From: a virus
Strand: one strand, 5' to 3'
Virus record (IMG/VR): IMGVR_UViG_3300020595_000086
Span: 1 to 37,343 of that record
Length of the DNA: 37,343 nt
Shown here: one piece after another, positions 1 to 37,343 of the stretch
How the letters are laid out: each line of letters opens with the position of its first letter
How positions within the stretch are numbered: the stretch's first letter is position 1
The notes under the pieces: generated by a model
Database searches by the model: none
Seen by the model: only the letters and a program-made list of their open reading frames with translations
Told to the model about the DNA's origin: nothing
Position numbers and translations under genes: made by a program

Positions 1-640
1 TGCCTACAAAGGCATCTTCAAATCTATTATTTTTAACTACAAGTGTTACAGTTGCACCTTGTGTATCTGCTTCTAAATTACCTGTTGCGCCTCTATTAAA
101 TGCAAATGGACCATAATTACCGTCTGGAGCTGTCATATTACAACCATTATCAGCTGGTTGACCACCTGCATTACTTGTTGCTATTGATGCACTTAAACTA
201 ACACCTGGTTTGAAATATGATGCTGCTGTTGCTAAATAAAGTTGTAAACCTGTTCCGCTTCCACCTGCATATATAGGTTCATTTGGATTTTGACTACCTG
301 AGTATAATGGCTCTACTATAGCGTCAAATTTATTTCTTGAACTTGTTGGATATGATAATCCTTTAGTTTCAAATCTTTGATATGATTCTGGTCTTACTAA
401 ATATGGATCTTGAAGTACCATTACTCCAGCTGTTGTACCTGTAACTGAACCCGATACACTAGAAGTAACCCAAGTATTAATTTCATCTTGAGAAAATTTA
501 AGTACATATCTACTAACTTGAGGTGAGTCTTGTTGTATAATAGTAGTAGCTTCTAATATTTCATCTAACCCAGTATTCATACTTTGAGATAAAGTATACA
601 TTGAAGCATCTTTTGTAGGGAATATTTTTCTATTTGCCAT
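1..640 (-). CDS. Virion structural protein, C-terminal part missing
   Basis: This reading frame starts with ATG at 640 and runs off the left edge without a stop, so only the N-terminal 213 residues are visible. The protein begins MANRKIFPTKDASMYTLSQS and continues with Gly-, Ser- and Thr-rich segments, in keeping with a beta-rich virion component. The opening (TKDAS, then NTGLDEIL) recalls the start of DNRLRE-type beta domains, but this is only a resemblance by eye. It lies 12 nt downstream of the gp6-like wedge gene in the same transcription direction, so a tail, baseplate or fibre role is inferred. No enzyme motif is visible. The family is not recognised with certainty. Confidence 0.75.
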   Translation of the reverse strand, partial: MANRKIFPTKDASMYTLSQSMNTGLDEILEATTIIQQDSPQVSRYVLKFSQDEINTWVTSSVSGSVTGTTAGVMVLQDPYLVRPESYQRFETKGLSYPTSSRNKFDAIVEPLYSGSQNPNEPIYAGGSGTGLQLYLATAASYFKPGVSLSASIATSNAGGQPADNGCNMTAPDGNYGPFAFNRGATGNLEADTQGATVTLVVKNNRFEDAFVG

Positions 641-652
641 TTTTATATTTTA

Positions 653-2557
653 TTATATTACCACAACTCTACCTATTATATCTTGTCTAGGATATTTAAC
701 CTCAAAAATCATAGGATCAATTGATGGGTATATTACTTCATCATTAGTAACACCACAAGATTTACTACCACCAGCATCTGATGTTATACTATATGAAAAA
801 TTACTATATCCTTTACTTTCTCCAGTTAAATTATTTATTATTATATTTTTTACTATTTGTACCCCACTTACTTTACTTAATAGTACAAATATATCTTTAA
901 CTATTATTGGTTGGTTTATTAACCATCTATCTATATTAAAGTATTCTATAAGTGAATCTATACTAGCAGTTAGCACTTCATTATTATTAAAATTAGGATT
1001 AACAACAATTTCAAAATTGACTTGAATATTAATAATATAAGCATCTTTTATATTAATAGAATCATTAATCATTCTATATTCTGATAGATATGTTGATAGA
1101 TTTCTTTTTAATGCTATTGAAGCATTTCTTAAATTTTTATTAATATCATAAGATAAAACATATAAATCTAAAACCGATGGTAATTCACCTGATTGGTAAT
1201 CTCCTATTTTTTGAGGTTGAACATGAGCTTTAGCTATTACTCCTAAATTAGAAGGCATTGATAATGCTCTAACTAAATAATCTTGAGCTGTTACTGTTCT
1301 TAATTGATTTTGAAAATTACCTAAAGCATTTTGTCTTAATTCTTCTATACTATCTCCATCTTGTCCTCCATCAGCTGCTACTGCATTATTAGTAGCTAGA
1401 GAAGCAAAGATTTGATTAGCTAAAGTTGTTGTAACTGCTGGGGTAGTAATTATTGGTTGGTTTACAAAAGATACACTTGTATCATCTACATCAGTTAAAG
1501 TTCCTGCTTCTACATTAGCACTTACACCCCCTCCTGTTAGATATCTTACTGTTAAAGTAGTATTATAAGGAGCAATACCATAAGTATTTGTAAATACAAA
1601 ATTTGTAGGAGAAAAAGCTGTTGTTAATTTTGTTTGTTCAAATGGTAAACCTAAACCTACATTATCAGGATTAGGTATGATTTCTTCTGTAGTTGATCTA
1701 GTACTACCTGCACCAAATTGTAATTGTAATGAACCTGAATCTATAAAACGCGATGCAAATCTTCTTTGTACAGTTTTTAATTCTAATAAATAAGGAACTT
1801 CTTCATCTACAATAAAATTTGGGTCATTTGTATTTGTGTTTCTAATAGAATTAAAGACATTTTCTTGAGCTAAATTAGGTACTTCATACCATTGATTTCC
1901 ATTACTATCAAATACATCTAAAATGCCTACAATATTAGTATCATTTATATTTACACTATCAAATTTTTTAGCATTAGTAAATGTAAATTGTTTTGTTACA
2001 ATTTTTGATGAAGTGGCTTTTCTTGTCTTTTTTAATAAATAATAAGTTGGATTATTATTTGCAATTTGGTAAACTGATACCGTAGTAGGATCAAGTGAAC
2101 TTGAAGCAGAAAAATCAACTGCATCTTTAGTTAAAAATTTAATTGTACTATCATTTATACAAGTTACTTGTGTGTTTTCTGGTACTAATAAAGCATAATT
2201 ATAGTCAGGAATATAAACACTAGCACTTAATATAGCTGGGACTTGTTGATAATAATCTAATGGAACAGTTGCAACTGTTGTAACTTTAGGTACATAACCT
2301 AATGAGTAAGCTAAAGCATATAAATTTTGGTTTTGTCTTGCTTTTTGTATAAATGTTTCTTGAATTTGATTATCTAAATAAAAAGACATTACATCTCCTA
2401 CATAAGAAGCCATTTCAATAAATAACATTCCAGTAGATGTTTCTGTAAAATCATTATAAGTATCTGGGAAATATGTTTTAGAATATTGTATTAGTTGATT
2501 TCTAATAGTATTAAAATCTCTATCAGTATATCTTATATCTCTTTTTAAATTAGCCAT
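653..2557 (-). CDS. 6: Baseplate wedge protein, T4 gp6-like (baseplate J family)
   Basis: The 634-residue product is close in length to T4 gp6 (about 660). Its N-terminus (DIRYTDRDFNTIRNQLIQY, then TSTGMLFIEMASYVGDVMSFYLDNQ around residues 40-65) has the pattern typical of gp6 homologues in T4-like marine phages. The central part holds the baseplate J-type region, with QDGDSIEELRQNA near residue 400 followed by TAQDYLVRALS. gp6 dimers form the ring of baseplate wedges that joins the hub and changes shape on infection. The stop overlaps the ATG side of the gp25-like gene by 1 nt (TAATG), suggesting coupled translation. The family is known; its exact place in this particle is inferred. Confidence 0.92.
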   Translation of the reverse strand: MANLKRDIRYTDRDFNTIRNQLIQYSKTYFPDTYNDFTETSTGMLFIEMASYVGDVMSFYLDNQIQETFIQKARQNQNLYALAYSLGYVPKVTTVATVPLDYYQQVPAILSASVYIPDYNYALLVPENTQVTCINDSTIKFLTKDAVDFSASSSLDPTTVSVYQIANNNPTYYLLKKTRKATSSKIVTKQFTFTNAKKFDSVNINDTNIVGILDVFDSNGNQWYEVPNLAQENVFNSIRNTNTNDPNFIVDEEVPYLLELKTVQRRFASRFIDSGSLQLQFGAGSTRSTTEEIIPNPDNVGLGLPFEQTKLTTAFSPTNFVFTNTYGIAPYNTTLTVRYLTGGGVSANVEAGTLTDVDDTSVSFVNQPIITTPAVTTTLANQIFASLATNNAVAADGGQDGDSIEELRQNALGNFQNQLRTVTAQDYLVRALSMPSNLGVIAKAHVQPQKIGDYQSGELPSVLDLYVLSYDINKNLRNASIALKRNLSTYLSEYRMINDSINIKDAYIINIQVNFEIVVNPNFNNNEVLTASIDSLIEYFNIDRWLINQPIIVKDIFVLLSKVSGVQIVKNIIINNLTGESKGYSNFSYSITSDAGGSKSCGVTNDEVIYPSIDPMIFEVKYPRQDIIGRVVVI

Positions 2558-2964
2558 TATTGTAATTCTATATTAATCATATCTTCAATACCAAAATTTT
2601 CTATTTGATATGTAAGAATGAAATTAGTTGTATTATTATCTATCTCATTTTCAAATTTTATATCTTTAATAACAATATTAGGGAAAAATCTACCTATATT
2701 ATCTTGAATACTTAATAATAATTCATCTTGAGTAGAATCTACTATACCTTCAAATAATAATGATCTTAAATTAGCACCAAAATTAGGATTAAATACTCTT
2801 TCTGTTTTATTAGTTAATAAGTAATTAATTAAATTAGCTTTAATTTGATCTCTAGTTGTATATGTTGGAAGAAATACAGCAGGTCCATTCATAGGAAATC
2901 CATACCCAACCGCTACACTAGGGGTAAGATCTATTGGAAATTTACTCTGTATTATTTTTGCCAT
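2557..2964 (-). CDS. 25: Baseplate wedge protein, gp25-like (GPW/gp25 family)
   Basis: The 135-aa length fits gp25 (about 130 aa). The family core is visible: TRDQIKANLINYLLTNKTERVFNP, then FGANLRSLLFEG and a C-terminal half with IQDNIGRFFPNIVIKDIKF. gp25 is the wedge component that contacts the sheath and starts sheath polymerisation, and it is conserved in phage tails and type VI secretion (TssE). It is translated just ahead of gp6 (the 1-nt overlap at 2557), which is the usual pairing. Despite the old lysozyme label of this family, no catalytic function is inferred here. Confidence 0.92.
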   Translation of the reverse strand: MAKIIQSKFPIDLTPSVAVGYGFPMNGPAVFLPTYTTRDQIKANLINYLLTNKTERVFNPNFGANLRSLLFEGIVDSTQDELLLSIQDNIGRFFPNIVIKDIKFENEIDNNTTNFILTYQIENFGIEDMINIELQ

Positions 2965-2970
2965 TATTTA

Positions 2971-3321
2971 TTATTTACCCATTAATCCTGCTATTTGACT
3001 CATATCAACTTCACCTGGAGGTAAAGTACCATTTGCCACATCCATATTAGTTTGTGGTTGAAAGGTTTGAGCATTATTACTTGTAAAAGTTGAAGCTGTA
3101 TCACCTAATATGTTTTTATATGCTTCTCTTTTAGCTTCTGCAGTCATTGTTGGAGTTTGAGGCATTATTGGTGCTTTATTTTCCATTACAGGAGCTGTAT
3201 ATGTTGGTTGTGTTATAACTTTTGGAGTTTTAACAGCTTCTAATAAAATTTCTTTTAATTCTTCTTGAATTGCCTCTCTAACGGCTTCTTTTATTATTGT
3301 TTTTAGTGCTGATGTCTTCAT
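2971..3321 (-). CDS. Small phage protein in the baseplate block, function unknown
   Basis: This 116-aa product is not a recognised family. Residues 1-32 form a charged amphipathic helix (TIIKEAVREAIQEELKEILL). A Pro/Thr/Gln-rich stretch follows (about 33-62), then a helix (AEAKREAYKNILGDTAS), and a tail ending SQIAGLMGK. This helix-linker-helix layout suits a small virion linker, chaperone or scaffold. It sits 6 nt upstream of the gp25-like gene and 18 nt downstream of the 843-aa structural gene, so a tail or baseplate role is inferred from position only. An AT-rich element (TTATAAATAT on the plus strand) lies just upstream of its ATG. Confidence 0.7.
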   Translation of the reverse strand: MKTSALKTIIKEAVREAIQEELKEILLEAVKTPKVITQPTYTAPVMENKAPIMPQTPTMTAEAKREAYKNILGDTASTFTSNNAQTFQPQTNMDVANGTLPPGEVDMSQIAGLMGK

Positions 3322-3326
3322 TTTAT

Positions 3327-3336
3327 TTATAAATAT
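3327..3336 (-). promoter_or_regulatory. AT-rich start-site element, possible late promoter box
   Basis: The minus strand reads ATATTTATAA 5 nt upstream of the ATG at 3321. The same ten bases recur upstream of the starts at 7435 and 14293, where the match extends to 12 bases (TATATTTATAAC). A T4-like late sigma recognises TATAAATA, and this sequence contains a related box read in either direction. The distance to the ATG is very short for a promoter, so a translation-start context is an equally good reading. Confidence 0.25.
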
Positions 3337-3339
3337 TAA

Positions 3340-5871
3340 TTAATTATACTTTTGTATATTTTCTACGTTACTTTGTTCTAATGGAGTTGTATTTGATAAT
3401 ATAGTTTTATCTTCTATTGTAAACTGTGTGAAATTTGTTGGATAGAAAAATGCTTCACCCCCTGCTATAGGATTACTATTAATTATTTCTAAATCATATG
3501 AATAAGTTCCTATTAATTCTAAACCACCTATTATTTCATCTATAGTTTCATTAACAGCTGCTAATTGTGTTACTTGAATTGGTATAGTAATATCAGTATT
3601 TTCATTTCCTACTTGTGTTGGTATAATTGGAAAATTACTTGCTCCACCTACCCAAGCTCCATTATTGTAATCTGTTCTATCTCCATATATTTGATTATAT
3701 TGATTTATCCATTGATTTGAAGCAGCCCATAACATAGAAAGAATTAATGTCTTTTGTGCTATTGAAACATCTATACCTTCATAATCATAATATCTAGCAG
3801 TTCCCCACCAGTTTATATTTGTAACTTTTTCTATACCTTCATAATCAATAGATTTACTTGTTGAACTCATTCCAAATAATTTTTCTGATAGTTTTAAAGT
3901 TGGTGGGTTTGATAAAAGGTATCTAAACTTAGTATATACTGTTTCTATAATATCTTTTATATCGTTAGGGCCATAATTTGGATCTTCAGTTGCTACTTTA
4001 TAAATAAATAATAGTTGTTGTCTATATGAAAAATTAGAAATTGATGACATAGTAACAGGTAAACCATCTTCTAATCTTTTTATAGCTCCTTGAATAATAA
4101 CATCATTATCATCTGTTGTAGCATCATTAAAAGTTTCATAAACAGTATTTAAAATATCTATAGTTTTTACTCCATCTGTATATTCGCCATATTGGGAATT
4201 AAATTCTTGAATATTAGTTTCTGTTGATTCTGCACCAACTATCTTACCTGTAAAAGGATTAATATCATCTTGTATACTAAATGATCGTTTAATTGTTAAT
4301 AAAGCTTCTGTAAATCTTGGAGCACCATTAAGTGGGTTACCTGTTCCTCCAAAAGTTTTCATTCTTATATTAATTGGAGCATTTACTTGAATGGTTCCTG
4401 ATGTTATGTAAGAAGAAACATCAATAGTACCTCCTTGATTAAAATCTCTTTCATACCATTCTAAGTTATCATCAGGACGACCTAAAGCAATAAGTCTATT
4501 AGCACCAAAAGCTACATCTGTAGCGGAATTATTTATATTAACTAAATTTGCTCCATATAATATATAATTTGGTAAATTTTGAGTTTCAAAAAAATCACTT
4601 GCTATTAACTCTGCTGTAGTATTAAAACCTAATTGTATAGCATACTTTAATAATTCATCTTCATCAGTAATAGCAGCAATGTTAATATTTGAATCCGATA
4701 TTTTTACTATCTTTTTTACTTGTGGAGCTTCCCAAAGTGTTATTCCTTCTGTATAAACATCAACTGCAAATCTTCCTTCATTAACTAATACTTGTAAATC
4801 TGAAGCATATGAATATGCTCCTTCTTCTAAATAAGGATTAGTTACTTTAGAAATATTATATAATTCTATAGATCCTCCTCCACCTATACCATCATTAAAT
4901 CCTGTAGAGTTTCTTCTAAAACACCTAATTCTTCTTGATGGTAAAATAAAAGGATTTGGAATTTCTTCACCAGTTTTTGGATCTAAAAATTGTTCATTTT
5001 CTAAAGTAAACCTAAAATTTTTATAAAAATAACCAGGGTCAGCATTAGGTTGTAATAATTCTTCTAAATTATTACCTTCAATATTTATAGATTGAGAACC
5101 TGTTAGACTACCAGATATATTTCCCAATAAATCATTTTTAACATCATCTAAAGATGCTTGTGTTATATTTGGACAATTATCTTGCAATTCAACAATAGAT
5201 TTAGTTAATTGTAAAAATGTTAAAAGAGGAGGTAAAACTAAGGCTAATTCATTAACTTTTTCTATAGTAGTATTAAGGGTTTTAGCCATAATAGATATAG
5301 CTTTAGGGATTGTTTTCAAATTAGATTTAGCTACTGCTAGTAATTTATCCATACTATCTAGGGTTGCTGAATATATAGTTAAAATATTAGCAGGTATTCC
5401 AACTCCAGCAACTGCTACAGGAAAAGGAAGTGCTTTAATAGTTGTTATTATTCCTGAAATAGTATTTACTGTTGTTGTAACACCACCAATTGAACTGTTT
5501 AAAGTATTTACGGGTTTTTGAAGTTCTATTAATTGATCTTTTATAGCATTAGTAGTAATATATATATCTTCTACATCTGTAGATATAATATTTATTAATC
5601 TTAAAGATGATTCTCTTTTTTGTACTGATATTAATGGTTGTTGACAAATTATATCTGAGTTAATTAAAGAATTAGGATCTATAGTACTTTTTCCTCTTAA
5701 CATTTTAGGTATATTAACTGGGATAGTAGTTGGGTCTATACCTGTTTCTTCTAATAATTCTAATCCTCTATCTAATACTTTTGATTTTAATTTATCTACA
5801 GTTTTATCTAGTCTACCTGAATTTTTGGCAACAGATGTTATCTGTCTTGTGATTACTGAATCTAAACCCAT
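3340..5871 (-). CDS. Large structural protein, probably baseplate or tail
   Basis: The 843-aa product is encoded between gp25-like and gp5-like genes. Residues 1-60 look helical (RLDKTVDKLKSKVLDRGLEL). Residues about 95-215 contain long heptad-like and hydrophobic stretches (INTISGIITTIKALPFPVAVAGVGIPANI is one region, not a clear membrane anchor). The remainder is beta-rich with many aromatic and Asn residues. It overlaps the upstream gp5-like gene at 5871 by 1 nt (TAATG). I do not recognise a named family. Large proteins in this position are baseplate components in other myoviruses, so that role is inferred; a tape-measure role is less likely because the helical content is limited to the N-terminal quarter. 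Confidence 0.75.
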   Translation of the reverse strand: MGLDSVITRQITSVAKNSGRLDKTVDKLKSKVLDRGLELLEETGIDPTTIPVNIPKMLRGKSTIDPNSLINSDIICQQPLISVQKRESSLRLINIISTDVEDIYITTNAIKDQLIELQKPVNTLNSSIGGVTTTVNTISGIITTIKALPFPVAVAGVGIPANILTIYSATLDSMDKLLAVAKSNLKTIPKAISIMAKTLNTTIEKVNELALVLPPLLTFLQLTKSIVELQDNCPNITQASLDDVKNDLLGNISGSLTGSQSINIEGNNLEELLQPNADPGYFYKNFRFTLENEQFLDPKTGEEIPNPFILPSRRIRCFRRNSTGFNDGIGGGGSIELYNISKVTNPYLEEGAYSYASDLQVLVNEGRFAVDVYTEGITLWEAPQVKKIVKISDSNINIAAITDEDELLKYAIQLGFNTTAELIASDFFETQNLPNYILYGANLVNINNSATDVAFGANRLIALGRPDDNLEWYERDFNQGGTIDVSSYITSGTIQVNAPINIRMKTFGGTGNPLNGAPRFTEALLTIKRSFSIQDDINPFTGKIVGAESTETNIQEFNSQYGEYTDGVKTIDILNTVYETFNDATTDDNDVIIQGAIKRLEDGLPVTMSSISNFSYRQQLLFIYKVATEDPNYGPNDIKDIIETVYTKFRYLLSNPPTLKLSEKLFGMSSTSKSIDYEGIEKVTNINWWGTARYYDYEGIDVSIAQKTLILSMLWAASNQWINQYNQIYGDRTDYNNGAWVGGASNFPIIPTQVGNENTDITIPIQVTQLAAVNETIDEIIGGLELIGTYSYDLEIINSNPIAGGEAFFYPTNFTQFTIEDKTILSNTTPLEQSNVENIQKYN

Positions 5872-7097
5872 TATTTACTAGTTGTTATTGTTGATTTATA
5901 ATTTTTAATATTACTTAACATATTTGATGCTGCAGTTGCTACTTTTACAGCTTCAGGAGCAATATTCAATAAAGGTGGAGATACTAATCCTGGTCCTCCT
6001 ATTGGTGATTGTAAAGCTTTAGATAAAGAAGATAAATTTCTACATAATGTTTCAAAATCACTTAAAAATTTATTACCTAATATAATAGGTTCAGTAGCAT
6101 TTTTATCACCTAAAGCTATTTTATTAGATTTCATTGTAACTGAAGGTGAATCAATGTTAACATTATTTATAGAATTTAAATTAATCGAATTATTTGAACT
6201 TAATAATATTGAATCTGATTTTGAGTTTAATAATAATCTACCGGAATTTAAAATAATTTGTTCTCCATCATATTCATTAGTTGATATAGGTGGAGAATAA
6301 TAAGATAAATAATTTGAAGATGCTACATTTATTGGTATTAATTGAGTTGATGTTAAATAAATACTAGAAGCATCAGTATTAATATCTTCTACTTGTGGTA
6401 CCCATGTAGGTGTATCTTCTTCATGTTGTCCATTTTTTAATATCATTATGGGATCACCATCTGCTCCACTATTAGACCAAGGATTTGGTATTATACTTCC
6501 AGATACAGTAGAACCAAATCTAAAAGATTGACCCCATCTACCTTCATATATTATATCTCCTTCATAAGGTTGTAAATTTCTTGTATCTATTTTTTCATTA
6601 AATGTATTTCCTAAATCAATTTCTGTTCCCCCATCAGTAACTCTTCTTGTAGTACCCCCTTCTATTTGTTGATAATCCCCAACTTGATTAATATTACCAT
6701 TAATAGGATCTGGAATAGCATTATGGTGAACACTATTCCATATATTAACTGGTTGGAAATAATAATAACTAACACTATTTACATTAGATTGTACATTATT
6801 ACTAGGTAAAGACATTATATAAACTATCTCATTTTCTAAAGGGATATTAGACATATTAGGAAATAAAGGAAGTGCAAAACTATCTGATGTAAAATCAGGA
6901 TTTGGATTTGGATTATTTAATAATGTAAAAAATATTCCCCCTATAGATTGATATTCCCCAAAGATTTTAAATGCTGTTGGTTGGGTTTTACCTTCAAGCA
7001 TAGCATAAATAACTCTTGCTGCAAATACTCCAGCCTTACTACTTTTAATAGAAGAATTAGGAGATAGTGAAGATAAAAAGTCATTAACTTTAGGCAT
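5871..7097 (-). CDS. 5: Baseplate hub/spike protein, gp5-like without lysozyme domain
   Basis: The 408-aa protein starts MPKVNDFLSSLSPNSSIK. Residues about 25-120 read like the OB-fold region of gp5/VgrG hubs (VFAARVIYAMLEG, then FALPLFPNMSNIPLENEIVYIM). The C-terminal part (about 285-345) has short repeating beta units (RLLLNSKSDSILLSS, SINLNSINNVNIDSPSVTM) like the intertwined beta-helix of the gp5 spike. The lysozyme domain of T4 gp5, normally between the two, has no visible counterpart, as in many marine T4-like phages. The gene overlaps both neighbours by 1 nt. The hub assignment comes from domain order plus context. Confidence 0.75.
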   Translation of the reverse strand: MPKVNDFLSSLSPNSSIKSSKAGVFAARVIYAMLEGKTQPTAFKIFGEYQSIGGIFFTLLNNPNPNPDFTSDSFALPLFPNMSNIPLENEIVYIMSLPSNNVQSNVNSVSYYYFQPVNIWNSVHHNAIPDPINGNINQVGDYQQIEGGTTRRVTDGGTEIDLGNTFNEKIDTRNLQPYEGDIIYEGRWGQSFRFGSTVSGSIIPNPWSNSGADGDPIMILKNGQHEEDTPTWVPQVEDINTDASSIYLTSTQLIPINVASSNYLSYYSPPISTNEYDGEQIILNSGRLLLNSKSDSILLSSNNSINLNSINNVNIDSPSVTMKSNKIALGDKNATEPIILGNKFLSDFETLCRNLSSLSKALQSPIGGPGLVSPPLLNIAPEAVKVATAASNMLSNIKNYKSTITTSK

Positions 7098-7435
7098 TAT
7101 TTTTTATTAATTTGTAATTTTTCCATCTCTATTAATAATGCTTCTTTTTCATCATCTGTTATTCCTATTCCTCCATCTTCACTAGAATTATTAACTACTC
7201 TTTGGATAATAGTAGCCATTTTAATTAAAGCATCATCATTTTTTACACCAATTTCCATATATTCTTTAATTAATGGTACTATAAGAGTAGCATCCCCAAT
7301 TTCTTGGATTAGTGGTTTTAATTCTGATATTAAAGCTGTTACTTGTTCTGATTTTTTCTTTTGGTTATTATATATTTCTTCTAAAATATCCGAGAATTTT
7401 TTATCCCCAAAAATAACTGAATCTAATTGGCTCAT
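7097..7435 (-). CDS. Small helical phage protein, function unknown
   Basis: This 112-aa protein (MSQLDSVIFGDKKFSDILEE) is predicted by eye to be almost wholly helical. It has heptad-like Leu/Ile spacing (KSEQVTALISELKPLIQEIGDATLIVPLIKEYMEIG) and an acidic, Gly-containing segment before a final helix. No catalytic motif is seen. It is the first gene of the baseplate block in transcription order and overlaps the gp5-like gene by 1 nt. A tail-assembly chaperone or virion accessory is a reasonable guess from position only. Confidence 0.7.
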   Translation of the reverse strand: MSQLDSVIFGDKKFSDILEEIYNNQKKKSEQVTALISELKPLIQEIGDATLIVPLIKEYMEIGVKNDDALIKMATIIQRVVNNSSEDGGIGITDDEKEALLIEMEKLQINKK

Positions 7436-7442
7436 AATTTTG

Positions 7443-7454
7443 GTTATAAATATA
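7443..7454 (-). promoter_or_regulatory. AT-rich start-site element, possible late promoter box
   Basis: The minus strand reads TATATTTATAAC here, 7 nt upstream of the ATG at 7435 that opens the baseplate block. The identical 12-mer occurs at 14305-14316 and a 10-base version at 3327-3336. It stands between the sigma-factor gene and the structural genes, a sensible place for a late promoter, but the leader would be almost absent. Confidence 0.3.
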
Positions 7455-7460
7455 AGAAAA

Positions 7461-8279
7461 TTAAACCTTTGAGGTAGGATAATAACCTTGTTCTAAATAA
7501 AATAAATATTTTTTCTTAAAAATACCATATAAAACATTTGCTATTTTAGTAATCTTTGGAGTTTTTACATCAATCATTTCTCTAATGTAAATATAAAGGG
7601 CTTTTTTATTAAATACATCTATTGCATCTCTTTTTCTAAATAATTCAAGTATAGCATCTGCTATTTTAGCATCATTTCCTTTTGGAAAAATTTTATATAT
7701 TCTATCTGTACAATCTTTTACATATATATCTATAAAAAATGAAAGTTTATCTTCATATTTATATCCTTGATTAGATAATTCATCACCTTCAAAAGCACCT
7801 TCAGTAACTTTATCTAAATTATCTTCCATTTTTTGTGAAGACATAAATCCGGGTTCAGAAAAATCTAAATTAGAATAATTAGCTAAATCTGTTATTTGTA
7901 TATTTTTAATTTTATTCCCATAATTTTTAGTATTATATACTATTAACCATCTTTTAACTATAGTACCAAAATATGAATATGCTTTAGCTCCATTTGCAGG
8001 ATTAAATAAATGGATTTTTGATAATAAGAATGTTATTAATTCATGTTGTAAATGTTCTAAATTTTCAACTTCAGTATAATAAAACTTAAAAGTATGGATT
8101 ATATTTTGTGTAAGTTTAAAAAAAGGATAATGAATATGGTCTTGATATATATCACTTCTTTCATCAGCATCTTTAATAGGATCTAAACTATTATATTTAA
8201 CTATATTTGCTTCTGTTTCTTTGGAAAAATATACTCGTCCTTTTCTTTCTCTTTTATTCTTCTCAATTATATGATCCAT
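7461..8279 (-). CDS. 55: Late-transcription sigma factor, T4 gp55-like
   Basis: The 272-aa protein resembles the gp55-type sigma factors of T4-like phages. It has HIHYPFFKLTQNIIHTFKFYYTE near residues 48-70, followed by the region-2-like stretch LQHELITFLLSKIHLFNP, AYSYFGTIVKRWLIVYN and a Lys-rich linker. Such factors bind host core RNA polymerase and redirect it to short late promoters, usually together with a sliding clamp. Here it is longer than T4 gp55 (185 aa), with an extra C-terminal helical part. It lies immediately upstream of the baseplate genes. The assignment uses remembered family patterns and no alignment was run. Confidence 0.72.
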   Translation of the reverse strand: MDHIIEKNKRERKGRVYFSKETEANIVKYNSLDPIKDADERSDIYQDHIHYPFFKLTQNIIHTFKFYYTEVENLEHLQHELITFLLSKIHLFNPANGAKAYSYFGTIVKRWLIVYNTKNYGNKIKNIQITDLANYSNLDFSEPGFMSSQKMEDNLDKVTEGAFEGDELSNQGYKYEDKLSFFIDIYVKDCTDRIYKIFPKGNDAKIADAILELFRKRDAIDVFNKKALYIYIREMIDVKTPKITKIANVLYGIFKKKYLFYLEQGYYPTSKV

Positions 8280-8285
8280 TTATTC

Positions 8286-8561
8286 TTAGATTTTTTTAAT
8301 GTTAAAATCATTAAGAATTTTTTGTATTTGTTTAATTGTTTTAAAGAAGTGTCCTACTTCATCATCACCTTCAAATGATCCCTTAATGTCTATTTTTTTT
8401 ATTTTTTCATCCGAAACCTCGATTACTCTAGATATATTATCTAAATATTTAAGATATCCTAATAAAATATCTTCTTGTTTTTCATTTTTACGTAATAGAT
8501 TAATAGTCGTGAAAACAAATACCACGACTATTATTGATAGTATCACTATTGTTGTTATCAT
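8286..8561 (-). CDS. Small single-pass membrane protein
   Basis: The 91-aa product has one strong N-terminal membrane helix (about residues 2-22, ITTIVILSIIVVVFVFTTI). It is followed by a charged cytoplasmic tail with helices around KIKKIDIKG and FKTIKQIQKILNDF. No signal-peptidase site is obvious, so it is likely anchored in the inner membrane. It overlaps the HD-hydrolase gene by 4 nt and ends 6 nt before the sigma gene's ATG. Function is unknown. A plus-strand frame over the same DNA is a shadow. Confidence 0.7.
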   Translation of the reverse strand: MITTIVILSIIVVVFVFTTINLLRKNEKQEDILLGYLKYLDNISRVIEVSDEKIKKIDIKGSFEGDDEVGHFFKTIKQIQKILNDFNIKKI

Positions 8562-9331
8562 AATTTATCAAATATATTTTTAAGTCCCTCACTTTTAATA
8601 GTTCCCAAAGCTTTATTTTTTATAGGTGACTTTTTATTGGTATTTAATGTATAATTATTTTTTGGCTTATCCACTTCATTCTTAAATTTAGGTAACCATT
8701 CTATTTCGAATTCAATTCTAGCCGCCATCATATCTGCCTGATGTAATATAAAGGGTAATGAAGTTCTTGGTTTTTGCTCTGGCATCCATCCTTTTAAGTA
8801 TTTATCATTTGCTGAGTCATATAACCCATCGTGTGTTTGAATAGCTACCATTTCATTGAATGTATATTTAATATCATTATCTTGGAGTAAAAATAAACCT
8901 CTATCAGGTACTGCTGAAAATGCTAATTTTTTATTAAACATATAATCTTCACCTAATTTATCTTTTCTCCATTTATCTGTTTGTGGGATATATGATTCAT
9001 GATCTTCATCACCCATTTTTCCTAAATCATGATTAATAGCTGAAAATACTAATTCTTCAATAGTAAAAGTACTAATATCTGCACCTTCATCTTTCCATAA
9101 ATTATATTGTTTAAGAGCACATCTAACTACTCTATTAACATGATCTACATACCCTCCTGGGAAAGCATTATGATATTCTTTTTTATGAGCTGCTGGCATT
9201 AATATTAAACGTTCTTGGAATTTAGTATAAAATGCTAATAATTGTGTTTGTCTATCACCCTTAATATATTTTATTATATTAGAATGGAATTCTTCCCAAT
9301 TAGATTGTATTTGTTCTGCTGATAGTTTCAT
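8558..9331 (-). CDS. HD-domain phosphohydrolase
   Basis: The 257-aa protein carries an HD metal-binding pattern: His64 in GGYVDHVNRV, His101-Asp102 in SAINHDLGKMGDEDHESY, then a conserved QTHDGLY and a late Asp in LHQADMMA. This spacing matches HD hydrolases that act on nucleotides or nucleotide second messengers, and similar genes are common in T4-like marine phages. The substrate cannot be read from sequence; nucleotide salvage or degradation of a host alarmone or cyclic nucleotide are both possible. The start context AAAAATAAAAGTTATG recurs before several genes of this window. Confidence 0.85.
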   Translation of the reverse strand: MKLSAEQIQSNWEEFHSNIIKYIKGDRQTQLLAFYTKFQERLILMPAAHKKEYHNAFPGGYVDHVNRVVRCALKQYNLWKDEGADISTFTIEELVFSAINHDLGKMGDEDHESYIPQTDKWRKDKLGEDYMFNKKLAFSAVPDRGLFLLQDNDIKYTFNEMVAIQTHDGLYDSANDKYLKGWMPEQKPRTSLPFILHQADMMAARIEFEIEWLPKFKNEVDKPKNNYTLNTNKKSPIKNKALGTIKSEGLKNIFDKL

Positions 9332-9347
9332 AACTTTTATTTTTAGT

Positions 9348-9542
9348 TTATCCGTTTCTTAATGGTGATCCTTCTCTTTCTAAAGTTGAAGTTAGTTGAT
9401 CTATAAGATCTTCTGTTATTTCAATTTGTTTGATAAAATCTTCTACTGGTTGTTGTGATTTAACAATTAACTTTAGATTTTTCATTGAACCTGTCATTCT
9501 ATCTAATAGACGTGATACAGTTTCTGGGTTGCGTAATGCCAT
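9348..9542 (-). CDS. Small conserved-looking phage protein
   Basis: The 64-aa product (MALRNPETVSRLLDRMTGSM) is helical, with LIVKSQQPVEDFIKQIEITEDLIDQLTSTLERE forming two likely helices and a short basic tail. It sits 16 nt upstream of the HD hydrolase in the same direction. No domain is recognised. The ATG at 9542 is the only sensible start, and a plus-strand frame across it is a shadow. Confidence 0.65.
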   Translation of the reverse strand: MALRNPETVSRLLDRMTGSMKNLKLIVKSQQPVEDFIKQIEITEDLIDQLTSTLEREGSPLRNG

Positions 9543-9678
9543 ATTTTATTTATTTGTATTAATATTATTGGTACCTCTTGTACCCATTATCCTTAATTCT
9601 CTCATCTCTCTATCTCTCAATTCCTTTTTTCCTTAAACCTGTGTACCTAAGGTACCAAAAAAAATTGTGATATCCAAG
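9543..9678. repeat. Short intergenic stretch with a 13-nt inverted repeat
   Basis: No gene of usable length fits here; the only minus-strand frame is about 23 codons and needs a TTG start. At 9643-9655 there is a perfect inverted repeat (GTACC, TAA, GGTAC). Its reverse complement shares GTACCTTAGGT with 16367-16377 in the GC-rich island. There is no U-run on the minus strand, so a simple terminator is unlikely; a protein-binding site is possible. Confidence 0.4.
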
Positions 9679-10146
9679 CTATTTTAATAATTTAATTGAT
9701 TTTTTCTTTATTTTTAAAAGAAGTGCGCATCTTTCATATAATTCTTCTTTTTGAAAATGTGCAATTCCCATATCTAAAGATGCATGAAAATTTTCGTCTG
9801 AATAATGTTTAATAGCGTCGATATAACCTTTATCTTTCATTTTTACGTTGGATATATAAGACCAAGCCCTATTAAATACAACATACTCTCCAGCTTCTCT
9901 TACATCATTAATGTCAAATTCCTGATTAGTACTTTTAAAGAATTTAAGAACTTTAGTATTAAAATTAATGTGATTAGATATTAACTTTTTATACATTCCT
10001 ATATGATATATTGGAGATTTTTTAAATTCTACTAAAGTTTTAGCATCTTTTTCAGTATCTAATCCCTCTAAACCTTCATCATTAGCAAATAGTCCGAATA
10101 TGTTAGTCATATTAATCATCTTATTATACATATTCTTAATATCCAT
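9679..10146 (-). CDS. Hypothetical phage protein, helical
   Basis: The 155-aa protein begins MDIKNMYNKMINMTNIFGLF and is mainly helical. Central residues (about 40-100) contain SPIYHIGMYKKLISNHINFNTKVLKFF, and it ends in a very basic tail (LLLKIKKKSIKLLK). No catalytic motif is visible. It lies just downstream of the tRNA-Ala gene in transcription order. The basic tail could suit nucleic-acid or host-protein binding, but this is speculative. Confidence 0.65.
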   Translation of the reverse strand: MDIKNMYNKMINMTNIFGLFANDEGLEGLDTEKDAKTLVEFKKSPIYHIGMYKKLISNHINFNTKVLKFFKSTNQEFDINDVREAGEYVVFNRAWSYISNVKMKDKGYIDAIKHYSDENFHASLDMGIAHFQKEELYERCALLLKIKKKSIKLLK

Positions 10147-10171
10147 TTTTTATATATTTAGTTGTGAATTG

Positions 10172-10245
10172 TGGAGAATATCGGAGTCGAACCGATGACC
10201 TCCTGCGTGCAAGGCAGGCGCTCTAGCCAGCTGAGCTAATCCCCC
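10172..10245 (-). tRNA. tRNA-Ala (anticodon TGC)
   Basis: The minus strand folds into a full cloverleaf. The acceptor is GGGGGAT paired with ATTCTCC (two G-U pairs), and the D arm follows as GCTC-AGCTGGCTA-GAGC. The anticodon stem CCTGC/GCAGG encloses CTTGCAC, giving anticodon TGC. The T arm ATCGG-TTCGACT-CCGAT closes the structure. The 3' CCA is not encoded, so host CCA addition is needed. It lies between small minus-strand genes and is probably cut from their transcript. Phage tRNAs usually support codons the phage uses heavily; GCT and GCA Ala codons dominate here. Confidence 0.95.
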
Positions 10246-10250
10246 TAATA

Positions 10251-10400
10251 TTATTTACTTATATTATTTATTTCTTCTATAGTTAACTCAAATGCCTTTT
10301 CCTGATTATCATATAACTGTTGTTTTTGTTCATCAGTTAAACTATTCCACCATGCATCATGGTTTGCTTGTGCTTCTTTTTGTGTAATTTGATTTTCCAT
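10251..10400 (-). CDS. Small hypothetical protein, 49 aa
   Basis: This 49-aa frame starts with ATG at 10400, overlapping the stop of the preceding gene by 1 nt (TAATG), the coupling used throughout this phage. It ends with TAA 5 nt before the tRNA. The product (MENQITQKEAQANHDAWWNS) is acidic, helical and rich in Gln. The central AWWNSLTDEQKQQLYD looks like a helix-turn-helix-sized hairpin, but no DNA-binding motif is clear. Function unknown. Confidence 0.65.
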   Translation of the reverse strand: MENQITQKEAQANHDAWWNSLTDEQKQQLYDNQEKAFELTIEEINNISK

Positions 10401-10855
10401 TATTTATTATCATTATTAATTATTACTGGTATGTTTTCTTCAGTTGTTCCATCTTCATTTTTTATAGTAGCTGTCATTTGTGGTTGTTCAGAATCATCTT
10501 TTATTACTTCATCTTTAGTTTGACTATAAAGTGCATATGCAAATCCATAAGGAAATCGTTTATGACATTCTTCTTTACCTAACTGTTTGTATAGTTTTTG
10601 TAAATTTTTTACTGTTTTTAAACGTTGTTTATAGTTTTCAAATTTTTCTCCCTCTTGTCTTGCATTACTTAAACTTATTCCATACCATAAATCTACCTTA
10701 CCATATTCTTTCATCATATCTAAATTTTCTTGAGCTTTTTTATTTAAATATTCTTGTGTTGTAGGATCATCTTTTCTAAAAGTTAATGCTTCTTCACCAT
10801 GCGTTATTAAAACATCAACATTTTCTTGATACCCTTTACTATTTTCATTTTTCAT
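10400..10855 (-). CDS. Hypothetical phage protein
   Basis: The 151-aa product is charged and helical in its first 110 residues (HGEEALTFRKDDPTTQEYLNKK, then NARQEGEKFENYKQRLKTVKNLQKLYKQLG). A His/Cys-containing segment follows (EECHKRFPYGFAYALYSQ) and an acidic flexible tail rich in Thr, Glu and Asn ends the protein. It overlaps the next upstream gene by 4 nt (ATGA) and the 49-aa gene by 1 nt, so it belongs to one transcript with the ligase. No known domain is recognised. Confidence 0.65.
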   Translation of the reverse strand: MKNENSKGYQENVDVLITHGEEALTFRKDDPTTQEYLNKKAQENLDMMKEYGKVDLWYGISLSNARQEGEKFENYKQRLKTVKNLQKLYKQLGKEECHKRFPYGFAYALYSQTKDEVIKDDSEQPQMTATIKNEDGTTEENIPVIINNDNK

Positions 10856-11349
10856 ATTCCTAAATATTTTTTATATTTAACATCCATTTTATCATAATAT
10901 TTTGTATTTTGCATACTCTTATGTGCATAATATATGTCCTTTTTATCGTTTATCAAAACCATAAAACAAGGAGCTAATGATCTAACATTAAACCCATCAA
11001 CTTCTAAATTATCATTAGGATTTATACATAATGCTTTCCAATGTTTTAAATCTAAATATTTTAAAGTTTTATTTAGAAATTTTTGATAGCGTTTAGTAGT
11101 TTTTTCTTCTATATTAATATCTTGTATAAATATTGCTGATTTCATTTTGGATTTAATAAAATTATTCATACAAGTTATAAAATTATTTTTTATACTTATA
11201 GTATCTATATAGATATTATTACTTTCACGTTCTTTTTTAGCAAAAGGACAAGCAGACATACCATTATATTCATCCCTAGGTATTTCTAATACATTTTCAA
11301 TATAATCTAGTATCTTATTTATTTTATTATACTTCTCTTTTGTCTCCAT
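10852..11349 (-). CDS. Hypothetical phage protein with CPFAKK motif
   Basis: The 165-aa protein has an N-terminal CPFAKKE motif (about residues 34-40) in MSACPFAKKERESNNIY. It also has a C-terminal half with HWKALCINPNDNLEVDGFNVRSLAPCF and MVLINDKKDIYYAHKSMQNT. The arrangement loosely recalls DUF1415-type proteins, which start with a CPF motif, but this is a weak resemblance. It overlaps the ligase gene's end by 23 nt, in another frame. Role unknown; its place beside the ligase hints at nucleic-acid metabolism. Confidence 0.65.
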   Translation of the reverse strand: METKEKYNKINKILDYIENVLEIPRDEYNGMSACPFAKKERESNNIYIDTISIKNNFITCMNNFIKSKMKSAIFIQDINIEEKTTKRYQKFLNKTLKYLDLKHWKALCINPNDNLEVDGFNVRSLAPCFMVLINDKKDIYYAHKSMQNTKYYDKMDVKYKKYLGI

Positions 11350-12595
11350 GTATTACTTTTACAGTTGGAAAACGTAATGAAATTCCACCTTCTTGATTAT
11401 TTGTTTCCTCAAAATATTGTACAGTAATTACTTTACCAACAATTGAACCATCCATATATTCTAAACGTTGTTCTTGAGTAAACCCACTACCAACTTTTAC
11501 TAAATAACCTTTATGTTCAATCCATACTTGTGATAACATAGTCATTGACACTGACTTACCTTCTCTAACTACTTCATGTTGGTCAACATCAAAACCTAAC
11601 ACTTCATACTCAGCATCATGAAATGACTTAACTTTAACTAAATTTTTAGTACGTTTGCCTTCATAACCAACATCCTTACGTAACATTAAACCCTCCCAAC
11701 TATCTTTATTTTCAACAGTATTCCAATATTCAAAGTGAGATTGATCTGTAATTAAAGTTTGATGAGTAAAACGTAAAATACTTTCATTAATAAATCTACC
11801 TCTTAGCCATTGTTTTAAGATAATTAATCTTGGGTATAATTTTCTATCACTTTTCTCATCTTCAAACTCTTTTCTAGTAAGCATATCAAATATCATAAAT
11901 GCTGGGTTTTCAATTTGATGATCTTTACGTCTTAATTGTTTCATAACACCTTGAAAATCTTCATTTCCATTATCATCAACTAAACAAATTTCTCCATCAA
12001 ATACACTATTAATAATACCAGTTGCTTCTATTGCTTCTTTTACTTTATTTAATGTAGTAAATTCTTTACCCATTCTACTATAAAGTTTACAATTACCCTC
12101 TTCATCAGTAATAGCTAAACAACGAACACCATCTAATTTTCTTGAAACCCACCAACGATCATTCCAATCACATTTACCTTTATATTCTTGTGCCAGAGCT
12201 ACTGAAAAAGTAGGGATTAGACCTGGGATTGCTTTATTAATTACTTTATCTCCAGCTCTAATGTCTAGATTTTTATCAATAATTCTATATAATAACTCTC
12301 CATTTTCATTATTTTCTACCCAACCATTAACTAATGTAATTGCTTCATGACCCGTGAATTTTCTATCTGATAATGAATCTAATAATTCAAATGGGTATAA
12401 ATCCCCATCATCATAATAACATTTATCACTATTTTTCTTACATGTTTTACTTGTAGTATAATATTGTTTAAATGGGTTATAAGTATATTCTAGTACTTTA
12501 TGTATAAACGCGGAACTACGCGCTATAATCGCAATTTTATCGGTAGCACTACTAGTACTCCTCATTTCATCTATAAAATTTTGTAATTCTTTCAT
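11327..12595 (-). CDS. ATP-dependent DNA ligase
   Basis: The 422-aa protein has the nucleotidyltransferase motifs in order. They are K153-L-D-G-V-R (motif I, adenylated Lys), SRMGKEFT (about 173-180), FDGE at 199-202 (motif III), FMIFDMLT at 233-240 (IIIa), EGLMLRK at 301-307 (IV) and KVKSF at 321-325 (V). The C-terminal 90 residues form the OB-like domain (FDVDQHEVVREGK, then VGSGFTQEQR and RFPTVKVIHG). Like other phage ligases it would seal nicks during replication and repair. The first 140 residues match no conserved motif I know and may be a DNA-binding region. It begins 2 nt after the 110-aa gene stops. Confidence 0.93.
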   Translation of the reverse strand: MKELQNFIDEMRSTSSATDKIAIIARSSAFIHKVLEYTYNPFKQYYTTSKTCKKNSDKCYYDDGDLYPFELLDSLSDRKFTGHEAITLVNGWVENNENGELLYRIIDKNLDIRAGDKVINKAIPGLIPTFSVALAQEYKGKCDWNDRWWVSRKLDGVRCLAITDEEGNCKLYSRMGKEFTTLNKVKEAIEATGIINSVFDGEICLVDDNGNEDFQGVMKQLRRKDHQIENPAFMIFDMLTRKEFEDEKSDRKLYPRLIILKQWLRGRFINESILRFTHQTLITDQSHFEYWNTVENKDSWEGLMLRKDVGYEGKRTKNLVKVKSFHDAEYEVLGFDVDQHEVVREGKSVSMTMLSQVWIEHKGYLVKVGSGFTQEQRLEYMDGSIVGKVITVQYFEETNNQEGGISLRFPTVKVIHGDKREV

Positions 12596-12596
12596 A

Positions 12597-12929
12597 TTAT
12601 TTACTTAATAATGAAGGTGAAACTGTAAGTAATGAATTATCATCTCTATCTCTAACCTTAATATTTTTATTATTAATTTTTAAGATTTCAAATGTTCTAG
12701 TATTAGCAATTTTTTTATGATTAATAAATACTATATCACCAACTGAAAAATCTGATGCTGATAGTTTAGGTTGAGATTTACCTACTCTAGCTGTCATTTT
12801 AGCTCTTAATTCATCAGCATTAAATGAAATTGTACCTAATGAAATAGCTACACCAAAATCATCTTCTAATTGTTTAACTGCTTTTTCAAATTCACTTCTA
12901 AATTTTACTACTTTTTGTTTATTTATCAT
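12597..12929 (-). CDS. Hypothetical phage protein, first gene of the ligase transcript
   Basis: The 110-aa protein has a helical N-terminus (KVVKFRSEFEKAVKQLEDDF) and a middle resembling small phage proteins with the SLGTISFNADELRAKM pattern. The C-terminal part (FSVGDIVFINHKKIANTRTFEILKINNKNIKV) reads like a small SH3/KOW-like beta barrel. This could be an RNA- or protein-binding adaptor; no family name is certain. It is the first gene after the 12980-13012 promoter, with the start context AAAAATAAAGGTTATG, and it leads into the ligase 2 nt later. Confidence 0.75.
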   Translation of the reverse strand: MINKQKVVKFRSEFEKAVKQLEDDFGVAISLGTISFNADELRAKMTARVGKSQPKLSASDFSVGDIVFINHKKIANTRTFEILKINNKNIKVRDRDDNSLLTVSPSLLSK

Positions 12930-12970
12930 AACCTTTATTTTTAATTAATATGATATGCTGTATGCATCTC

Positions 12971-12985
12971 ATTTACCCTGTAAAT
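12971..12985 (-). promoter_or_regulatory. 15-nt inverted repeat over the promoter -7 box, candidate operator
   Basis: ATTTAC-CCT-GTAAAT is a perfect inverted repeat overlapping the TATATTTAC box of the adjacent promoter. The same 6-3-6 repeat with a different centre occurs at 15562, 17282 and 36125. It would let a dimeric repressor block polymerase, or put a small hairpin at the transcript 5' end. Confidence 0.5.
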
Positions 12986-13012
12986 ATACGAACCCTCTTT
13001 GCGGTAGCCAAA
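12980..13012 (-). promoter_or_regulatory. Bacteroidetes-type promoter
   Basis: The minus strand reads TTTG, 20 nt, then TATATTTAC. This matches the Bacteroidetes housekeeping form (TTTG at -33, TAnnTTTG at -7). An A-tract (GCGTAAAAATTTGG) lies just upstream and includes the stop codon of the T5orf172 gene. The promoter serves the 110-aa gene and DNA ligase. A 38-bp stretch (12980-13017) is identical to 36134-36171. Confidence 0.75.
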
Positions 13013-13015
13013 TTT

Positions 13016-13477
13016 TTACGCGTAGTTCTTTCCTACTTCTTCAATAATTTCTTTAGCTTCTTCTAAATCAATTTGAAAGAATTCACGTTGTTTAGTTAGT
13101 CGATATTCATTTAATCTTTCATGGATATCTTTTTCAAGTTCTAACCCATTCCAACAACTATAAGCAAATTCAACTTCATAAGGTAAAGCAACACCGGTTG
13201 CATTAGATAATTGTCTTGCTCTTTCTTCGGGAGTACTACTAGTATATCCAATTTTAAGTATTCCGGGTTGAGAAGGATTTGATAAAACATATACCCAAGA
13301 ATCATGATCACCATCACGATTAGTATATGAAAGTTTTTTACGACTTGTAAAATATTTAACATCTTCCCAATCTCCTCCTTTAGAAGAAGGGCTTAAAGTA
13401 AAATACGAGGCATTTTCAACACCTTTAGAAGGGAAAAATTGATTAGATTGTTCAATAGTGATTTTTTGCATATTCAT
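13016..13477 (-). CDS. T5orf172-domain protein (GIY-YIG superfamily)
   Basis: Residues about 60-150 form a T5orf172 domain: SWVYVLSNPSQPGILKIGYT, then STPEERARQLSNATGV, and FAYSCWNGLELEKDIHERLNEYR with EFFQIDLEEA at the end. The Y-V-L, K-I-G-Y-T, R and E residues match the GIY-YIG nuclease fold, in which the family's DNA-binding and cleaving members act. The N-terminal 60 residues are not assigned. The second ATG (13471) is a possible alternative start; 13477 is preferred because it carries the AAAAGTTATG context. Its own promoter lies at 13495-13526. Its role may be homing, host DNA attack or DNA binding. Confidence 0.85.
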   Translation of the reverse strand: MNMQKITIEQSNQFFPSKGVENASYFTLSPSSKGGDWEDVKYFTSRKKLSYTNRDGDHDSWVYVLSNPSQPGILKIGYTSSTPEERARQLSNATGVALPYEVEFAYSCWNGLELEKDIHERLNEYRLTKQREFFQIDLEEAKEIIEEVGKNYA

Positions 13478-13494
13478 AACTTTTATTATTTGGT

Positions 13495-13526
13495 GTAATA
13501 TACGAAGAATATTTTAGATATCCAAA
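13495..13526 (-). promoter_or_regulatory. Bacteroidetes-type promoter without the 15-nt repeat
   Basis: The minus strand reads TTTGGATATC near 13526, a 20-nt spacer from TTTG, then TATATTAC. The transcript starts close to the ATG at 13477, giving a short leader. The flanking ATTTAC...GTAAAT repeat seen at four other promoters is absent. Confidence 0.65.
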
Positions 13527-13579
13527 TCTCTCTCGAAAGGTCTCCCTTCTACATATATTAATACTTACATACGTATATA

Positions 13580-14293
13580 TTACGCAGGTGATATGTTTAA
13601 TGTAATGTGTCCCGTGGATTTAATTAAATAACTATTAACAGGTATTGTAGTGGTAGGAGTAAAATCAAAAGTACCAGCTCCAGTTCCAACTGCTTGTTTT
13701 ATACTAAAAGAAAATCCATCAGATGAAGAAACGAAATTTGATTGACTTACATCAGTAGTAAAATTAGCAAATGTTCCGGAAAAATCAGATGAAATATAAT
13801 TACCTTCAATATGATCAGGAAATAAATCAAGTTGTTGAGAAGCATCAGCGTTAGAAAATCCAGCAGCTTGTAAATCATTTTGACTAATTGTAATACCATC
13901 ACCACTAGTAAAGTTTTGTCCACCTCTTACAACATCAGCTCGTGTTATAGTTCCCGCAGTTGAAGTAAGATCTATTTGAGCACTACTTCCTTGTAGGTCT
14001 CCATCAACATCAAATGTAAATGTAGAATTTGCACCAATACCAGTTATAGAACCAACCGTATTAGAAAGTGGAATAAGTCCACCCTTTAATGCACCAACTT
14101 TTGCGTTTGTGGATGAACCTTGAAGATTTGTATTAGTAACAGTTGATGAATCGGTCATAAATGTTGCCGAACCAAAATAAACACTTTGTGATGTATATGC
14201 TGGCGTCGCGATTGTAAACGTATAAGCCGTTCCACCCGTTAATACCTCCCCAAGTACGCCTGCTGTCATTTGTGTTACTGTATATGCTGCCAT
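13580..14293 (-). CDS. Ser/Thr-rich structural-like protein
   Basis: The 237-aa product (MAAYTVTQMTAGVLGEVLTG) is rich in Ser, Thr, Gly, Ala and Asp and poor in Lys, unlike its neighbours. It looks wholly beta-rich (TAYTFTIATPAYTSQSVYFG, STFTFDVDGDLQGSSAQIDL). The LQGSS sequence occurs twice (about 58-62 and 100-104). No signal peptide is seen. A virion decoration, head fibre or tail protein is the best guess. It stands alone among DNA-metabolism and nucleotide-sugar genes. Its Ser/Thr content makes it one candidate acceptor for the glycosylation genes of this window, but that is inference only. Confidence 0.7.
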   Translation of the reverse strand: MAAYTVTQMTAGVLGEVLTGGTAYTFTIATPAYTSQSVYFGSATFMTDSSTVTNTNLQGSSTNAKVGALKGGLIPLSNTVGSITGIGANSTFTFDVDGDLQGSSAQIDLTSTAGTITRADVVRGGQNFTSGDGITISQNDLQAAGFSNADASQQLDLFPDHIEGNYISSDFSGTFANFTTDVSQSNFVSSSDGFSFSIKQAVGTGAGTFDFTPTTTIPVNSYLIKSTGHITLNISPA

Positions 14294-14304
14294 GCTGGAA
14301 TTTT

Positions 14305-14316
14305 GTTATAAATATA
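14305..14316 (-). promoter_or_regulatory. AT-rich start-site element, possible late promoter box
   Basis: The minus strand reads TATATTTATAAC, the same 12-mer as at 7443-7454, ending 11 nt upstream of the ATG at 14293 of the structural-like gene. Two of the three copies precede virion-type genes and one precedes the first gene of the baseplate block. Confidence 0.3.
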
Positions 14317-14318
14317 TG

Positions 14319-14723
14319 CTAGTTGTAGGTTCTGTTTATAATAGCCGAAGAACTTAATCCTTGATAGCGAGGTACATACATAATCTGTTTAATCCACTCA
14401 CTTCCTATAATCTTCTTGTCTTTATAATCATCACCAATTAACATATATCTTGGGGCATATTCCTTAATTGTATTAGAAAGTTCTTTATCTGTTGAAAATC
14501 CTACAACTTCATCAATATATTTGATGGATCTTAAAAATTCCATGCGATTATGAAAATTATTCACCGGTCGATTCTCCCCTTTCGCTTGCCTGATTCTCTC
14601 GTCCGTATCTATTCCCACTATTACTTTCATTCCCATCTGTCTTGCTCGTTGAAACATTTTGATATGCCCCATATGGAGCACATCAAAACATCCATTCAAC
14701 CAAATATTATCTTTATGCTGCAT
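14319..14723 (-). CDS. HldE C-domain-like nucleotidyltransferase
   Basis: The protein has the cytidylyltransferase-fold signature LNGCFDVLHMGH (HxGH intact), followed by VGIDTDERIRQAKGENRPVN, RMEFLRSIKYIDEVVGF, MLIGDDYKDKKIIGSEW and a closing GLSSSAII. This series matches the adenylyltransferase half of HldE/RfaE. That half makes ADP-D-glycero-beta-D-manno-heptose from heptose-1-phosphate. The kinase half is not present. Glycerol-3-phosphate cytidylyltransferase is the main alternative. I prefer the ATG at 14723 (134 aa); an ATG at 14741 would add six residues and lengthen the overlap with the DUF932 gene from 11 to 29 nt. Confidence 0.82.
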   Translation of the reverse strand: MQHKDNIWLNGCFDVLHMGHIKMFQRARQMGMKVIVGIDTDERIRQAKGENRPVNNFHNRMEFLRSIKYIDEVVGFSTDKELSNTIKEYAPRYMLIGDDYKDKKIIGSEWIKQIMYVPRYQGLSSSAIINRTYN

Positions 14724-15522
14724 ACTCCATAGCTTTTGCAAACATATTTCTATTTAAATCAATATCTTGTTTAAAATTCTTAATTATACGAGCTTGTCTT
14801 TGCTTTCCTGATTTAGTATTGTAATAAAAATTACCATTAATGATATTTTCTTGTACTCTATTAAATACTTCCCATAATCCCATACCTTCATCTTCTTTAC
14901 GTTGAGATTCTAATACATTAGTAATTGCAACATCATTAAATGTATTATCTGTTCCTTCAACTCTAATATCAAGTAAAGATTTTGCTAATTCTAATACTTG
15001 ATTTTCTTCTAACTCTACTGATTTCATTTTATTCATAGATTCAACTGTTAGAGGTAATTTTTCAACTATATCTTTAATTAATACTTGTAAATCCTCAAAT
15101 GTATAACCCATATGACGCATTTTAACATCTTCAAATGTTTTATCTGCAATAACTAATCCATTCTCACAAATCATTCTAAATAATCCCGCTGTAAATTGAA
15201 ATGAATTTTTACCATCATGAGAATTTGTCATTAATATTTGTGGATAAACTGTATCTCCATCTTCTCCATCAATAACAATATCTTTATTTCTAAAAACAAT
15301 CATGTGCTTTTGAACACCTTGAGTATTTTTAGTTCTTGCTTTAACTTCCTTTGCATCAACTGGCATCCATCCTAATTCCTCCATATCATCCATTACTTTT
15401 TCTGTTGATATAAATGTATACTTTTCTGTAACATCTGAAGATGGTGATTGAGTAAACACTGAAGGTGCTACATCATTAATTTGTTTTTTACTTAAAATTT
15501 GATTTGAATTTGTATTTAACAT
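14713..15522 (-). CDS. DUF932 family protein
   Basis: The 269-aa protein carries the DUF932 signature: SSDVTEKYTFISTEKVMDDM at the N-terminus, then MTNSHDGKNSFQFTAGLFRM and ICENGLVIAD near residues 106-135. Toward the end comes MGLWEVFNRVQENIINGNF. DUF932 proteins are common on phages and plasmids of many bacteria; their biochemical role is not settled. This gene has its own promoter (15571-15603) with the 15-nt repeat, plus a leader with a small GGC-AATAAA-GCC hairpin. It is therefore probably an early or middle gene. The start context CAAAATAAAAGTTATG fits the recurring pattern. Confidence 0.88.
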   Translation of the reverse strand: MLNTNSNQILSKKQINDVAPSVFTQSPSSDVTEKYTFISTEKVMDDMEELGWMPVDAKEVKARTKNTQGVQKHMIVFRNKDIVIDGEDGDTVYPQILMTNSHDGKNSFQFTAGLFRMICENGLVIADKTFEDVKMRHMGYTFEDLQVLIKDIVEKLPLTVESMNKMKSVELEENQVLELAKSLLDIRVEGTDNTFNDVAITNVLESQRKEDEGMGLWEVFNRVQENIINGNFYYNTKSGKQRQARIIKNFKQDIDLNRNMFAKAMEYAA

Positions 15523-15561
15523 AACTTTTATTTTGGTTTTGTTTTCCGGCTTTATTGCCTT

Positions 15562-15576
15562 ATTTACCCCGTAAAT
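15562..15576 (-). promoter_or_regulatory. 15-nt inverted repeat over the promoter -7 box, candidate operator
   Basis: ATTTAC-CCC-GTAAAT overlaps the -7 box of the DUF932 promoter. It has the same geometry as the copies at 12971, 17282 and 36125. Confidence 0.5.
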
Positions 15577-15603
15577 ATACGAAAGCTATCTCGGGTATCC
15601 AAG
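15571..15603 (-). promoter_or_regulatory. Bacteroidetes-type promoter for DUF932
   Basis: The minus strand reads CTTGG, then TATATTTAC after an exact 20-nt spacer. The -33 box has CTTG instead of TTTG. The leader downstream contains GTAAATAAGGC followed by GCC, a short hairpin that also occurs behind the 17291 and 36134 promoters. Confidence 0.7.
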
Positions 15604-15631
15604 CACTTCACCGGAAGTCTTCAAAATACTT

Positions 15632-15715
15632 TTAAAGCTGTGCTAAACCAAATACTGTAATCATAATAATAAAATACATTAATGCTACTGCTGGTTCTTT
15701 GTTTGTTTTTTCCAT
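15632..15715 (-). CDS. Very small membrane peptide, 27 aa
   Basis: A 27-codon frame starts at ATG 15715 (or two codons earlier at ATG 15721). After a short polar start (MEKTNKEPA) it encodes one hydrophobic helix (VALMYFIIMITVFGLAQL) and stops with TAA. Single-helix phage peptides of this size often target host membrane proteins or act in lysis control, but nothing here tells which. It lies upstream of the DUF932 promoter, so it must have its own start site in the AT-rich stretch above it. Confidence 0.45.
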   Translation of the reverse strand: MEKTNKEPAVALMYFIIMITVFGLAQL

Positions 15716-15723
15716 GGTCATAG

Positions 15724-15739
15724 ATACATAATTATGTAT
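15724..15739. repeat. Perfect 16-nt palindrome
   Basis: ATACATAATTATGTAT is an exact palindrome. It lies 3 nt upstream of the alternative ATG of the 27-aa peptide. It could bind a dimeric regulator. AT-rich palindromes arise more easily by chance in this genome, so confidence is limited. Confidence 0.35.
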
Positions 15740-15858
15740 TATTACATGCTATTTTAATATTACTAAGTTATTAAGTAAATTATATAAGTATATATTTTAT
15801 CGATGCGCAAAATTTTGTTAAAAAAAGAATCCACACCCCATATATTTTATCCAATATA

Positions 15859-15888
15859 TTTGTATATACAATCGATAGTGTAAATTTG
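15859..15888 (+). promoter_or_regulatory. Plus-strand Bacteroidetes promoter
   Basis: TTTG at 15859-15862, an 18-nt spacer and TAAATTTG at 15881-15888 match the Bacteroidetes -33/-7 consensus exactly at all fixed positions. It is the only clear plus-strand promoter in the window and points into the GC-rich island, where no convincing protein gene follows. Confidence 0.6.
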
Positions 15889-15894
15889 TACTCG

Positions 15895-16430
15895 AGCCAT
15901 AAAAACCGCTACAACTTTTCTTGCGCATATACACGCGCGATGGACGGCGGTGCGCCGTGGGTAATTATTACGTACGTACGCGGTACGCCGGCCGCTATTA
16001 GTATTATCGATGTAGGGGATATTACGGTTATGATTAATAATCCAGTTACTACTACCGCGGTGAGCATTTACGCATATGGCCTAACCCAGGTATACCTAGG
16101 TGCTACGGCAGTAGCTATGAATGTATAATTAAGTACTATAGGGTAAGTAACTACATACGGTCAAGGTACTGGCTATCATATCTCCACCGTCGCAATACTT
16201 ACCATTACGGCCCCGCTGTTCACGGCCATTCACACATATTCACACCGCAATCGCCAAGTTATGCGCGTTTATTTGTGATTTGTTTGTGAACACATTGTTG
16301 TTCATGTATATATTTGGGTACCTTCGAGAAGGGTTGGCTCGCGCAACACAAGGGTTAATACAGGGTGTACCTTAGGTCAGATACCCCCAATTGAGTTGTT
16401 CACCTACTATAGTGAATGAACGTATGACAG
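15895..16430 (+). ncRNA. Candidate structured noncoding RNA or replication-control island
   Basis: This island is clearly GC-richer than the surrounding DNA and is crowded with inverted repeats. Examples are ACGGCG-GTG-CGCCGT (15944-15958), ACCGCGGT, GGTATACC beside ACCTAGGT, GCTAC-GGCA-GTAGC (16102-16115), TGAACA-CATTGT-TGTTCA (16287-16304), CCTT-CGAG-AAGG (about 16321-16332) and TTCAC...GTGAA (16399-16416). A consensus promoter sits just upstream on the plus strand. An 80-codon plus-strand frame (15886-16128) exists, but its TTG start lies inside the promoter -7 box and its GCG, CGC and ACG codons are unlike phage genes here. A structured RNA or an origin fits better than a protein. Ends are approximate. 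Confidence 0.35.
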
Positions 16431-16468
16431 GACACACTTGATAGTTATTGGTTATACGTTAATTGGAC

Positions 16469-16735
16469 TTAGTATTCACTTGAATCATCCCCACCGTAAT
16501 TCTCCCCACCGTCTGATCTATCGCTGGAATAACCATCCCAATCATCATTATCACTGTCAATCCAATCACTGTTATCTAATATGATAGGTTCTGTTTTGTA
16601 AGCAGCAGGTGAAGGCATACCAGAATAATGACACCAATTATCTTCACTGTCATCTTTATATGGACAATTTGTACAACCATTATCACAACAGTAACCTCGC
16701 TCTAATAAGAATTCTCTTGTTAATGGTTTATTCAT
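16469..16735 (-). CDS. DUF5522-type Cys-rich protein with acidic tail
   Basis: The first 30 residues (LTREFLLERGYCCDNGCTNCPY) match DUF5522, a short Cys-rich family found mainly in Bacteroidetes; the four Cys probably bind a metal. After CHYSGMPSP the rest (about residues 45-88) is a disordered acidic tail of Asp, Ser, Gly, Glu and Tyr, not expected in that family. I use the ATG at 16735 (88 aa); a longer frame would need TTG at 16744. The start overlaps the preceding 23-codon frame by 4 nt (ATGA). The acidic tail could mimic DNA or bind a basic host protein. Function unknown. Confidence 0.75.
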   Translation of the reverse strand: MNKPLTREFLLERGYCCDNGCTNCPYKDDSEDNWCHYSGMPSPAAYKTEPIILDNSDWIDSDNDDWDGYSSDRSDGGENYGGDDSSEY

Positions 16736-16803
16736 AAATCCCAAACGCTTTTACGTTTGTATTTTACCCACTTATATTTAATCCAATTGAATAATCTAGT
16801 CAT
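16732..16803 (-). CDS. Very small basic peptide, 23 aa
   Basis: A 23-codon frame from ATG 16803 overlaps the previous stop and the next start (both short overlaps), filling the gap exactly as real genes do in this phage. The peptide is basic and aromatic (MTRLFNWIKYKWVKYKRK then SVWDL). It contains the inverted repeat CAAACG-CTTTTA-CGTTTG near its 3' end, which might instead be an operator or hairpin before the DUF5522 gene. The coupling supports a gene; the size leaves doubt. Confidence 0.45.
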   Translation of the reverse strand: MTRLFNWIKYKWVKYKRKSVWDL

Positions 16804-17062
16804 GTTTTTCAATTAACTCATCAATATCACTTCTCGACTGCCATCCTTTAGGATCACCAATAAACTTACCATCCTGATCAATCGCAGCAACCTCAAATTT
16901 ATCAAAATCATCAGGTGAATCACCTGCATCTCTAGGTAAACTGTACATCCCAGGACCTGCTACTACAGATAACTCAATACCACTATCTAACATTATTAAT
17001 CCTTGAATAAATCCCTTACCCAATTTATGTTGTTTCCACTTTATGTCTTTGAATTTTTTCAT
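16796..17062 (-). CDS. Hypothetical phage protein, 88 aa
   Basis: The product (MKKFKDIKWKQHKLGKGFIQ) has a beta-rich first half (GLIMLDSGIELSVVAGPGMYSLPR). The second half is acidic and includes FEVAAIDQDGKFIGDPKGWQSRSD. No catalytic motif is recognised. The conserved-looking GxGMYSLPRD and GW motifs suggest a small folded protein. It lies 5 nt downstream of the 57-aa gene and behind the 17291 promoter, with the start context AAAAATAAAGGTTATG. Confidence 0.7.
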   Translation of the reverse strand: MKKFKDIKWKQHKLGKGFIQGLIMLDSGIELSVVAGPGMYSLPRDAGDSPDDFDKFEVAAIDQDGKFIGDPKGWQSRSDIDELIEKHD

Positions 17063-17067
17063 AACCT

Positions 17068-17241
17068 TTATTTTTTTAATTTTTTAAATGCATCTATAAA
17101 TGATTCATCCCACTCATTACGTAATTCAACTTTATTATCTATCATTAGTTGAGCTATGTTCACACCAGTATCACCTCTAAATTTAGGCTTCCATCCAGAA
17201 GCTTTCAATCTTTTTTGTTCTTTTAATATTAAATCTAACAT
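17068..17241 (-). CDS. Small hypothetical protein, 57 aa
   Basis: A 57-codon frame starts with ATG 17241, preceded by AAATAAAGGTTATAAAA. It encodes MLDLILKEQKRLKASGWKPK then FRGDTGVNIAQLMIDN, ending in a basic helix (FIDAFKKLKK). It fills the space between the 17291 promoter and the 88-aa gene, leaving 5 nt before the latter's ATG. As the first gene after a strong promoter it is likely real and early. Function unknown. Confidence 0.65.
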   Translation of the reverse strand: MLDLILKEQKRLKASGWKPKFRGDTGVNIAQLMIDNKVELRNEWDESFIDAFKKLKK

Positions 17242-17281
17242 TTTTATAACCTTTATTTGTTGTTTTCCGGCGTTTTGCCTT

Positions 17282-17296
17282 ATTTACATGGTAAAT
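17282..17296 (-). promoter_or_regulatory. 15-nt inverted repeat over the promoter -7 box, candidate operator
   Basis: ATTTAC-ATG-GTAAAT keeps the two 6-nt arms but has a different centre from the other three copies, as expected if the arms are selected. Confidence 0.5.
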
Positions 17297-17323
17297 ATAC
17301 GAACCCTCCTTCAGGTAACCAAA
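17291..17323 (-). promoter_or_regulatory. Bacteroidetes-type promoter for the 17-kb small genes
   Basis: TTTGG, a 20-nt spacer from TTTG and TATATTTAC are read on the minus strand, with GCGTAAAAA just upstream. The leader contains a GGC-AAAAC-GCC hairpin. It separates the end of the long modification cassette from the small genes that follow. Confidence 0.72.
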
Positions 17324-17340
17324 TTTTTACGCATAAGTCT

Positions 17341-17943
17341 TTAAGGTTTTTTCCAATTAACCATATAATCATGTTTATTTTCAATATCCCAACTACCATG
17401 TTCACTAAAAACAGGTATTGGATTATACTTTAAAGGTATATTATAATTTTTAGACATAATTTCAGCATAGTTACACTGAACCTCATAAACACGTTCGTTA
17501 TTCATCCATGTAAGATGGGATCCTACATAACGATAACTACCATCATCTTCTTTACTCCATTTTCCATCCCTAGTGTCTCTTCTTAAAATATTTTTAATAC
17601 ATTTTTTAACATCATTTTCAAAATAAATTCTATTAACTTCAACATCAGGAAATTCAACTTTTAAATAATATTCAGATTTACAAAGGAATTCATTATCACA
17701 AAATCTAGTACTAACAATAACAACATTATCTATACCATTATTTTTCCTAATTCTACCTAATAGATTTTGATATCTTTTAAATTCATTAAATTCTTTAGTT
17801 GGTGGTTTTCCATTTATCCAAATATCCCATTCCATCCAATCTTCGTAAATATGATGAGTTAATCTTTTATCTTCCCTCCAAGTATCTAACATACAGGTTT
17901 TTCCTGATCCTGGTAGGCCTATTACAAATGTAACTTTTTTCAT
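17341..17943 (-). CDS. P-loop kinase-like protein, paralogue A
   Basis: The 200-aa protein has a Walker A motif at residues 9-16 (GLPGSGKT) and a D-W-x-x-W element (EDWMEWDIW). It also has VSTRFCDNEFL and the signature NRIYFENDVKKCIKNILRRD (about 105-124). That signature is shared with the products at 18190 and 26915. The fold is that of small P-loop kinases acting on nucleotides, sugars or polynucleotides. No Walker B Asp stands out, and the substrate is unknown. It overlaps the thioredoxin gene by 1 nt and lies at the end of the modification cassette, so sugar phosphorylation is an attractive guess. Confidence 0.8.
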   Translation of the reverse strand: MKKVTFVIGLPGSGKTCMLDTWREDKRLTHHIYEDWMEWDIWINGKPPTKEFNEFKRYQNLLGRIRKNNGIDNVVIVSTRFCDNEFLCKSEYYLKVEFPDVEVNRIYFENDVKKCIKNILRRDTRDGKWSKEDDGSYRYVGSHLTWMNNERVYEVQCNYAEIMSKNYNIPLKYNPIPVFSEHGSWDIENKHDYMVNWKKP

Positions 17944-18197
17944 TAGTGATTATTCCACCAAGTCATTATAGCAGGTGCTGTTTGATTACCAACTAATCTA
18001 CCTAATTCATTACCAGTAGAATCTATTTTAATTAATGTAGGAACACTCCTTACACTATATTGAGTAGATAAAGATTGATTATTATCAACATCAATTTTTT
18101 GTACAGGTAAACCTTGACCTGCTAATTTATCAACTGTAGGTCCTAATGCTTTACAAGGCCCACACCATGTAGCTGTAAAATATAATAATTTATTCAT
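17943..18197 (-). CDS. Thioredoxin
   Basis: The 84-aa protein has the WCGPC active site at residues 11-15 and the cis-Pro at 53 (SVRSVPTLI), followed by the usual Gly-rich end (GNELGRLVGNQ). It lacks the first beta strand and helix of full-length thioredoxins (about 105 aa), as phage thioredoxins and glutaredoxins often do. It would reduce protein disulfides, for example in a phage or host ribonucleotide reductase, or act as a partner protein. It is tucked between two P-loop paralogues with overlaps of 1 and 8 nt. Confidence 0.92.
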   Translation of the reverse strand: MNKLLYFTATWCGPCKALGPTVDKLAGQGLPVQKIDVDNNQSLSTQYSVRSVPTLIKIDSTGNELGRLVGNQTAPAIMTWWNNH

Positions 18198-18729
18198 TGT
18201 TTTTTATTTTTTGTTGTTTTATTATTAAAGGTTTATATCTTATAGGAATAATATAATCCTTAGCTAGTTCTTTAGCATTTTCTCTTTCAATTTGATATCT
18301 AGGTCTACCCTTTAAAATTTTACCATAATAAAAGGGCATTCCTTGTTCATTATCTTTCCAATATCCACCCCTTTCTATATCTCTATATTTAATATTATTA
18401 CAAGCTTTATTAACATTATTTTCAAAATATATTCTATTAATATTAATATTAGGAAATTTAGATATTAAATAAAGTTCAGATTGATGTAAAAATTTAAAAT
18501 TACAAAATGCTGTACAACCAATAAGTATGTCATTCCCATTTGTAATAGCAATACTTAATTCATTTAATCTAACATCAGCATCAAACTCATCAATTGATCT
18601 ATCATTATGTGTCCAAATATTCCATTCATCAAATATACTATAATTTTTAAATGGATCATTCTTATAATATTCTATTAATGTAGTTTTGCCTGAACCTGGG
18701 AGGCCTATTATAAGTGTAACATTACTCAT
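18190..18729 (-). CDS. P-loop kinase-like protein, paralogue B
   Basis: The 179-aa product has Walker A at 9-16 (GLPGSGKT), the DEWNIW element and GCTAFCNFKFL. The family signature NRIYFENNVNKACNNIKYRD is followed by FYYGKILKGRP and a closing AKDYIIPIRYKP. It is more like paralogue C than A over the first 40 residues (TLIEYYKNDPFKNY against TLINYIQNNPFKKY). Overlaps of 8 nt with both neighbours show coupled expression with thioredoxin and a nucleotidyltransferase. A kinase role is likely; the substrate is not readable. Confidence 0.8.
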   Translation of the reverse strand: MSNVTLIIGLPGSGKTTLIEYYKNDPFKNYSIFDEWNIWTHNDRSIDEFDADVRLNELSIAITNGNDILIGCTAFCNFKFLHQSELYLISKFPNININRIYFENNVNKACNNIKYRDIERGGYWKDNEQGMPFYYGKILKGRPRYQIERENAKELAKDYIIPIRYKPLIIKQQKIKNNE

Positions 18730-19159
18730 TATTTAAAATTGATGGGTTTTGTTTAATAGTTTGTTTTGTAATTAAATCTTTAATTTTAGTTGTAGACCAA
18801 CCATGTGAACGAGTTGTGTAAATTATTTTAGGAGGCAAATCATCACCTGTAAAAGGTTTACCAATATAATCTTCACCTAATATCCTTACATCAGGTTTCC
18901 AAAATTTAATTAAATTATATAAATCCTCCTCAGTTTGATACATATAAACTTCATCAACATAGCTAATAGCCATTAAAGTTTTATATCTTTCATATAAAGG
19001 AATAACTGGCTTATACTTAGTGTATCTTGTTTCTGATGGATCACGTTGTAAAAATACCATAAATTTATCACAATGTCTTTTTGCCTCTTCAAATGTATAG
19101 ATATAACCTGGGTGTAGTAAATCAAAATTACCAGCTGTAAATCCTAATATTTCTTTCAT
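18722..19159 (-). CDS. Cytidylyltransferase-fold protein with altered HxGH
   Basis: The 145-aa product has the start TAGNFDLLHPGYIYTFEEAK, then RDPSETRYTKYKPVIPLYERYK, SYVDEVYMYQTEEDL, RILGEDYIGKPF and the closing HGWSTTKI. This is the layout of glycerol-3-phosphate/ethanolamine-phosphate cytidylyltransferases and HldE-type adenylyltransferases. The catalytic HxGH reads HPGY (His16, Tyr19), so the second His is lost. This may change the substrate or weaken activity. It precedes two P-loop paralogues and follows five sugar-related genes in one transcript. Confidence 0.8.
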   Translation of the reverse strand: MKEILGFTAGNFDLLHPGYIYTFEEAKRHCDKFMVFLQRDPSETRYTKYKPVIPLYERYKTLMAISYVDEVYMYQTEEDLYNLIKFWKPDVRILGEDYIGKPFTGDDLPPKIIYTTRSHGWSTTKIKDLITKQTIKQNPSILNNE

Positions 19160-19162
19160 TAT

Positions 19163-20122
19163 TTATTTATTAAATTTATAATTTTTTATATAATTCCAAT
19201 CATTATTATCATCAATTTTAATTTCCCTTAATGGAAACTTTTCAAAAATAGTATTTACTACATATCCATCAACTATAATTGTTGGTTCATTTGTAAAAAT
19301 TATTTGTTCTTTATCAATAGTAATTATTTCATCACCTATTACCACTTGACAAGATTTACCTATTTCATAAAAATGTATACCAACTTCTTTATTATTTTCT
19401 CTAAAATTAAAACTATTATCTATAAACATAGATAATTTATTAGTAGGACTAATATTAAATCTATCAATTCCTACATTATTAAATATTGAGTCTGTAGTAA
19501 TATAATCATGTATTGGAAGATTCATTTTTTGTTGTATTGCTTCATAAAATTTTTCTGCTGTAATATACTTAAGATATTTTTTTAATGTTATTTCACTTTC
19601 AATAATTTTACAATTTACCTTATCTAAAATCCCAAATATACAACCAACAGTATAATCAGCAACTCCATTTATTTTACTTCTTTTTCCTTTTTTATTATTT
19701 CCAAAAAAGAAATTAGTAACATTACTATTAATAATACTTTCAATTTCACTCGTTATTTCTAAATCATAATGCATAGGGTAAAATATATCATATTCCAACT
19801 GAGATCCATAACTAAATAAACGTTTTTGCTGATTTAATGATGCCCATCCATAATCTTTTAATACAAATGTGTGCCTAATTTTATGTTTACTAGCGGGTTT
19901 TTTAAATATTAATTGTGTCCTCATATTAGTATCTAATATAGGATTTTCATTAGTTATAATACAATGAGTAGATAATTCAATAATTTTACTAGGTAATAAA
20001 TTATTAGGTGTAAAAATTAAAGTATCTACATTTAACTTTTTAAGTTTAATAAGATTATTTTTTAATGTATCAATTTTTTCTTGTGTGTTACAAAACGTAC
20101 TTATAAGTGCTAATTTTTTCAT
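19163..20122 (-). CDS. Putative glycosyltransferase, paralogue 1 of 5
   Basis: The 319-aa protein begins KKLALISTFCNTQEKIDTLK. This start recurs in four other proteins of the window (20119, 22924, 23904, 27480): a beta strand, a Cys near residue 11 and a helix. Residues 88-120 hold DYGWASLNQQKRL and YDIFYPMHYDLEI, where HYD (118-120) sits where GT-A enzymes carry their DxD metal motif. The last 100 residues form a separate beta-rich domain. I infer a glycosyltransferase from the fold pattern and the sugar-gene context; no named family is certain. It differs from paralogue 2 mainly in the C-terminal half. Confidence 0.65.
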   Translation of the reverse strand: MKKLALISTFCNTQEKIDTLKNNLIKLKKLNVDTLIFTPNNLLPSKIIELSTHCIITNENPILDTNMRTQLIFKKPASKHKIRHTFVLKDYGWASLNQQKRLFSYGSQLEYDIFYPMHYDLEITSEIESIINSNVTNFFFGNNKKGKRSKINGVADYTVGCIFGILDKVNCKIIESEITLKKYLKYITAEKFYEAIQQKMNLPIHDYITTDSIFNNVGIDRFNISPTNKLSMFIDNSFNFRENNKEVGIHFYEIGKSCQVVIGDEIITIDKEQIIFTNEPTIIVDGYVVNTIFEKFPLREIKIDDNNDWNYIKNYKFNK

Positions 20123-21063
20123 GCATTTTTATATTTAATCTTGTTAAGGTGTATTTTTCTAACATGATCTATATACTCCTCTCCATTTATAATAATACTT
20201 TTTACATCATTAATACCAATTTTCGAATCATATAATTTCCATTCTTTTAAATCCCCAAAACTAACACCATCCACCATAACATTTACTCTTCTACCTTTAG
20301 CTTCATACATTACGAATTTTAAAGACCTATTACTATAATGATCCTTTTGGAAAAATATTTTATAATTTTTGGATAAGGAGTCATCAAAAAAGAAATTATC
20401 CCTCCAGTGATGTACAAATTGATATTGATCAAAATTATTAATTAAATCTACTACATATCCCTCTTTATCAATTGGTATTCCAAATTCCTCACTCCACATA
20501 ATAGCATGCCCTTCAGCTACTACATTATTACCACTTGCTAAATACCTTTCTAAAGTAATATGGTTTTTTACTTTAATAAGATGCTCTTTATCTAAAGCTA
20601 TAAAATGTAATGAAGCACCAAAAATTTCATTTGGGTTTTGTGGATTTACTCTTCTAGTAATAAGATTTTTTGTATTATTATTTACATAATTTTTAACATA
20701 ATCATCAATTAATAAATCATATTCTGTTTGATAAAAAATATCATAATCATATGTTGAAGCTATTTCTGCTAATTTTTTCATTTGAAATAATCTAGCCCAC
20801 CCATAGTCCTGAGTTTGTTTATGTAATGTTATTTCCCTTAAACTATAAAAAAAATCCATCATTCTATCTGGCCAACTTAATAATGGATTATCTTTTGTAT
20901 AATAATAATAATCACATAATTTAATTATATCTTGAGGTAAATGTAAAGGAGATAAAACCATCACATCAACATTAAGATTTTTCCACTCATTAATTGTATT
21001 TTTTAATGCATCTAATTGTTCCTTATTAGAACAAAAAGTACCTATTAATGCTAATTTTTTCAA
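20119..21063 (-). CDS. Putative glycosyltransferase, paralogue 2 of 5
   Basis: The 314-aa product shares with paralogue 1 the start KKLALIGTFCSNKEQLDALK, the QDYGWARLFQMKKLAEI block and YDYDIFYQTEYDLLID (EYD at 114-116). The beta-rich C-terminal domain (about 225-314) includes RRVNVMVDGVSFGDLKEW then KSIIINGEEYID. It overlaps both neighbours by 4 nt (ATGA). The close match to paralogue 1 next door points to a local duplication. A glycosyltransferase function is inferred as for paralogue 1. Confidence 0.65.
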   Translation of the reverse strand: MKKLALIGTFCSNKEQLDALKNTINEWKNLNVDVMVLSPLHLPQDIIKLCDYYYYTKDNPLLSWPDRMMDFFYSLREITLHKQTQDYGWARLFQMKKLAEIASTYDYDIFYQTEYDLLIDDYVKNYVNNNTKNLITRRVNPQNPNEIFGASLHFIALDKEHLIKVKNHITLERYLASGNNVVAEGHAIMWSEEFGIPIDKEGYVVDLINNFDQYQFVHHWRDNFFFDDSLSKNYKIFFQKDHYSNRSLKFVMYEAKGRRVNVMVDGVSFGDLKEWKLYDSKIGINDVKSIIINGEEYIDHVRKIHLNKIKYKNA

Positions 21064-21776
21064 ATTTCTTTATTTAACTTATCTAAATTCATTGTAGTAT
21101 TATTAGGTACACTAGTTGGTTTTAATATAGGTTTTACATTTTTATTAGTTTCTAAAGCCATATTATAAATACTTTTTAACCCCGTTCCTACATTATAAAC
21201 TCCACTACATTTTCTATCAATTAATTTAATTATATTTCCAGCAATTTTATCTACATAATCAAAATTCCCAAACATATCAATCCAAGCATTTTCATGTGGA
21301 AAAGGTTTAGGTTTATGAGTACATCTTATAATTAAATAATCATTACTTTTAAGTTGAACATAACCATCAGCTAATAATTTAGTATAACTATACCAATTAT
21401 TACCATGAATAGGGATATCTTCCTCAGAAACATTATTGTTAGAATTAGAATAAATATAATCAGTAGAAATATGTACTAATTTAATTTTAAACTTATTACA
21501 AAATTCAACTAAATCACTAACAGCAGCATAATTAATATCCCAATGAGATTTTTTATCATCTGAATATGTATCTGTATTTGCTATACAGTTAATTATAACT
21601 GGAGGAGTTGCATAACCTACCCTACCTTCATGTGGTAAATCAATATAATCAACAATTTCATTTTCTAAGTTAGAATGTAATAAATCAAATCCATCTTTTC
21701 TACATTTATAATCCCACCCAGTTTGTTTAACTAATTCTTTACCTAATAAACCATATCCTAATATTAAATTACCCAT
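21060..21776 (-). CDS. RmlD-like sugar-nucleotide reductase (SDR fold)
   Basis: The 238-aa protein has a short Rossmann start (LILGYGLLGKEL, GxGxxG). It continues with the RmlD-type blocks VIINCIANTDTY, WDINYAAVSDLVEFCNKF, LVHISTDYIYS and NWYSYTKLLADGYV (YxxxK), then VYNVGTG. RmlD enzymes reduce dTDP-4-keto-6-deoxysugars such as the rhamnose precursor. This protein is shorter than the usual 280-300 aa, mainly in the C-terminal substrate domain, so the substrate could differ. It overlaps the DegT gene by 8 nt, which suggests that the two act on one sugar. Confidence 0.85.
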   Translation of the reverse strand: MGNLILGYGLLGKELVKQTGWDYKCRKDGFDLLHSNLENEIVDYIDLPHEGRVGYATPPVIINCIANTDTYSDDKKSHWDINYAAVSDLVEFCNKFKIKLVHISTDYIYSNSNNNVSEEDIPIHGNNWYSYTKLLADGYVQLKSNDYLIIRCTHKPKPFPHENAWIDMFGNFDYVDKIAGNIIKLIDRKCSGVYNVGTGLKSIYNMALETNKNVKPILKPTSVPNNTTMNLDKLNKEI

Positions 21777-22878
21777 TTTTTTTAAAGTATTGTTTTACCC
21801 AATAAATTACATATTCAATATCTTCCTCTGTCATATTATTATGACACGGAAAACTAACTAACCTTAACCATTCTTTATCAGCCACAGGATAGTCTCTATC
21901 TTGCTTTAATATTTTAAATTTATGTAATGGTTTAAAGTGTACTGATGTGTGTATTTTTTTATCTGCTAAATAATTTATAATATCATCACGATCATTTGCA
22001 TCTACCTTTGCACAATAATATTGTACTGTTTCAGAATGAGGTGGAATTTGTATTAAATGACCTAAAGCATCATTATAACGTTTTTGTATATGACGTCTCC
22101 ATTCTAAATTTTTAGGTAATTTTTTCATTTGTTCTAAACAAATAGCAGCTTGTATATCAATCATATAACATTTAGTACCTAATTTTTCAACTTCATAATC
22201 CCATGAATATCCTGGTTTTCCATTCATAGAATTATTAACTCTTGAATAAGTACTTGAAATACCTAACCAAGTAAGAGGTGCTATTTTATCATATAATTCT
22301 TTATTATTAGTAGTAATCATTCCACCATCACCACAAGGCATTGTTTTAACTGCTTGAAATGACCATACTGCAACATCACCTTTAGATCCTGCACCTGGTG
22401 TATAACAACTATGAGCTGTATCCTCTATAATTAAACCATCATAGAATTCTCTAATTGCATCAATATCAGCTGGAACACCTGCTTGATTAACTGCTATAAT
22501 TGCTTTTGTATTAGGTTTAAGATGTTTGCGTACATCTTCAGGATCTAAACACATAGTTACTGGGTCTACATCTACTATATTACTAGTGCAATTATTCCAA
22601 AGAGGTACTACAGCTGTAGTCATAAATGATATTGTAGGATTTATAACATCAGCATCAGTAATATCTAACGCTTTTAAAATTAAATCTTGACCTGCAGTTG
22701 CACTATTTACTGCAATTGCATATTTAACACCTACCATTTCAGCAAATTCTTTTTCAAATTGTGCTACTTTTGGCCCTTTACCCCACCAACCACTTTTAAT
22801 AACTTTTGATAATGCCTCTACTTCTTCTTCACCTCCATGAGGTTTTAAAACTGGTAGTGTTTCTTTTCTAATTTTCAT
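21769..22878 (-). CDS. DegT/DnrJ/EryC1/StrS aminotransferase
   Basis: The 369-aa length and motifs fit sugar aminotransferases. They include GWWGKGPKVAQFEKEFAEMV, AVNSATAGQDLILKAL, IIEDTAHSCYTP (Asp153) and SFQAVKTMPCGDGGMI with the PLP Lys at 178. Such enzymes transfer an amino group from Glu to a keto-sugar nucleotide, giving amino sugars for surface glycans. It has its own promoter (22892-22923), so from here to 17341 the genes can be expressed apart from the upstream part of the cassette. It is fuller than the short DegT-like gene at 26271. Confidence 0.94.
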   Translation of the reverse strand: MKIRKETLPVLKPHGGEEEVEALSKVIKSGWWGKGPKVAQFEKEFAEMVGVKYAIAVNSATAGQDLILKALDITDADVINPTISFMTTAVVPLWNNCTSNIVDVDPVTMCLDPEDVRKHLKPNTKAIIAVNQAGVPADIDAIREFYDGLIIEDTAHSCYTPGAGSKGDVAVWSFQAVKTMPCGDGGMITTNNKELYDKIAPLTWLGISSTYSRVNNSMNGKPGYSWDYEVEKLGTKCYMIDIQAAICLEQMKKLPKNLEWRRHIQKRYNDALGHLIQIPPHSETVQYYCAKVDANDRDDIINYLADKKIHTSVHFKPLHKFKILKQDRDYPVADKEWLRLVSFPCHNNMTEEDIEYVIYWVKQYFKKNG

Positions 22879-22891
22879 AATGTATTTTGAT

Positions 22892-22923
22892 GTAATATAC
22901 GAATTTTTATTAAATTATCCAAA
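22892..22923 (-). promoter_or_regulatory. Bacteroidetes-type promoter inside the cassette
   Basis: The minus strand reads TTTGGATAATT and TATATTAC with a 20-nt spacer after TTTG. It fills the only sizeable gap in the cassette (45 nt between 22878 and 22924) and begins directly after the stop of the 22924 gene. No 15-nt repeat is present. The leader is short. Confidence 0.68.
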
Positions 22924-23907
22924 TTATTTTAATTTTTTTCTATAACTTCTTCTATTAAATATTTTTTTATTTTTAGGACTATCTAAATCAAAAACATTTC
23001 TAACCTTATCATCTTCAATAACTATAATTTTAAACACATTTTTTTCTAATCCTAGAGTTTTTATCTTCCAAGTTCCTTTTGAAATATTATTTATATTAAT
23101 AAGATGGTTGTCATTTACTATTATTTTATAATTGATATTATCTTTTATAGTATTCCAAACAATAAATTTATATTCTCCATCATTTAAATCTATATAAGGT
23201 ACACCCCAAGGATTAAAACCATCATCATTATTAGATGTAGCAAATTTATTTCCCTTTTTAAATAAAACATTTGAAGATTTAGAAAAATAAGATCCATTAT
23301 TATGTATAGTTTCTTGCATTAATGTTTCAGGAGATTTTCTAGAAGCAAGATAAATTTGATTTTTTATATTTTCTTCATTATACTCAAGTAAAGAAATAGG
23401 TAATTTATTAATATTAAATGATTGAGTGCTTCCAAATAATATTGTTTCAACACCTTTATCTTCTTCAATATAATAAATAGAACTATATTTATCTAAAAGT
23501 TTACTATTGTCTTTAAATTCATCAGTATTTATAATTTCACAATCATATTCTATATAATGTACTTTTTTATATCCTATATTTTTAGCTAATGAAAAACTGA
23601 AGATCAACATTCTATGTATAGCTAAATGTGTATTACTACCAGTTATAACTCCAGATAATATCTCTCCACCACCATCAGGATCAAACCAAGGTCTATTTAC
23701 TAAATCAGGATCAGTTAGCATTGGATTTGACTCATCAAATAAATAAATATTTACTTTATTTTGTATATCTACAGGAATAGGTGTATGACTTACTAACATT
23801 ATATCAAACTCATCTTTAAAATTATAAAGTTGATTAATTAATACTCTTACTTTTTCCAATCTATTATTATCTGGACAATACGCTGTAACTAATATTAAAT
23901 CTTTCAT
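22924..23907 (-). CDS. Putative glycosyltransferase, paralogue 3 of 5
   Basis: The 327-aa protein starts KDLILVTAYCPDNNRLEKVR and has FDIMLVSHTPIP (about 34-45). It continues with DPDLVNRPWFDPDGG, SNTHLAIHRMLIFSFSLAK and KKVHYIEYDCEI, where EYD lies at 120-122. It pairs with paralogue 4 (shared SHTPI/SHSPI, DLTNR, TH.AI blocks) and is more distant from 1, 2 and 5. The last 100 residues are beta-rich (YKIIVNDNHLININNISKG then TWKIKT). A GT-A-like glycosyltransferase is inferred; an unrelated sugar-binding role is possible. Confidence 0.62.
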   Translation of the reverse strand: MKDLILVTAYCPDNNRLEKVRVLINQLYNFKDEFDIMLVSHTPIPVDIQNKVNIYLFDESNPMLTDPDLVNRPWFDPDGGGEILSGVITGSNTHLAIHRMLIFSFSLAKNIGYKKVHYIEYDCEIINTDEFKDNSKLLDKYSSIYYIEEDKGVETILFGSTQSFNINKLPISLLEYNEENIKNQIYLASRKSPETLMQETIHNNGSYFSKSSNVLFKKGNKFATSNNDDGFNPWGVPYIDLNDGEYKFIVWNTIKDNINYKIIVNDNHLININNISKGTWKIKTLGLEKNVFKIIVIEDDKVRNVFDLDSPKNKKIFNRRSYRKKLK

Positions 23908-24848
23908 TTTTTTACTTGTAAATAATTATCACCTTTAAACTTTTCAATATTTTCACTATTTAAATTAATATTTCTTTTTAATACTCCATTTATATTAATT
24001 TTTATATTTTTTATATTATTAATATTTCCTAGTGGATTTAAAGACCATTCCCCTTTTTTTGTACTTGTAAGTGTATTATACTTCCCATCACAATCAATAA
24101 TAATATCATATTTACCCCCAAACTCATTAAAAGTAAATAATTCTAATCTATCTGTATGTCTAATCCATATAGGTACACACCATGTTAAACCATCATTTTC
24201 ATGACTATCAATTGTTCTAACATAAGACATTTTAAATTTATATGTACTTCTATCATTAATTTTAATAAATTTTATTGTATAATCCTCAGTCATTTTATTA
24301 TCAATTTCTCTTAAATCATTTAAAATAAATTCTTTATTATGTGTATAATAAATTTTAGGGAAATTATTAGTCTTAATTGCAAAATATCCACCAGCCATCT
24401 TTAAACCATCTTCACTAAATATAACATTATCATATGTATCTAATTTTTTACTTACTCTATCAATTAAATCTGTATCTAAAACAACATCATATTCTACAAA
24501 GTGTATTTTTTTATAATTTCTAAATTTAGAAAAGTTAAGAACATAATGTATTAAACTATATATTGCATAATGAGTACTATGTGTATAAATTAAAGAACTA
24601 GCAACTGAAAAATTTTTATTTGACCACCAAAATCTATTTGTTAAATCAAAATCAGTAATTAAATAGTTATCATTATCTATATAAACATAATCTACATATT
24701 CCATAGATAGTTCACTAATAGGTGAGTGTGATACTATCATAATATCATATTTATCTCTAATTTTTTGTAAATTCTGAACTAAAGAATGTAGTGCTAATTT
24801 TCTTTTACTATCAGGACAATAAGTTTGAATTACAATTAAATCTTTCAT
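23904..24848 (-). CDS. Putative glycosyltransferase, paralogue 4 of 5
   Basis: The 314-aa product has the family start KDLIVIQTYCPDSKRKLALH, YDIMIVSHSPIS, TDFDLTNRFWW, THSTHYAIYSLIHYVLNFSK and KKIHFVEYDVVLD (EYD 119-121). Its C-terminal beta domain contains YDIIIDCDGKYNTLTSTKKG then EWSLNP, aligning by eye with the same region of paralogue 3. The two genes overlap by 4 nt, so a tandem duplication followed by divergence is likely. The function is inferred from the family pattern and the neighbours. Confidence 0.62.
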   Translation of the reverse strand: MKDLIVIQTYCPDSKRKLALHSLVQNLQKIRDKYDIMIVSHSPISELSMEYVDYVYIDNDNYLITDFDLTNRFWWSNKNFSVASSLIYTHSTHYAIYSLIHYVLNFSKFRNYKKIHFVEYDVVLDTDLIDRVSKKLDTYDNVIFSEDGLKMAGGYFAIKTNNFPKIYYTHNKEFILNDLREIDNKMTEDYTIKFIKINDRSTYKFKMSYVRTIDSHENDGLTWCVPIWIRHTDRLELFTFNEFGGKYDIIIDCDGKYNTLTSTKKGEWSLNPLGNINNIKNIKININGVLKRNINLNSENIEKFKGDNYLQVKK

Positions 24849-25612
24849 TTATACATTCTTTGTAAATCTGGTAGATACCATTCACTAAGTGATGATGGAA
24901 CTCTTGAATTATAACCAATTAGTGCTTGTAATTCTTTATTATACATATCCTTTTTATCATAACCTAAAGCCCTAGGATAATCTAGAAGTTGTTTATAATA
25001 AGGTAAAGAAAAAGTAATTGGTAAAGCTCTTCTTATATTATTAGTTTTATTTATCCCAGATGCATGAAATACATTAGAATTCCAAATAATAATATCTCCA
25101 GCTTTTCCAGTCATAGAAATACTATTATTTTCCCAATATTTAGTAGTTGGAGTTTCTTCTTTTAAATGAGAACCAGGTAATAATAAAGTACCACCATTTT
25201 CAACTGTAAAATCATCAACCATTACTAACATATTAAGTAATAATGGAATGTTACCTGAGTATTTTCTAATATCTCTATGTACTTTTTTATAAAATAAAGT
25301 AGATTCTGATGGTATATTACTAATAGCAGAAAAAGAATTTAAAATACAATCATCTTTAAAATAATGATTTTGAATATCATCAATTAATCCTCGTTCAATC
25401 ATAGTTTTAAGAAAATCTACAAATAGATTATCACTTACTAGTACATTCATGGCAACACCATTAGATATAATACCATTATTATTTTGTTCTCTAATAATTC
25501 TATGTTGATTAAATATTAAAGGTAATATATTTTGTATATTATTTAACCATGGTTTTGTTACCCATTCTCTTAAAATAGTAAACCCATTTTCATTTAATTC
25601 TTTATAATTCAT
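24845..25612 (-). CDS. Phytanoyl-CoA dioxygenase (PhyH) family enzyme
   Basis: The 255-aa protein has the Fe(II)/2-oxoglutarate oxygenase set: HRD at 112-114 (VHRDIRKYSG), VENGGTLLLPGSHL, AGDIIIWNSNVFHASG with the distal His at 183, and Arg194. PhyH-type enzymes hydroxylate small molecules, lipids or sugar-linked groups. In phage glycan cassettes they may alter a sugar or lipid part, which is inference here. The gene overlaps a glycosyltransferase-like gene and the acyltransferase gene by 4 nt each, supporting a shared pathway. Confidence 0.9.
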   Translation of the reverse strand: MNYKELNENGFTILREWVTKPWLNNIQNILPLIFNQHRIIREQNNNGIISNGVAMNVLVSDNLFVDFLKTMIERGLIDDIQNHYFKDDCILNSFSAISNIPSESTLFYKKVHRDIRKYSGNIPLLLNMLVMVDDFTVENGGTLLLPGSHLKEETPTTKYWENNSISMTGKAGDIIIWNSNVFHASGINKTNNIRRALPITFSLPYYKQLLDYPRALGYDKKDMYNKELQALIGYNSRVPSSLSEWYLPDLQRMYK

Positions 25613-26274
25613 TTTAAAAATTTTTCTCCTAATTTTCTACTTCTTATTATTTTAGCAGGATTACCATAAACTAAAACATTATCTGGTACATCATTTAAAA
25701 CTAAACTACCAGCTCCAACTACAGTATTAGAACCAATAGTTAATCTATCACAAATAGTTACCCCTAATGTTATAGCGGAATAATCTCCTAAAGTTACATA
25801 ACCACCAGTAATAGAACCTGCTGATATACTAGAAAAATTACCAATATTACAATCATGGTCTACTTGTGCTCCAGTAGCAAAAAATACAAAATCTTCTATT
25901 TTTGATTTAGGGTTTATAATACAACCAGCCATCATTGTAATACCTCTACCTAATTTAACATTATCACCTATTATTACTGTAGGATGAATAGCATTTACAA
26001 AATTAAAATTTGGAAGTTGTTGTTTTATTTGAGACGATACATAATATCTAGCCCAATTATCCCCAATTGAAATAATTCCACCTTTAATATTATATTTTTC
26101 AATAATTTCAACAATATTTTCTTGACGACCTATTATTTTATATCCAAATCTATCACTTCCAACATCATGAATTGAATCTATAATACCTACAATATTATAT
26201 TTACCTTCTCTATTAATAATATCAATAGTATAATGAGCTTGGTTACCTCCTCCTATTAAAACTATATTTTTCAT
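25609..26274 (-). CDS. NeuD/PglD-type sugar O- or N-acyltransferase
   Basis: The 221-aa protein has an N-terminal Rossmann-like part (IVLIGGGNQAHYTIDIINRE) followed by a left-handed beta helix with hexapeptide turns. The helix includes HPTVIIGDNVKLGRGI, GAQVDHDCNIGNFSSI, GGYVTLGDYSAITLG and GAGSLVLNDVPDN, then the usual VYGNPAKII end. This is the NeuD/PglD layout, which acetylates sialic acids or amino sugars. A DegT-type gene next door (26271) could supply the amino sugar. Overlaps of 4 nt on both sides. Confidence 0.93.
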   Translation of the reverse strand: MKNIVLIGGGNQAHYTIDIINREGKYNIVGIIDSIHDVGSDRFGYKIIGRQENIVEIIEKYNIKGGIISIGDNWARYYVSSQIKQQLPNFNFVNAIHPTVIIGDNVKLGRGITMMAGCIINPKSKIEDFVFFATGAQVDHDCNIGNFSSISAGSITGGYVTLGDYSAITLGVTICDRLTIGSNTVVGAGSLVLNDVPDNVLVYGNPAKIIRSRKLGEKFLK

Positions 26275-26915
26275 TTATTATATATTTTAAATTTACTTAA
26301 ATCAGGATAAGGTAATGTTAAATCTTTATTTATTTTTTTATCACCATTTAAATCATAAAATTGATTCATTAATAATAGTCCTCTAGCTGCTAACTCAGGC
26401 ATCATGTAAAAATTCCAACCTATCATATCAAAATTATCATCATGATAAGAACATTCACGTCTACCTGAATATCTAGCACGTCTAAACCAATTATAAGCTT
26501 TAAAATTATCAGTTAATATAGCTCCTCCTTTACTTAATTTAAAATGTTTATAAGGACCAGTAAATGAAACACACATATGTGATTTTAATTTGTACATATC
26601 TGCTGTAAATGTTAAAGCAGAATCCCATATATTAGAACCTTCTAATTGATAAGCTCCTGTTAATGTTTTCCCTTCAACAGATTTCCACCCTACTTTTAGT
26701 CCAGCATGAATAATTTCACAAGGTACTGATGGGTATGTTCTAGAAGGAATAGTAATAGTATCTGTTTTAAGACTTTTGTTTATATAATGTTCATAATATA
26801 AAGCAAGAAATAATGCATTACTCATATTATCCACAGTTACAACGTATTTAGCACCTGTATATTGGGCTAGTGCTTGTTCAAATTCATTAGTTATATTATA
26901 TACTTTATTACTCAT
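26271..26915 (-). CDS. Short DegT-like PLP protein
   Basis: The 214-aa protein follows the first two-thirds of a DegT aminotransferase: EFEQALAQYTGAKYVVTVDN, then SNALFLALYYEHY, IPSRTYPSVPCEIIHAG and the PLP loop CVSFTGPYKHFKLSKGGAIL. The Lys is at 123 or 126, with one residue more than usual between Ser-Phe and Lys. It lacks the C-terminal domain, which normally shapes the active site (usual length about 370 aa). A reduced or altered enzyme, or one working with a partner, is possible. There is no frameshift: the ends couple to both neighbours. Confidence 0.8.
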   Translation of the reverse strand: MSNKVYNITNEFEQALAQYTGAKYVVTVDNMSNALFLALYYEHYINKSLKTDTITIPSRTYPSVPCEIIHAGLKVGWKSVEGKTLTGAYQLEGSNIWDSALTFTADMYKLKSHMCVSFTGPYKHFKLSKGGAILTDNFKAYNWFRRARYSGRRECSYHDDNFDMIGWNFYMMPELAARGLLLMNQFYDLNGDKKINKDLTLPYPDLSKFKIYNK

Positions 26916-27487
26916 TATTTATTATATTGAGGGTGGATTTCTTTATTAACTTTTTTTATTTTTATAGGTACTATATTTTCTGGTATTATATATGTTTTAG
27001 TTAGTTTTTTAACATTATCTATTTTAGATAAATACTCTGGCATTTTGTTAAAAATTTGTCCATAATAAACCCATTTATTATCATCTTTTTCCCACTTACT
27101 ATTTTCACTATCTCTAACTTTTATATTATTAATACACTTACTTACATTATTTTCAAAATAAATTAGTGTTATATTAACATTATCTACATTGTTTTCTAAA
27201 TCATTTATACATTCTTTTAACATTTTTCCATTACAAAATATAAACCCAGATATAATGATATTTCCTCCATTATTTAGCCTATCTATAATTTCATCATATC
27301 TACACTCAGCATTAAATTTACTTTTATCCCTATCATTTAACCAACAACTTAACCAACTATCATATGCTTTATATTTTTTAAAAGGATTATTTTGAATATA
27401 ATTTATTAATGTAGTTTTCCCAGAACCTGGGAGTCCTACTACTATTATAGCATTTTTATTATCATTTATATTAAAAAAACTATTCAT
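26915..27487 (-). CDS. P-loop kinase-like protein, paralogue C
   Basis: The 190-aa product has VGLPGSGKTTLINYIQNNPF, with Walker A starting about residue 18 after an extra N-terminal segment. It also has the YDSWLSCW element, SGFIFCNGKML and the signature IYFENNVSKCINNIKVRD, followed by WVYYGQIFNKMPEYL and TKTYIIPE. The shared features with the 17341 and 18190 products mark a three-member family. This copy lies 8 kb from the other two, next to the short DegT gene, which ties the family to sugar metabolism. The substrate is unknown. Confidence 0.8.
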   Translation of the reverse strand: MNSFFNINDNKNAIIVVGLPGSGKTTLINYIQNNPFKKYKAYDSWLSCWLNDRDKSKFNAECRYDEIIDRLNNGGNIIISGFIFCNGKMLKECINDLENNVDNVNITLIYFENNVSKCINNIKVRDSENSKWEKDDNKWVYYGQIFNKMPEYLSKIDNVKKLTKTYIIPENIVPIKIKKVNKEIHPQYNK

Positions 27488-28415
27488 TTATATCTATTAC
27501 TGTATGGTTTATACTATTTATAATTGGAAGTAAATTTATTAGATCTTTATTTAATACTATATAAAATTCATTTATATCTTTTTTAAACATACCAGTATCA
27601 ATTAACTTTGTTTTATTTTTTTTATCTTTATATATTACTTTATTATTACATATTAATTTAATATCATCATCCTTTTTATTATCGTAAAATAAAATACTAA
27701 CATTATTATTACCATAAGGAGTAGATATAAAAAATTTTATTTTTTCGTTATTTGAGTGATTAAATAGTTCTAGATTTTTATGAAATTTTATAGCATCATC
27801 AGTATAAATTTTTGATGTTTTAAATTCAAGAGGCTTAAATAATTTTTCAGACATATAAGTAGATATTCCCCAATTTTTACTTAAAAAAACTTTATGATCC
27901 ATTAATGATATTACTTTCAAAAGATTTTCTTTATTCATAGCATATAAATGTGTACCTTGTTCTCTAATATGTTTTCCATCATTTGTTGGAAAAACTATTT
28001 TTTGACCAAAATCCAATATTTCATTTAAATGTGATTTATCAATAATTGTATCATACGACAAAAAAATAAATTGCTCAAACCCATGATTAATCATAATCTC
28101 TCCCATTCTTTTAGTATGTGAAATATGAGCCCAACCATAATAAGGTTGTGTAGTATTCATTTTAAATGTTTTATTATTAATATGCCATTCACTCCACATA
28201 CAAAAGGCTCTACTAGGCCACTCAGTTAAAATATTTTCTGATGTTATAAAGCAATAGTCTACCATATTTTGAACTTTTATAGAAACAGATATTGGTGACA
28301 TTATAGTAACTTTATATCCTTTTTCCTTTATAAAAAGAATATTTTTTATTAGATAATCTTCTTTTTCTTTAGTATCACAATAACAACTAATACAAAAAAC
28401 CAAATTCCTATTCAT
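27480..28415 (-). CDS. Putative glycosyltransferase, paralogue 5 of 5
   Basis: The 311-aa protein starts NRNLVFCISCYCDTKEKEDY. It shares with paralogues 1 and 2 the PYYGWAHISHTKRMGEIM block (YGWA, then a Lys or Arg cluster) and a metal-site-like motif, here FIFLSYDTIID (SYD, 120-122). The first acidic or His position of that motif is Ser, so activity may differ. The C-terminal 80 residues are beta-rich with many Asn and Lys. It overlaps the FkbM gene by 8 nt and the P-loop gene by 8 nt. Confidence 0.62.
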   Translation of the reverse strand: MNRNLVFCISCYCDTKEKEDYLIKNILFIKEKGYKVTIMSPISVSIKVQNMVDYCFITSENILTEWPSRAFCMWSEWHINNKTFKMNTTQPYYGWAHISHTKRMGEIMINHGFEQFIFLSYDTIIDKSHLNEILDFGQKIVFPTNDGKHIREQGTHLYAMNKENLLKVISLMDHKVFLSKNWGISTYMSEKLFKPLEFKTSKIYTDDAIKFHKNLELFNHSNNEKIKFFISTPYGNNNVSILFYDNKKDDDIKLICNNKVIYKDKKNKTKLIDTGMFKKDINEFYIVLNKDLINLLPIINSINHTVIDINE

Positions 28416-29097
28416 TACTTATATGTAAAATTACTTGATTATAATATTCTATAAAATGATCATTCCACAAATCCCAAGTTATACGAGTTCCATTAACAGC
28501 TCTTGCTTTATAATTTTTAAATTGTTTTAAATACTTATCTCTAAAATATCTAAATTCTGTTTTACTTTCTTTTGTACTTAAATGCCATTCACCAACTATA
28601 CAACCAACATTATTTAATAAAAAATCCATGTTTTCATCCATAAAAATATGATACTCACCACCTTCACAATCAGTTTTAAGAAAATCAATATAATTTATAT
28701 CATAATGCTTTATAAAACTACTAAATTTAATACCATCAAATTCATCTTCACCCCCAAATAACATATTAGATTTTGTTACACTATTACTATGTGTTATTCC
28801 TTTATCAATAATAATTACATTCCCATTTTCACCTAAATTTTTATTTATGGTTTTTAATTCTTTAATACTTGGTTCTAAACAATATACTATTTTTGGATTT
28901 TTATCTAAAATTGAATATGTAAAAGGTCCTACACTAGCACCAATATCAACTACAACATCACCCTCTTTTACTTGATAAATTTCTTCATATTGTTTCCTAT
29001 TCCAAATTTCATCAATCATACCACTTTTATGAAATCTAGCTAAATCACTATCTTCACTCATCCACCCCCAATCAAAATTTTCTAATTCCAACTTCAT
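28408..29097 (-). CDS. FkbM-family methyltransferase
   Basis: The 229-aa protein has the SAM-binding motif VVVDIGASVGPFT (about 48-60), then VYCLEPSIKELKTINKNL and the FkbM signature IDFLKTDCEGGEYHIF. The end includes GCIVGEWHL. FkbM methyltransferases usually add O-methyl groups to sugars or polyketides, and phage and bacterial glycan loci often have them. It overlaps the HldD-like gene by 4 nt. A likely job is capping a glycan made by the neighbouring genes; the substrate is inferred, not seen. Confidence 0.92.
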   Translation of the reverse strand: MKLELENFDWGWMSEDSDLARFHKSGMIDEIWNRKQYEEIYQVKEGDVVVDIGASVGPFTYSILDKNPKIVYCLEPSIKELKTINKNLGENGNVIIIDKGITHSNSVTKSNMLFGGEDEFDGIKFSSFIKHYDINYIDFLKTDCEGGEYHIFMDENMDFLLNNVGCIVGEWHLSTKESKTEFRYFRDKYLKQFKNYKARAVNGTRITWDLWNDHFIEYYNQVILHISNE

Positions 29098-29891
29098 TTT
29101 TTTAAATATTTTAAATAATTATGAGTACCATCTGCAACAGGATAATAAGGCTCCCAACCAGGCATTTTCATATCTTCATTAGCACAAGTATAATGTTGAT
29201 ACCATTCTGGTATTTTATCTTCAGTAGTATAATCATACTTGATATTCATTCCCTTCAACAAATCTTCAAACAACATAGGTTTACCATAACCTACATCAAA
29301 TACACCTCTATCTAATTTAAATGCTGCTAAATTAGCATTAACTACATCTTTAATATATATAAAATCCCTTAATGGTTTTTTAGGAAATAATGTAAAGGAT
29401 CCTTTTTGATATGCTTGATAAGCAACAGATGCCATTTTACCTTTATGTTCTTCACCAGGACCATAAACATTAAAATACCTAAGTGCTACAAATTTTTCAC
29501 ACGCTTTTAAACCATATTCTTCAGCTAGCTTTTTAGACCAACCATAAATGTTAGTAGGTAAACCATCACCTAAACCATAAGTAGCAGCTGAAGAGGAATA
29601 TATTACTTTTTTATCATATTTTCTAGCTAAATCAAATATATCTTTACTTAAAGTATAATTATAATATAACATTTTATTACAATCATGTAAAGTTGTATCT
29701 GATATAGCTCCAACATGAAATATTCCATCACATTGTTTAATAATTGTTTCTAAATTTTTATATTCAGGGGCTTTATTTGTTGATTCATCAACATTTATCT
29801 CCCAAACATGCCATCCTAAATCTTTAAATTTATGTAATAAATTACTTCCAATAAATCCATTACTACCAGTTAATAATACTTTCATATCCAT
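29094..29891 (-). CDS. hldD: HldD-like ADP-heptose 6-epimerase (NAD-dependent SDR)
   Basis: The 265-aa protein has an NAD-binding GSNGFIG (9-15) and follows HldD closely: FHVGAISDTTLHD, then YNYTLSKDI, SSSAATYG, NIYGWSK (Tyr116, Lys120) and RYFNVYGPGEEHKGKMASVA, with Lys150 in the place of the catalytic Lys of HldD. LRDFIYIKDVVNANL and a C-terminal LxGWEPYYPVADGTHNYL complete the match. HldD converts ADP-D-glycero- to ADP-L-glycero-D-manno-heptose. It overlaps the TibC-like fusion gene by 10 nt, an enzyme class that uses ADP-heptose. Another NDP-sugar epimerase is possible but less likely. It is shorter than E. coli HldD (310 aa). Confidence 0.85.
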   Translation of the reverse strand: MDMKVLLTGSNGFIGSNLLHKFKDLGWHVWEINVDESTNKAPEYKNLETIIKQCDGIFHVGAISDTTLHDCNKMLYYNYTLSKDIFDLARKYDKKVIYSSSAATYGLGDGLPTNIYGWSKKLAEEYGLKACEKFVALRYFNVYGPGEEHKGKMASVAYQAYQKGSFTLFPKKPLRDFIYIKDVVNANLAAFKLDRGVFDVGYGKPMLFEDLLKGMNIKYDYTTEDKIPEWYQHYTCANEDMKMPGWEPYYPVADGTHNYLKYLKK

Positions 29892-32251
29892 TTTTTTATT
29901 TTATCAAATACTTGCTTAGGTGTTATACTTGTATGACATTCAAATTGTCTATCAGTATCCTGATGTTTAGGACAATTATCCCAATCACCTAAATCAATAT
30001 TTTCAGTATGCCAACAACCATGACATACATTTTTATTAGTTATTCTTATATAATCCTCTTCATTTAAATCAAACTCATTCCAATCCTCTGTAAAATTAGC
30101 AATCATTGCCACAGGTTTTCCTAAAGCATGAGCTACCCAAGCCATTCCTGATGATAATCCTATATAAAACTCTGAATGTTCTATATAATTTATGACCTCT
30201 TCTAATGACATCCCAATTTTCTTAACTGATTTGTTAGGTAAAGCATTATAATGAGGAGGCTCACCAAATAGTTCATGTAACTCTAAACATACAGGTGTTA
30301 AATTAGATTTACGAAGCATTCTACATAAATCATTCCAATATGGAGATTCACCTCGTACTACTTTACCATCAGGATGATTCCAGTATTTCATTTGCATAGT
30401 AGAATGAATCCCAAATGTAATATATTTATTTTTTAAAGGACGATCTGTTTTAAAACTATCAATTTTAGGTCTAAGATAATTACAATCTTTAATTCCTAAT
30501 TGTTCAGCAAAATATTGTTGTAAAGGTTTAGTGAAATTATGTTTTATATGAATTACATTATCAAAATATTTATCCTCTCTATTAATTATTTTAATATTTG
30601 GATATGATTTTTCAAACAATTTATTAAAATCTAAATTACCCCTTAAATAAACATCAACATTATTTTTATTAGAATATAAGTCTAAAAAAGGCATTATTGC
30701 AACTGTATCACCTAAAGAATTAGAATGTAAATCTATTAAATGTGTTTCTTTTTGAAAAATACTATTACTAGGATATGATTTTTCATTAAGTCTACTTGAC
30801 ATAATATCAATAATTTTACCATTGACTTTAATAGCTAATGAATCAAATTTATATGGTATCGAACTCCACATACCATTATTAATGACATCAGAAAATTTTA
30901 CCTCTTTAGTATTAATATCTATAAATTCAACTTTATAATTTTTATTATAATCTCCCCTAATTTCAATCTTTGGTGATGGAATAAAAGATGTTATAATTTC
31001 ATTATTATCTACAGGTCCTTTATAATTTTTCATAAAATCTACTAAGGTATCTCTTCCAATTTCAGCTACAGTATCCCAATTAAAATCTTTATGTATAATT
31101 TTAGCATCCTTTAATGCTTTAGCTTTATGTTTATTATAATTTTTATAAGCATCTCTCATTACTTTTGATAAATCATCAAAATCAGGTTCATAGTAATTAC
31201 CTGGAACTTGGGCTGTTGTTACAGCCATTGTATATTTTGAATCTTCTTGATATGTTGCTACTCTTTCACCTATAATATTTACAGGTAATCCTTTACCCTT
31301 TGCAAATTCTAATTGAGCACTACAATTTGAATAAATAGAAGGAGTTCCACAAGCCATAGCCTCAATTAAAGGCAAATTCCAACCTTCACTTCTAGAACAT
31401 GATAAAAATACATGACCTTTTTTAATATATTTTATATAGTCTTCTCTAGATGGAAAATGTTTAATTTTTAACCTACTATCATCTAATTTCCAATATTTTA
31501 ATCTTTCTTCTGTAGTAGTAAAACCATCAATTCTATCTCCCCATTTATTATCTATAGATAATATTAAATCAATAGGTTCATCTGGTGAAAATGTCTTTAA
31601 AAATACTTCAATAATTTCCTTAGTTGATTTTCTATAATCCCACCTTCCAAATAATATAAATTTAAATCTTCCATCATCATAATCTATATGATTTACTTCA
31701 TCTGGAAAAAAAGTATTGATATCAACTCCCTCAGGTACAACTTTTACTTTATTAGCATCTACACCTTGCTTTATAGTACATTCAGCTTGCCACTGTGAAG
31801 GGACCCATAATTGATCAAATGTTTTCCATTTATTAAAAAAAGCTTCAGGTTGTAATGTTGATTCCCAAACATTATATCCTATTTTTGGACCATTATAATT
31901 ATGATAAAAATAATGATGGTTTGTTTCTGATAATATGATGTTTACATTATGTTTAAAATCATTTTTGTATTTAGAATAAATTTTATGATTACCTATTTTT
32001 CCTTTTGATTGATCTATCCACAAACTTTGTTTATCTAGAATTTTTTTATCAACATCATTAAGATATGTTTCATCATTATGAGGTTCATCTGTTTTATCAA
32101 TTCCTAACCAACTATTACCTATAGTAAAATTCCTAACCTTAATATCAATTAATTTAGATAAATGTCTAAAAAAATCTCTAGTATGTTGGTTGTACCCTCC
32201 TGCTCCTATATAACTAGCATGTGCTAAAACTTTTGGTTTTTTATCTTCCAA
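29882..32251 (-). CDS. Two-enzyme fusion: GT4 glycosyltransferase and TibC/Aah-type heptosyltransferase
   Basis: Residues about 1-410 are a GT-B, GT4-type glycosyltransferase: GAGGYNQHTRDFF, then VVPEGVD, FILFGRWDYRKS and the EGWNLPLIE motif (Glu289, Glu297). Residues about 425-480 match the N-terminal domain of TibC/Aah proteins (IRGDYNKNYKVEFIDINTKE, NNGMW). Residues about 500-789 are their heptosyltransferase part: HLIDLHSNSLGDTVAIMPFL, FTKPLQQYFAEQLG, YIGLSSGMAWVAHALG and four Cys (743, 746, 760, 772) spaced like the iron finger of TibC. TibC moves heptose from ADP-heptose to Ser on autotransporters. The joining of both enzymes in one 789-aa chain is unusual. Confidence 0.85.
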   Translation of the reverse strand: MEDKKPKVLAHASYIGAGGYNQHTRDFFRHLSKLIDIKVRNFTIGNSWLGIDKTDEPHNDETYLNDVDKKILDKQSLWIDQSKGKIGNHKIYSKYKNDFKHNVNIILSETNHHYFYHNYNGPKIGYNVWESTLQPEAFFNKWKTFDQLWVPSQWQAECTIKQGVDANKVKVVPEGVDINTFFPDEVNHIDYDDGRFKFILFGRWDYRKSTKEIIEVFLKTFSPDEPIDLILSIDNKWGDRIDGFTTTEERLKYWKLDDSRLKIKHFPSREDYIKYIKKGHVFLSCSRSEGWNLPLIEAMACGTPSIYSNCSAQLEFAKGKGLPVNIIGERVATYQEDSKYTMAVTTAQVPGNYYEPDFDDLSKVMRDAYKNYNKHKAKALKDAKIIHKDFNWDTVAEIGRDTLVDFMKNYKGPVDNNEIITSFIPSPKIEIRGDYNKNYKVEFIDINTKEVKFSDVINNGMWSSIPYKFDSLAIKVNGKIIDIMSSRLNEKSYPSNSIFQKETHLIDLHSNSLGDTVAIMPFLDLYSNKNNVDVYLRGNLDFNKLFEKSYPNIKIINREDKYFDNVIHIKHNFTKPLQQYFAEQLGIKDCNYLRPKIDSFKTDRPLKNKYITFGIHSTMQMKYWNHPDGKVVRGESPYWNDLCRMLRKSNLTPVCLELHELFGEPPHYNALPNKSVKKIGMSLEEVINYIEHSEFYIGLSSGMAWVAHALGKPVAMIANFTEDWNEFDLNEEDYIRITNKNVCHGCWHTENIDLGDWDNCPKHQDTDRQFECHTSITPKQVFDKIKKWI

Positions 32252-32723
32252 TTCTATTTAACTTTATTAATGTGTCTACATTTATACCTACAATATTTGC
32301 AATATGAATATACAATTTTTTAGTAGTACCTCCAAATTCTTCAGTAATTTCTTTAATATAATCTTTATTTAACTTAAATTCTTTAGCTAAACCTTTTATT
32401 AAATTATCCATTCTATCAAACTCATCCTTCATCCCATCTTCAAACAGTTTATTGTAACGTTTTCTAGCTTTTACTTCTATATCTGCATATAAATTATCTC
32501 CTTCATAATTATCACCTTGGTAATTTTTAATGAATTCATTTTGTTCTTCTTTCATCCATTCCAATTCCCATTTAGCTTGTTCAAAAAAAGGAGAATACTC
32601 AAAGTCTCCATTTTCAATTTTATCAATTAAAGGAAATTTAGTAGGAAGAAATTTATGTGTTTTAAATCTTCTCCACCAGTAAAAAGGAAGTGCTTTTCTT
32701 CCACTTGGTTTTTTTGGTATCAT
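32241..32723 (-). CDS. Hypothetical phage protein, head of the modification transcript
   Basis: The 160-aa product begins with a basic segment (MIPKKPSGRKALPFYWWRRF). It then has acidic helices (FFEQAKWELEWMKEEQNEFI, KARKRYNKLFEDGMKDEFDR) and a C-terminal LAKEFKLNKDYIKEITEEFGG. No domain is recognised. It overlaps the fusion glycosyltransferase gene by 11 nt and is the first gene of the 15-kb cassette, so it could be a structural partner or regulator. No consensus promoter could be picked out upstream. Confidence 0.65.
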   Translation of the reverse strand: MIPKKPSGRKALPFYWWRRFKTHKFLPTKFPLIDKIENGDFEYSPFFEQAKWELEWMKEEQNEFIKNYQGDNYEGDNLYADIEVKARKRYNKLFEDGMKDEFDRMDNLIKGLAKEFKLNKDYIKEITEEFGGTTKKLYIHIANIVGINVDTLIKLNRIGR

Positions 32724-32820
32724 TTAATAACTTATTTGCATTTATTTGCGCGTTATATGCGATTTAACGCACTACTAATTAATATTTATATGAGTCGTTG
32801 AAGAAATAACCCTACAATAT
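32724..32820. repeat. Gap with a perfect inverted repeat
   Basis: The only gap before the cassette holds GCGTTA-TATGCGATT-TAACGC (32750-32770), with perfect 6-nt arms and higher GC than the surroundings. It lies 27 nt upstream of the ATG at 32723. There is no U-run, so an operator or attenuating hairpin is likelier than a terminator. No clear TTTG/TAnnTTTG promoter was found here. Confidence 0.4.
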
Positions 32821-32946
32821 TTAACGAAATCTTCTACCTTTCTTCAATTTACCTTTTTCAAAATTACGATCCCACTCTTTTATATTCTCTTCTAATTTAT
32901 TTTCACTTTTACCAAAGAATTCTAAAAACCATCTTATAATAGCCAT
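32821..32946 (-). CDS. Small basic protein, 41 aa
   Basis: A 41-codon frame begins MAIIRWFLEFFGKSENKLEE and ends in a very basic tail (KGKLKKGRRFR). The first 11 residues form a hydrophobic amphipathic stretch that may touch membranes. Its ATG overlaps the stop of the preceding gene by 1 nt (TAATG), the normal coupling in this phage. Function unknown. Confidence 0.6.
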   Translation of the reverse strand: MAIIRWFLEFFGKSENKLEENIKEWDRNFEKGKLKKGRRFR

Positions 32947-33074
32947 TATGAAAATATTTTAGATAAAACTAAGGTTGCTATCATTCCAACAAAACAAATT
33001 GAAATAGCTTTCATTGCAAATTCTTCAGATCGTTTTTTTCTGTCACTATCATAATAAGGATGTTTTTTTCTCAT
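32946..33074 (-). CDS. Small membrane protein, 42 aa
   Basis: The 42-aa product starts with a charged cytoplasmic part (MRKKHPYYDSDRKKRSEEFA). A single membrane helix follows (MKAISICFVGMIATLVLSKI), ending FS, which suggests an N-in topology. It is coupled to the next gene by TAATG. Such tail-anchored small proteins are common in phage host-takeover regions, but the function is unknown. Confidence 0.6.
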   Translation of the reverse strand: MRKKHPYYDSDRKKRSEEFAMKAISICFVGMIATLVLSKIFS

Positions 33075-33076
33075 AT

Positions 33077-33244
33077 TTATTTAATTTTTAATTTAATTGT
33101 ATTATATGCTATCTCTAATCTATCACCTACTTCTAAATGTTTATATTTCTTTAATTTAGATAATCTAGTTGACTCTTTTAATACTTTATCTTTAATACCT
33201 TCACCAAGGGCTTGATATAGTATTTCTTCAATTTTATCTACCAT
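33077..33244 (-). CDS. Small hypothetical protein, 55 aa
   Basis: The 55-aa product (MVDKIEEILYQALGEGIKDK) is helical in the first half and has a KHLEVGDRLEIAYNTIKLKIK end that looks beta-rich. It lies 2 nt from the 42-aa gene's ATG and 3 nt after the 54-aa gene's stop. The tight packing on the same strand supports a real gene. Function unknown. Confidence 0.6.
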   Translation of the reverse strand: MVDKIEEILYQALGEGIKDKVLKESTRLSKLKKYKHLEVGDRLEIAYNTIKLKIK

Positions 33245-33247
33245 TTA

Positions 33248-33412
33248 TTAAAATAATTTTTTACCTAATATTAATGGAGAACTATCTTTATGTACTAATA
33301 TATGGAAGCAATTATCAAATTCTTTAATAATTAATGATTTATTTTTTAATAATTTATAATTTTTATAAACATATTCAGTAATTTCATTGATTTTTTTATC
33401 TTCCATCATCAT
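33248..33412 (-). CDS. Small hypothetical protein, 54 aa
   Basis: The frame begins with three consecutive ATG codons (33412, 33409, 33406), so the exact start is open. The product includes EDKKINEITEYVYKNYKLLK and HILVHKDSSPLILGKKLF. It overlaps the preceding gene by 17 nt in another frame, more than the usual coupling, which favours the third ATG. Function unknown. Confidence 0.6.
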   Translation of the reverse strand: MMMEDKKINEITEYVYKNYKLLKNKSLIIKEFDNCFHILVHKDSSPLILGKKLF

Positions 33413-33551
33413 TTTTTAATTTATTTTTAATAATTTCGCTAATTAATTCACTTTTTTCTTTTTCTAATTTAGAAATTTTAGATCTTAATGTTCTATTATT
33501 TCTTTCTAATTGAGTTACTCTCCAATTAATTCTTTGTATATCATTATTCAT
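33396..33551 (-). CDS. Small coiled-coil protein, 51 aa
   Basis: The product has heptad-like Leu/Ile spacing over nearly its whole length (RINWRVTQLERNNRTLRSKI, SKLEKEKSELISEIIKNK), so a coiled coil is likely, perhaps as a dimer. It has a short Asp-rich end. Its start overlaps the frameshifted secreted-protein gene by 8 nt. Function unknown; a scaffold, spanin-like or anti-host adaptor is possible. Confidence 0.6.
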   Translation of the reverse strand: MNNDIQRINWRVTQLERNNRTLRSKISKLEKEKSELISEIIKNKLKNDDGR

Positions 33552-34049
33552 TTATATATAATTTATTGTTTCTAATATACATTTTACCTACTGGAATTTC
33601 AATTAATTCTCTACCTAGTAAATCATATATTTTATTATTGTTAATTTTATCTAATATTAATTCATTTATTGATGTTGTACCTCCCATACTAAACAACACA
33701 TAAGTACTATCAGTATAATCAAATATTAATGAATCACAATAAGTAGGACATGCTATTATTTGATTCGGAGTATAAATGTATGCATCATAACAAAACTTAA
33801 CTGTGTCAGTCATGTTTATTAATGGGAATGAATATGGATTGTTTCCTTGTGGTGTATAACATGTTAATGTATTACATGCTGAAGCTTCCATTCTATAGAA
33901 TCTACCATATTTAAAATTCCATTTGCTTCCATGTATACTGTTAAAGGTAAACCTTGAAGTACAGTGTATGACAATGAGTCACATAAATTATTTTGTGCTT
34001 GTGTTTGTAGTCCAAGCGAAACTAATAATACTACTAATATCTTTTTCAT
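33544..34049 (-). pseudogene. Secreted protein with type IX-like sorting tail, frameshifted
   Basis: The first frame (34049-33864) has a signal peptide (KKILVVLLVSLGLQTQAQ) and CDSLSYTVLQGLPLTV. The second frame (to 33544) continues with ACNTLTCYTPQGN, MTDTVKFCYDAYIY, CDSLIFDYTDSTYVLFSMGG and the tail INELILDKINNNKIYDLLG. The tail resembles the C-terminal sorting domain of Bacteroidetes type IX secretion. The shared CDSL pattern on both sides shows that this was one gene of about 168 codons. The shift lies near 33890, after DSIEW; one extra G in GGAAG would restore the frame. No slippery heptamer is seen. A real mutation or a sequencing error are both possible. Confidence 0.7.
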
Positions 34050-34068
34050 TTTTTTAATTTTTAATTAA

Positions 34069-34096
34069 TATACAAAATCCATTTTCATAACCCAAG
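34069..34096 (-). promoter_or_regulatory. Bacteroidetes-type promoter for the secreted-protein gene
   Basis: The minus strand reads CTTG, 20 nt, TATATTAA, keeping the same spacing as the other seven promoters with one change in the -33 box. The leader runs about 15 nt to the ATG at 34049. No 15-nt repeat is present. Confidence 0.5.
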
Positions 34097-34103
34097 TTAT
34101 CCA

Positions 34104-34283
34104 TTACATCAATTTAGGTAATCTAAATTTTAATATTGGATTTCCATTTACAGTTGGCTGACCTAACTCATCAATACCAATTTCTTTTACCTTTACAGGT
34201 TTATTTCTAAATTTCCCAACCATAATAGTATCACCTATTTCAATTGGTATAATAAATTCTTTTCCTTTATAAGTTGCTTTCAT
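34104..34283 (-). CDS. Small hypothetical protein, 59 aa
   Basis: The 59-aa product (MKATYKGKEFIIPIEIGDTI) is beta-rich, with MVGKFRNKPVKVKEIGIDEL and a Pro/Leu end (FRLPKLM). Lengths and strand pattern suit a small SH3-like or OB-like barrel. It is coupled to the preceding gene by TAATG at 34283. No family recognised. Confidence 0.62.
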   Translation of the reverse strand: MKATYKGKEFIIPIEIGDTIMVGKFRNKPVKVKEIGIDELGQPTVNGNPILKFRLPKLM

Positions 34284-34600
34284 TATTTATATACTTTCAT
34301 TTGACTTATTTCACTCACAATTTTATTTACAGCTTGAGCCGTGTGAGTATTCGACTTTTTATTTTGATTAATTTGCTTTTGTAACACTTTAATATGATCA
34401 ACTTTTCCTTTAGAATACTGCTTATAATCCAACCAAAAACCTACCGCTACAATTAGGTTCATACCTAATGAAGCGAAAAGGGTTTTTACATCACCATAAA
34501 CATCCCAATTCATCGACAGATGTATGTGACCTACAATCCAAAACGGAATTGCTAGTTGTTGGCTTATCCAAATTAACAAAAATACTATAAACTTTTTCAT
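34283..34600 (-). CDS. Small membrane protein with two helices and a coiled tail
   Basis: From ATG 34600 (105 aa) the protein starts KKFIVFLLIWISQQLAIPFW, a membrane helix. A second hydrophobic segment follows (LFASLGMNLIVAVGFWL), and then a basic helical tail (KVLQKQINQNKKSNTH). ATG 34612 would add four residues and overlap the previous gene by 11 nt; I prefer 34600, which lies just past the previous stop. It could be an inner-membrane anchor. Function unknown. Confidence 0.65.
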   Translation of the reverse strand: MKKFIVFLLIWISQQLAIPFWIVGHIHLSMNWDVYGDVKTLFASLGMNLIVAVGFWLDYKQYSKGKVDHIKVLQKQINQNKKSNTHTAQAVNKIVSEISQMKVYK

Positions 34601-34601
34601 C

Positions 34602-34838
34602 TTACTTCGCATCTAATTCCCAGTATTCTTCCTCAATTGCATCCTCAATGGTTTCACAAAACATAAAGTGGGTTTGTGATCTCAAAACATGATCGCAGCC
34701 TTTCCAATCCCTATACGCTTTAACCAGGTCCATATTTAATCTATCAGTACCTTTAATGATGAATTTACTCACATTAACCTCCTGCTTTACCACATAGGCT
34801 TGGTTGTTAGCATATTTTAGTGTGTGTACTCCAATCAT
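34602..34838 (-). CDS. Hypothetical phage protein, 78 aa
   Basis: The product (MIGVHTLKYANNQAYVVKQE) has a beta-rich first half, VNVSKFIIKGTDRLNMDLVK, then WKGCDHVLRSQTHFMFCETI and an acidic end (EDAIEEEYWELDAK). Two Cys and two His in the middle could bind a metal, but the spacing is not a known finger. The upstream 48 nt contain TTTTTG and TAATATG, an imperfect promoter candidate. Confidence 0.65.
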   Translation of the reverse strand: MIGVHTLKYANNQAYVVKQEVNVSKFIIKGTDRLNMDLVKAYRDWKGCDHVLRSQTHFMFCETIEDAIEEEYWELDAK

Positions 34839-34886
34839 CGTATATACATATTAGGGCCTGGATATTTGTAGCAAAAAGCTTTCGAC

Positions 34887-35021
34887 TTATTTACTTCTTT
34901 TTCCACGCTTTGTTTTAAATTCACTTAATATTTGTTTATTCTTTTTCTTTTTTTTCTCTGCTATTATTTGTCTATAAATTGGACTTTCCCACTCACAACC
35001 TCTATATTCTTTTCTAGCCAT
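34887..35021 (-). CDS. Small basic protein, 44 aa
   Basis: The 44-codon frame encodes MARKEYRGCEWESPIYRQII followed by a Lys-rich stretch (AEKKKKKNKQ) and a basic end (KTKRGKRSK). It overlaps the upstream membrane-protein gene by 1 nt (TAATG), which supports it. Its strong positive charge suggests binding to nucleic acid or to an acidic host protein. Confidence 0.6.
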   Translation of the reverse strand: MARKEYRGCEWESPIYRQIIAEKKKKKNKQILSEFKTKRGKRSK

Positions 35022-35371
35022 TATTTCCACAAAATTTGAATACAAATTAATGATAAGGACAGTATTAAACTAACCATTGTTTTCATATTAATTCCTTCAC
35101 TAAAAAAATACCAAACACCAATTGCATAAATAATCATTCCTACTCCAAATCCTATAAATCTAGCAGGCCATAATAAACCTCCAAACCCACCAACCGTATA
35201 TTTAGTTCCCCAAATATAAAAAAACGATAATATTATTCCTGCTGCTGCTACCCATATTTCATTCTTTCTAAACCAATCCATTTTAAAAAATTGACCATTT
35301 AATTGAAAAAAGGTTAGTATATGGGCAACTACAAATGCCCCTATACCTATTAATAAATCGTAATACTTCAT
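35021..35371 (-). CDS. Four-helix membrane protein
   Basis: The 116-aa protein has four hydrophobic segments: about 5-22 (DLLIGIGAFVVAHILTFF), 40-56 (VAAAGIILSFFYIWG), 70-90 (FIGFGVGMIIYAIGVWYFF) and 98-114 (MVSLILSLSLICIQILW). An aromatic loop (GGFGGLLWPARF) lies between helices 2 and 3. It looks like an integral inner-membrane protein. It lies 1 nt after the stop of the 236-aa gene, behind the 36134 promoter. Holin, superinfection exclusion or transport are possible; none is supported by motifs. Confidence 0.7.
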   Translation of the reverse strand: MKYYDLLIGIGAFVVAHILTFFQLNGQFFKMDWFRKNEIWVAAAGIILSFFYIWGTKYTVGGFGGLLWPARFIGFGVGMIIYAIGVWYFFSEGINMKTMVSLILSLSLICIQILWK

Positions 35372-35372
35372 A

Positions 35373-36083
35373 CTATTTTTGCTCGTTAAAATGATTTAAT
35401 AAATCCATACCTTTTAATGCATCAACAGTAGCATCAAATTTTTTAAACATATATTCTTCATCTTGTCTAAATCCTAATTTAAACTCAACCCAACTACCAC
35501 TTTCAAATGAAACTAAAACTGTTGTAAATGAACGATTACTAACATATCCTGTTCCTTTTTGCACAGTAGCATTTGAATATAATTTTTTATACTTATCAAG
35601 AGTATAATCTAATAAATTACTTTTCTTAACATAACTATCAAATCTCCATTGTTGATCTTCGTTATGTTCATTTAATTTAACTAATAATGAAGATGGTTTA
35701 TAAGCTCTATATTGTGGAGTTATTCTAGAACACATTAATTTATCACCTTCTAAACTAACCATTGATTCATCAGATTTTAACTCACCAGCATAAAATCTTT
35801 TATGTTTTAAATAAACACCACCACTTACTGTGTTAAATGTTACTTCATGAGTAAATCTATTATCACCCCATCCAAATGATCTTTCAGTTGTATTAACTCC
35901 TGTTTCAACACTTCTATCAAAATTAACACCTTCTTCAAAACCAGCATCAGTAAGCATATCTATCGTTTTCTTTATACTTGCTACTCTATCAATTACTTGT
36001 TGATTTTGTCTTTTTATAAAACTATCAACTTCATTTAATTGTTCTTGATTTAATACTTGGAATAATTCTAATTGTTCTAACAT
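35373..36083 (-). CDS. Hypothetical phage protein, 236 aa
   Basis: The protein starts with helices (MLEQLELFQVLNQEQLNEVD, RVASIKKTIDMLTDAGF). It then has a beta-rich middle with NTTERSFGWGDNRFTHEVTF and a C-terminal half with DYTLDKYKKLYSNATV and SFTTVLVSFESGSWVEFKLG. No motif or family is recognised. It is the first gene behind the 36134-36166 promoter and has the start context AAAAATAAAGGTTATG, the combination also seen for the 110-aa gene at 12929. It is therefore probably an early or middle gene. Confidence 0.7.
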   Translation of the reverse strand: MLEQLELFQVLNQEQLNEVDSFIKRQNQQVIDRVASIKKTIDMLTDAGFEEGVNFDRSVETGVNTTERSFGWGDNRFTHEVTFNTVSGGVYLKHKRFYAGELKSDESMVSLEGDKLMCSRITPQYRAYKPSSLLVKLNEHNEDQQWRFDSYVKKSNLLDYTLDKYKKLYSNATVQKGTGYVSNRSFTTVLVSFESGSWVEFKLGFRQDEEYMFKKFDATVDALKGMDLLNHFNEQK

Positions 36084-36124
36084 AACCTTTATTTTTTTTA
36101 ATTTATACTTGGCTTTACGCCCTT

Positions 36125-36139
36125 ATTTACTCTGTAAAT
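36125..36139 (-). promoter_or_regulatory. 15-nt inverted repeat over the promoter -7 box, candidate operator
   Basis: ATTTAC-TCT-GTAAAT is the fourth copy of the 6-3-6 inverted repeat, overlapping the -7 box of the 36134 promoter. Confidence 0.5.
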
Positions 36140-36166
36140 ATACGAACCCTCTTTGCGGTAGCCAAA
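36134..36166 (-). promoter_or_regulatory. Bacteroidetes-type promoter, same 38 bp as at 12980
   Basis: TTTGG, a 20-nt spacer from TTTG and TATATTTAC are read on the minus strand. From 36134 to 36171 the sequence is identical to 12980-13017. The leader carries GGGCGTAAAGCC, a short hairpin. It drives the 236-aa gene and probably the membrane protein behind it. Confidence 0.75.
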
Positions 36167-36177
36167 TTTTTTCGCAA

Positions 36178-36555
36178 TTACTTTCTATTATTTTTTGATA
36201 TAAAATCACCGCTATCATATGATTTTAATATATGACATTGTTTACATAATAATTTATAGTTTGATGGTTGTTCACCTTCAAGTGTATGTTTACTATCTGA
36301 TATAATATGATCGACATCAAACAAACCTGCTAATTGTTTTATAGGCCTATTAGGATGAAATTTTTTAGCATCATAACCACATTCTTCACATTTTAATTCA
36401 TCATCTAATATTTTTTCAACTTTATACATTAAATGTGGTCTAGATGGAGCATTAGCAGCATATTTTTTATATTGAATATGAATAGGACAGTATTTATATT
36501 GCTGTGAAGCATTATAAAATTCTGTTTCTCTATTACACCAACTAACCTTACACAT
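36178..36555 (-). CDS. HNH endonuclease
   Basis: The 125-aa protein has an HNH core: CEECG (Cys56, Cys59), FDVDHII with His83, then SNYKLLCKQCH (Asn99, Cys104, Cys107, His108). The Cys pairs bind a structural zinc and the His and Asn form the beta-beta-alpha metal site that cuts DNA. A second Cys/His group at the N-terminus (CKVSWC, then CPIH) may form another small zinc finger. Free-standing HNH genes in phages are often homing endonucleases or packaging-linked nucleases. It has its own promoter (36577-36609). Confidence 0.9.
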   Translation of the reverse strand: MCKVSWCNRETEFYNASQQYKYCPIHIQYKKYAANAPSRPHLMYKVEKILDDELKCEECGYDAKKFHPNRPIKQLAGLFDVDHIISDSKHTLEGEQPSNYKLLCKQCHILKSYDSGDFISKNNRK

Positions 36556-36576
36556 AATTTTTTCTTTTAATTATAC

Positions 36577-36609
36577 CTAAATATACGAAAAAAAAACCGG
36601 GTATCCAAA
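36577..36609 (-). promoter_or_regulatory. Bacteroidetes-type promoter embedded in a terminator
   Basis: TTTGG, a 20-nt spacer (containing nine T) and TATATTTA are read on the minus strand. The TTTG lies in the loop and upper stem of the hairpin that ends the upstream membrane-protein gene, and the U-run of that terminator forms part of the spacer. It serves the HNH gene. Confidence 0.62.
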
Positions 36610-36625
36610 TGGATACACCGGTTTT
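36586..36625 (-). terminator. Rho-independent terminator behind the 36647 gene
   Basis: The hairpin pairs CCGG-GTATCC (597-606 of 36 kb) with GGATAC-A-CCGG (611-621), with loop AAAT and one bulged base. On the minus strand it is followed by nine T, and on the plus strand by TTTT, so it could act in both directions. It lies about 25 nt after the stop of the 75-aa membrane protein. Confidence 0.82.
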
Positions 36626-36646
36626 ATTTAATTAATGTAAATTAAC

Positions 36647-36874
36647 TTATTTTTTACCTACAAAAAATTGAGCTAATATTACTAAAACTACTAGTCCTAC
36701 AAATCCACCATTACCTAAGTCATTAACTAGGGCAGTTAGATTAGCAATTACATCCATTCCGAATACACTTGCTCCTGTAAGAACAGTCCATAAGATTGTT
36801 ATTGGAAGTAGTGCCATCATAATTGACAATAATCCTCCAAAAAATCCATTTACATACTTAATTACATTTTCCAT
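36647..36874 (-). CDS. Small membrane protein with two or three hydrophobic segments
   Basis: The 75-aa product has hydrophobic segments at about 9-32 (NGFFGGLLSIMMALLPITIL) and 52-71 (GNGGFVGLVVLVILAQFF) with a short basic end (VGKK). A Gly-rich start and small size would fit a holin-like or pinholin-like pore, but no lysis partner (endolysin) is visible in this window. It ends at a strong terminator and follows the OmpX-like gene, so the two are probably one transcript of envelope proteins. Confidence 0.68.
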   Translation of the reverse strand: MENVIKYVNGFFGGLLSIMMALLPITILWTVLTGASVFGMDVIANLTALVNDLGNGGFVGLVVLVILAQFFVGKK

Positions 36875-36900
36875 TTTTTAAAAATTTTAGTTAAACAATA

Positions 36901-37326
36901 TTAAAACTTAAGACCAAATCCTAACATTAAGTTAGTTGTTTTTTCTCCTAAATTATAAACTACCTTAGGATCTACAAATACATTTTTGTGAAATGTAAAC
37001 ATTTTTCCTAATCCTAGACTAAGATTATCAGTGTTCATGTCTGGTGCAGATAAATATGCATAAACATCATGACCTCCTACTGTCATAAAATATCTAGCAT
37101 GTAAATCTAATACCATGTCTGCTGATGAATCAACTTGTGATAAGTTTAAACCTACCATAAGTTTATCAGATACACCGTATCCTAATGTTGGAGCTACAGA
37201 CCATTCAGTCCAAGCTGTGTTTGCGATATCTCCAGTACCAATGTACCAATCGCCCTTCGCGTTTTGCGCATTAACTCCTACTACAACAAGCAGTGATAGA
37301 GCAAATGTTAAAATCATTTTTTTCAT
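36901..37326 (-). CDS. OmpX-like outer-membrane beta-barrel protein
   Basis: The 141-aa protein has a signal peptide (KKMILTFALSLLVVVGVNAQ, cut after Ala-Gln). About eight alternating beta strands follow (WSVAPTLGYGVSDKLMVGLN, MVLDLHARYFMTVG, DVYAYLSAP, LSLGLGKMF, FVDPKVVYNLG, LMLGFGLKF). The last residue is Phe, the usual signal for BAM-assisted insertion. It would sit in the host outer membrane during infection, where it could block receptors for other phages or change the envelope. The length fits eight-stranded OmpX/OmpA-type barrels. It is the last gene before the right edge and its promoter lies outside or at the edge of the window. Confidence 0.78.
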   Translation of the reverse strand: MKKMILTFALSLLVVVGVNAQNAKGDWYIGTGDIANTAWTEWSVAPTLGYGVSDKLMVGLNLSQVDSSADMVLDLHARYFMTVGGHDVYAYLSAPDMNTDNLSLGLGKMFTFHKNVFVDPKVVYNLGEKTTNLMLGFGLKF

Positions 37327-37343
37327 TTTTTTGATTTTGGTTA

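Follow-up and report, generated by a model that had tools for sequence, protein, structure and literature searches.

The locus and its neighbours

The window considered in this work, i.e., the whole stretch of DNA that was analysed, is a 37.3-kb viral contig from IMG/VR (37,343 nucleotides) in which almost every gene lies on the minus strand. Among cultured phages it is closest to the Flavobacterium phages immuto (Immutovirus, 160 kb, T4-like), with a protein identity of 40% for DUF932 and of 44% for the baseplate wedge, and the host and biology of the window phage are inferred from immuto. A tRNA-Ala (TGC) gene is found on the minus strand at 10171-10245. The GC-rich island that the sequence-only reading had delimited at 15859-16430 is real, with ~42% GC vs. 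~28%, and the values along the sequence are 0.39-0.42 across 15751-16500 compared to roughly 0.22-0.31 for most of the window. On one side the island is flanked by a small DUF5522 gene (16469-16744), and on the other by a micro-protein gene followed by the DUF932 gene (14713-15522):

14713..15522, minus strand: DUF932 gene (Pfam PF06067, E=4e-31), the usual downstream neighbour of the element described below
15571..15583, minus strand: promoter-like box TTCGTATATTTAC before the DUF932 gene and outside the element, a 13-mer recurrent in the contig G001
15632..15721, minus strand: micro-protein gene adjoining the element (29 aa, hydrophobic), with homologues of 24-32 aa in many relatives

The micro-protein is probably a single membrane helix. 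Its family (24-32 aa; MTMEKTNKEPAVALMYFIIMITVFGLAQL in the window and, e.g., MKNKIDISPLIYVIIMVIVFTTAL elsewhere) is conserved at the protein level beside the element in many relatives. The 13-mer TTCGTATATTTAC occurs 12 times in G001, a 164-kb contig syntenic with immuto, on the coding strand every time and mostly preceded at promoter spacing by a TTTGG-/TTGG-like box; nine of these 12 boxes fall at 53-67 kb, and none was found in immuto over all but positions 50001-57200.

Architecture and conservation of the element

The island makes up most of a noncoding DNA element that has several parts, is present in a single copy and is oriented along the minus strand, as the genes are. The conserved sequence also reaches to the left beyond the GC-rich interval, where an AT-rich part with box C extends it to ~15781. 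Along the minus strand the order is part A, a variable GC-rich spacer, core B, and an AT-rich tract containing part C:

16252..16417, minus strand: part A, block GTATTAACCC..GC..GCCAACCC..TCGA..AATATATACATGAACAA (nhmmer model, 28 distinct copies, E<=1.3e-16, where the profile E-values are descriptive because the models were built from the same family)
16268..16291, minus strand: 10-bp tandem repeats GTTCACAAAC AAATCACAAATAAA, iteron-like and part of A (autocorrelation)
15963..16251, no strand: variable GC-rich spacer from A to B, the A-B gap being 264-2094 nt across loci
15855..15962, minus strand: part B, the 110-nt core GTCCATnn-GCGTGTATATG...TACACYATCGATTGTATATAC(AA/TT)ATAT (nhmmer, 50 distinct copies)
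15859..15888, plus strand: promoter-like TTTG-N18-TAAATTTG, a textbook match that is complete in few homologues
15722..15850, no strand: AT-rich tract directly after the core, a candidate unwinding region (GC aligned on the core)
15781..15805, minus strand: part C, CATCGATAAAATATATACTTATATA, a direct repeat of the B box (pattern scan)

An ATATAC box is common to A, B and C and points in one direction in all three, while CATCGAT is common to B and C. The spacing within core B is near-constant over its 110 nt, and its orientation is that of the neighbouring genes. When relatives are aligned on this core (24 relatives), the GC content drops from 0.52 to 0.28 within ~100 nt, and the 220 nt that follow the core contain the box C pattern for 25 of the 50 copies (two of them at the very core edge) compared to 4 of 612 control windows. 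The repeats of part A are phased, with an autocorrelation of z=8.7 at lag 10 and of z=5.3 at lag 11 over 28 relatives that are related and hence non-independent, which means that these and the other shuffle z-scores overstate significance. They are clearest in L030, where they read GTTCGCAACG ATTCATAACG ATTCACAACG.

Relatives were gathered via DUF932, which gave 80 related loci, and conservation was traced by BLAST of the intergenic region against the DUF932 loci, by pattern scans of viral contigs, and by profile searches. Dozens of uncultured relatives of Flavobacterium phage immuto share the element. Core B is represented by 50 distinct copies, with no contig or locus holding more than one, and G001 has a single copy in its 164 kb. 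In every locus that holds both parts (61 of 61), A is found on the strand of B and upstream of it, although the number of independent A-B cases is smaller than 61, because some contigs are represented several times among these loci (28 distinct copies of part A). The two loci with A only stop 13 and 319 nt beyond it; for most loci with B only the sequence likewise runs out too soon for A, and the main exceptions with sufficient room are L133 and L139. Searches of isolate phages found no counterpart of the element in 50,697 phage records, and the core B model has no match in immuto over all but positions 50001-57200 (7.2 kb). In bacterial and archaeal genomes the sole match is L152, which is partial (27 nt) and probably due to chance.

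The element is usually found upstream of DUF932 in the relatives, and the genes around it are nevertheless subject to turnover. The local genes of L139 match nothing around the other copies, with the core and box C still present, and the structural proteins of this contig are about equally far from those of G001 and of immuto. L133 resembles this case in that the core is kept, but it has no protein match whatever. A protein gene of family F6 (MLKNFKSGYAVSGS..., ~165 aa; ~65620-66120 in G001) falls within the A-B spacer of G001, L085, L100, L132 and L094. In approximately 20 of the 50 copies the flanking genes converge on the element, an arrangement in which a promoter located there would give only antisense RNA. 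The right flank of the core in L019, L030, L131, L137 and others is a convergent junction with a short minus-strand set of genes (membrane protein F4 and thioredoxin-like F8). Taken together, the gene turnover, the spacer genes and the convergent flanks make it unlikely that the element is simply the promoter or operator of a single neighbour.

Palindromes, coding potential and RNA structure

The sequence-only reading had described the island as dense in inverted repeats, which holds for palindromes of 6 bp and fails for longer inverted repeats, few of which stand out. The excess of 6-bp palindromes is about twofold, with 28 observed vs. 14.6 +/- 3.8 expected from dinucleotide shuffles (0 of 300 shuffles reach 28), and ATCGAT occurs only three times in the window, at 15799, 15871 and 16006. 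The excess is weaker in most relatives. Palindromes as a functional feature in their own right (e.g., restriction decoys) were therefore rejected, as most relatives do not share the excess.

The island indeed carries no credible protein gene, as had been claimed, its sole ORF being one of 80 aa with a TTG start on the plus strand. Among 33 homologues there is no third-position relaxation in the frame that starts at the conserved ATG of this plus-strand ORF, and the ORF and the short frame beginning MD... were rejected as genes, with no codon signature and a median length of ~25 residues.

The promoter-like TTTG-N18-TAAATTTG on the plus strand is present, as had been reported, but it is not conserved, being complete in 4 of 37 distinct homologues; TTTG is kept at these positions in 16 of 37 distinct copies, and TTTG together with TAnnTTTG in 4 of 37. 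Matches of this type number two in the window, with 2.4 expected by chance. The string ATCGAT-N-GTATATAC at the same site is invariant in 37 copies, partly by construction because these copies were collected with patterns that contain it. The match is best read as part of core B. We also considered GTATATAC as a genome-wide promoter motif and rejected it, as it is not general.

A structured plus-strand RNA behind this promoter, the first proposal made for the island, does not survive comparison: beyond the unconserved promoter, it lacks a stability signal, covariation and a match in Rfam. The motivation for such an RNA, on either strand, is the presence of a GC island within an AT-rich genome, together with the fold of the minus strand, which in the window alone is better than that of shuffles (z=-2.88). 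The plus-strand fold of the island is no better than shuffles (z=-0.23), and over 22 relatives the mean fold z is -0.25 for the gene strand and 0.06 for the other strand, equal to control stretches. A minus-strand RNA was rejected accordingly, as the value obtained in the window fails to hold in these 22 relatives. Covariation among homologues, which had been suggested as a check, did not emerge from consensus folding: an alignment of 30 core sequences gives no consensus structure on either strand, the covariation terms for five aligned full-length islands are positive (i.e., penalising) on both strands, and a search of Rfam returned nothing credible, at the gathering threshold or at E<=5. Protein genes also break up the spacer in some relatives. 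A structured noncoding RNA on either strand thus seems very improbable to us, and the element illustrates that GC-rich islands of AT-rich phages are not necessarily RNAs.

The element as a candidate replication origin

The reading that best fits the new evidence is the one that the sequence-only reading had offered as its alternative, that the element may be the replication origin of the phage. We put this forward tentatively, on sequence evidence, and with slightly more doubt than confidence. An origin fits best because the element is conserved, single-copy, multi-box noncoding DNA whose repeats follow the helical phase and whose flank is AT-rich, all of which, along with one copy per record and the fixed order and orientation of the parts, are observed directly in the aligned records. 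Iteron-type origins have short direct repeats in phase with the helix, an AT-rich region beside the boxes, and one copy per replicon at a conserved position. The element has the repeats (lag-10 z=8.7, inflated by relatedness as above), the AT-rich region (GC of 0.28 after core B), and one copy per replicon in a conserved position. It also persists where the local genes are wholly different (L139 and L133) or where a gene interrupts it, which argues for an origin. We envisage an initiator, encoded by phage or host, whose binding sites would be the phased 10-bp repeats in part A together with all three ATATAC boxes. Once bound, it may cause the DNA to wrap and the AT-rich tract next to B and C to open, and the opened tract would then allow loading of a phage DnaB-type helicase and a DnaG-type primase, from which replication would start. 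G001 encodes DnaB-, DnaG-, PolA-, SSB- and RecA-like proteins.

Other observations bear less favourably on an origin. GC skew, the proposed check, lends no support, as the window shows no skew switch where the element lies, and the profile is the same in immuto, which lacks the element. No DnaA-family initiator was found in G001, L058 and L059 are the only relatives with classical DnaA boxes (TTATCCACA) in their part A stretch, and no replication gene adjoins the element. Speaking for an origin are the conserved place of the element in a genome syntenic with immuto and the repeats of immuto itself. In immuto (NC_055915, L112), two arrays of ACCCGTT with a spacing of ~12 bp, at 66317-66411 and 66770-66889, flank a noncoding gap and sit 2.3-2.9 kb past DUF932. 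They account for 13 of the 18 plus-strand occurrences of ACCCGT in that genome, and it is possible that these arrays are the origin of immuto.

Several other functions were weighed. The boxes could be operators, or promoters of an unusual kind, that put the early-type gene cluster around them under a single regulator, and this would suit the position of the element where the TTCGTATATTTAC-type boxes cluster (53-67 kb of G001), the common direction of the ATATAC boxes, and the occurrence in part A of many relatives of TATACTTG, which differs from the Bacteroidota -7 box by a single change. We nevertheless consider a transcription-control region unlikely, given that approximately 20 of the 50 copies lie between convergent genes, that the adjoining genes turn over while the element stays, that the boxes are absent before other genes of G001, and that the plus-strand promoter match is unconserved. 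A resolution site for dimers or another site-specific recombination site of the Xer type would account for the variable gene content around the element, and the core centre TGTATA is what we take to be the central hexamer of E. coli dif. The flanking arms are unlike dif and the conserved DNA is far longer than a Xer site, which makes this reading quite improbable.

The distribution of contig ends raises the further question of packaging. Among the DUF932-carrying contigs of L002-L081 that reach at least 20 kb, 12 of 33 end within 500 bp upstream of DUF932 vs. 0.5 expected, with ends that range from inside the core to ~500 bp upstream of it. A pac site, at which terminase would recognise the element and start headful packaging, is consistent with this pile-up of ends in the element, with genomes that are apparently circularly permuted, and with a single-copy, multi-part noncoding element of fixed orientation. 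Against it, the ends are spread over ~600 bp rather than set at one position, many contigs cross the element, and in G001 it is located ~48 kb from the large terminase gene (terL) and not near it. Not every pac site lies near terminase genes, and we regard this function as improbable. A fixed genome terminus was rejected, as it is made unlikely by the spread of ends around the core, by the many contigs that cross, and by near-complete contigs seemingly opened at differing places (G002 and G003, relatives of G001, look like the same genome as G001 opened elsewhere). Our guess is that the pile-up reflects an assembly break in a fast-varying stretch.

Returning to the replication origin, a further claim can be made, that its architecture is an undescribed one, in which three ATATAC boxes of one direction, 10-bp repeats in helical phase and a gene-tolerant GC-rich spacer would be recognised by a putative initiator and be widespread in uncultured immuto-related T4-like phages. 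This is possible, and rather doubtful at present. If the element is an origin, it provides a direct route to the replication starts of an environmental phage group and to a search for the new initiator; otherwise, it would stand as a conserved DNA site for a putative binding protein. Annotation of noncoding control elements in uncultured phages is very rare, and the element comes with a usable sequence model.

Among known systems, GOLLD and ROOL are large phage-associated noncoding RNAs, which the element resembles in that it is long, noncoding, GC-richer and carried by a phage, and from which it differs by having no Rfam match, covariation or stability signal. The origins of T4 consist of a promoter plus an R-loop. 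The element would likewise be a noncoding origin of a T4-like phage and may have a promoter, but the promoter match is unconserved and the conservation lies in the DNA boxes. The arrays of immuto (NC_055915, 66317-66889), which to our knowledge have not been characterised previously, share with the element the phage group, the neighbourhood, direct repeats that flank a noncoding gap, and uniqueness in the genome, while their ACCCGTT repeats at ~12 bp are unrelated in sequence and do not match the core B model. The origin of the phage satellite PLE is a noncoding region with RepA-bound iterons that is needed for replication (PMC7145576). Compared to iteron-type origins, the candidate element is distinguished by three spaced ATATAC boxes and a spacer that can carry genes, and it is like those of plasmids and phage satellites (PLE, PMC7145576) in being noncoding, in its short direct repeats, in occurring once per replicon, and in its AT-rich neighbour.
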